DNA from: Kiritimatiellia bacterium | GTDB lineage: Bacteria; Verrucomicrobiota; Kiritimatiellia; RFP12; UBA1067 | NCBI GenBank assembly: GCA_017463935.1 | Contig: JAFUEM010000037.1 | Coordinates: forward strand, 1 to 33,681 | DNA length: 33,681 nt | Direction: 5' to 3' | Part shown: one piece after another, positions 1 through 33,681 of the stretch | Layout of the letters: every line of letters starts with the position of its first letter | Position numbering within the stretch: position 1 is the stretch's first letter | Notes under the pieces: model-generated | Told to the model about the DNA's origin: nothing | Database searches by the model: none | The model's input: the letters and a program-made list of their open reading frames with translations, nothing else | Position numbers and translations under genes: made by a program

Positions 1-66
1 CTCGCCGGCCGCCTCCGCCGCGAGCGCCGCCTTTGCGTCCGCGCTCATTCCGCAGCACGATCCCAT
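1..66 (-). CDS. Unknown protein, N-terminal 22 codons only
   Basis: Only the first 22 codons lie in the window; the gene runs off the left edge. The start at 66 is chosen because AAGGA sits 9 nt upstream, and an extended -10 promoter (TGGTATACT) lies about 45 nt upstream. The visible residues are MGSCCGMSADAKAALAAEAA followed by GE, an alanine-rich helical start with a Cys-Cys pair at residues 4-5. A second in-frame ATG at 48 is possible but lacks a Shine-Dalgarno sequence. The paired cysteines could bind metal, but nothing visible assigns a function. Confidence 0.55.
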   Translation of the reverse strand, partial: MGSCCGMSADAKAALAAEAAGE

Positions 67-107
67 CTTACGCCATCCTTGAAAAATTTTCCATAACTAA
101 GTTGCGT

Positions 108-113
108 AGTATA
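108..113 (-). promoter_or_regulatory. Extended -10 promoter of the left-edge gene
   Basis: Read on the minus strand the sequence is TGG-TATACT, an extended -10 hexamer, about 41 nt upstream of the ATG at 66. The same TG-N-TATACT form precedes several other genes in this window (the dCMP deaminase, hisI and the tRNA pair). No clear -35 is visible. Confidence 0.5.
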
Positions 114-153
114 CCACAGGGCGGCGGCGCCGTCAACCGGCTGCGCCGCTGTT

Positions 154-403
154 CTAGACCGCGCGGCAAAGCCGCGCTATTCTAGGGCAGCTAGACCGCG
201 CGCGATGCGCGCTGTTCTAGACCGTTCGCTTCGCTCACTGTTCTAGACCGTGCGGCAGAACTGCCGCGCTATTCTAGAAGTCTAGGTTTCTAGAAGTCTA
301 GAATTCTAGATGTCTAGGATTCTAGAAGCCTAGAAGCCTAGATGAGCCCGCGCGAGCGGGCGGTCTAGCGCAGCGAGCAAAGCGAGCGGTCTAGCCCCTC
401 TAG
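154..403. repeat. CTAG array 1: 8-bp phased units plus longer hairpin units
   Basis: This non-coding stretch contains 17 CTAG tetramers in 250 bp. From 274 to 341 nine CTAGs recur at exactly 8 bp (274, 282, 290, 298, 306, 314, 322, 330, 338), with variable inner tetramers such as AAGT, AATT and AAGC. On both sides the CTAGs are 26-31 bp apart and enclose small GC-rich inverted repeats: GCGCGGC/GCCGCGC near 160-177, GCGGCAG/CTGCCGC near 252-267, GCCCGC/GCGGGC near 346-361. Several longer units start CTAGACCG. The array sits between the MATE transporter 3' end and the promoter of the left-edge gene. Two further 8-bp arrays occur at 5857-5924 and 18579-18670. No function is known to me. Confidence 0.85.
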
Positions 404-446
404 AATTGCCCCGCAGTGCGGCGCACAATTCGGCACTGCCGCCAGC

Positions 447-508
447 CCGCGCACGGCACGGTCGCACGCGCGATCATTTCTCCCCACGTGCGACCGTGCC
501 GTGCGCGG
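447..508. repeat. Long inverted repeat (22-bp arms, 18-nt loop)
   Basis: Positions 447-468 and 487-508 are perfect reverse complements, separated by 18 nt. The repeat spans the stop codon and last codons of the MATE exporter gene. As RNA it would form a very stable hairpin just at the transcript end, so it may act as a terminator or 3'-end stabiliser, although no T-run follows on the minus strand. It could also be a remnant of a small palindromic mobile element. Confidence 0.75.
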
Positions 509-1919
509 CTACGTCGCGCGTCCGGACACGGGAGAGGAAGCGCACGTGGAGCGCGAACGGCACGCTCGTCGCGAGCGCGCAGAGGACGTCCGACACCGGC
601 ATCGACAGCCAGATCGCGAACGTCTTGTCGGCCATCACGTGCGGCAGGAAATAGATGACGGGCAGCATGATCAGCCCCTGGCGCATCGTCGAGAGGACGA
701 TCGCCGTCAGCGGATGGCCGATGGACTGGAAGTACGTCGTCGAGACGACGTTGAGGCCGATGCACCACAGCATGCAGTTCGACAGCTGCAGGTCGCCCGT
801 CGCGATGCGCAGGAGCTCGGGGTTGTCGGACGAGACGAACATCCGCGCGATCCATTCCGGGAACGGCGGCACGACCTGGAGGATGCACGCGGCGATGCAG
901 ATCGCGTTCGTGACCCACAGCCCCATCAGCAGCGCCTCTTTCACGCGGCGGAAGTTCCGCGCGCCCCAGTTGTAGCCGATGATCGGCTGGATGCCCTGCT
1001 GCGCGCCGAAGACGGGCAGGATCAGGAGAATCAGCGCGGACTGGAAGACGCCGAGCGACGCGATCTGCGTCGTCGCCGCCGCCTCGTCCGCCGCCCACTT
1101 CGCGAACGCCGCCGGGAGCGCCACGTTGATGAACGCGCCGAGGAGCTGCTGGAGGAACGGCGCGAAGCCGATGCCGCAGGGCTTCGCGAGGAGCCGCGGA
1201 TAGAGCCGGATGCGCGCGAGGCGCAGCTTGACGATGCTCGAGCCGCCGAGGTAGTAGGTCAGCGCCGTGAGGAAGCTCGCGACCATCGCGATGTTCGTCG
1301 CCCACGCCGCGCCCGCGATGCCGAGGTCGAGGCCGAAGATGAAGATCGGGTCGAGCACGAGGTTGACGCCGAAGCCGACGCACATCGCGGTCATCGACCG
1401 GAGCGCGCTCCCCTCCGCGCGCATCATCGCCGAGAAGCCGAAGGCGAGGTGCGAGAAGAGGTGCGAGAAGAGGACGATCTTCAGGTAGCGCTTCGCCGCC
1501 GCGAGCGCCGCCGCGCTGACGCCGCCGCCGCCGCACCAGCCGAGCACGGTGTCGAGGTTGAAGTAGATGAGCGGCGGCAGGAGAAAGAAGAAGATGAGCT
1601 TGATGGCGACGAGCTGGCCGAGCAGCTTTTCGCACGCGACGCGGTCGCCCTCGCCGAGGCGGATCGACAGGACCGCCGAGTGCCCCGCGCCGACGAAGAC
1701 GCCGAACGCGCCGAGGAGCAGCATGATCGGAAAGACGAGCGTCAGGCCCGCCATCGCCGCCTCGCCGCAGCCGTGACCGATGTAGAAGCGGTCGACGACG
1801 GCGTAGAGCGCGTTGAGCGACATCGTCACGAGGGCCGGCCATGAATACTTCAGGAGGAGCGGGCCGAGCCGTCCGCTCGCCAGCTCCTCCAGCTGCGCGC
1901 CTCGTGACCGGAAGCTCAA
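474..1919 (-). CDS. MATE family efflux transporter
   Basis: This is a 481-residue polytopic membrane protein of the multidrug and toxin extrusion family, which exports organic cations or drugs using Na+ or H+ gradients. Its N-terminus follows the MATE pattern (LLKYSWPALVTMSLNALY then VVDRFYIGHG), and a duplicated half begins around residue 245 (GIGFAPFLQQLLGAF, later QPIIGYNWGARN). About 12 hydrophobic segments are visible and length fits the family. The frame is open much further upstream, but that part is arginine/alanine-rich shadow sequence over the LRR gene. The TTG at 1919 is preferred because it overlaps the upstream gene's TGA (TTGA), which suggests translational coupling. It is the last gene of the dCMP deaminase-tpiA-LRR-MATE operon. 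The substrate cannot be read from sequence. Confidence 0.88.
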   Translation of the reverse strand: MSFRSRGAQLEELASGRLGPLLLKYSWPALVTMSLNALYAVVDRFYIGHGCGEAAMAGLTLVFPIMLLLGAFGVFVGAGHSAVLSIRLGEGDRVACEKLLGQLVAIKLIFFFLLPPLIYFNLDTVLGWCGGGGVSAAALAAAKRYLKIVLFSHLFSHLAFGFSAMMRAEGSALRSMTAMCVGFGVNLVLDPIFIFGLDLGIAGAAWATNIAMVASFLTALTYYLGGSSIVKLRLARIRLYPRLLAKPCGIGFAPFLQQLLGAFINVALPAAFAKWAADEAAATTQIASLGVFQSALILLILPVFGAQQGIQPIIGYNWGARNFRRVKEALLMGLWVTNAICIAACILQVVPPFPEWIARMFVSSDNPELLRIATGDLQLSNCMLWCIGLNVVSTTYFQSIGHPLTAIVLSTMRQGLIMLPVIYFLPHVMADKTFAIWLSMPVSDVLCALATSVPFALHVRFLSRVRTRDVAAHGTVARGEK

Positions 1920-2513
1920 AAGACGACCGCCGTGTGCGGCAGCGCCGCGCGCACGCGCGCCCGTTCTTCCAGCGTCAGCTTCAGCTCGCCGAGCTGGAGC
2001 TGCCGGAGCGAGCGCCACGCCGTGAGGTCCGTCGGCAGTTTCGTGATCTGCGTGCGCGTGAACGACAGCGCCGCGAGATTCTTTTTGGCGGCGAGCCAGT
2101 CGGGGATTTCCGCGAGCGGATTGTCGGAGAGATCCACGTCCGTCAGCGACGGCAGGTCCTTCAGCGTCTCGGGCACGGCGGTGAACCGGTTGCCGCGCAG
2201 GTAGAGGCGGCGCAGGTTCACGAGCGCGCCGAGGTCGGGCAGTTCGCTCAGCCGGTTGTCGTTGAGGCGCAGCCATTTGAGGCCCGTCAGCGACGCGAGC
2301 TCGGCGGGAAAGACCTCCAGGCGGTTGCGGTCGAGGTTGACGTAGTCGATCGCCGCGCCCGCCTTCAGCGCCGCGGCCTCGCCCGTGAGATCGGCGAGCC
2401 CGCGGTCCGACAGGTAGACGCGGTTTTCGGCCGGAACCGTCCTGTACGCCGGCTCCGGCTCGTTGAAGCAGCCGGCCGCCGCGAGGAGCGCGGCGGCCAG
2501 AATCGCCGCCGGC

Positions 2514-2521
<8 letters not shown>
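1916..2521 (-). CDS. Leucine-rich-repeat lipoprotein
   Basis: This 201-residue protein has a lipoprotein signal peptide: MRKPAAILAAALLAAAGC, with lipobox LAAAGC and Cys18 as the likely lipidated residue. After a short linker come about five leucine-rich repeats of 22-24 residues, with the LxxLxLxxNxLxxLP pattern (for example WLRLNDNRLSELP, RLYLRGNRFTAVP, DVDLSDNPLAEIP). Such repeats form a curved solenoid that usually binds protein partners; no enzymatic motif is present. The protein is probably anchored in the outer membrane or periplasmic face. Its ATG overlaps the tpiA stop by 8 nt, and its stop overlaps the probable TTG start of the MATE gene, so all are cotranscribed. The partner is unknown. 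Confidence 0.85.
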
Positions 2522-3264
<743 letters not shown>

Positions 3265-3275
<11 letters not shown>

Positions 3276-3774
3276 GTTTGCTTCTTTCCTTTTTTGCTGT
3301 TGTGTTGGACTTTTCAAATTTCCGGTACGTGACGTCCGCGTCCCTGAACATCTTCCTGACCGTGTCGAGGAACGCGTAGTCGCCGCCGTAGACGACCTCG
3401 CGGATGCCCGAGTTGACGATCAGCTTGGCGCAGGTGAGGCACGGCGAAATCGTGACGTAGATGGTCGCGCCGCCGAGCGCGATGCCGTGGAACGCCGCCT
3501 GGCAGATCGCGTTCTGCTCGGCGTGGACGCACAGGCACTCCTCGAGGTGCGTGCCGCTTTCGACCCTGCCCGAGCAGCGCGGGCAGCCGCCCGCGAAGCA
3601 GTTGGCCGTGCCGTGCGGCGTGCCGTTGTAGCCGGTCGACAGGATGTGGCGGTCCTTGACGACGACGGCCGCGACGTGGCGGCGCGAGCAGTTCGAGCGC
3701 TTGGCGGTCGCCTCCGCGATCTCCATGAAGTACTCGTCCCAGCTCGGACGCGGATCTGCACATTTCTTCGCCAT
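3265..3774 (-). CDS. dCMP deaminase family protein (ComEB-like)
   Basis: This 169-residue zinc-dependent cytidine/deoxycytidylate deaminase probably converts dCMP to dUMP for thymidylate synthesis in the cytoplasm. The catalytic signature is complete: HAEQN at residues 84-88 (zinc ligand His84, proton-shuttle Glu86) and PCLTC at 111-115 (ligands Cys112 and Cys115). An extra Cys cluster (NCFAGGCPRC, residues 58-67) is typical of dCMP deaminases and may hold a second zinc. The substrate-binding GYNGTPHG segment is at 48-55. The gene heads an operon with tpiA, the LRR lipoprotein and the MATE exporter. Its -10 box ends only 8 nt before the ATG and there is no Shine-Dalgarno sequence, so the message is probably leaderless. 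A different nucleotide-deaminase substrate is possible. Confidence 0.93.
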
Positions 3775-3782
3775 GGCTCAAT

Positions 3783-3788
3783 AGTATA
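3783..3788 (-). promoter_or_regulatory. -10 element for a probably leaderless dCMP deaminase mRNA
   Basis: On the minus strand the sequence reads TGATATACT, then 8 nt, then ATG at 3774. A start site about 7 nt after the -10 would fall at or next to the A of the start codon. No purine-rich ribosome site fits in the gap. Confidence 0.6.
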
Positions 3789-3810
3789 TCATAATCGCCG
3801 CGCCGCGCGC

Positions 3811-4056
3811 CTACAGCTTCCGGCAGGTGACCTCGATGACGTTCACCTGGTTCTGGAGCTGGCTCGTGATCTGCGCGATGACGCGCGCGGTGCCGAGGAT
3901 GTCGATCTTCATGCGCGAGACGGTGCCGTCCTCGGTGGGGCCGACGTTCAGCGTCTGGATGTTGTAGCCGCGCCCGGAGATGAGCCCGACGATGCGCGCG
4001 AGGACGCCCGGCTTGTTTTCGACGTAGCAGTTGAAACGGTAGACTTCTTCGTTCAT
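3811..4056 (-). CDS. ilvN: Acetolactate synthase small (regulatory) subunit
   Basis: This 81-residue protein is essentially a single ACT domain (YRFNCYVENKPGVLARIVGLISGRGYN region, with the NKPGVLARI and GRGYNI motifs of IlvN/IlvH). It binds the IlvB catalytic subunit, activates it, and confers branched-chain amino acid feedback inhibition. It is close in size to short IlvN/IlvM proteins (about 85-96 residues) and lacks the C-terminal domain of the longer IlvH type. The start at 4056 is supported by AAGGAG 7 nt upstream. A longer frame through ilvB is shadow. It lies 14 nt downstream of the ilvB stop, so the two are cotranscribed. Confidence 0.94.
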   Translation of the reverse strand: MNEEVYRFNCYVENKPGVLARIVGLISGRGYNIQTLNVGPTEDGTVSRMKIDILGTARVIAQITSQLQNQVNVIEVTCRKL

Positions 4057-4070
4057 GACGCCACTCCTTG

Positions 4071-5807
4071 TCAGTCGAACACCATTTCGGTCACGCTCTT
4101 GCCGCCGGGGATCATCGGGTAGACGTTCGCGCGCGGCTCGACGATCACCTCGACGACGGCCGTCCGGCGCGCGGCGAGCGCCTTCCGGATCGTCGGCTCC
4201 AGCTTCGCGGGATCGATCACGCGGTAGCCCTTCGCGCCGTGCGCCTCGGCGAGCTTGACGAAGTCCGGCAGGTAGTCGTAGTCGAGCGCCGATTCGTCGA
4301 TGCGCTCGATGGTCATGCGGCCCTTCGAGCCGAGGATCGAGCCCGCGTAGCGCTTCGCGTAGAAGAGCTCCTGCCACTGGCGCACCATGCCGAGGCAGCC
4401 GTTGTTGACGACGACGAAGACGACCGGCAGGCGGTGCTCCACCGCGACGACCACCTCCTCGAACGTCATCTGCGCGCCGCCGTCGCCGCAGATCGCGACG
4501 ACCGTCTCGTCCGGCTGCGCGAACGCGGCGCCGATGGCGGCGGGGATGCCGAAGCCCATCGTGCCCATGCCGCCCGACGACAGGAAGTGGCGCGGCCGGT
4601 TGTGGCGGAAGTACTGCGCGGCCCACATCTGCGTCTGGCCGACGTCGGTGACGACGATCGCGCGGCCCTTCGACGCCCGGTCGATCGCCTCGACGACGGC
4701 CTGCGGCATGATGACGCCGTCGTGCAGCGGCCTGTAGCCGAGCGGCTTGAGGCGCTTCCAGTCCGCGATGCGCTTGAGCCACGCGGGGTGCGTCGCCGTC
4801 TTGACGCGCGAGGAGACGGTCGTCAGCACGTCCTTCACGTCGGCCACGATGCCGAGGTCGGCGCGCACGTTCTTGTTGATGGACGCGGGATCGCAGTCGA
4901 CGTGGACGAGCGTCGCGCGCTGCGCGTATTCGGAAATCTTCGCCGTCACGCGGTCGGAGAAGCGCACGCCGAGCGCGAGGATGAGATCGGCCTCGTGGAG
5001 CGCCCAGTTCGCGGCGGCGCTGCCGTGCATGCCGGAGAGGCCGAGCGCGAGCGGGTCGTGCTCGTCGAAGGAGCCGAGGCCCATCAGCGTCGTCGTGACG
5101 GGAATCTCGGCGCGGTGCGCGAGGGCCGCGACGTCGCTCGCCGCGCCCGACGCGATCACGCCGCCGCCCGCGTAGAGGACGGGGCGCTCGGCCGCGTTGA
5201 TGAGCTTGGCGAGGCGGTTGAGCTGGCGGACGGTCGCCGTCGATTCGGGATGGTAGGCGCGGAGCGAGACGCGCTCGGGATACTTCGCCGCCGTCAGCGC
5301 CTGCTGGCAGTTCTTCGGGATGTCGATGACGACGGGGCCCGGCTTGCCGTGCGTCGCGATGTAGAACGCCTCGGCGATCGTCTGGGGGATCTCGTCCGCC
5401 GACTGGACGAGGAAGCAGTGCTTGGAGACGCCGCGCGCGATGCCGGTCGTATCCGCCTCCTGGAAGGCGTCGGTGCCGATGAGCGAGAGGGCGACCTGGC
5501 CCGTGATGACGACCATCGGGATGCCGTCGATATTGGCGGTCGCGAGGCCCGTGATCGTGTTCGTCGCGCCGGGGCCGGAGGTGACGATGCAGACGCCCGG
5601 CCTGCCCGTCGCGCGCGCGTAGCCGTCGGCCATGTGCGCGCTGCCCTGCTCGTGGCGGCCGAGAACGAAATTGAACTTCGCCTCCGGCAGGCAGTTGAAG
5701 ATGTCCAGCACGGCGCCGCCGGGGTAGCCGAAGAGCACCTCGACGCCCGCCTTCTCCAGCGACTCCACCAGCGCCCGCGCGCCGGTTCTCATCTGATTCT
5801 TGCTCAT
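4071..5807 (-). CDS. ilvB: Acetolactate synthase large (catalytic) subunit
   Basis: This 578-residue thiamine-diphosphate enzyme catalyses condensation of two pyruvates (or pyruvate and 2-oxobutyrate), the first common step of valine, leucine and isoleucine synthesis. N-terminal Pyr domain: FGYPGGAVLDIF at 26-37 and RHEQGSAHMADGYARATG with catalytic Glu53. The middle domain is FAD-binding-like (GTDAFQEADTTGIAR precedes it). C-terminal PP domain: the cofactor/Mg motif GDGGAQMTFEE running to VVNNGCLGMVRQWQ. Length is normal. The -10 box TATAAT ends 9 nt before the ATG with no ribosome site, implying a leaderless transcript. No leader-peptide attenuator can exist in such a short 5' region, so feedback through IlvN is the only control visible here. 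Confidence 0.97.
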   Translation of the reverse strand: MSKNQMRTGARALVESLEKAGVEVLFGYPGGAVLDIFNCLPEAKFNFVLGRHEQGSAHMADGYARATGRPGVCIVTSGPGATNTITGLATANIDGIPMVVITGQVALSLIGTDAFQEADTTGIARGVSKHCFLVQSADEIPQTIAEAFYIATHGKPGPVVIDIPKNCQQALTAAKYPERVSLRAYHPESTATVRQLNRLAKLINAAERPVLYAGGGVIASGAASDVAALAHRAEIPVTTTLMGLGSFDEHDPLALGLSGMHGSAAANWALHEADLILALGVRFSDRVTAKISEYAQRATLVHVDCDPASINKNVRADLGIVADVKDVLTTVSSRVKTATHPAWLKRIADWKRLKPLGYRPLHDGVIMPQAVVEAIDRASKGRAIVVTDVGQTQMWAAQYFRHNRPRHFLSSGGMGTMGFGIPAAIGAAFAQPDETVVAICGDGGAQMTFEEVVVAVEHRLPVVFVVVNNGCLGMVRQWQELFYAKRYAGSILGSKGRMTIERIDESALDYDYLPDFVKLAEAHGAKGYRVIDPAKLEPTIRKALAARRTAVVEVIVEPRANVYPMIPGGKSVTEMVFD

Positions 5808-5816
5808 AAGAGGAAT

Positions 5817-5822
5817 ATTATA
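5817..5822 (-). promoter_or_regulatory. ilvB: -10 element for a probably leaderless ilvB mRNA
   Basis: The minus strand reads ATTTTTGATATAAT, then 9 nt, then ATG at 5807. The hexamer TATAAT has an upstream TG (extended -10). Its upstream flank is the T-run of the queH terminator, so terminator and promoter overlap. Confidence 0.65.
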
Positions 5823-5832
5823 TCAAAAATCG

Positions 5833-5850
5833 CGCCGCCCTTGGGCGGCG
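5833..5850 (-). terminator. Rho-independent terminator after queH
   Basis: CGCCGCCC (5833-5840) and GGGCGGCG (5843-5850) form an 8-bp GC stem. On the minus strand it is followed within 4 nt by a run of five T. This is a classical terminator for the long hisI-to-queH operon, placed just before the ilvB -10 box. Confidence 0.7.
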
Positions 5851-5856
5851 AGGATT

Positions 5857-5924
5857 CTAGAAGTCTAGACGTCTAGAATCCTAGAATCCTAGAATCCTAG
5901 AGGCCTAGACTTCTAGACTCCTAG
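5857..5924. repeat. CTAG array 2: nine 8-bp units
   Basis: CTAG recurs at exactly 8-bp steps at 5857, 5865, 5873, 5881, 5889, 5897, 5905, 5913 and 5921. The inner tetramers are AAGT, ACGT, AATC, AATC, AATC, AGGC, ACTT and ACTC, so the commonest unit is CTAGAATC. Because 8 is not a multiple of 3 and TAG is read on both strands, the array holds stop codons in all six frames. The queH stop codon (5905-5907) is one of them. Confidence 0.9.
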
Positions 5925-6510
5925 AAGCCTCGCCTTCTCGCTTCTTCTTCGGCTTCGGCGGGCGGATCGAAAATTCGCAGCCGCAGAACTTCTGGCGGTA
6001 CAGCCCCAGTTCCGTGCTGCGCGCCATCGACTTCGCAAAGCCGTCGTGCTTCTTGAAATTCTCCTCCAGGAACTTCGGCGCGCCCGGCTCGTACGGCAGA
6101 AGCCCCGCCTCGCGGAAGATGACCTTCGTGTCCTTGTGCGGCGAGACGGTCAGCGTCGTCGTGAACGCCTCGATGCCCATCTCCTTCGCAAACTGCATCG
6201 TCTTGCCGAGGCTGTAGCGGAAGCACTTCGCGCACCGCTCGCCGCGCTCGGGCTCGTTCTCCAGCCCCGCCGCCACCTCGCGCAGCCACTCCTCGTGGTC
6301 GTACTTGAGCGCGACGAGCTTCACGCCCTCCGCGTCCGCGACCTTCTGCGCCTCGACGAGGCGGCGCATGAACTCCTGCTTCGAGTCGATGTTGGAGTTC
6401 GCGAAGAACATCACGACGTCGTGGCCGAGTTCCTTCAGCCGCGGCACGCACGACGACGAGCACGGCCCGCAGCAGGTATGGAGCGCAACGGTCATGGCGG
6501 CGGCGGACAT
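5905..6510 (-). CDS. queH: Epoxyqueuosine reductase QueH
   Basis: This 201-residue protein of the QueH (formerly DUF208) family performs the last step of queuosine synthesis in tRNA, reducing epoxyqueuosine to queuosine in the cytoplasm. Family cysteine motifs are visible: LHTCCGPCSS near residue 10, ERCAKCFRYSL mid-protein, and KFCGCEFS near the C-terminus. These supply the ligands of the iron-sulfur cluster and metal site. The start at 6510 is chosen because its ATG overlaps the upstream stop (TGATG). MTVALHTCC, five codons later, is an alternative. A longer open frame upstream is shadow of the nitroreductase gene. The lysine/arginine-rich tail (PPKPKKKREGEASRS) ends inside CTAG array 2, so the last few residues come from repeat DNA. 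Confidence 0.92.
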   Translation of the reverse strand: MSAAAMTVALHTCCGPCSSSCVPRLKELGHDVVMFFANSNIDSKQEFMRRLVEAQKVADAEGVKLVALKYDHEEWLREVAAGLENEPERGERCAKCFRYSLGKTMQFAKEMGIEAFTTTLTVSPHKDTKVIFREAGLLPYEPGAPKFLEENFKKHDGFAKSMARSTELGLYRQKFCGCEFSIRPPKPKKKREGEASRSLEV

Positions 6511-7331
6511 CAGACGGCGCGATAACGCGCGGGATTGTACGGGTGCGGCGCCGGGAGCGGGCACGCCGCATAGCCGAGCGCCAGGTGACCGACGCCTTCG
6601 TAGGCACCGTCGAGTCCCGCGCGCGCGAGGATCTTCCGGCCGAGGGGCGAGTCGATCTCCGGCTTCGCGCGGTGGATCCAGCACGCGGCCAGCCCCAGCT
6701 CGTGCGCCTTGAGCATCATGTTGCCGAGCGCGAGCGAGCCGTCGTAGACGGCCGTGTCGTTCGCCGTGTCCGCGACGACGAGCAGCATCACCGGCGCGGC
6801 GTAAAAGGGATCGTTCACGCGACCCGCCGGCGGCGCGCCGCGGATCTCCTCGTTCTTCGCGCGCACGGCCTCGCGGATTTCCGGATCGTCGAGGCGGATG
6901 ACGACGGTGCTCTGCCGGTTGCGGCCGGTCGGCGCGAGCAGCCCCGCCTTGACGACTTCGTCGACGAGCGCGCGCGGCGGCTCCTCCGGCCTGAACGCGC
7001 GGATGCTGCGGCGCTCGTAGATGAGCTCGTCGAGCTCCGAGCCGCCCGCGCAGTCGAACGCAGTGCGCGACGCGACGAATGGCTTGACGAACGTCTCCGC
7101 CGCGGCCACGTGCGCCGGGTGCGTCGCGTACGCCGCGAGCGCATCCGGCGAGACGAGGAGCGCGTCCAGCATCACGGCGGCGGCGTCCGCCGCGTCCGCG
7201 TAGACCTTGGCGCGCAACAGGCCCGGCACCGTGCCGACGAGCCCTTCAAGCGACGTGCGGATGCCCGCCTTGACCGCCGCCGGATTTTCAAGGCCGTCCT
7301 TCAGCCTCCAGATGACAACATGCCGATACAT
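6510..7331 (-). CDS. Dabb-domain/nitroreductase fusion protein
   Basis: Two domains are fused in 273 residues. Residues 1-95 look like a stress-responsive dimeric alpha/beta-barrel (Dabb) domain: MYRHVVIWRLKDGLE at the start, then AYATHPAHVAAAETFVKPFV and SRTAFDC. Residues about 100-273 are an FMN-dependent nitroreductase: LIYERRSIRAFRPEEPP, LLAPTGRNRQSTVVI (flavin-phosphate region), ANDTAVYDGSLALGNMMLKAHELGLAACWI, and VGHLALGY. It is likely a cytoplasmic NAD(P)H:acceptor oxidoreductase of unknown substrate. A GAGGGGG ribosome site precedes ATG 7331. It lies 52 nt after asd, and its stop overlaps the queH start. The substrate cannot be predicted. Confidence 0.85.
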   Translation of the reverse strand: MYRHVVIWRLKDGLENPAAVKAGIRTSLEGLVGTVPGLLRAKVYADAADAAAVMLDALLVSPDALAAYATHPAHVAAAETFVKPFVASRTAFDCAGGSELDELIYERRSIRAFRPEEPPRALVDEVVKAGLLAPTGRNRQSTVVIRLDDPEIREAVRAKNEEIRGAPPAGRVNDPFYAAPVMLLVVADTANDTAVYDGSLALGNMMLKAHELGLAACWIHRAKPEIDSPLGRKILARAGLDGAYEGVGHLALGYAACPLPAPHPYNPARYRAV

Positions 7332-7383
7332 GCTCGCCCCCTCTTTTCTCTTTCTCCTCTGCGCCTCTGCGCGAGGATCCCGC

Positions 7384-8394
7384 TCAGATCAGGCCGCGCT
7401 TGATCAGGTGCTCGGCGATCTCCACCGCGTTGAGCGCCGCGCCGCGCAGCAGCTGGTCGCCGGAGACGAACATCTCCAGCCCCTTCCTGTCGTCGCGGCT
7501 CAGGTCCTGGCGGATGCGGCCGGCGAGCACGTCGTACTTCGCGGTCGCGTCGAGCGGCATCGGGTAAAGGTTGTTGAGCGGATCATCGACGACCTTGACG
7601 CCTTCCGCGCCGCGCAGGATCTCGCGCGCCTCGTCGGGCGTGATGTCGTTCTCGAACTCGAGGTTCAGCGACTCCGAGTGTGCCCGCGCGATCGGCACGC
7701 GCACGCACGTGCAGCTCAGCCTGAGGTCGGGATGGTGCAGCATCTTGCGCGCCTCGTTGCGCATCTTCAGCTCTTCGAGCGTGTATCCGTTCGTCATGTC
7801 GAACTTGTCGATGTGCGGAATGAGGTTGTACGTGAGCTGGTGCTGGAACGCCTTGACCGTGAGCGGCCGGCCGGCCGCGTAGTCGCGGATCTGGTCCTCC
7901 AGCTCCGCGAGGCCGGGCGCGCCCGCGCCCGACGCCGCCTGGTACGTCGACGCGATGAGGCGCTTGAGGCCCTTCGCCTTGTGGAGCGGCGCGACCGCCT
8001 CGAGCATGATCGCGGTCGTGCAGTTCGGGTTCGCGATGACGCCCTTGTTCCAGTCGAGGTCCTCCGGGTTGACCTGCGGCACGACGAGCGGCACGTCGGG
8101 ATCCTGACGGAACGCGCGCGAGTTGTCGATCATCTTCGCGCCCGACCTGACGACCGCGTCCTTCAGCTCGATCGCGACGTCCGTCTTGCCGGCGAAGAGG
8201 ACGATGTCGAGGCCGTTGAAGCTCTCGGGCGTCGCCTTCTTGACCTGGTACGTCTCGCCGAGGATCGTCTCCTCGCGGTCGCGCGAGGCGAAGACCTGCA
8301 CCTTCCCGCACGGGAACCGGCGCTCCTTCAGGACCTTGATCATCTCGGTGCCGACGGCGCCGACACCCACCAATCCAACGTTGTACTGCTTCAT
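7384..8394 (-). CDS. asd: Aspartate-semialdehyde dehydrogenase
   Basis: This 336-residue cytoplasmic enzyme reduces aspartyl phosphate to aspartate semialdehyde with NADPH, feeding lysine/diaminopimelate, threonine and methionine synthesis. The N-terminal Rossmann motif is GLVGVGAVGTEMIKVL (residues 7-22). The nucleophile is Cys125 in NPNCTT, and the catalytic base His239 lies in RVPIARAHSES. NSRAFR, a substrate phosphate-binding region, is also conserved. Length matches the family. The start at 8394 matches the family N-terminus, but only a weak ribosome site is visible. It sits 28 nt after oadB and 52 nt before the nitroreductase gene, apparently inside the same operon. Confidence 0.97.
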   Translation of the reverse strand: MKQYNVGLVGVGAVGTEMIKVLKERRFPCGKVQVFASRDREETILGETYQVKKATPESFNGLDIVLFAGKTDVAIELKDAVVRSGAKMIDNSRAFRQDPDVPLVVPQVNPEDLDWNKGVIANPNCTTAIMLEAVAPLHKAKGLKRLIASTYQAASGAGAPGLAELEDQIRDYAAGRPLTVKAFQHQLTYNLIPHIDKFDMTNGYTLEELKMRNEARKMLHHPDLRLSCTCVRVPIARAHSESLNLEFENDITPDEAREILRGAEGVKVVDDPLNNLYPMPLDATAKYDVLAGRIRQDLSRDDRKGLEMFVSGDQLLRGAALNAVEIAEHLIKRGLI

Positions 8395-8422
8395 GTTCGT
8401 GCTGTTCGTTTTGAGAAAATCC

Positions 8423-9979
8423 TTACTTGCAGAGCGTGTAGAGGACGCCGGCGACGACCGCCGAGCCGATGACGCCCGAGACGTTCGGGCCCATCGCCTG
8501 CATGAGGATGAAGTTCGTCGGGTCGTTCTGGAGCGCCACCTTGTTCGAGACGCGCGCGGCCATCGGCACCGCCGAGACGCCCGCCGAGCCGATGAGCGGA
8601 TTGACCTTCTGCTTCGAGAAGAGGTTCATGAGCTTCGCCATCAGGACGCCCGCCGCCGTGCCAACGCAGAACGCGACGAGGCCGAGCGCGAGGATGCCGA
8701 GCGTCGTGCCGGAGAGGAACTTCTCGCACGCGAGCTTCGAGCCGACCGACAGGCCCAGCATGATCGTGACGATGTTGATGAGCGCGTTCGACATCGTGTC
8801 GGCGATGCGCGAGACCGACGTGCCGACTTCCTTGGCGAGGTTGCCGAGCATCAGCGCGCCGATGAGCGGCACCGCGTCCTTGAGGAGGACGGCGCAGAGG
8901 AGGAGCACGATGAGCGGGAAGCAGATCTTCTCGATCTTCGAGACGGGACGAAGCGGCGGCATCTTGATGAGCCGCTCTTCCTTCGTCGTCAGCGCATTCA
9001 TGATCGGCGGCTGGATGATCGGGACGAGCGCCATGTAGGAATACGCCGCCACCGCGATCGCGCCGAGGAGGTCGGGGGCGAGGCGCGACGTGAGCCAGAT
9101 CGCCGTCGGGCCGTCCGCGCCGCCGATGTTGGTGTTGGCGGCGGCCGCGTTGACGGGGCTTACGCCGCCGAAGAAGTCCGCGCCGAAGAGCGCCGCGAGG
9201 CCGAGCGCGCCGAAGAGCGCGAAGAAGATGCCGAACTGCGCCGCGCCGCCGAGGAGCGCCATCTTCGGGTTCGCGATCAGCGGGCCGAAGTCGGTCATCG
9301 CGCCGACGCCCATGAAGATCACGATCGGGAAGACGCCCGTGTCGATGCCGAACTTGAAGAAGTAGTGGAGGAAGCCGCCGGGCTCGACGATGCCGCCCTG
9401 CATGACGGGCACGCCCGACATCAGGAAGCTGACGGCGCCGTCGTGCATCATCGCGGGCGCGGTCACGCCGGCGAGCGGGCAGTTGGCGAGCAGGCCGCCG
9501 AAGCCGATGGGCAGGAGCAACAGCGGCTCGAAGCCCTTGACGATGGCGAGGTACATCATGAAGAGGCAGAGGGGGATCATGATGAGCTGGCCGAGGCCGT
9601 AGGGCATGCCGAAGAGCGTTTTCACCTCGTGGCCCTTGACGAACGCGCCGTTCTCGTCGAAGTAGCCGCCGACCCATTCCTTCGTCCGGCGGTCGTAGTA
9701 GCCGTTCGGCGTCTTGTAGCCGCTCGTCGGATCGTGCGGATTCTTGCCGAGCATCGAATTGACGCAGACGCGGTCCGCCTCGGCGTAGTCGCCGGTGATG
9801 TAGGCGGGGGCCTCCCGCCGCAGGAAGCCGGCGATGCCGGTTTCGGCGGGGAGGTTCTTCACCTTGGCGAGCATCACGCGCCACGGCGCGGCCTGTTCGG
9901 CCGCCGCCGCCGCGTCGTCGCCCGCGAACGCGGCGAAGCAGCCGCCCGCGACAAGAAGAGCAATAAGGAGTTTTTTCAT
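8423..9979 (-). CDS. oadB: Sodium-pumping decarboxylase beta subunit with N-terminal extension
   Basis: This is the membrane subunit of an Oad/Gcd-type biotin-dependent decarboxylase, which couples decarboxylation of carboxybiotin to Na+ export. The conserved core starts around residue 130 ([19 protein letters not shown]) and includes [40 protein letters not shown] and [19 protein letters not shown], the Na+ channel and catalytic segments. At 518 residues it is about 100 longer than usual. The extra N-terminus (residues 1-120) has a signal peptide ([20 protein letters not shown]) and a soluble Gly/Tyr-rich stretch of unknown role. The gene starts 10 nt after oadA. The substrate (oxaloacetate or another acyl group) depends on OadA. 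Confidence 0.93.
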
Positions 9980-9989
9980 GGCACCGTCC

Positions 9990-11822
9990 TTATCCGATCG
10001 TTGCGAGCGTATCGCCGGTCGCGACCTTGTCGGTGGCGTTGACGGCGAGCGTGACCGTTCCGTCGCACGGCGCGGTGACCGGCGTTTCCATCTTCATCAC
10101 GTCCATGACGAGGATTTCGTCGCCCTTCGCGACCTTGGTGCCCGTCGCGGCGGTAATGCGCAGGATCGTGCCCGGCACGGGAGCCTTGACCTCGGTGCCG
10201 CCCGCAGGCGCGGCGGCGGCCGGCGCGGCGGCCTTGATGCCGGCCTCCGACTTGAACGCGACTTCCCTGCCGTTCACCACGGCCTTGCCCTCGCCGGTGA
10301 TCTTGACACCGTACGCCTTGCCGTTGATCGTGACGGTGACACCCTCTTTGCCACCTGCCGATGCTCCCTTCGCGGAGGCGTCGGATGCAAACCGGCAGCC
10401 CATCGGCGCCTTCGACGGATCCTTGAGGAAGAGAATGCCCTTCTCCTTGCAGGATGCGGCGATGAAGATGTTCTCGTCGGTGACGGGCAGCCCCGCCTCC
10501 TCCAGCGCCTTCTTCGCGACCGCGCCGCCCTTCTTCGGGTCGGCGTCGTTCAGCTCGAGGACGGTCTTGGTCGTCGGCACGCTGTACGCCTTCGTCAGCT
10601 CGTTCGACGCCATGAATTCGCTCGCCTTCTTCACGATCTCCGGATCCGGCGGCACGGGCGTCTTGCCGAAGTAGCCGAGCACCATCTTGGCGTAGCCGGG
10701 CGCGAACTTCTTGAACTTGCCGAACATGACGTTCTGGATCGCCTGCTGCGCGTAGAACTGCGAGACGGGCGTCACCGACGTGCCGAAGCCGCCGAGGCGC
10801 ACGCAGTCGTACATCTCGGCGATCATGTCGTCGTACTTGTCCATCATGTTGTTGTCGCGCAGCATCTGGGTGTTCGCGGTCAGCGCGCCGCCCGGCATCG
10901 GGCTCCACACGATCTGCGGGTTGACGTTCATCGCCTCCGGCGGCAGGAAGTACTTCTTCATCGCGTTCTTGAAGCTGTCCTCCGCCTTCTTGATCTTGTT
11001 GATGTCGAAGTCGAAGCCGAAGTCCGGGTCGCCGTCGAGGCAGTGCCACATCGTGATGATGTCCGGCTGGCAGGTGCCGCCCGACATCGGCGCCATCGAC
11101 AGGTCAATGCCGTCCGCGCCGCCGCGCAGCGCCGCGAGGTAGCACGCGACGCCGTTGCCGGCCGTCTCGTGCGAGTGGAACTGGATGTGCACGTCCTTGC
11201 CCAGCAGTTCGCGCGCGAGCTTCATCGTGTTGTAGACGGTCGCGGGCGTCGAGGTGCCCGACGCGTCCTTGAACGCCACGCGGTCGAACGGGATGCCCGC
11301 GTCCATGATCATGCGCAGACGGTCGCGGTAGAACTCCGGCGTGTGCGTGCCCTGGTTGTCAATGCCGGGCGGCAGGCCCATCATCGTGACGACGACTTCG
11401 TGGTTGAGGCCCGCGTCGTGGATGCACTGGCCGGACCACTTCAGGTTGTTGACGTCGTTGAGCGCGTCGAAGTTGCGGATCGAGCTCATGCCGTGCTTCT
11501 TGAACATCTGCGCGTGGAGCTTGATCATGTCGCTCGACTGGCTCTCGAGGCCGACGACGTTCACGCCGCGCGAGAGCGTCTGGAGGTCGGCTTCCGGCGC
11601 CGCCCGGCGGAACGCATCCATCACGTCGAACGCATCTTCCTGGCAGTAGAAGTAGCAGCTCTGGAAGCGCGCGCCGCCGCCCGCCTCGAACCAGCGGATG
11701 CCCGCATCGTAGCATTCCTCCACGCACGGGAGGAAATCCTTGGAGAGCACGCGCGCGCCGACGACGCTCTGAAAGCCGTCGCGAAACGCCGTGAGCATGA
11801 ACTTGACTGTTTTCTTGGCCAT
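9990..11822 (-). CDS. oadA: Oxaloacetate decarboxylase-type alpha subunit with biotinyl domain
   Basis: This 610-residue protein contains a carboxyltransferase TIM barrel, which transfers the carboxyl group of a 2-oxoacid (probably oxaloacetate) to biotin. Visible motifs: [15 protein letters not shown] near residue 11 (family LRDxxQS), [25 protein letters not shown] (metal Asp), [15 protein letters not shown] (metal His-x-His) and [13 protein letters not shown] linker/association region follows (about 290-480). The C-terminal biotin-carrier domain has MDVMKMETP, with Lys577 as the biotin site. An Ala/Pro hinge precedes it. The gene follows oadG by 81 nt and precedes oadB by 10 nt, giving the operon order gamma-alpha-beta. 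Confidence 0.94.
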
Positions 11823-11861
11823 TTTTCTTACCTTTCTTTTAAAAATTCCTTGGGCGGGGTG

Positions 11862-11881
11862 CGGGGGCGCCAGAGCCCCCG
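11862..11881. promoter_or_regulatory. Hairpin in the oadG-oadA spacer
   Basis: CGGGGGC and GCCCCCG form a 7-bp GC stem with a 6-nt loop between oadG and oadA. A direct repeat of CCGTCCGTT lies beside it. With no T-run it is not a clear terminator. It may protect or process the mRNA to tune subunit ratios. Confidence 0.4.
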
Positions 11882-11903
11882 TCCGTTCCGTCCGTTCCGC
11901 CTC

Positions 11904-12122
11904 TTACCCCAGCGCCACCGCAATCGCGAGCGCGATGTTTTCGTCGTCGTTCGCCGCCGCACGCTGCGGCGCTTTCTTCGGCGCGTCCTTCGGGAAGATG
12001 TAGTCGAACCGCGCGATCCCCTTCATCGTCGCGAGCGTCACGCCGATCAGGACGAGCAGGAACGCAAACACGATGCCCATGCCCGCAAGCATCAGCACCA
12101 ACCCTTGTGCAATTTCAGCCAT
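11904..12122 (-). CDS. oadG: Sodium-pumping decarboxylase gamma subunit
   Basis: This 72-residue single-span membrane protein matches the OadG pattern: a short N-terminus, one transmembrane helix (GLVLMLAGMGIVFAFLLVLI, roughly residues 7-26), then a soluble tail rich in Pro/Ala/Lys. The tail ends in AANDDENIALAIAVALG, like the OadG/MmdD C-terminal helix. It assembles and stabilises the alpha-beta decarboxylase complex and may carry zinc. A strong ribosome site (AAAGGAATAAAAGA) precedes the ATG. It lies 25 nt after hisI and 81 nt before oadA. The family call rests on topology and context as much as on sequence. Confidence 0.85.
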   Translation of the reverse strand: MAEIAQGLVLMLAGMGIVFAFLLVLIGVTLATMKGIARFDYIFPKDAPKKAPQRAAANDDENIALAIAVALG

Positions 12123-12147
12123 TCTTTTATTCCTTTCTTAAAATTCC

Positions 12148-12594
12148 TCATTCGTCGATATTCGTGAGCTTCAGCGTCTCGAAGTCGATCTTCCGGTAAT
12201 AGCAGTTCCGCGGCGCGCCGGCCTTGTTCTTCGTGTGGCAGATGCCGCCGCGGCAGGGGCGCACGATGTAGAGGAGCGAATTCTGCTCGCAGTTGACGTA
12301 CGCCTCCAGGAGGTCGAACGTCTCGCCCGACGTTTCGCCCTTGAACCAGAGCTTGTTGCGGCTCGTCGACCACAGGATGAGCTTCTTCTTTTTGAAACTC
12401 TCCTTCATCGCGAATTCGTTCGTGTAGGCGACGAGGATCACTTCCTTCGTGTCGGCGTTCTGCACCGCGACGGGGATCACGCCCGGGTCGCACGCGGCCG
12501 TGCCCGCCGCACGGGTGTCGGCGACCTGACGGCCGACCTTCTCGAGCTTCGTGAAATCCAGCGCGAGCTCCAGCGATTCTTCAAGTTGTGACAT
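12148..12594 (-). CDS. hisI: Phosphoribosyl-AMP cyclohydrolase
   Basis: This 148-residue cytoplasmic enzyme opens the adenine ring of phosphoribosyl-AMP, the third step of histidine synthesis. Recognisable family motifs: VIPVAVQNADTKEVILVAYTNE, LWSTSRNKLWFKGETSG, and the zinc/metal cysteines in VNCEQNSLLYIV and GGICHTKN. There is no fused HisE (pyrophosphohydrolase) domain. The product is slightly longer than the usual single-domain enzyme because of about 40 extra N-terminal residues. A TATACT promoter lies upstream and a GGGAA-type ribosome site precedes ATG 12594. It is the first gene of the operon leading into oadGAB. Confidence 0.93.
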   Translation of the reverse strand: MSQLEESLELALDFTKLEKVGRQVADTRAAGTAACDPGVIPVAVQNADTKEVILVAYTNEFAMKESFKKKKLILWSTSRNKLWFKGETSGETFDLLEAYVNCEQNSLLYIVRPCRGGICHTKNKAGAPRNCYYRKIDFETLKLTNIDE

Positions 12595-12627
12595 GGCTAT
12601 TCCCTTGAATCTACAAAGAATGGGAAT

Positions 12628-12633
12628 AGTATA
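12628..12633 (-). promoter_or_regulatory. Extended -10 promoter of the hisI-oad operon
   Basis: The minus strand reads TTTTTGATATACTATTCCC, an extended -10 (TGA-TATACT) about 33 nt before the hisI ATG. The T-run directly upstream follows the uvrB stop codon and a small GC hairpin (12644-12655). This looks like the same terminator-fused-to-promoter arrangement as at ilvB. Confidence 0.6.
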
Positions 12634-12640
12634 TCAAAAA

Positions 12641-14704
12641 TCACCCGCGCACGGGGCGGCGTTTCCCTGTTTTTCTGCGCGCGTCGGCCGCCGGCGTCGC
12701 CGCCGGCGGTGCCGCCTTGAGCTTCTTGATCTGGTCGCGCAGGAACGCGGCGCGCTCGAATTCGAGGCGGTCCGCCGCCTCCAGCATCTCGCGCGTCATT
12801 TCGGCGATCAGCTCGGCATCCGACGCGCCGGACGACGTGCCGGACGACGCGGGCGCGCCCGGCCCGACCGCGGCAGTTCTGCCGCGCCCGGACGTGCCGT
12901 CGCTCTTGAAGAGGTAGGTCGATTCCGTCACCGCGCGCTGGACCGTGTGCGGCGTGATGTGGTGCGCCGCGTTGTAGGCCATCTGCTTTTCGCGGTGCGC
13001 CTTCGTGATGCGCAGGAGCTCGCGGATCGCGTCGGTCCTGTGGTCGGCGTAGAGGATGACGCGCCCCTTCTCGTGGCGCGCGGCGCGGCCCGCCGTCTGG
13101 ACGAGCGAGGTGGTCGAGCGCAGGAACCCTTCCTTGTCCGCGTCGAGGATCGCGACGAGCGCGACTTCCGGCAGGTCCAGGCCCTCGCGCAGGAGGTTGA
13201 TGCCGACGAGGCAGTCGAACTCGCCTTTCCTGAGCCGCTGCAGGATCGCGACGCGCTCGATGGCGTCGATGTCGCTGTGGAGGTATTCGACGCGGATGCC
13301 CGTCTCGTGCAGGTAGTGCGTCAGGTCTTCCGACGAGCGCTTCGTGAGCGTCGTCACCAGCACGCGCTCGCCCGCGTCCGCCGCCTTCTTCACTTCGGCG
13401 ATCAGGTCGTCGATCTGGTTCGCGAGCGGCCGCACCTCGATGACGGGATCGAGGAGGCCCGTCGGGCGGATCACCTGCTCGGCGACCGTCTTCGCCTCGC
13501 TGTACTCGAAGTCGCCGGGCGTCGCCGAACAGTAGACGATCTGGTGAACCTTCGCGTTGAACTCGTCGAACTTCAGCGGGCGGTTGTCCTTCGCGCTCGG
13601 CAGGCGGAAGCCGTAGTCGACGAGCATCTGCTTGCGCGCCTGGTCGCCGTTGTACATCGCGCGCACCTGCGGCACCGCGACGTGGCTTTCGTCGATGATC
13701 GTCAGGAAGTCGTCGGGGAAATAGTCGAGCAGGCACTCGGGCGGCGAGCCGGCCGCGCGGCCCGTCAGCGGACGCGAATAGTTTTCGATGCCGTTGCAGT
13801 AGCCGAGCTCGCGCATCATCTCGATGTCGTATTCGGTCCGCTCGCGCAGGCGCTGCGCCTCGAGGAGCTTGCCCTTCGACGCGAAGAACGCGAGGCGCTC
13901 CTTGAGCTCCGCCGCGATGCGCACGAACGCCGCCTCGAACTTGTCCTTGCCGAGGACGAACTGCTTGGCGGGCGTGATCGTGACGGCGGGCATCGCCACG
14001 CCGCGCTTCGCGGTGAGCGGATCGAGCGCGCAGATGGTGTCGACCTCGTCGCCGAAGAACTCGATGCGCACGGCCGTCGTCTCGTACGCGGGGAAGACGT
14101 CCACCGTGTCGCCGCGCATCCGGAAGACGCCGGGCTTGAAGTCGAAGTCGTTGCGCACGTACTGCGCCTCGACAAGCCGCTCGGCGAGCGCGGAGCGCGC
14201 GAGCGTCTCGCCGCGCCGCACGCTCACGGCGAGCTCGCGGTACTCGGTCGATTCGCCGAGGCCGTAGATGCACGAGACGGACGCGACGATAATCACGTCG
14301 CGGCGCGAGATGAGCGCGTTCGTCGCCGCGAGGCGGTAGCGCTCGATCTCCTCGTTGATCGACGCGTCCTTCTCGATGTACGTGTCGGTCTGCGGGATGT
14401 ACGCCTCGGGCTGGTAGTAGTCGTAGTAGCTGATGAAATATTCGACGGCGTTCTCGGGGAAGAACTCCTTCAGCTCCGAGAAGAGCTGCGCGGCGAGCGT
14501 CTTGTTGTGCGAGAGGATGAGCGTCGGGCGGTTCCACTTCTGGATGAGGTTCGCCATCGTGAACGTCTTGCCGCTGCCGGTGACGCCCTGGAGGACGAGG
14601 CGGTTCTCGCCGCGCGCGAGGCCGGCGCAGAGCGCGGCGACCGCGTCGGGCTGGTCGCCCGTCGGCTTGAACTTCGACGTGAGTCTGAAGAGCTGTTCCG
14701 CCAT
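12641..14704 (-). CDS. uvrB: Excinuclease ABC subunit B
   Basis: This 687-residue helicase-like damage-verification subunit of UvrABC nucleotide excision repair is cytoplasmic. Walker A GVTGSGKT lies at residues 40-47. The beta-hairpin that clamps DNA (YYDYYQPEAYIPQTDTYIEK region) follows, then the DEAD-like TIIDESHV, helicase motif V (GINLLREGLDLPEVALVAI), and motif VI (QTAGRAARHEKGRVILYAD). The C-terminal UVR domain (EMTREMLEAADRLEFERAAFLRDQI) binds UvrC. Length is normal plus a short basic tail. It lies 37 nt after the symporter gene, with only a weak GGGCGG-type ribosome site visible before ATG 14704. Confidence 0.98.
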   Translation of the reverse strand: MAEQLFRLTSKFKPTGDQPDAVAALCAGLARGENRLVLQGVTGSGKTFTMANLIQKWNRPTLILSHNKTLAAQLFSELKEFFPENAVEYFISYYDYYQPEAYIPQTDTYIEKDASINEEIERYRLAATNALISRRDVIIVASVSCIYGLGESTEYRELAVSVRRGETLARSALAERLVEAQYVRNDFDFKPGVFRMRGDTVDVFPAYETTAVRIEFFGDEVDTICALDPLTAKRGVAMPAVTITPAKQFVLGKDKFEAAFVRIAAELKERLAFFASKGKLLEAQRLRERTEYDIEMMRELGYCNGIENYSRPLTGRAAGSPPECLLDYFPDDFLTIIDESHVAVPQVRAMYNGDQARKQMLVDYGFRLPSAKDNRPLKFDEFNAKVHQIVYCSATPGDFEYSEAKTVAEQVIRPTGLLDPVIEVRPLANQIDDLIAEVKKAADAGERVLVTTLTKRSSEDLTHYLHETGIRVEYLHSDIDAIERVAILQRLRKGEFDCLVGINLLREGLDLPEVALVAILDADKEGFLRSTTSLVQTAGRAARHEKGRVILYADHRTDAIRELLRITKAHREKQMAYNAAHHITPHTVQRAVTESTYLFKSDGTSGRGRTAAVGPGAPASSGTSSGASDAELIAEMTREMLEAADRLEFERAAFLRDQIKKLKAAPPAATPAADARRKTGKRRPVRG

Positions 14705-14741
14705 CGCACCGCCCGCGCGCGCGGGCCGCCGGGTCCGCGCG

Positions 14742-17333
14742 TCAGGTGGTTTTCTTCAGCGTCTTGAGCGTGAGGCCCGTCAGGTCCTTCCCCTTCTCGT
14801 TCAGGACGAGCGAGGCGAGGGAGGCGACGGCGACGCAGACAACGAGCCCGATGCCGCCCAGGAGGAACGGATGGAACTTGAGGCCGAAGACGTCGCAGTG
14901 CAGGATCTCGCAGCTGAAGCAGACGAAGTAGTTCGCCGCGAGGCCGAGGACGGCCGCGACGCCCTTGATGCGCGGCATGAAGACGCCCATGAAGAAGAGG
15001 CCCGTGAGGCCCGCCGTCAGCATCGCGATGTACTTGTTGAAGTTGTCGAAGAGCGCCGACGACTCCATGCGCGCGAGCGTCAGGGCCGCGAGAATGCCGA
15101 TGATGCCGACGACGTACGTGCAGACCTGGCCGCAGCGGATCTGCGCCTTGCCGGGGATGTCCGGCTTGAAGCGCTTGATGAAATCGGTGACGACGGCGGT
15201 CGACGCGGACGAGAGGTTCGCGGAGAGAGTCGAGATCGTCGCCGCGAAGACGGCCGCGATGACGAGGCCCGCGAGCCACGGCGGCATTTCCGTCGCCATG
15301 AAGATCGGGAGCACCGAGTCGCCCTTCGGCATCGTCACGTCCATCGCCTCCGGGTGCGTGTGGTAGAACGCGAAGAGCGCCATGCCGATGCCGTAGAACA
15401 CGATCTGCGCGAAGACCGACATGCAGCCGTTGAACCACAGCGAGCGCTTCGTCGCGTTCTCGTCGGGCGTCGCGATGTAGCGCTGGATGACGCACTGGTC
15501 GGACGTGTAGCTGGAGAGGTTCGAGATGAGGCCCTGCACCGCGACGACCCAGAAGACGGGCTGCGTCAGGATGAGGCGGAAGTCCCACATCCGGTTCTTG
15601 CCGTAGTCGCTCGCGACGGTCCAGAACGTCGAGACATGCTCGCCGGGCGCGCCCGTCTTCAGGATGAGGAGGACGAGCACCGAAACCGCGCCGCCCATGA
15701 GGACGATGCCCTGCACGAAGTCGGACCAGATGACGGCCTCAAGACCGCCGAGCGAGCAGTAGATCATCGTGAGAATGCCACAGATGAGGATGCACGCGTC
15801 GATGGAGATGCCCGTCACCGCATTGAGCGCGATCGCCGGCAGGAGCGTCACCACCGCGACGCGGCAGACCATGAAGACGACGAACGCCGCCGAGCCGAAC
15901 AGCCGCACGCCGAGGTTGAAGCGCTTTTCGAGATATTCATAGGCGGAGGTGATGCCGAGGCGGCAGAAGAACGGCAGATAGTAGTAGATCGCGACAGGCG
16001 CCATGCCGATGATGAAGAACGCCATCACGAAGTAGCGCCAGTCCTGGAGATACGCCTGCGTCGGAATCGCGATGAACGTGATGGACGAGAGCATCGTCGC
16101 GAAAATGCTCATGCCCGCCACATACCACGGAATGCGGTTGCCGCCGCGGAAGTAGTCGTTCTCGTCCTTCTTCTTGAAGATGAAGAAGCACGCCATGCCG
16201 ACCATCAAGAGCGCGTAGACGCCGACGACCGCCCACGCCATCGCACCGAACTTGCCCGTCTTGCGGAAGCTCGCGACCGAAACGGCGTTCGTGCGCGTCG
16301 CCGGCGCGACCTCGCCGCCCGCGAGAAGAAGTGTGTACTGCTCGGGCGTCTTGCCGGGCCTGATGCCCGCCGCCGCGCCGCAGCGCGGCGAATCTGCCGC
16401 GGCGATTTCGCCGTATTCGCACCACGCGTCCGTCACGGCGTTGTAGGCGAGGATTTTCCGCTGCCAGCCGAGCTTCACGGGGTCCGTCTCGGTCGAGCCG
16501 TTCAGCGCGCGGTCGATCCACCCCTTCTCGCCGAAGCCGCCGACGAGCAGGATGTGCTGGTGCCCGCTCGGCAGGAACGCCGCGCCGATCGTCGTCGTGT
16601 TCGCGGGAAGGTCGCTGAGGCGCTTCCACGCGCCCTCCTCGTTGTCGCGGTCCATGTGCACCTTCGAAAGGACAAGCCCCCAGCCGTCGTGCAGCGGCTC
16701 TTTTGTTTCACTCTCGTAGCCACCGTAGATGACAAGCATCTTCTCCTTCTGGTCGCCGTTCTGAACGGCGGCGACCATCTGCGCGCGCGGCACGAGACGC
16801 GGCAGGGGGAACTGACGCCACACGAAGTCGTCTCCGGCCTTGCCGAGATCGGCCACGAAGACATGCGTCGACGCAACGACGTACACCTTGTCGCCGTCCG
16901 CCGCCGCCGCACCCATCGCGACCGGCTCGGGCAGCGACAGCGGGAGCGGCGTGACGCGGGCCACGCCGTTTTCGACGGTGAGCAGGAAGGCGTCGTCGAA
17001 CACCTTTGTTCCGTCCGTTCCGCCCGCGCAGAAAATGCCCTTCGACGTCTCACAGCTGACGCCCTCGGCGACCGGATGCGGCAGTTCGCCGACTTTCGTC
17101 CAGGTGCCGTCCGGCGCGCGCACGGCGATGTCCGTGCGGTACGTCTTGACGCCGTCGACGAAATCGCTGCCGCCCGCGACGAGGAACGAGCCGTCCGGCA
17201 GGAAGCCCGCGAACGGACGCGCCACCTTCACGGGCGCGGCCTCGGGCGACTTCCACTCCACGGCGATCGGCGTCGCCGCGCTCCCCACGAATCCGGCGAC
17301 GGCGGCCAGGATCGCGACTGTCAGTTTGTTCAT
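14742..17333 (-). CDS. Kelch (NanM-like) / sodium:solute symporter fusion
   Basis: This 863-residue fusion begins with a signal peptide (residues 1-19, MNKLTVAILAAVAGFVGSA). Residues about 30-345 have kelch-type beta-propeller repeats (FLVAGGSD, IFCAGGTDG, LVIYGGYES, ILLVGGFGE, LLLAGGEVA). They resemble the N-acetylneuraminate epimerase NanM family, which converts alpha- to beta-sialic acid. Residues about 360-855 are a sodium:solute symporter (SSS) with a dozen or more membrane helices; FKKKDENDYFRGGNRIPWY and SSYTSDQCVIQRYIAT are typical. The propeller should face the periplasm. The gene lies 39 nt after a secreted sialidase, so the likely pathway is release, mutarotation, and Na+-driven uptake of sialic acid. 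The substrate is inferred from context. Confidence 0.88.
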   Translation of the reverse strand: MNKLTVAILAAVAGFVGSAATPIAVEWKSPEAAPVKVARPFAGFLPDGSFLVAGGSDFVDGVKTYRTDIAVRAPDGTWTKVGELPHPVAEGVSCETSKGIFCAGGTDGTKVFDDAFLLTVENGVARVTPLPLSLPEPVAMGAAAADGDKVYVVASTHVFVADLGKAGDDFVWRQFPLPRLVPRAQMVAAVQNGDQKEKMLVIYGGYESETKEPLHDGWGLVLSKVHMDRDNEEGAWKRLSDLPANTTTIGAAFLPSGHQHILLVGGFGEKGWIDRALNGSTETDPVKLGWQRKILAYNAVTDAWCEYGEIAAADSPRCGAAAGIRPGKTPEQYTLLLAGGEVAPATRTNAVSVASFRKTGKFGAMAWAVVGVYALLMVGMACFFIFKKKDENDYFRGGNRIPWYVAGMSIFATMLSSITFIAIPTQAYLQDWRYFVMAFFIIGMAPVAIYYYLPFFCRLGITSAYEYLEKRFNLGVRLFGSAAFVVFMVCRVAVVTLLPAIALNAVTGISIDACILICGILTMIYCSLGGLEAVIWSDFVQGIVLMGGAVSVLVLLILKTGAPGEHVSTFWTVASDYGKNRMWDFRLILTQPVFWVVAVQGLISNLSSYTSDQCVIQRYIATPDENATKRSLWFNGCMSVFAQIVFYGIGMALFAFYHTHPEAMDVTMPKGDSVLPIFMATEMPPWLAGLVIAAVFAATISTLSANLSSASTAVVTDFIKRFKPDIPGKAQIRCGQVCTYVVGIIGILAALTLARMESSALFDNFNKYIAMLTAGLTGLFFMGVFMPRIKGVAAVLGLAANYFVCFSCEILHCDVFGLKFHPFLLGGIGLVVCVAVASLASLVLNEKGKDLTGLTLKTLKKTT

Positions 17334-17372
17334 TTTCTTCTCCTTGTCAATGGACGGTTGTGCGCCCGGGGA

Positions 17373-18464
17373 TTATTTCCTGTTGAAGAATTCCGCCACG
17401 ACATCCGCGCGCGGCACGGTGACAAAGTTGATCGTGGCGTAGCCCGCGCCTTCGTAGAGGATGCCGATGTCGCCGTTCTTCAAGATGGCCATGTCGGAAT
17501 AGGCCGCGCCGTTCGGGCAGATGCACAGGCCTTCGCCCCACGTGGCCCCGTCGTCGAGCGACGCGCGGATGTGGAGCTGCGCGCGGCGCGACGGGCTGTT
17601 GCAGTTTGTGAAGAGGAGCGTCTTGCCGTAGCGCATGATCTGCGCATTGCACTGCGGATCGGCGAGCGTCGTATCGTAGCGCGACTGCCAGGTGCGCCCG
17701 CCGTCGCGCGTCACGTGGATCTGCCGCCCGCCGCCGCGCCAGCGCGAATTGATCATCCACGCGCCGTCGGAGAGTTCCACGACCTTGCACTCGTCGCCGT
17801 TCTTCACCGGATTGCCCATCGCCTTCCACGTCTTGCCGTGGTCGTCGGAACCGAAGAGCGCGTTGCCGTCGTTCACGTGGACGATGGTGTGGAGGAGCGT
17901 GCCGGACTTCGTCTGGATGCCGGAGCCGGAGGTGATGAAGATGAACCCGCCGGCGTTGTCGGGCTTGCCGAACGGCCACGCGGGGAACGCGATGTCCTTC
18001 GTGATGTTGCGCGGCGCGGACCAGGTCGCGCCGTTGTCGGCGGACTCCTGGACGTAGAACTGGTAGATGCCGCGCTGCTTGACGCTTTCCCACACGTTAT
18101 AGAAGAGGAAGATCTTGCCCGCCTGCCGGTCGACGATGAACGACGGGTCGCTGCCCGCCCAGCGTTCCTCCGCGCTCCACGGCCACGTCCACGAATTGAC
18201 GGCGTCGGTCCAGGTGCGGCCGTCGTCGCTCGAGCGGCGGATCGTGATGTTGATGGGCTTGGCGTGGTTCAGGTCGCCGCCGCCCTCCTTGCGCGCGTCG
18301 CACGCGGCGACGAGATCGCCGTTCGGCGCGGTGCACAAGGCCGGAATGCGGTAGACGGCGATGCCGCGCTCGCCGTTCTGCCACAAGGTTATCGTTTTGC
18401 CGAGCGCGGCTTCGCACGTCGCCGCCGCAGTGCCCAGCAAGAGACCGATCAGTACTTTCTTCAT
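17373..18464 (-). CDS. Secreted sialidase (exo-alpha-sialidase, GH33-like)
   Basis: This 363-residue six-bladed-propeller glycosidase should release terminal sialic acid from host glycans. It has a signal peptide (MKKVLIGLLLGTAAATCEA). The YRIPAL motif supplies the first arginine of the carboxylate-binding triad. DARKEGGGDLNHAKPI is in the catalytic Asp region. Five Asp-box repeats appear: SSDDGRTW, SADNGATW, SDDHGKTW, TRDGGRTW and SLDDGATW. INSRWRGGGRQ and NSPSRR supply later arginines, and GDIGILYEGAGY near the C-terminus fits the nucleophile Tyr/Glu region. The start at 18464 is preferred over 18509 for its signal peptide and a GGGGGT ribosome site. It is first in an operon with the kelch-symporter. 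Confidence 0.92.
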   Translation of the reverse strand: MKKVLIGLLLGTAAATCEAALGKTITLWQNGERGIAVYRIPALCTAPNGDLVAACDARKEGGGDLNHAKPINITIRRSSDDGRTWTDAVNSWTWPWSAEERWAGSDPSFIVDRQAGKIFLFYNVWESVKQRGIYQFYVQESADNGATWSAPRNITKDIAFPAWPFGKPDNAGGFIFITSGSGIQTKSGTLLHTIVHVNDGNALFGSDDHGKTWKAMGNPVKNGDECKVVELSDGAWMINSRWRGGGRQIHVTRDGGRTWQSRYDTTLADPQCNAQIMRYGKTLLFTNCNSPSRRAQLHIRASLDDGATWGEGLCICPNGAAYSDMAILKNGDIGILYEGAGYATINFVTVPRADVVAEFFNRK

Positions 18465-18482
18465 CTTTTGACCCCCTGTTTC

Positions 18483-18499
18483 TGAAATCGACAATTTCA
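18483..18499. promoter_or_regulatory. Inverted repeat in the sialidase leader (possible operator)
   Basis: TGAAAT-N5-ATTTCA lies between the sialidase promoter and its ATG (18464), where a repressor could block transcription. The arms are only 6 bp, so chance is possible. Confidence 0.3.
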
Positions 18500-18509
18500 A
18501 CTGGCGCAC

Positions 18510-18538
18510 ATTATCTCAAACCGCGCGCAATCTGTCTA
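18510..18538 (-). promoter_or_regulatory. Sigma70-like promoter of the sialidase operon
   Basis: On the minus strand TAGACA (18538-18533) and GATAAT (18515-18510) are separated by 17 nt. The -10 lies 45 nt upstream of the sialidase ATG. Confidence 0.5.
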
Positions 18539-18578
18539 CTGTTATTTTTGAGGTTTAGAAGTTTGGAATCTGAGGAGT

Positions 18579-18670
18579 CTAGGAGTCTAGAAGTCTAGAA
18601 TCCTAGAAGTCTAGAATCCTAGAATCCTAGAAGCCTAGAAGTCTAGAATCCTAGAATCCTAGAAACCTAG
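18579..18670. repeat. CTAG array 3: twelve 8-bp units
   Basis: CTAG recurs at exact 8-bp steps from 18579 to 18667 (twelve copies). The inner tetramers are nearly all AAGT, AATC or AAGC, so it is the most regular of the three arrays. It lies in the divergent intergenic region between the sialidase operon and mnmG, next to the coding-strand switch. Just left of it (about 18550-18575) more degenerate copies (TTTAGAAGTTTGGAATC) suggest decay at the edge. Confidence 0.92.
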
Positions 18671-18967
18671 GCTCCCGCAGCCGATGCGCTGACGATCTCT
18701 TATGGAAAGTTGATACAGCCCCTCATTATTGATACTTATCGCAAAATTGTTGATAACTCTTTGACAACTGTTGACATAAGATTACATTTTTCCTATTGAC
18801 AAAACAGCCGCCCGGCGTTGAAACCCCCTTTTTATTGGGTTTTGAGCAATAATGACACAGAGACATGTCGCATAATACTCTTCTTTTCATTGTTTACAAA
18901 TCCGTTGATAATTTGGTATAATAATCTTGTCAGGGTTGGACAAAACGAATTGAGAGACACAACACCA
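18671..18967. other. Candidate replication-origin region at the coding-strand switch
   Basis: This is a 297-nt AT-richer non-coding stretch between divergent transcription units. It contains TGTTGATAA (18748-18756) and CGTTGATAA (18903-18911), which are reverse complements of TTATCAACA/TTATCAACG, and TGTTGACAT (18769-18777). All supported genes to the left run leftward and all to the right run rightward, as expected if forks depart from here. No canonical TTATCCACA box is seen here. The assignment is inference; the AT-rich cluster at 26217-26325 is a competing candidate. Confidence 0.45.
18893..18922 (+). promoter_or_regulatory. mnmG: mnmG promoter, overlapped by a DnaA-like box
   Basis: TTTACA (18893-18898), an 18-nt spacer, then TATAAT (18917-18922) with an extended TGG just upstream. 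A GTTGATAA element (18903-18911) lies in the spacer, so its binding protein would compete with RNA polymerase. Confidence 0.6.
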
Positions 18968-21376
18968 ATGAGCAACAATCTATATGACGTGATTGTGGTC
19001 GGCGGCGGCCATGCCGGGTGCGAAGCCGCCCTCGCCGCCGCGCGGATGGGCGCACGCACCCTTCTTGTGACCGCCCAGACAGCCGCCATCGCGCGAATGC
19101 CGTGCAATCCGTCGATCGGCGGCCTCGCCAAGAGCCACCTCGTCTACGAACTCGACGCGCTGGGCGGTGAAATGGGCCGAAATGCCGACGCGACGGCGCT
19201 GCAGGTCAAGACGCTGAACCTCTCGCGCGGCCCGGCCGTGCGGGCGACGCGCGCGCAGTGCGCCAAGCGGGAATACGCCGCACGGATGCAGGCGGTCATC
19301 GCCCGCCAGCCGAATCTGACCGTGCTTGAAGATGCCGTCATCGGCATCGAGACGGAAGGCGATACACATAATTTAAACGGCGAAAATTCCTCCTTTTCAC
19401 CCGCGAGCAATTCAGTCGATTCGATCACCTCGTTTCCATCGAGTTCCTGCGAAAGCCCAACAACAAACCCATCAAGCCCATCTCGCGCCCCTCTGACCGC
19501 CCGTGCGACGGGCGTTTGGACCGAAAAGAACGGTCTGATTGCAGCAAAAACCGTTGTCATCACCTCGGGGACGACGCTACGCGGGCGTATTTGGATTGGA
19601 AAAGAGTCCTCGGAAAGCGGCGGCGACGGTCGCCCGGCTGTCAATCAACTGTCAGCGTGTCTTGAACGCCTTGGTTTCGACCTGATCCGCCTGAAAACGG
19701 GTACGCCGCCCCGTTTGAAGGCTTCCAGCTGCGATTTTACCAAGTGTCAGCGGCAGGATGGCGAATTTCCGCGTCCACTGTTCCACGTGGAACACGCCGA
19801 AACCATTGTTCCACGTGGAACAAATCAATCGGCTCCAACAACAGAGGCTGATTCACAATCGACGCCGCAATCTGATTTGGACAGTCAACCGGATGCAATT
19901 GTTCCACGTGGAACAATTCATGGTTCGGATGTGGCAGTGAATGATCATTGTACACGCCCGAACACTGTTTCAACCGCATTGGACAGTTCAGATATTCCAC
20001 GTGGAACAATCGGTGAAGCCGCCGTGCAACCAGACAACGGGAACGCAACTTTAAGTGTATCCAAGGCAGAAAATCTCATTGTTCCACGTGGAACAATCGG
20101 TGAATCCGCCGTGCAACCAGACAATGAGAACGCAGCTTTAAGTGTATCCAAGGCAGAAAATCTCATTGTTCCACGTGGAACAATCGGTGAAGCCTCCGTG
20201 CAACCAGCCAACGAGAACGCAGCTTTAAGTGTGCCCACGGAAACCAAGACAGCAAATCCTACTGTTCCACGTGGAACATTGGGTGAATTTCCGTGCTGGA
20301 TGACGCACACAACGCCGGAAACGCACCAAATCATCCGCGAAAATCTCGACCGTTCGGCCCTCTACGGCGGGGCAATCCATGGTACGGGCGTGCGCTATTG
20401 CCCGTCCATCGAGGATAAAATTGTCCGCTTTGCCGACGCGCAGCAGCACCATGTGATGCTGGAGCCAGAGGATTCGGCCGGCACCATCATCTATCCGAAC
20501 GGTTTGAGTTGTTCCTTTCCGCGCGACGTACAGGAACGGATGGTACATTCCGTTCCGGGACTCGAACATGCCGAATTTCTTGCGTATGCGTATGCGATTG
20601 AATATGACGGCATTGACGCGCGAGAACTCACGCACGCCCTCGAAGCGAAGCGGATTGACGGACTCTTCTTTGCCGGTCAGATCAACGGCACGACCGGCTA
20701 CGAAGAAGCGGCCGCCCAAGGGTTGATGGCCGGGATCAATGCGGCGCTGCGGACGCAAGGACGGCCGCCGCTCGTCTTGAGCCGCCAGGATGCCTATATC
20801 GGCGTCATGATTGATGATCTCGTCACGAAAGGCACGGATGAACCGTATCGCATGTTTACGAGCCGCGCCGAGCGCCGGTTGCTGCTGCGGCAGGACAATG
20901 CGCGCTTTCGGCTCGTCGAGGCGGCCGATAGAGCAGGAATTGTCGGAAAAGACAAGATTGCAGCCACGCGCGCGGTGAAAGCGTGGCTGGAACAGGTTGA
21001 AAAAGAGAAAAGAGAGATCGAGAGTCTGCTGAATGCGCACGAAGAGATATTGAAACATGATAACTGTGAGATCAGCCGATGGTTCAGCGCGGCGGAGATT
21101 CTTGAAGAAGAGAAGATTATACGACATTATGCACCCTATCTCGAACAGGAGGAAAAAGCGGCCAATCGCGCCAAACAGGACGAAAACATCAAGATTCCGC
21201 GTTGGCTCGACTATGCGCGCTGCACAGCCGTGCGCTTCGAGAGCCGCGAGAAGCTGAAAAAGTACCGCCCGGAGACGCTGGCGCAGGCCGCACGCATCCC
21301 CGGCGTCAATCCGGCTGACATCGCCGTCTTGGCTGTCATCATCAAACGCGGCCATTTTCCCGTTATCAACAAATGA
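18968..21376 (+). CDS. mnmG: MnmG tRNA uridine-34 modification enzyme with parS-bearing insert
   Basis: MnmG (GidA), with MnmE, installs the aminomethyl-type group on wobble uridine 34 of tRNAs, using FAD and methylene-tetrahydrofolate. The protein is 802 residues, versus about 620-630 for the family. The FAD motif GGGHAG is at 12-17. Catalytic cysteines are kept: MPCNPSIGG (Cys46) and YCPSIEDK (Cys478, equivalent to Cys277 in E. coli). [15 protein letters not shown] and the C-terminal helical domain ([11 protein letters not shown]) are intact, so the enzyme is probably active. Extra length comes from a Ser-rich insert (about 130-180) and a large one (about 271-437) carrying seven parS-like palindromes. 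The start at 18968 matches the family N-terminus; the in-frame ATG at 18818 is rejected because the promoter lies after it. dnaA follows by 94 nt. Confidence 0.95.
19779..20278. repeat. Cluster of seven parS-like centromere sites inside mnmG
   Basis: The palindrome TGTTCCACGTGGAACA occurs perfectly at 19779-19794, 19807-19822, 19900-19915, 20080-20095, 20167-20182 and 20263-20278. It occurs once with one mismatch (TATTCCACGTGGAACA) at 19993-20008. This is the known form of chromosomal parS, the ParB-binding site (family consensus TGTTNCACGTGNAACA). Start-to-start spacings are 28, 93, 93, 87, 87 and 96 bp. The last five are multiples of three, so those sites are all read as (V/I)PRGT, while the first is read as FHVE. 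No other copy was seen in the window. ParA and ParB genes are not in the window. Confidence 0.93.
19994..20254 (+). repeat. 87-bp (29-codon) tandem repeat carrying parS
   Basis: Three tandem units begin at 19994, 20081 and 20168, each starting with the parS core and encoding (I/V)PRGTIGE, then a segment like [13 protein letters not shown] and SKAENL. Units one and two are nearly identical. Unit three keeps about 65 bp and then diverges. The unit length is an exact multiple of three, so copy number can change without breaking mnmG. Confidence 0.85.
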
Positions 21377-21385
21377 TGTTGATAA
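21363..21385. promoter_or_regulatory. Inverted pair of DnaA-like boxes before dnaA
   Basis: TTATCAACA (21363-21371) overlaps the end of mnmG and TGTTGATAA (21377-21385) follows in opposite orientation, 5 nt apart. They lie just upstream of the dnaA promoter, where DnaA autoregulation would act. Confidence 0.55.
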
Positions 21386-21413
21386 GTTGAAAACATCAGT
21401 TGACTTCTTGTTG

Positions 21414-21443
21414 TTGGCGGTGCGCGGCGATTTATGATATATT
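21414..21443 (+). promoter_or_regulatory. dnaA: dnaA promoter
   Basis: TTGGCG (21414-21419), an 18-nt spacer, then TATATT (21438-21443) with an extended TGA upstream. The -10 ends 27 nt before the ATG. Confidence 0.5.
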
Positions 21444-21470
21444 TTGACGTGAAGCGAAAGACCAGACAGC

Positions 21471-22886
21471 ATGAGCAACGAAAAGATTGACCTCGCAATG
21501 AAGGAACTGTGGGAGCGCGCCAAGGCGATCTTCCTGTCCACGTTGCGCTCTGACGAGGAGAAGAGCCAGGCCACGCGCTATTTCTCGATGATCACATCGG
21601 TGTGCGCGGAGGACGGTGTCTTCAAGATTCTGACGCTCAACAGCTTTGCGGCGGATTTCCTCAAGACCGAATACGCCGACCGGCTGAAGACGTGCCTTGA
21701 CCTCGCGGGCGGCGACAAGTCGCTGAGCCTTGCCTTTCTGTGCAGCCCGTCGGCGCAGCCGCCGATCATCCTGCCGCCGTCGCCGACTGCGGCCGCCGCG
21801 CCCAGTCGCGCCGTCAGCACGTTCATCTCGACAATGCCGCTCAACGACGACTACACGTTCGGCGAGTTCGTGGAAGGGCCGTCCAACAGCTACGCCTACG
21901 CCGCGGCGAAGGGCGTCGCGGAGCATCCGGGCGAGATCGGCTTCAACCCGCTCTTCATCCACGGCGGCACGGGTCTCGGCAAGACGCACCTCATGCAGGC
22001 GATCGGCAACGAGGTGCACCGGAAAAATCCCAATCTCGCCGTCTGCTACCTGACGACCGAAACGTTCCTGAACGAATACGTCAATTCGCTGCAGAAGGGG
22101 CGCGCGGCAATCACTGAGTTCCAGAACAAGTACCGCAAGATCGACGTGCTGCTTGTCGACGACGTGCAGTTTCTCCAGAAGGGCAAGCAGTTCCAGGAGG
22201 AATTCTTCAACACGTTCAACGCGCTGAAGGACGCGCACAAGCAGATTGTCATGACGTCCGACGTCGCGCCGAAGAATCTGTCGGTTCTCGAGGAGCGGCT
22301 TATCTCGCGCTTCGAGGGCGGTATGGTGCAGGAGATCGAGTCGCCCAGCTACGAGACGCGCCTGGCGATTCTCCAGAAGAAGGCCGACGGCATCACGCCC
22401 GTCATTCCCGACTACGCCATCCGCTTCATCGCCGACCGCATCAAGAGCCACGTGCGCGCGATGGAAGGCGCGCTCGCGAAGATCAAGATCGCGATGCTCC
22501 TCAATCCCGGCGTGTCGCTCACGAACGAGATGATGACGCGCGCCTTGAAGGACCTGATTGAAAAGGAGCACAACATCAAGAAGCTGACGATCCGCGAAAT
22601 TCAGGAGGCGGTCGCGCGCAAGTACGGCGTGACGATCGAACAGATACTTTCGCCGGAGCGCACGCAGTCGCTCGTGACGCCGCGGCAACTCGCAATGTAC
22701 ATTTCGCGCAAGTACTCGTCGAAGAGTCTTCAGGAAATCTCCGAACCGTTCGGCAAGACGCACGCAACCGTTCTGCATGGCGTAAAAGCCATCACCAAAC
22801 GCCTCGACGTCGAAGAGGAACTGCGCGAAACGCTGCGCCAGATCCTCAACGAATTCGGCATCAACCCGGACGAGACCGTGAATTGA
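21471..22886 (+). CDS. dnaA: Chromosomal replication initiator DnaA
   Basis: This 471-residue initiator binds origin boxes, oligomerises with ATP, and melts the origin. Domain I (about 1-80) and a short Pro/Ala linker precede the AAA+ domain: Walker A GGTGLGKTHL (Lys171), Walker B LLVDDVQFL, sensor MTSDVAPKNL, and arginine finger region ERLISRFEGG. Domain IV has the helix-turn-helix (IREIQEAVARKYGV, VTPRQLAMYISRKY). The recognition signature, usually GGRDHTTV, is here GKTHATV (about 428-434). It is one residue shorter with the Asp and first Thr replaced, which may change box specificity. The 5' spacing and start are consistent with the family N-terminus, but the ribosome site is weak (GAAAG). 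dnaN follows in the same orientation. Confidence 0.97.
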   Translation: MSNEKIDLAMKELWERAKAIFLSTLRSDEEKSQATRYFSMITSVCAEDGVFKILTLNSFAADFLKTEYADRLKTCLDLAGGDKSLSLAFLCSPSAQPPIILPPSPTAAAAPSRAVSTFISTMPLNDDYTFGEFVEGPSNSYAYAAAKGVAEHPGEIGFNPLFIHGGTGLGKTHLMQAIGNEVHRKNPNLAVCYLTTETFLNEYVNSLQKGRAAITEFQNKYRKIDVLLVDDVQFLQKGKQFQEEFFNTFNALKDAHKQIVMTSDVAPKNLSVLEERLISRFEGGMVQEIESPSYETRLAILQKKADGITPVIPDYAIRFIADRIKSHVRAMEGALAKIKIAMLLNPGVSLTNEMMTRALKDLIEKEHNIKKLTIREIQEAVARKYGVTIEQILSPERTQSLVTPRQLAMYISRKYSSKSLQEISEPFGKTHATVLHGVKAITKRLDVEEELRETLRQILNEFGINPDETVN

Positions 22887-23161
22887 CAAGAGGAAGGAAC
22901 GCTGTTGACAACCGTCTGACAGACGGTCGATCCCGGCGGCCACGCGAGCAGGACAGGCGAAGATGACAACATCGATCAACAAAAAGACAGACACGCAATC
23001 AACAGGCCGACAGGCGCCGAACGCCTGCAAAAAAAGGCCGCGCCGCAACTTGTCAACACTGTCAACAAACCTACTAATGACATCATCACTCTTTAACTGA
23101 ACAGCATTATTTGATACAATAACCGCCGCTGGAAAAAGGCGCATCAAGGAAAGAAGTCAAA
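22887..23161. other. dnaA-dnaN spacer with TTGTCAACA elements and hairpins
   Basis: The 275-nt gap has TGTTGACAA (22903-22911, reverse of TTGTCAACA), then TTGTCAACA (23050-23058) directly followed by CTGTCAACA (23059-23067). These are one- or two-base variants of the TTATCAACA element. Two hairpins are visible: ACCGTCT/AGACGGT at 22911-22927 and CAGGCG/CGCCTG at 23011-23027. dnaN has its own extended -10 (TGA-TACAAT, 23115-23120). In several bacteria this spacer contributes to the origin; here that is only possible. Confidence 0.5.
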
Positions 23162-24256
23162 ATGAAATTCAAAATCGCTCGCTCCAAGTTCCTCGAAGGA
23201 TTGAAGTCCGTGCAGAACATCGTCGTCGGCAAGGGGACGCTGCCGATCCTCAACAACGTCATGATCAACGCCGTCGGCGGCGAACTGACGATGACGACGA
23301 CGGATCTCGACATCTCCATCACGAGCGCGGTCGCCTGCGAAGTCGCGGAAGCGGGCGCGTCGACCCTGCCGGTGAAGCTGCTCGCGAACCTCGTGTCAAA
23401 GGCGGGCGAAGGCGAGATTGAGGTAGAGATTGATGCGCGCGAGCAGGCGACAATCGTCGCGGGCACCGCCAAGTACAAGCTCGCCGGCCTGTCTGAGAAG
23501 GAATTTCCGCGCCTGCCGAAGGATGACGAGGCGGCCAGCTATACGCTGCCGCAGCAGACGCTGCGCGAAATGTTCCGCAAGACGTCGTACGCCGCGTCGC
23601 AGGACGATACGCGCCGCACGCTGAAGGGCGTTCTCATGTCGTTCAAGGATTCAAAGCTGACGATGGTTGCGACCGACGGCCGCCGTCTCGCGCTCGTCGA
23701 GAACGAAATCGAGTTTCCGAAGGATGCCGAGCGCGACATTGTGCTGCCGTTCAAGGCGGTGCAGGAGCTCCAGCGCTCGCTCGCCGGCGACGGCAACGTC
23801 GAGATCGTCGTCCAGAAGAGCCAGGTCTGCTTCAAGCTCGGCGCGGTGATGATCTACTCGAAGCTCGTCGACGAGGTCTATCCCAACTACACGCAGGTCA
23901 TCCCGCGCGAATGCGCCGAGACGATCACCGTCGACCGTCAGGGACTCCTTGATGCGCTTGACCGCGCGAGCGTCATGACGATGGACGAGGCGCATTCAAC
24001 GAAGCTCATCTTCGACGGCAACCGCCTGACCGTCACGTCCGCCGCAAGCGACATCGGCGAGGCGAAGGACGAGGTCAACATCAAGTACGCGGGTGAGCGT
24101 CTCGAAATCCTCTTCAATCCAACGTACGTGATGGACTGCCTCAAGGCCATCGACGACGACGAGGTTGTCATCAACCTCAACGACGGTCATTCGCCGGCGG
24201 TCATCAAGTGCTCGATCCCGTTCCTCTACGTGCTGATGCCGCTGCGCATCAACTGA
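23162..24256 (+). CDS. dnaN: DNA polymerase III beta sliding clamp
   Basis: This 364-residue ring subunit encircles DNA and tethers the replicative polymerase. The three-fold clamp architecture fits: MKFKIARSKFLEGLKSVQNIV at the start, TLPILNNVMINA, a middle domain with SQDDTRRTLKGVLMSF and ATDGRRLALVE, and the C-terminal domain ending FLYVLMPLRIN, which carries the partner-binding cleft (VLMPLR is typical). Length is normal. A good ribosome site (AAGGAAAG) precedes ATG 23162, and its own -10 (TACAAT) is upstream. The methyltransferase gene starts 15 nt after the stop. Confidence 0.98.
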   Translation: MKFKIARSKFLEGLKSVQNIVVGKGTLPILNNVMINAVGGELTMTTTDLDISITSAVACEVAEAGASTLPVKLLANLVSKAGEGEIEVEIDAREQATIVAGTAKYKLAGLSEKEFPRLPKDDEAASYTLPQQTLREMFRKTSYAASQDDTRRTLKGVLMSFKDSKLTMVATDGRRLALVENEIEFPKDAERDIVLPFKAVQELQRSLAGDGNVEIVVQKSQVCFKLGAVMIYSKLVDEVYPNYTQVIPRECAETITVDRQGLLDALDRASVMTMDEAHSTKLIFDGNRLTVTSAASDIGEAKDEVNIKYAGERLEILFNPTYVMDCLKAIDDDEVVINLNDGHSPAVIKCSIPFLYVLMPLRIN

Positions 24257-24271
24257 CGCCTTTTTTCTGCA

Positions 24272-25534
24272 ATGCGAATCTGGACGGACAGAAACTACCC
24301 GATCATCGTCTCCTGCGCGAAGGAACTGTCGCGCTGGACGGAGATTGAAGTGCGCGATCTCGGCTACAAGCCGATCGAAGTGACGGAAAACACGGTTGTC
24401 GTGCGCGGCGGCATGCGCGACGTGATGAAGCTCAACCTTTATCTGCGCACCGCCCATCGCGTGCTTGTGCCGCTCCTGCGCGCGGACTGCCGCAATATCC
24501 GCGACCTCTATGAGCTGGCGGTCTCGATCGACTGGGAAAATCTGATCGAGGCGGACGGCTACTTTTCGGTTTCATCCATCGTTCACAACTACACGATCCG
24601 CGACACGCGCCTGCCGTCGCTCTACACGAAGGACGCGATCGCCGACCGCATGCGCGAGAAGTGCCAGCGTCGTCCCGACTCGGGCGGCGAGAACCACGGC
24701 GCGGCCGTTTTCGTCTACTGGGAGCGCGACGAGGTCATCATCTATCTCGATACGTCGGGCGAGCCGCTGTCCAAGCGCGGCTACCGCAAGATCCCCGGTT
24801 CCGCGCCGATGCAGGAGACGCTCGCGGCGGCGTGCATCATGGCGCTGCACTGGGATCGCAGGACGCCGTTCATCTCGCCGATGTGCGGCAGCGGCACGCC
24901 GGCGATCGAAGCCGTGATGATGGCCGCGAACAAGGCGCCGGGTTCGCTCAAGGGACACTTCGCCTTCCAGTCCATCAAGGACTATCGGCGCATCATCCCC
25001 GGCGAAACGGCCCCGCGCGTGGCCCCGCGCCAGCACATGGGCGCGACGCCGGAGCAGATCTGGAAGGAGCTCGTTCTGGACGCGAAGGAGCAGGAGAACT
25101 TCACGGATCTGCCGAAGGTCATCGCGACCGACATTTCGCCCGACGCGGTCGAAAATGCGCACACCAATGCCATCGCGGCCGGTGTCGCGCCCTACATCGA
25201 TTTCAAGGCGTGCGATTTTGCCGAGACGCCGATCCCGGATGTTGCCGCGCCGGCCGGTCGGTCGAAGGGCGTCGTGTTCTTCAATCCGGAATACGGCATC
25301 CGTCTGGGCACACCCGAGGAGCTGGCGCCGATCTACGAGCGCATCGGAACGTTTCTTCACGAAAAATGCGCAGGCTACACGGGCGGCCTCATCACCGGCA
25401 ACCCGGACCTCGCGCGCCTCGTCAATCTCTACTACAAAACTCGCGTGCCGTTCTTCAACGGGCCGATCGACTGCCGGCTCTTCGTGTATCCGGGCTGCGA
25501 GCTGAAAGGACAAAATGAGTCAGCAAGCGTTTGA
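24272..25534 (+). CDS. THUMP-domain class I RNA methyltransferase (RlmL/YpsC-like)
   Basis: This 420-residue protein resembles the N2-guanine 23S rRNA methyltransferase part of RlmL. The N-terminal ferredoxin-like and THUMP region (residues 1-160, starting with IVSCAKELSRWTEIEVRDLGY) binds RNA. The SAM-dependent Rossmann domain has the PMCGSGTPAIEA motif (about 203-214), ATDISPDAVENAHTNA and CDFAETP. The catalytic motif, normally NPPYG, reads NPEYG at 338-342. It uses SAM in the cytoplasm to modify rRNA. No Shine-Dalgarno sequence precedes ATG 24272, which follows dnaN by 15 nt, so translational coupling is likely. The end overlaps the next gene by 20 nt. The exact target base is not certain. 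Confidence 0.88.
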   Translation: MRIWTDRNYPIIVSCAKELSRWTEIEVRDLGYKPIEVTENTVVVRGGMRDVMKLNLYLRTAHRVLVPLLRADCRNIRDLYELAVSIDWENLIEADGYFSVSSIVHNYTIRDTRLPSLYTKDAIADRMREKCQRRPDSGGENHGAAVFVYWERDEVIIYLDTSGEPLSKRGYRKIPGSAPMQETLAAACIMALHWDRRTPFISPMCGSGTPAIEAVMMAANKAPGSLKGHFAFQSIKDYRRIIPGETAPRVAPRQHMGATPEQIWKELVLDAKEQENFTDLPKVIATDISPDAVENAHTNAIAAGVAPYIDFKACDFAETPIPDVAAPAGRSKGVVFFNPEYGIRLGTPEELAPIYERIGTFLHEKCAGYTGGLITGNPDLARLVNLYYKTRVPFFNGPIDCRLFVYPGCELKGQNESASV

Positions 25535-26216
25535 CATAAACGAGTTCATCGAAAAGCCCCAGCCGCCGCCCGCGCCGGTCGCGGACAAGGCGGCTGAGCC
25601 CGCCGCTGCGGACGAGCCGCCGGAACTGGATGTGCAGAAGGCGGTTGTCGAGGAGCTGGCCGCCGAAAAGGTTGAACTTCACGAGCAGATCGCCGCGCGC
25701 GAATTGGAACTGGCGGCCCGCGCGTCTGAACTGGCGGCGCGTGAATCGGAGCTGGCCGCGCTCAAGGCGCAGGTCGCCGTCCTGAAGAGCGAAAACGCCA
25801 AGCTGTGCGCGGAAGCCGAATCGCTTCAGGCCCGCCTCGATGCGCGTCTCGCGCACGAACTGGACCAGCAGGAGCGCAACCCCAATTCGCTCGCGCTCCT
25901 TGACCGTGAAGTCGAACTGCCCGACCGATTCCCCGGCGAGACGCGCGACCATGTGCTGGAGGTCATCCGTGCCGCGCGCGACGAAGCCGAGCGCGAGGGC
26001 CGCGTGCGCCGCGCCCAGGTTCTGGAGGCGGTGCTCGTCGCGAACGAGCCGAGCGGCAATCTCGCGGCGCGCCGTGCGGAAGTGACGAAACTCTTTTCCG
26101 AGAACGGCAATATCGTCAACGGCACCGTCCTCGCGCGGTTGCAGGAGCTTGAAATTTCGCACAAGAACGGCGAAGAGTATCTCCTGCCGTCTGAAATTAT
26201 CAAGCGCGCGTTCTGA
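25515..26216 (+). CDS. Uncharacterised coiled-coil protein
   Basis: I do not recognise this 233-residue protein. It has a short N-terminal FDINEF motif, a Pro/Ala-rich disordered stretch (about 14-36), and a long heptad-rich coiled coil (about 40-120, with EELAAEKVELHEQIAARELELAAR and repeated ASELAARESELAAL). A compact acidic/basic helical C-terminal region follows (about 125-233, LPDRFPGETRDHVLEVIRAARDEAE). There is no signal peptide or membrane segment, so it is cytoplasmic. A clear ribosome site (AAAGGACAAA) precedes the ATG and it overlaps the methyltransferase by 20 nt. It ends exactly where the AT-rich TTATCAAC cluster begins. Position suggests a replication or nucleoid role, but that is only an inference. 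Confidence 0.8.
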   Translation: MSQQAFDINEFIEKPQPPPAPVADKAAEPAAADEPPELDVQKAVVEELAAEKVELHEQIAARELELAARASELAARESELAALKAQVAVLKSENAKLCAEAESLQARLDARLAHELDQQERNPNSLALLDREVELPDRFPGETRDHVLEVIRAARDEAEREGRVRRAQVLEAVLVANEPSGNLAARRAEVTKLFSENGNIVNGTVLARLQELEISHKNGEEYLLPSEIIKRAF

Positions 26217-26325
26217 TTATCAACTCACTTATCAACTTATAAACAAAAATAACATCTTATTTATGAACTTATCAACAGAAATATCAACTCAAAGTAAATA
26301 AGTTTATAATTAAGTTGATAAAGCC
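26217..26325. other. AT-rich cluster of TTATCAAC 9-mers, candidate oriC
   Basis: This 109-bp intergenic stretch is about 22% GC by hand count, in a GC-rich genome. It holds five related 9-mers: TTATCAACT (26217-26225), TTATCAACT (26229-26237), TTATCAACA (26269-26277), ATATCAACT (26281-26289), and reverse AGTTGATAA (26313-26321). The density of boxes plus a strongly AT-rich core fits a DNA-unwinding origin. It also contains the -10 (TATAAT, 26305-26310) of the next gene, so a role as operator for that gene is an alternative. Confidence 0.55.
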
Positions 26326-26838
26326 ATGATCCATCTCGATCCAAAATTCTGTTTCCGCATCCGGGACGCGCGCAAGGCGGCGCGGCTCTCGCAAAGCGAA
26401 CTGGCGGCGGAAGTCGGCTGCAAGCAATCGGCCCTGTCGATGTTCGAGCAGGGGGCCGGCACCAAGCTCAACGATGAAGTCGTCCAGCGCCTGGCGGCCA
26501 AGTTTTCAATCAAGCTGCCGTCGGCGGACGCGTCTGCGGCGGAATCGTCCGACGTGCCGCGCGCGGCATTTCTGCCGCGCCCGCTGCCGAACGCGCCCGT
26601 TGATCGGCGCGGCTTCTGCCCGAACGTCCACTGTCCCTCTCACCGCGTCTACGAGGTGGACGGTCGAACGTTTCTCAAACCCGACCGCGCAGCGCAGGAT
26701 CCCGTGGGCGGCCGCTTCTGCGCGGTCTGCGGCGAAATTCTCGAGCATGTGTGTCCGACGTGCGGCGGCCCGCTGCACGACGGCGCGGTCTGTTCCTTCT
26801 GCGGTTCGCCCTATCTGGCGCTCGCCAATAATTTTTAA
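26326..26838 (+). CDS. XRE-type HTH protein with zinc-ribbon C-terminus
   Basis: This 170-residue protein has an N-terminal Cro/C1-type helix-turn-helix (about residues 8-62, IRDARKAARLSQSELAAEVG then KQSALSMFEQG). A Ser/Ala/Pro linker and a Cys-rich C-terminus follow: CPNVHC near residue 99, then CAVCGE, CPTCGG and CSFCGSPY, enough for two zinc ribbons. It is probably a cytoplasmic DNA-binding regulator. Its promoter and start lie inside the TTATCAAC cluster, with a box overlapping the expected transcription start, and no Shine-Dalgarno sequence is present. Autorepression or an origin-binding role are both plausible. The combination of domains is not one I can name. Confidence 0.85.
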   Translation: MIHLDPKFCFRIRDARKAARLSQSELAAEVGCKQSALSMFEQGAGTKLNDEVVQRLAAKFSIKLPSADASAAESSDVPRAAFLPRPLPNAPVDRRGFCPNVHCPSHRVYEVDGRTFLKPDRAAQDPVGGRFCAVCGEILEHVCPTCGGPLHDGAVCSFCGSPYLALANNF

Positions 26839-26847
26839 AATACCCCC

Positions 26848-26877
26848 TTGCGCGACGGCGGCCGGATATGATATACT
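26848..26877 (+). promoter_or_regulatory. Promoter of the tRNA pair
   Basis: TTGCGC (26848-26853), an 18-nt spacer, then TATACT (26872-26877) with extended TGA. It lies 21 nt before the first tRNA. Confidence 0.6.
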
Positions 26878-26898
26878 ACTGTCAATTTTCGGAACTAC

Positions 26899-26975
26899 GG
26901 GGTTGTGGCGCAATTGGTTAGCGCACTGGACTGTCGATCCGGGGGTTGCGGGTTCGAGCCCCGTCGACCCCGCCA
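26899..26975 (+). tRNA. tRNA-Asp (anticodon GTC)
   Basis: A 77-nt cloverleaf can be folded by hand. The acceptor is GGGGTTG/CGACCCC (one wobble), the D-stem GCGC/GCGC, and the anticodon stem CTGGA/TCCGG with loop CTGTCGA (anticodon GTC). The variable loop has 5 nt, and the T-arm has a TTCGAGC loop. Discriminator G73 fits aspartate, and CCA is encoded. Confidence 0.95.
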
Positions 26976-26995
26976 GTTCGAAAGGAACGAGCGAT

Positions 26996-27069
26996 TGCCT
27001 CGTGGTGTAATGGTAGCACCGCAGATTCTGATTCTGCTTGTTGGGGTTCGAGTCCCTGCGAGGCAACCA
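26996..27069 (+). tRNA. tRNA-Gln (anticodon CTG)
   Basis: A 74-nt cloverleaf: acceptor TGCCTCG/CGAGGCA, D-stem GTGT/GCAC (wobble), anticodon stem GCAGA/TCTGC with loop TTCTGAT (anticodon CTG), T-loop TTCGAGT, discriminator A, CCA encoded. It follows tRNA-Asp by 20 nt in one transcript. The U1-A72-type weak first pair is typical of tRNA-Gln. Confidence 0.94.
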
Positions 27070-27074
27070 ACAAG

Positions 27075-27101
27075 AACCCCAGAAACGGGGTTTATTTTTT
27101 T
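27075..27101 (+). terminator. Rho-independent terminator after the tRNA pair
   Basis: AACCCC (27075-27080) and GGGGTT (27087-27092) form the stem with a 6-nt loop, followed by TATTTTTTT. It begins 6 nt after the tRNA-Gln CCA. Confidence 0.85.
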
Positions 27102-27165
27102 GTCTGGAAACGACACGCGGCGTCCAAGTGAACGAACGGGCCGTGGATGGCGTTATCTAAGAAGA

Positions 27166-28086
27166 ATGACGAAACGAAACGTGAGCGGGCGCGGCGGCTT
27201 TACGCTGATCGAGATTCTGGCGGTGGTGATGATCCTCACCGTCGTGGCGGTCATGGCCGTCTCGCGCGTCGGGACGCTCGGCGCGCGCGCCAAGACTGTC
27301 GCCGCCGAAGCCGACCTCGCGGCGATCAGCGCGGCGATCCTGGACGGCGAGAGCGGCTACGTGCGCGACCTCGGCGGCATCCCCGGCTTCCATCCGTCCG
27401 AAATGCGTCTGGCGAATCTGCTCATCGCCACCAACCTCTACGGGCTCGCCGAAACGGAAGCTGACGCGGCGGACGGGACGTGGCGGCGCGGGGAACGCAT
27501 CGACGACGCGGGGCTCGGCGAAAAGCAGGGCGTCGCGCGACCTGCCGACTTCACCACGTGGTCGGTCGCGCGCGACCGCGGCTGGCGCGGCCCGTACGTG
27601 CAGCACGCGACGGGGCGTTTCCCGGCGCGGGACGGTGTGCGTTTTGCGGGCGACGCGACGTTCGCCGCGCGCGGCTTCTTCCCTGATCTGAGCAACCTGT
27701 ACCTGCCGGACGATTTTCTGATCGAAAAGGACGGCTGCTCCGTCTACGGCTTTCCGGGCGAGCCGGCGATTCTGGATCCGTGGGGCAACCCGTACGTGCT
27801 CCAGGTGCCGCCGCCGCAGGCGTTCAGCAACGACGTCGCGAAGGTCTCGCCCGCCCTGCGCTGGCGCTATGCGCGCGTTGTGTCGGCGGGCGCGGACGGC
27901 GTGCTCGAAACGCCGTGCTACGGCGTCAATTCCACCAACGTGACAACGTCGATTGCCTCCGAACGCGACCGGCGGCTCGTGCGTCAGGCGGGGCGGATCG
28001 ACCGCGACGATTGCGCCGCGCGCGGCGACGATCTCGTCCTGTTTCTCAACCGCAACGACATCGACGAAGGGGAGGACAACGAATGA
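27166..28086 (+). CDS. Prepilin-like (type II secretion pseudopilin-type) protein 1
   Basis: This 306-residue protein has a type IV prepilin N-terminus: a basic leader, then G11 | FTLIEILAVVMILTVVAVMA, with Glu at mature position 5, cut and methylated by prepilin peptidase. The soluble domain has GWRGPYV and LDPWGNPYVL, the latter typical of GspG-type major pseudopilins. It is much longer than a standard pseudopilin (about 140 residues). It sits at the inner membrane and may polymerise in a secretion or pilus filament. The frame is open back through the tRNAs, so the ATG at 27166 is chosen as giving a normal leader. A ribosome site is poor there. Its stop overlaps the next gene (ATGA). Confidence 0.85.
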   Translation: MTKRNVSGRGGFTLIEILAVVMILTVVAVMAVSRVGTLGARAKTVAAEADLAAISAAILDGESGYVRDLGGIPGFHPSEMRLANLLIATNLYGLAETEADAADGTWRRGERIDDAGLGEKQGVARPADFTTWSVARDRGWRGPYVQHATGRFPARDGVRFAGDATFAARGFFPDLSNLYLPDDFLIEKDGCSVYGFPGEPAILDPWGNPYVLQVPPPQAFSNDVAKVSPALRWRYARVVSAGADGVLETPCYGVNSTNVTTSIASERDRRLVRQAGRIDRDDCAARGDDLVLFLNRNDIDEGEDNE

Positions 28087-28889
28087 AACGCGGCTTTACG
28101 CTCGTCGAAATGACGGTTGTGCTCATCATCCTCGCGGCGCTCACGCACCTCGCCGTCCGCCAGCTGTCGCAGGTGCGCGACGCGCGGCTCGAGACGGTCG
28201 CCAACCGGCAGCTCGAGGAGATTCGCGCAGCGGTGTATGCGCGCGCCGCTGGCGAATCGGCGGGGTTTCTTGCGGACATGGGCCGGTTACCGCGTATCAC
28301 CAACGCGACGAATGCCACGCTGGAGGAACTGTGGATTTGTCCTGTCGGTGCGCGCGACTTTGCGCTGCGGCCGGCCGTCAGCAACAATTTCAGCGCCGCG
28401 ACGGCGGACATCGGCGCGCTGGAGGACGCGACCGTTTATGTGCCGACCGGGTGGCGCGGGCCGTACCTGCACATTCCGTTCGGGCGCGACGAGCTGCTCG
28501 ATCCATGGGGCAATCCGATGGTCGAGAAGGACGCGGCGGGACTGGCGCGGCTGACCATCACCAACGGATTCATTACCGCCGTGTCGCATTACGGCGCGAC
28601 GGGCCAGCGACGCGGGAAGCGGACGCTGTCGCTCGCACCGCCGCAGGGGGCGACGAGTCGGCTGGTCGTCACGTTCGTCGCGTCCACCAACGGGACCGTG
28701 ACCTGCAAGTGGTACGGCCCCGCATCGGGTCTTGTCACGGGCGCGAGCGCGACGCTTTCATTTCCGGGCTCGGTCGTCTTTGACGGGCTGACGCCAGGTC
28801 TGCGTGTTGTCAAAGACGATGTTACTGGCGTAGCGAGGTATATAGACCTTCACCCCGGCGACAACCCGCTGCAAATCACCCTCCCCTAG
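28083..28889 (+). CDS. Prepilin-like (type II secretion pseudopilin-type) protein 2
   Basis: This 268-residue paralogue of the preceding gene has the short leader MKRG | FTLVEMTVVLIILAALTHLA (Glu at mature position 5). The same GWRGPYL and LLDPWGNP motifs occur in the same order. A C-terminal region of about 70 residues, rich in Thr/Val/Ser (ATSRLVVTFVASTNGTV), looks like an added beta domain. A very strong ribosome site (GGGGAGGA) precedes the ATG, which overlaps the upstream stop by 4 nt. The pair may form heteromeric minor pseudopilins. What they secrete is unknown, though the secreted giant protein is directly downstream. Confidence 0.87.
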   Translation: MKRGFTLVEMTVVLIILAALTHLAVRQLSQVRDARLETVANRQLEEIRAAVYARAAGESAGFLADMGRLPRITNATNATLEELWICPVGARDFALRPAVSNNFSAATADIGALEDATVYVPTGWRGPYLHIPFGRDELLDPWGNPMVEKDAAGLARLTITNGFITAVSHYGATGQRRGKRTLSLAPPQGATSRLVVTFVASTNGTVTCKWYGPASGLVTGASATLSFPGSVVFDGLTPGLRVVKDDVTGVARYIDLHPGDNPLQITLP

Positions 28890-28990
28890 TCTCCGTGAAT
28901 TCCCGTGGGGAGACACCCCATCGTCGCTTCATTTTTCGCTTTGTTTTACCCATTTTCTGTCGCTTAACGCATAAAAAGATTCGCGGACCC

Positions 28991-29019
28991 TTGACGGCGC
29001 AGGGCGATTGTGTTAAAAT
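28991..29019 (+). promoter_or_regulatory. Sigma70-type promoter of the giant secreted protein gene
   Basis: TTGACG (28991-28996), a 17-nt spacer, then TAAAAT (29014-29019). It is the best consensus -35/-10 pair in the window, 33 nt before the ATG. Confidence 0.7.
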
Positions 29020-29052
29020 TCGCGCTGAAAAATTGTAAGGAGGCTTATCCAC

Positions 29053-32000
29053 ATGAATTGGAGTCTACTCAAGGTGTCGGCGGCGGCGGTTGCCGTTGCT
29101 GCGGTTTCGTTGTCCGCCCAGGCGGCGGACTATGATTGGACTGGTGGTGGCACAGACACCAACTACAGCACACCGGAAAACTGGGGGTTGGAGAGCGGAT
29201 ATCCCGGCTCTGAGGACGGCGCGCGGTTTTTGGTCGGTGCCGCTTCAAAGACAGTGACATTCAATGGAGCATACACCCCGGCTTATGTCTGGACCGCAAC
29301 AGGCAATACAGCTTCCCCCGTAACATGGGAGGGTTCGGGTTCTGTTACAACGACATGGAATATCGGCTGTGCCGACAATGTCGGCCAGGTTGGTGCGCTG
29401 ACGATCAACTCCGGCACGTACAATGCGGGCGGAGGTTTCAATTTCGGTTCTGGTACAGGCGTTCTCACGATGAACGGCGGCACTGTCAATGCCGGCGGAG
29501 TATCATATTGGGGTACTGAGGCAAATGCCGATTTCAATGCTACTATCAACAGTGGCGCGACGGTCAATTTCAACGGCATAGAAGGCTATACCAGTCTGCG
29601 CATGATGAATGGCACGGGCATTACCGGTATCATCAATATTGACGGCGGCACCTTCGCCGTCAATGGCGGCGATCTGGAACTCGGACTCGGCAATTCCGAT
29701 GCCACCAGCCAGACGACGATCAACATCTCCAACGGCGGCGTTTTTTCAGTCGGAAATGCCACTGAGCGTTGGACGATTCTTGGCTCCGCCGGCACTGGCA
29801 AGGCCACGATAAACGTTAATGACGGCGGCACGTTCGCCTTCTGGCGCATCGCACACACAAGTACAGGAGAATGCGAGTTGAATGTCGACGGCGGTACGCT
29901 CGAAATACTCGGCAAGACGTGGAACTATGACAGCGGAACATTCGCTGCCGACAACGATGCATCGTTCACTGTGACAATCGGCGAGCATGGCGCCACACTC
30001 GACACGAACGGTTTTGACGTCAAGATTCCCAAGGTTATCAAGGGCACTGGTACGCTCACTCTTACCGGTGGTGGCTCTGTTTTGTTCACGGCTCAGCCAG
30101 AGTGCTCGATTGTTGCCGATGGCGCGACCTACACAATCGAGGATGACAAGTCCTACTGGACAGGTAATGGTGACGGCGTTAATTGGTCTGATAGCGGCAA
30201 CTGGAGCAAGGGTGCTGCGCCGGGGGCTAACGATGATGTGGTGTTCAACAACGCAGCGACAGTGACGATTGCCAATACGACGGTTAATTCGGTCGCCGTC
30301 AATGCCGCTGTTACATTTGAGGGTGGTAATACGCTGACGGTTGGCGCAGGCGGCATTTCGGGTGCGGGAACGCTGACACTGGCCGGCGTGACGCTGAACA
30401 ACTCCACTACGATGACAATCGCCAATGATCTAGTCATAGCAGCGGATACAACGAATATTCTGCGCGTTGGGGCCAAGAATGCGAATATGTTCGCCACTGG
30501 TTCTGTGACGGGGTCTGGTCGGCTTGAGGTGACACAGTGGACAGGAGATGGTGGGAATGCAGATGCGGGGTTGCGGACGACAGGCGACTGGTCTGACTTT
30601 GAGGGCACAGTTGAATATTATCAAGGATCCAATACACGGAGTGGAACGCGTAGATATCAGCCGCGCGCATTAGACACATTTGTTCCTTCGGCGACAAGTG
30701 AAAAAGCCAGTTGGGATGTCTATGCAACTCATTGGCCGGATCAAAATCTCGACCGTTCCGCAGGCCATTTCTTCGCGACGAGCGGCACGGCAACGGAGCC
30801 GGCTGTTTACAAGTTCGGTTCTCTTCAGATGCGCCTTCCGGCAACGAAGAACGACAACGGTTATGCCAGCAATGTGATGTTGGAGGTCGGTAAGCTCAAC
30901 CAGAACAGTTCGCTCCTCTACTCGTGGAAGTCAGCACAGAACTGCGGCGTCAAGTGGGTGGCACCTTCAGCGACATTCAGCAACGAGGCGGCCAATACGG
31001 CATATATCACGCTTTCTGGCGGCGGCAATGTTTCGATGACCGCCGATGGCGTTCCAGCGACCCTGAATTTCAAGGAAAAGGGTGGATATGTTGTCCTTAC
31101 AAGCGATGGTACGCTGAATGCTGCGATAATTGCCGCAATTACGACGGTCGACCTTGACGAAGATGGTGTTGTCGGCTTCTATTATGATGGCGATACGGAA
31201 CTGACGATTGATGTTTCGTCCAAAGCCTCTCTTCTCGCGGGTAAGGCGATAGCGAAGAAAGGAAGTGGCGTACTTAATGTCGTAGGATTGCCAAAGGAAA
31301 CAGCCTGCGACGTCATGGTAAATGATGGCTCGCTCGTCCTGCCGCACGGTGCAGTCGTCGGTGATGTCGTTGTTGAGTCGGGCGCGTCTCTTGTGGTTGA
31401 TGTCATCGGTGCAGAGGACGACGAGGTTGTGTTCACATACAACTCGATTGACGGATATGTGACAGATCGCAACACGCCGAGCAGCGGAGAGATCAAAAAA
31501 GATGACGAGGCCAAGACCTGGACTTATGTTGTCACGGGTTCGGCCCGGACCTTCAAATGGAATGGTGAAGAGGGGGCCGCGTGGACGGATGCGAACAACT
31601 GGCTGATTGTCAATGGCGAGTCGGAGACGATCGCAACTGACATTCCGTCTACGATTGACACGGTTCTGATTGACAGGAGCGCGACGATTTCCGCTTCCGG
31701 CACGCTCGCGGGCGATGTCCAGATTGCGACCGGTGTCACGCTCACGATCCCGGCCGGTCTCACGTTTACGAAGCTGACGGTGGATTCCGGCGCGACGATC
31801 GCGTTCTCTGCCCTGTCGATCGACGCTGTGGGCAACACGCTTGCGCTCATAACCGTTGGTACGGGATCTGGCGTGACCGCTGCGCTCAACCTGCCGTCGA
31901 CCTACCAGGTCGGTGTTGACACCGTCACCGGCGCGTTCACGGCGACGCGTACGTCCGGAACCTACACATGGACCAACGCAAAGGAGGACAACAACTGGGC

Positions 32001-33681
32001 GACGAGTGGAAACTGGAAGGTCGGCGACTTCGCCGTGGTCGAGGTCCCTGCTGCCGAGGACAACGTCGTGTTCCCGGCTTCCGACGCTGAAGGTTTCGAG
32101 GCCTGGGCGGTTACGCTTCCGTGGGATGTGTATGCTGAAACGGTCACGCTCAACGCCAACGTAGTGTTGAGCGGCGCACGGACGCTCAAGGCGCACACGA
32201 TCAACGGCGAGGCTGAATTGCAGCTCAACACCGCTAACCTGGGCAGCAATGGCGCGGCGCTCAATGTCTATTGCCCGTTGAATATCCTGCCCGATACGAC
32301 AAACTATATCTACCTTCAGAAATACGGATCAACTGCAGGTCAGGCATATATCGTCAATCTTCGCGGCCCTCTGTACGGACGCGGAGTTCTGGTCGCGGAC
32401 CATGCCGGCGTGCAGGGCGTGGGCGTGAAGTTCTATGGTGACAACAAGGACTTCTGGGGCACCTTCACCTCGTCCAACTATAACCAGCGCGATTGCACGG
32501 ATATGGACAACAACACAAGCTCCAGCTCCAATGCCGTGTGGAATGTTAATACCTACAACAATGCCAGAGGGACGTGGATTGTGAAAAAGTGGCAGTGGTA
32601 CTATTTTGGCGCACTCAACGGTGGTCTCCAATTCGATGGCGATCACTCAGATTCCCAGTGCACTGCGCGCATTGAAGTTGGTGCGCGAGATGACGTCGAA
32701 AGTAGGTTTGGCCTTGCGTCATGGCCAAATGATAACCTTGGCTATGATGTCCGCAAGGTAGGAGCTAACAAGATGTCAATTGTTGGTAAGGGCAATGCTG
32801 GTGGAAACAACCTCTTCCGCCTGAACAGCCTCACGATCGCAGGCGGCACGGCCTATATCCCGTCCCTGCCGAATGCATTTATTAAGTTTGAGGAAGCGGG
32901 CGGCATGCTCCAGCTTGGTTATTCGACCACCTCCGAGGAAGTCATTGTCACGCCGGCGGTCACTGATCCAGATACGGGGGATGTGACAACCCCGGCTGTC
33001 ACCGAAACCAAGTACACATATACGCCATATGATCCCTCCGCCTTGATCAAGAATTCCACGGCGGCGATTGGGTTCGACGACCTGGGTACGAACTGCACGT
33101 GGGCGACGGCGCTTGACGGCTCGAACACGAACGGATTGACCAAGGCCGGAACGGGAACGCTGACGCTGGCCGAGGTGCCGCAATACGAAGGCGTGACGTG
33201 GGTTCAGGCCGGTACGCTTGTCGTTCCCGGGGAGACGGAACTGACGCTCGATCCGCGTTCGCTCGGCACCGTCAGCGGCGGAACCGTTACCGGCTACGCC
33301 TATCGCCCGGATACCGTGCTCGACGGAACCGAAGCGGGCGATGATAACCGTGACGGAAACATTGACGTCTCCGGCATTCGGAAGATCGACATTTCCGATC
33401 CGTCTTTCGTCGACGACCTTGTGGATAACAGGCTTGTGGTCCTCTGTTGCACCACTGGCAGCATGACAGGCCTTGATTCGAAGAAGTTTGTCCAGGGCGA
33501 AACGCTTCTGGTGCCTGAAAAGCCCGAAGACGTTTCTGAAACGCGGTGGGTCTGGTCGGTCAGGATCATGCAGGTGGACGGCAAGCGTTGTCTCTGCGTT
33601 GCACCGCGCGTTGTCCCGTTTGCGATTCGCATCCGCTACGCGCGGGGGCGGCGGGGCGCGCGCCCGGCCGCCCGACGGGGA
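29053..33681 (+). CDS. Giant secreted beta-strand-repeat protein (autotransporter-repeat-like), 3' end missing
   Basis: The frame is open without a stop from ATG 29053 to the window edge (at least 1543 codons). It has a strong ribosome site (AAGGAGG, 9 nt spacing) and a signal peptide (ending SLSAQA | ADYDW). The product is rich in Thr, Gly, Asn and Val, with many short strand-turn repeats (LTINSGTYN, LTMNGGTVNAGG, INIDGGTFAVNGG, TLTLTGGG), like autotransporter-associated beta-helix repeats. Four copies of a Trp module W-x(n)-NW...NW-x(n)-P...D-V-F occur near residues 29, 369, 836 and 973. It is probably a surface or extracellular adhesin, or a glycan-binding protein. GC content is visibly lower than in the left arm. 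The last 40 nt are extremely GC-rich and unlike the rest, so the true C-terminus may be just before them. Confidence 0.85.
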   Translation, partial: MNWSLLKVSAAAVAVAAVSLSAQAADYDWTGGGTDTNYSTPENWGLESGYPGSEDGARFLVGAASKTVTFNGAYTPAYVWTATGNTASPVTWEGSGSVTTTWNIGCADNVGQVGALTINSGTYNAGGGFNFGSGTGVLTMNGGTVNAGGVSYWGTEANADFNATINSGATVNFNGIEGYTSLRMMNGTGITGIINIDGGTFAVNGGDLELGLGNSDATSQTTINISNGGVFSVGNATERWTILGSAGTGKATINVNDGGTFAFWRIAHTSTGECELNVDGGTLEILGKTWNYDSGTFAADNDASFTVTIGEHGATLDTNGFDVKIPKVIKGTGTLTLTGGGSVLFTAQPECSIVADGATYTIEDDKSYWTGNGDGVNWSDSGNWSKGAAPGANDDVVFNNAATVTIANTTVNSVAVNAAVTFEGGNTLTVGAGGISGAGTLTLAGVTLNNSTTMTIANDLVIAADTTNILRVGAKNANMFATGSVTGSGRLEVTQWTGDGGNADAGLRTTGDWSDFEGTVEYYQGSNTRSGTRRYQPRALDTFVPSATSEKASWDVYATHWPDQNLDRSAGHFFATSGTATEPAVYKFGSLQMRLPATKNDNGYASNVMLEVGKLNQNSSLLYSWKSAQNCGVKWVAPSATFSNEAANTAYITLSGGGNVSMTADGVPATLNFKEKGGYVVLTSDGTLNAAIIAAITTVDLDEDGVVGFYYDGDTELTIDVSSKASLLAGKAIAKKGSGVLNVVGLPKETACDVMVNDGSLVLPHGAVVGDVVVESGASLVVDVIGAEDDEVVFTYNSIDGYVTDRNTPSSGEIKKDDEAKTWTYVVTGSARTFKWNGEEGAAWTDANNWLIVNGESETIATDIPSTIDTVLIDRSATISASGTLAGDVQIATGVTLTIPAGLTFTKLTVDSGATIAFSALSIDAVGNTLALITVGTGSGVTAALNLPSTYQVGVDTVTGAFTATRTSGTYTWTNAKEDNNWATSGNWKVGDFAVVEVPAAEDNVVFPASDAEGFEAWAVTLPWDVYAETVTLNANVVLSGARTLKAHTINGEAELQLNTANLGSNGAALNVYCPLNILPDTTNYIYLQKYGSTAGQAYIVNLRGPLYGRGVLVADHAGVQGVGVKFYGDNKDFWGTFTSSNYNQRDCTDMDNNTSSSSNAVWNVNTYNNARGTWIVKKWQWYYFGALNGGLQFDGDHSDSQCTARIEVGARDDVESRFGLASWPNDNLGYDVRKVGANKMSIVGKGNAGGNNLFRLNSLTIAGGTAYIPSLPNAFIKFEEAGGMLQLGYSTTSEEVIVTPAVTDPDTGDVTTPAVTETKYTYTPYDPSALIKNSTAAIGFDDLGTNCTWATALDGSNTNGLTKAGTGTLTLAEVPQYEGVTWVQAGTLVVPGETELTLDPRSLGTVSGGTVTGYAYRPDTVLDGTEAGDDNRDGNIDVSGIRKIDISDPSFVDDLVDNRLVVLCCTTGSMTGLDSKKFVQGETLLVPEKPEDVSETRWVWSVRIMQVDGKRCLCVAPRVVPFAIRIRYARGRRGARPAARRG

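Follow-up and report, generated by a model that had tools for sequence, protein, structure and literature searches.

CTAG-built intergenic arrays in a Kiritimatiellia genome look like an undescribed family of spreading modular repeats

Three CTAG arrays in the window (the whole 33,681-nt stretch of DNA analysed, from a Kiritimatiellia bacterium) look like members of an undescribed family of spreading CTAG-built repeats rather than a known regulatory element, because related bacteria carry the same kind of array with different spacing. We tentatively favour the reading that they are a lineage-expanding modular repeat, in which the CTAG palindrome serves as punctuation and modules move CTAG-to-CTAG to new intergenic sites; the repeat is probably without a dedicated function for the cell.

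All three arrays are (CTAGNNNN)n runs, with 9, 9 and 12 CTAGs (Table 1), and every one holds the exact 8-bp register claimed for it in the original prediction. CTAG is normally a rare word in many bacterial genomes. The window contains 40 copies: 30 in the three runs, eight bounding hairpins beside the first run (at 154–246 and 365–403) and only two elsewhere (28886 and 30430). The 12-copy array separates a BNR-repeat gene (−) from the divergently oriented mnmG (+) and extends leftwards in the same phase to ~18556, with flanks resembling this extension also found at other arrays. All three sites had been described as intergenic, which is not purely so for the 5857 array, as the queH (−) frame runs 20 bp into it before stopping and one CTAG of the array supplies the queH TAG stop (5905–5907). 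It had also been stated that only the inner tetramer varies, mostly between AATC, AAGT and AAGC; the core is indeed near-invariant, but GATT, ACTT, GTTT, GAGT and AATT are also present among the spacers. Array edges fade in phase into units with CTCG/CGAG, TTAG or TTGG cores. The outer unit adjoining an array has a CTCG/CGAG core ~14 times in 64, far more often than chance would give (e.g. 5929–5940 in the window).

Table 1 CTAG arrays, adjoining modules and parS-like sites in the window.
Feature	Position	Strand	Details
Four CTAG-bounded hairpin modules and one 5-nt spacer	154..273	-	22–27 nt; AATA/AACA-hairpin-GGT on the - strand
9-CTAG array	274..341	.	Flanked on both sides by sets of CTAG-delimited hairpin modules
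Two CTAG-bounded hairpin modules, opposite-facing	342..403	+	ATGA-GCCCGC gcga GCGGGC-GGT; CGCA-GCGAGC aaa GCGAGC-GGT
9-CTAG array	5857..5924	.	Last 20 bp shared with the end of queH (-)
In-phase degenerate edge	5925..5942	.	CTCG cores (CTAG aagc CTCG cctt CTCG)
In-phase degenerate continuation of the 18579 array	18556..18578	.	Cores TTAG, TTGG, TGAG; GARGTTTG-type units
12-CTAG array	18579..18670	.	Exact 8-bp register; every spacer in the AATC/AAGT orientation class
parS-like sites	19779-20278		Within mnmG (18968-21376 +); six perfect TGTTCCACGTGGAACA and one near-perfect (19995)

The window's genome (G000) is a metagenome-assembled genome (MAG) of 2.79 Mb in 354 contigs, 85% complete; MAG data were used throughout, with one genome per species. 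Across G000, four CTAGs at 8-bp steps gave 215 matches and the reversed control pattern none, while the array-bearing contigs examined (307 kb) contain 38 runs of at least three copies, with 265 spacers. Register is kept, with 271 of the 279 CTAG neighbours that are 8 or 9 bp apart sitting at exactly 8. Except for one CGGT case, independent arrays of any other tetramer (at least five copies, varied spacers, periods 6–12) are absent from the 307 kb. Mismatch between adjacent units is 0.9, 1.7, 2.2 and 0% at the four core positions versus 25, 46, 50 and 35% at the four spacer positions, and interior unit cores are CTAG in 227 cases and another word in five. This constancy of CTAG is far beyond drift. 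The dispersal of paralogous copies (below) agrees with the original suggestion that the arrays look actively spread.

Nine words (AATC, AAGT, ACTC, AAAC, AAAT, AATT, AAGC, AATA and AGGC) and their reverse complements make up 234 of the 265 spacers (88%). The first spacer base is R in 261 of 265 and the last is Y in 255 of 265, so that the effective core is YCTAGR. Both spacer orientations are mixed in 28 of 33 arrays, with 73 switches of orientation compared to 74.1 in shuffled order; a slight reverse-before-forward excess (P 0.02–0.07) is weak and without explanation. At one locus (L178) higher-order 24-bp repeats, (GAGT GATT GATT)n, show block duplication. Separate 8-bp GARGTTTG arrays are also present in G000 (C2, C46, C63, C118, C147 and C312), and some of these turn stepwise into CTAG arrays with the phase kept (TTGG, then TTAG, then CTAG).

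Some arrays are adjoined by CTAG-bounded modules of 22–27 nt with the structure CTAG-NNNA-stem-loop-stem-GGT-CTAG, in which stems are perfect (GCCCGC gtga GCGGGC) or carry tandem G.A mismatches (GCGAGC nnn GCGAGC), and modules on the two sides of an array face each other. To the right of the first window array, the two hairpins are followed by a closing CTAG cccct CTAG. All 29 intergenic hairpin modules of this type that were found touch CTAG, the CTAG-less matches being within genes. Paralogous copies at C16, C32 and C250 have 89–93% identity over 160–338 bp, and copies in the window, C225 and C98 have common hairpins with nine, three and three units, respectively, between them. Because dispersed copies share hairpins and differ in unit number, hairpin-array composites disperse and change by whole modules, and copy number varies in whole units between paralogous copies, as in a tandem repeat. 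Copy numbers drifting with no conservation of register had been named as grounds for refuting the original prediction; copy number does drift (3 vs 9 units), but register is retained.

A home-made gene caller, which is rough, placed 37 of the 38 runs outside genes; it mis-assigns mnmG, and the true setting of the 18579 array is a divergent gap. Arrays typically sit within ~10 bp of the nearest gene 3′ end and no closer than 20 bp to a gene start, and nine genes, including queH at 5905, stop on an array CTAG. In tandem gaps, 15 of 17 arrays lie nearer to where the upstream gene ends than to where the downstream gene begins (tallied from the distances). Arrays also occupy divergent and convergent gaps, without a fixed gene context, and since they occur in divergent gaps too, the 3′-end bias is a tendency, not a rule.

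Counts in related genomes revealed a patchy distribution within the genus, with many 8-bp arrays only in G026 (143) and G011 (15); most congeners have none by the 8-bp pattern, and G006 and G016 carry long 9-bp CTAG arrays. Three CTAGs in short steps were found in 93 of 289 genomes of the phylum, heavily in four families (f1, f4, f15 and f48). Array periods in relatives are 7, 8 or 9 bp, or mixed, each with its own spacer words, so that CTAG is the constant part; relatives also have arrays with other cores, which makes CTAG the commonest core and not the sole one. Among the matches listed from a scan of 85,000 species, degenerate arrays are present in MAGs of Kiritimatiellae, Victivallales, Lentisphaerae and Bacteroidales; Vibrio, Rhodobacteraceae, Shewanella and further groups have homogeneous CTAG octamers. 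The suggestion of a lineage-specific expanding repeat is thus borne out by dispersed paralogous copies, patchiness in the genus and sister species with other periods. Two further observations concern other words: a 9-bp array in G322 (L358 11375) has a palindromic CCGG core and variable AT-rich spacers, and 1265 matches to the reversed control pattern (GATC, short steps) in G134 (family f48; single 5.7-Mb contig) suggest that this genome holds GATC-based short-step repeats.

The parS-like sites in mnmG belong to an in-frame insert that carries 87-bp tandem repeats; dnaA (21471) and dnaN (23162) follow shortly downstream, and the six exact TGTTCCACGTGGAACA copies there are all that were found in G000. 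Exact copies are present in 25 of 34 genomes searched, one to six in each, and in the genomes checked they are in the mnmG region in variable number. In G006 (L207:1213-1450) mnmG has, between two parS-like sites, a 24-copy 9-bp CTAG array that is translated in-frame, so that the product carries a serine-rich low-complexity loop (SSxSSx). Between the 12-copy array and mnmG (18680–18967) the window is AT-rich, with repeated TTGTTGATAACTC-like, DnaA-box-like words, and this segment is possibly part of oriC.

The CTAG arrays resemble both REP/BIME elements and intergenic heptamer repeats, and lack the defining properties of each; no description of such arrays was found in the literature searched (most subscription journals are outside its coverage). 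REP/BIMEs are GTAG- or CGTC-tagged palindromes associated with RAYTs (PMC3733652, PMC3116915). The likeness lies in intergenic 22–27-bp hairpins with a tetranucleotide tag, in composites facing each other, and in a position near gene ends, often with donation of the TAG stop. However, the tag here is CTAG and stands on both sides, rather than GTAG/CGTC at one end, and no linked RAYT was found, although a RAYT gene could be missed because G000 is only 85% complete. The REP/BIME palindrome unit of 20–40 bp fits the hairpin modules, whereas most arrays here consist of 8-bp units only. Cyanobacterial STRRs are one kind of heptamer direct repeat. Other intergenic heptamers are TAACTGA in Beggiatoaceae (PMC4679880) and GGGNATC in Xanthomonas/Nostoc (PMC4692102). 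Like CTAG arrays, these form short-period arrays between genes in dozens to hundreds, with a patchy distribution among relatives, and show copy-number differences (of 7 nt there), stops in all frames and overlap with gene ends. Their units are near-identical, whereas here only four positions in eight are constant, adjacent spacers mismatch by 25–50% per base, the spacer vocabulary has two orientations and the period changes between sister species. Homogeneous CTAG octamers (Vibrio maerlii, Thalassobius, Shewanella) likewise have CTAG every 8 bp, but with one spacer per array and no hairpin modules seen in the arrays inspected.

A host function for the arrays is possible; the tests run gave it no support. 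Folding of the arrays is much stronger than that of dinucleotide shuffles (z −5 to −7) and arrays in tandem gaps favour the upstream 3′ end, as might be expected of a hairpin element acting in RNA or ssDNA at the 3′ ends of genes (a terminator or mRNA-stabilising element, like some REPs), yet we consider such an element quite improbable. Permuting the spacers leaves folding unchanged (mean z −0.25), random spacer flips fold better (+1.17), and exchanging the core for GATC, AGCT, GTAC or another GC2 palindrome does not alter the folding energy; the arrays fold well because any in-register palindromic core gives such folding, and selected hairpin folding was rejected. Orientation is inconsistent relative to the gene with the nearby 3′ end, and a strand-specific RNA role was rejected for this reason. 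Several arrays, including that at 18579, are in divergent promoters, an ordinary terminator-like sequence comes after the array at L186, and an Rfam scan of the window returned two tRNAs only. A role as an all-frame stop cassette was rejected, since 9-bp arrays do not cycle frames and that of G006 is translated within mnmG. Retention of the palindromic YCTAGR core while spacers drift, and the position of one array ~300 bp upstream of mnmG, near dnaA-dnaN, would suit a functional array bound by an architectural protein, regulator or methylase and selected for CTAG, which we regard as unlikely. Sister species have periods of 7 or 9 rather than 8, so that helical phasing is not kept and a single conserved protein lattice is disfavoured; most congeners lack the arrays by the 8-bp pattern, and the conservation of spacing and gene context in relatives expected of a transcription-factor array was not found. 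CTAG observed/expected outside arrays is 0.32 in array-rich and 0.37 in array-poor relatives (43 genomes, P 0.73), without the selective loss of isolated CTAGs expected of a restriction or modification target where arrays exist; an apparent link to extra depletion in small samples (0.14 vs 0.59) vanished with 43 genomes (~1.2 Mb). The protein-binding and modification-target explanations offered in the original prediction gain no support from these results. Phage origin was also rejected, just five of 2.9 million viral contigs matching, with near-homogeneous spacers.

An ordinary slippage microsatellite in which CTAG has no special role would be in keeping with the homogeneous octamers of Vibrio, Rhodobacteraceae and Shewanella and with the 24-bp block duplications in G000, but is very improbable given the heterogeneous spacers of G000, the coexistence of both orientations, the very unlike divergence rates of core and spacer, and the near-absence of arrays of any other core in the 307 kb. 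That the arrays are an assembly artefact, as was originally allowed for, is scarcely credible: they are often near contig ends in a MAG of many contigs, but are carried by many independently assembled species, and that of G006 lies in-frame inside mnmG. A CTAG-specific undescribed enzyme (HUH/Y1, DDE or a site-specific recombinase) that inserts and joins modules at CTAG, leaving CTAG as a 4-bp target duplication or a REP-style tetranucleotide tag, is a possibility we regard as doubtful. CTAG bounds modules of very unlike length and content and composite copies are dispersed; CTAG is also a frequent insertion-sequence target (PMC4687349), and GTAG-tagged REPs likewise donate TAG stops (PMC3733652). 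Y1_Tnp genes are present in G000 (three matches, two over the cut-off), but none of the three adjoins an array, their contig pieces holding 0, 3 and 6 scattered CTAGs, and Y1_Tnp is common in array-free relatives; RAYT origin was rejected on this mismatch of distributions. Modules of 4 nt also appear too short, as we know of no transposase substrate of that size, and CTAG depletion does not track arrays.

Under the favoured reading of a modular repeat, modules would be either 4-nt spacers (8-bp units) or 22–27-nt hairpins, gained, lost, inverted and carried as wholes. New copies may arise through slippage and strand or template switching between CTAG palindromes, at replication or repair. Breaks would fall at CTAG because it alone is common to every module in both strands, and a unit with a mutated CTAG would therefore no longer be copied. 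Purifying selection would leave arrays just downstream of stop codons, where they may be tolerated because TAG in every frame is harmless there. Against such module copying, the choice of CTAG over other GC2 palindromes is unaccounted for, folding energies being equal, and old arrays should carry more core mutations than are seen. A dedicated enzyme acting on CTAG would account for the same facts, and the CTAG requirement could come either from palindrome pairing in replication or from a CTAG-recognising enzyme. Conceivably, an undescribed cellular enzyme or replication-linked process uses CTAG as its joining site when it assembles, inverts and disperses CTAG-delimited modules down to 4 nt, and has done so repeatedly in several families of the phylum with lineage-specific module lengths.

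Across species CTAG and change by whole modules are constant, while period, spacer and site vary, which fits a modular repeat copied and joined at CTAG. Short-period intergenic repeats are a poorly explained class, to which the arrays add a case whose core, spacer and period can be told apart through comparison; the arrays also offer a natural way to test which process acts on CTAG.

What the first reader, a model, noticed from the sequence alone, without database searches (positions are those of the whole stretch)
26217..26325. AT-rich TTATCAAC cluster that could be oriC
Five TTATCAAC-type 9-mers sit in 109 bp at about 22% GC, downstream of dnaA-dnaN. Box clustering plus an AT-rich core is the hallmark of an unwinding origin, and it is the most AT-biased stretch I saw in the window.
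Basis: partly seen in the sequence, partly recalled or inferred. Interest (0 to 1): 0.6.

Follow-up and report, generated by a model that had tools for sequence, protein, structure and literature searches.

The report
DnaA-box array at XRE promoter
The AT-rich repeat cluster is a real, conserved array of probable binding sites for the replication starter protein DnaA, next to a small regulator gene near the chromosome's replication origin; it is more likely a control or titration site than the place where replication starts.

Summary
The 109 bp are 22% GC, the most AT-rich in the window, with four TTATCAAC and seven TTATNAAC words; 0 of 5000 shuffles match. The window is from an uncultured Kiritimatiellae bacterium. 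TTATNAACA is probably this class's DnaA box: it is enriched beside dnaA even in 28 class loci from genomes without a detected XRE gene, and DnaA's box-reading helix lacks the usual Asp in 70 of 72 proteins. The array lies upstream of an XRE/zinc-ribbon gene across the order (three or more boxes in 23 of 30 loci); in some genera it follows that gene far from dnaA, in three genomes it sits by dnaN without it. The oriC reading is weaker: 6 of 16 genus genomes show a strong GC-skew switch and none of the six intervals includes the array. The window's own skew cannot decide, and some other genera do switch at the array. Best reading: an origin-proximal DnaA-box array that controls the XRE gene and titrates DnaA, with the origin core more likely at 18.69-18.97 kb. 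Binding and function are inferred.

The parts
26217..26325 (.). AT-rich array of DnaA-type boxes between the coiled-coil gene and the XRE gene
26217..26225 (+). box TTATCAACT
26229..26237 (+). box TTATCAACT, 12 bp start-to-start from the first
26237..26245 (+). box TTATAAACA
26261..26269 (+). box TTATGAACT
26269..26277 (+). box TTATCAACA
26281..26289 (+). degenerate box ATATCAACT
26301..26309 (-). box TTATAAACT
26313..26321 (-). box TTATCAACT, 12 bp from the previous one
26326..26838 (+). XRE-type HTH protein with C-terminal Cys-rich (zinc-ribbon-like) part; the gene that usually travels with the array
   Evidence: PF01381 E 4.1e-10; PF12773 DZR E 2.3e-4, below its cut-off
25515..26216 (+). 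coiled-coil-like protein of unknown function, ends where the array begins
   Evidence: (only a sub-cut-off Pfam match), conserved position
21471..22886 (+). dnaA
   Evidence: TIGR00362 444 bits
23162..24256 (+). dnaN
24272..25534 (+). RlmL-like THUMP/methyltransferase
21363..21385 (.). convergent pair of TTATCAACA boxes just upstream of dnaA (overlaps the mnmG stop); start distance 15 kept in several relatives
18690..18967 (.). intergenic block upstream of mnmG at the divergent gene junction, with TTATCAAC boxes at 18749(-) and 18904(-); favoured candidate for the origin core
18968..21376 (+). mnmG (gidA) with an insertion carrying the palindromes below
   Evidence: TIGR00136
19779..20278 (.). 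six perfect TGTTCCACGTGGAACA palindromes plus one with one mismatch (parS-like) inside mnmG

Best explanation
The cluster is an origin-proximal array of lineage-type DnaA boxes (TTATNAACA) that forms the promoter region of the XRE/zinc-ribbon gene. DnaA binds the boxes side by side (12 bp start-to-start, that is, a 3-bp gap), controls transcription of the XRE gene, and is partly titrated there while the locus is at high copy after initiation. In this genus the origin core that unwinds is more likely the boxed, AT-rich block upstream of mnmG (18.69-18.97 kb), about 7.4 kb to the left; the array would be an outlying control site or an auxiliary part of an extended origin. Shown: the boxes, their statistics, their conservation with the XRE gene, and their presence at dnaA without XRE. 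Inferred: DnaA binding, effect on transcription, titration and the site of unwinding.
For: Boxes are far beyond chance. TTATNAACA is enriched at dnaA flanks, including 28 class loci from genomes without a detected XRE gene (500 bp upstream: TTATCAACA 11 against 0.2 in shuffles, TTATTAACA 14 against 0.2); 59 of 72 loci have at least one there. The DnaA helix-5 motif has T/N/K/S/E/Q where E. coli has Asp (recalled) in 70 of 72 (2 Asp); TTATNAACA:TTATNCACA boxes are 70:10 with Thr and 23:18 with Asn. The array is upstream of XRE with at least 3 boxes in 23 of 30 loci, and box pairs occur in few other places per genome. Same-direction 12 bp is the commonest spacing in 15 genus clusters (18 pairs); E. 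coli DnaA prefers pairs 2 or 3 bp apart (PMC11317965, abstract and passages). In G103, G148 and G132 the XRE gene with boxes is on another contig than dnaA and shows no skew switch, while the skew minimum is just after dnaA, so the array can exist as a non-origin element. Genus skew switch: 6 of 16 genomes with z>6, 0 of 6 intervals include the array; in G006, where mnmG is inverted, its upstream block and the switch (-349) both lie next to dnaA.
Against: No binding data exist. In four genomes of genus g3 (G028, G085, G078, G071) the cumulative skew minimum lies at the homologous array, and G141 and G146 switch near it. UBA7008, the nearest relative, has its local minimum at +5.36 kb. In the window, 5 of 7 TTATNAAC boxes end in T, not the A preferred near dnaA. 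Ten of 16 genus genomes have weak or no switch, two of them negative skew throughout. The mnmG-upstream block is no denser in conserved columns (46 in 330 bp) than dnaA-upstream (24 in 150) and only slightly denser than XRE-upstream (18 in 150). The Thr-against-Asn box comparison ignores shared ancestry.
Confidence: 0.58

Rival explanations
1. The array is oriC itself: DnaA binds the boxes and the AT-rich 109 bp unwind, with the XRE gene merely next to it.
For: AT-richest point of the window with the densest boxes; cumulative skew minimum at the homologous array in G028, G085, G078 and G071; G146 change-point interval +3.0 to +6.0 kb includes it; local minimum beside it in UBA7008.
Against: Six of six strongly switching genus genomes place the switch elsewhere; the gene-direction junction in the window is at 18.5-18.97 kb, so this origin would make mnmG-dnaA-dnaN head-on to replication; relocated arrays in G103, G148 and G132 have no switch.
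Confidence: 0.2
2. The array is the operator of the XRE protein, which represses its own gene by binding TTATCAAC half-sites.
For: It touches the XRE start; array and gene stay together when moved away from dnaA; 20-bp palindromic pairs are common in g3; the XRE recognition-helix region is well conserved.
Against: Arrays at the skew minimum in G085, G071 and G078 have no XRE beside them, and their XRE genes lack boxes; the boxes are enriched at dnaA in genomes with no detected XRE; same-direction pairs dominate in the window's genus, which does not suit a two-fold dimer.
Confidence: 0.15
3. A chance AT-rich spacer with no function.
For: None found.
Against: Shuffles and conservation over several families.
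Confidence: 0.01

Closest known systems
oriC-proximal DnaA-box clusters (DBCs) of Bacillus subtilis, Okumura et al. 2012 (seen only as described in the review PMC5295017, passages)
   Same: DnaA-box clusters outside the origin core; thought to hold DnaA and restrain initiation.
   Different: Here the box is TTATNAACA, one array is seen rather than six, it is tied to one XRE gene, and no deletion data exist.
DnaA-regulated promoters with several DnaA boxes (E. coli double boxes: PMC11317965, passages; B. subtilis sda promoter: PMC4447404, passages)
   Same: Several closely spaced boxes in a promoter region.
   Different: The target gene is an XRE/zinc-ribbon protein not known to me as a DnaA target.
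Bipartite oriC flanking dnaA (B. subtilis, described in PMC5295017, passages)
   Same: More than one boxed intergenic around dnaA.
   Different: The array lies several genes away from the mnmG-side candidate and shows no strong switch in the genus.
E. coli oriC next to gidA (mnmG) (PMC4446571, start of abstract in the search listing)
   Same: The favoured origin core here is also next to mnmG.
   Different: dnaA is adjacent to mnmG here, and parS-like sites lie inside mnmG.

Membership tests
bacterial chromosomal origin (oriC) | cluster of DnaA boxes beyond chance | tested here: met
   (box identity inferred from enrichment at dnaA)
bacterial chromosomal origin (oriC) | AT-rich stretch | tested here: met
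   22% GC, lowest in the window
bacterial chromosomal origin (oriC) | switch of GC skew at the site | tested here: inconclusive
   window and UBA7008 too weak; 0 of 6 strong genus intervals include it; point minima in four g3 genomes do
bacterial chromosomal origin (oriC) | unwinding by DnaA and autonomous replication | not testable with these tools
   needs experiment
bacterial chromosomal origin (oriC) | DnaA-trio element beside the boxes | not tested
   no call made
origin-proximal DnaA-box cluster (DBC type) | box cluster in an intergenic region near, not in, the origin core | tested here: inconclusive
   intergenic and origin-proximal; core position not settled
origin-proximal DnaA-box cluster (DBC type) | DnaA binding and effect on initiation timing | not testable with these tools
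   needs experiment
XRE autoregulatory operator | site lies directly upstream of the XRE gene | tested here: met
XRE autoregulatory operator | site occurs only with the XRE gene | tested here: not met
   G085, G071, G078 arrays without XRE nearby; TTATNAACA at dnaA in genomes without detected XRE

The most novel reading that the evidence does not exclude
Within one order the replication switch may have moved between three DnaA-box intergenics (upstream of mnmG, after dnaA, and this array), while DnaA's box-reading helix shifted the box to TTATNAACA; the XRE/zinc-ribbon gene coupled to the array would be an origin-linked regulator whose dose or DnaA control sets initiation.
Probability: 0.2. 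Interest if true: 0.6.

Novelty: new variant of a known kind. Interest (0 to 1): 0.4.

Why it matters
It gives a testable DnaA-box consensus (TTATNAACA, not TTATNCACA) for a little-studied class, with a matching change in the DnaA helix that reads the box; origin finders that rely on TTATCCACA could miss such origins. It also names an origin-linked XRE/zinc-ribbon gene as a candidate DnaA target or regulator, and offers a set of relatives where array, gene and skew switch have come apart.

Tried and rejected
Canonical box search: TTATNCACA with one mismatch gives 12 sites against 5.7 expected; the two exact TTATCCACA lie at 29045 and 33420, away from the cluster.

The window's own skew was tried as a change-point and is not informative.

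A first table of the DnaA helix-5 residue misread at least two rows because of a loose pattern (L012, L016); one search replaces it.

I first noted the mnmG-upstream block as the most conserved intergenic (note); per base it is not, and the report says so.

The third convergent box pair of the genome (G000:C262:2369) looked like a possible further DnaA target; it appears to lie inside a coding frame, so I take it as chance. The promoter scan of the array finds only minus-strand matches and does not identify an XRE promoter in the window; in many relatives a TTGC-N17-CATAAT-like promoter follows the array (read by eye), which I did not test statistically.

A YabA-like role for the coiled-coil or zinc-ribbon protein was considered (YabA as described in PMC5295017) and left as speculation; no sequence test was made.

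Rows left out: the near-duplicate UBA7008, plus G007 for mnmG-upstream and G001 for XRE-upstream. One search used the 30 loci given (28 of them new) for 40 of 44 genomes with a match. One search used the 30 best XRE loci; 52 of 143 genomes had a match. Searches covered 30 chosen genomes.

Full report
What the window is. The contig (33,681 bp of a 2.79-Mb, 354-contig genome) has dnaA at 21471-22886, dnaN at 23162-24256, an RlmL-like gene, a coiled-coil-like gene (25515-26216) and an XRE gene (26326-26838). Named relatives by DnaA are Kiritimatiellae/Lentisphaerae/Verrucomicrobia metagenome genomes, the nearest UBA7008 at 96% DnaA identity. Every gene identified by Pfam left of 18.51 kb is on the minus strand (MatE, TPP enzyme, semialdehyde dehydrogenase, OAD subunits, UvrB, SSF, BNR); mnmG to XRE are on the plus strand. 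The divergent junction is therefore at 18.51-18.97 kb.

The observation. It is correct and slightly understated: four TTATCAAC and seven TTATNAAC in 109 bp at 22% GC. Shuffles of the same AT-rich stretch give 0.01 and 0.08, 0 of 5000 as many. It is the AT-richest 109 bp of the window.

Whose boxes they are. The same word lies in a convergent pair just before dnaA (21363-21385) and twice upstream of mnmG (18749, 18904). Over 72 DnaA loci of the class, TTATCAACA and relatives are enriched in the 500 bp before and 320 bp after dnaA against dinucleotide shuffles, most strongly upstream, including 28 loci from genomes with no XRE match. At least one TTATNAACA is there in 59 of 72 loci. DnaA's helix-5 start, which reads the box (E. 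coli residues 432-435, PMC5043019 passages), has T/N/K/S/E/Q before the His in 70 of 72 and Asp in 2; that E. coli has Asp there is recalled. TTATNAACA against TTATNCACA is 70:10 with Thr, 19:0 with Lys, 23:18 with Asn, 4:1 with Asp; these counts are not corrected for ancestry, and the two Asp loci do not prefer the canonical box. I infer that TTATNAACA is the class's DnaA box.

Conservation of the array. The XRE protein has a match in 52 of 143 class genomes. Of the 30 loci returned, 23 have three or more TTAT[C/A]AAC boxes within 250 bp upstream of XRE, two have most of them further up (L071, L072) and five have none (L064, L066, L068, L069, L079). In 30 genomes searched for same-direction and convergent box pairs, most places lie at XRE or dnaA or dnaN, with a reversed-pattern control of 0 to 3 per genome and strand. 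The commonest spacing is same-direction 12 bp in 15 genus clusters, convergent 12 bp in six g3 clusters and convergent 24 bp in eleven others of the family. E. coli DnaA in vivo prefers pairs 2 or 3 bp apart, that is 11 or 12 bp start-to-start (PMC11317965).

Array and XRE come apart both ways. In G103, G148 and G132 the XRE gene with its boxes is on a different contig from dnaA (127 kb inside a 255-kb contig in G103); there is no skew switch there, while the skew minimum is just after dnaA. In G085, G071 and G078 the array is just downstream of dnaN and the XRE gene is elsewhere without boxes. The first set argues that the array belongs with XRE, the second that it belongs with DnaA and the origin. 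A DnaA-box array acting on the XRE promoter, near or at the origin, fits both.

Is it oriC? Change-points of GC skew within 40 kb were fitted for 16 genus genomes. Six have z>6: G001 (-1.1 kb from dnaA), G012 (-2.2), G006 (-0.3), G016 (-1.5), G130 (-1.0) and G009 (+3.0; interval +2 to +4). The array lies at +4.6 to +5.0 kb (off the contig in G001), outside all six 90% intervals, though in G130 by only about 0.3 kb. The intervals come from a rough block bootstrap. The other ten are weak or show no switch: G011 and G145 are negative throughout; the window gives +7.5 (interval +0.5 to +9.0) and UBA7008 +7.6 (+0.5 to +9.1), both uninformative; UBA7008's local cumulative minimum is +5.36 kb; G004 is limited by the end of the stretch. 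In g3 the cumulative minimum is at the array in G028 (+4.28 kb), G085 (+4.43), G078 (+3.68) and G071 (+4.09), but not in G119, G024 or G019, and the change-point intervals are broad or, in G078 and G071, not usable. In other family members G146 (+3.0 to +6.0) includes it, G141 (cumulative minimum +3.85) is near it, and G154 (-6.0 to -2.0) excludes it.

Where the origin more likely is. The block upstream of mnmG has boxes and AT-rich sequence in most of the genus, aligns over 13 genomes with 46 columns at 90% or more (0 or 1 in shuffles), and in G006, where mnmG is inverted, lies beside dnaA, as does the skew switch. Its conserved-column density is not higher than that of dnaA-upstream DNA. parS-like palindromes lie in or within about 0.5 kb of mnmG in 22 of 26 genomes; in G007 and G085 they are on contigs where I did not place mnmG, in G141 the only site is elsewhere, and G154 has none (placed). 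I put the origin core at 18.69-18.97 kb with moderate confidence, about 0.55.

Mechanism proposed. DnaA occupies the array cooperatively, controls the XRE promoter and is partly titrated near the origin, as proposed for B. subtilis DnaA-box clusters outside the origin (described in PMC5295017, passages). Box presence, statistics and conservation are shown; binding, regulation and titration are inferred.

Literature. A search for DnaA box with TTATCAACA found one paper, on Cyanothece, where one predicted box of the linear chromosome has that sequence (passages). Searches with Kiritimatiellae or Kiritimatiellota and origin terms listed no paper that mentions either name among the rows shown, and Verrucomicrobia with DnaA box and oriC listed six, none on this by title. 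I therefore found no description of this array or box in that library; other literature was not searched.

Noticed in passing
window 19779-20278 (inside mnmG 18968-21376): Six perfect TGTTCCACGTGGAACA palindromes and one near-perfect, parS-like, encoded as repeats (VPRGT units) in an insertion of the MnmG protein; 22 of 26 genomes searched have such sites in or next to mnmG and few elsewhere.
   Followed up: partly
window 18580-18680: Run of about 9-bp repeats of the TCTAGAATC/CCTAGAAGT kind just left of the boxed block upstream of mnmG.
   Followed up: no
DnaA loci of the class (L003-L023, L080-L102, L183-L210): DnaA helix-5 motif is mostly T/N/K/S-H-A in the class instead of Asp-H-T (recalled E. 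coli), together with a TTATNAACA box.
   Followed up: partly
G016:C38:2375-2854 and G016:C30:31725-32222: One genome holds two XRE copies, both with a box array upstream; the C38 copy could be contamination.
   Followed up: no
G092, G150, G158: Three genomes of genus g10 lack both dnaA and XRE matches, as expected if the origin region drops out of assemblies as one piece.
   Followed up: no
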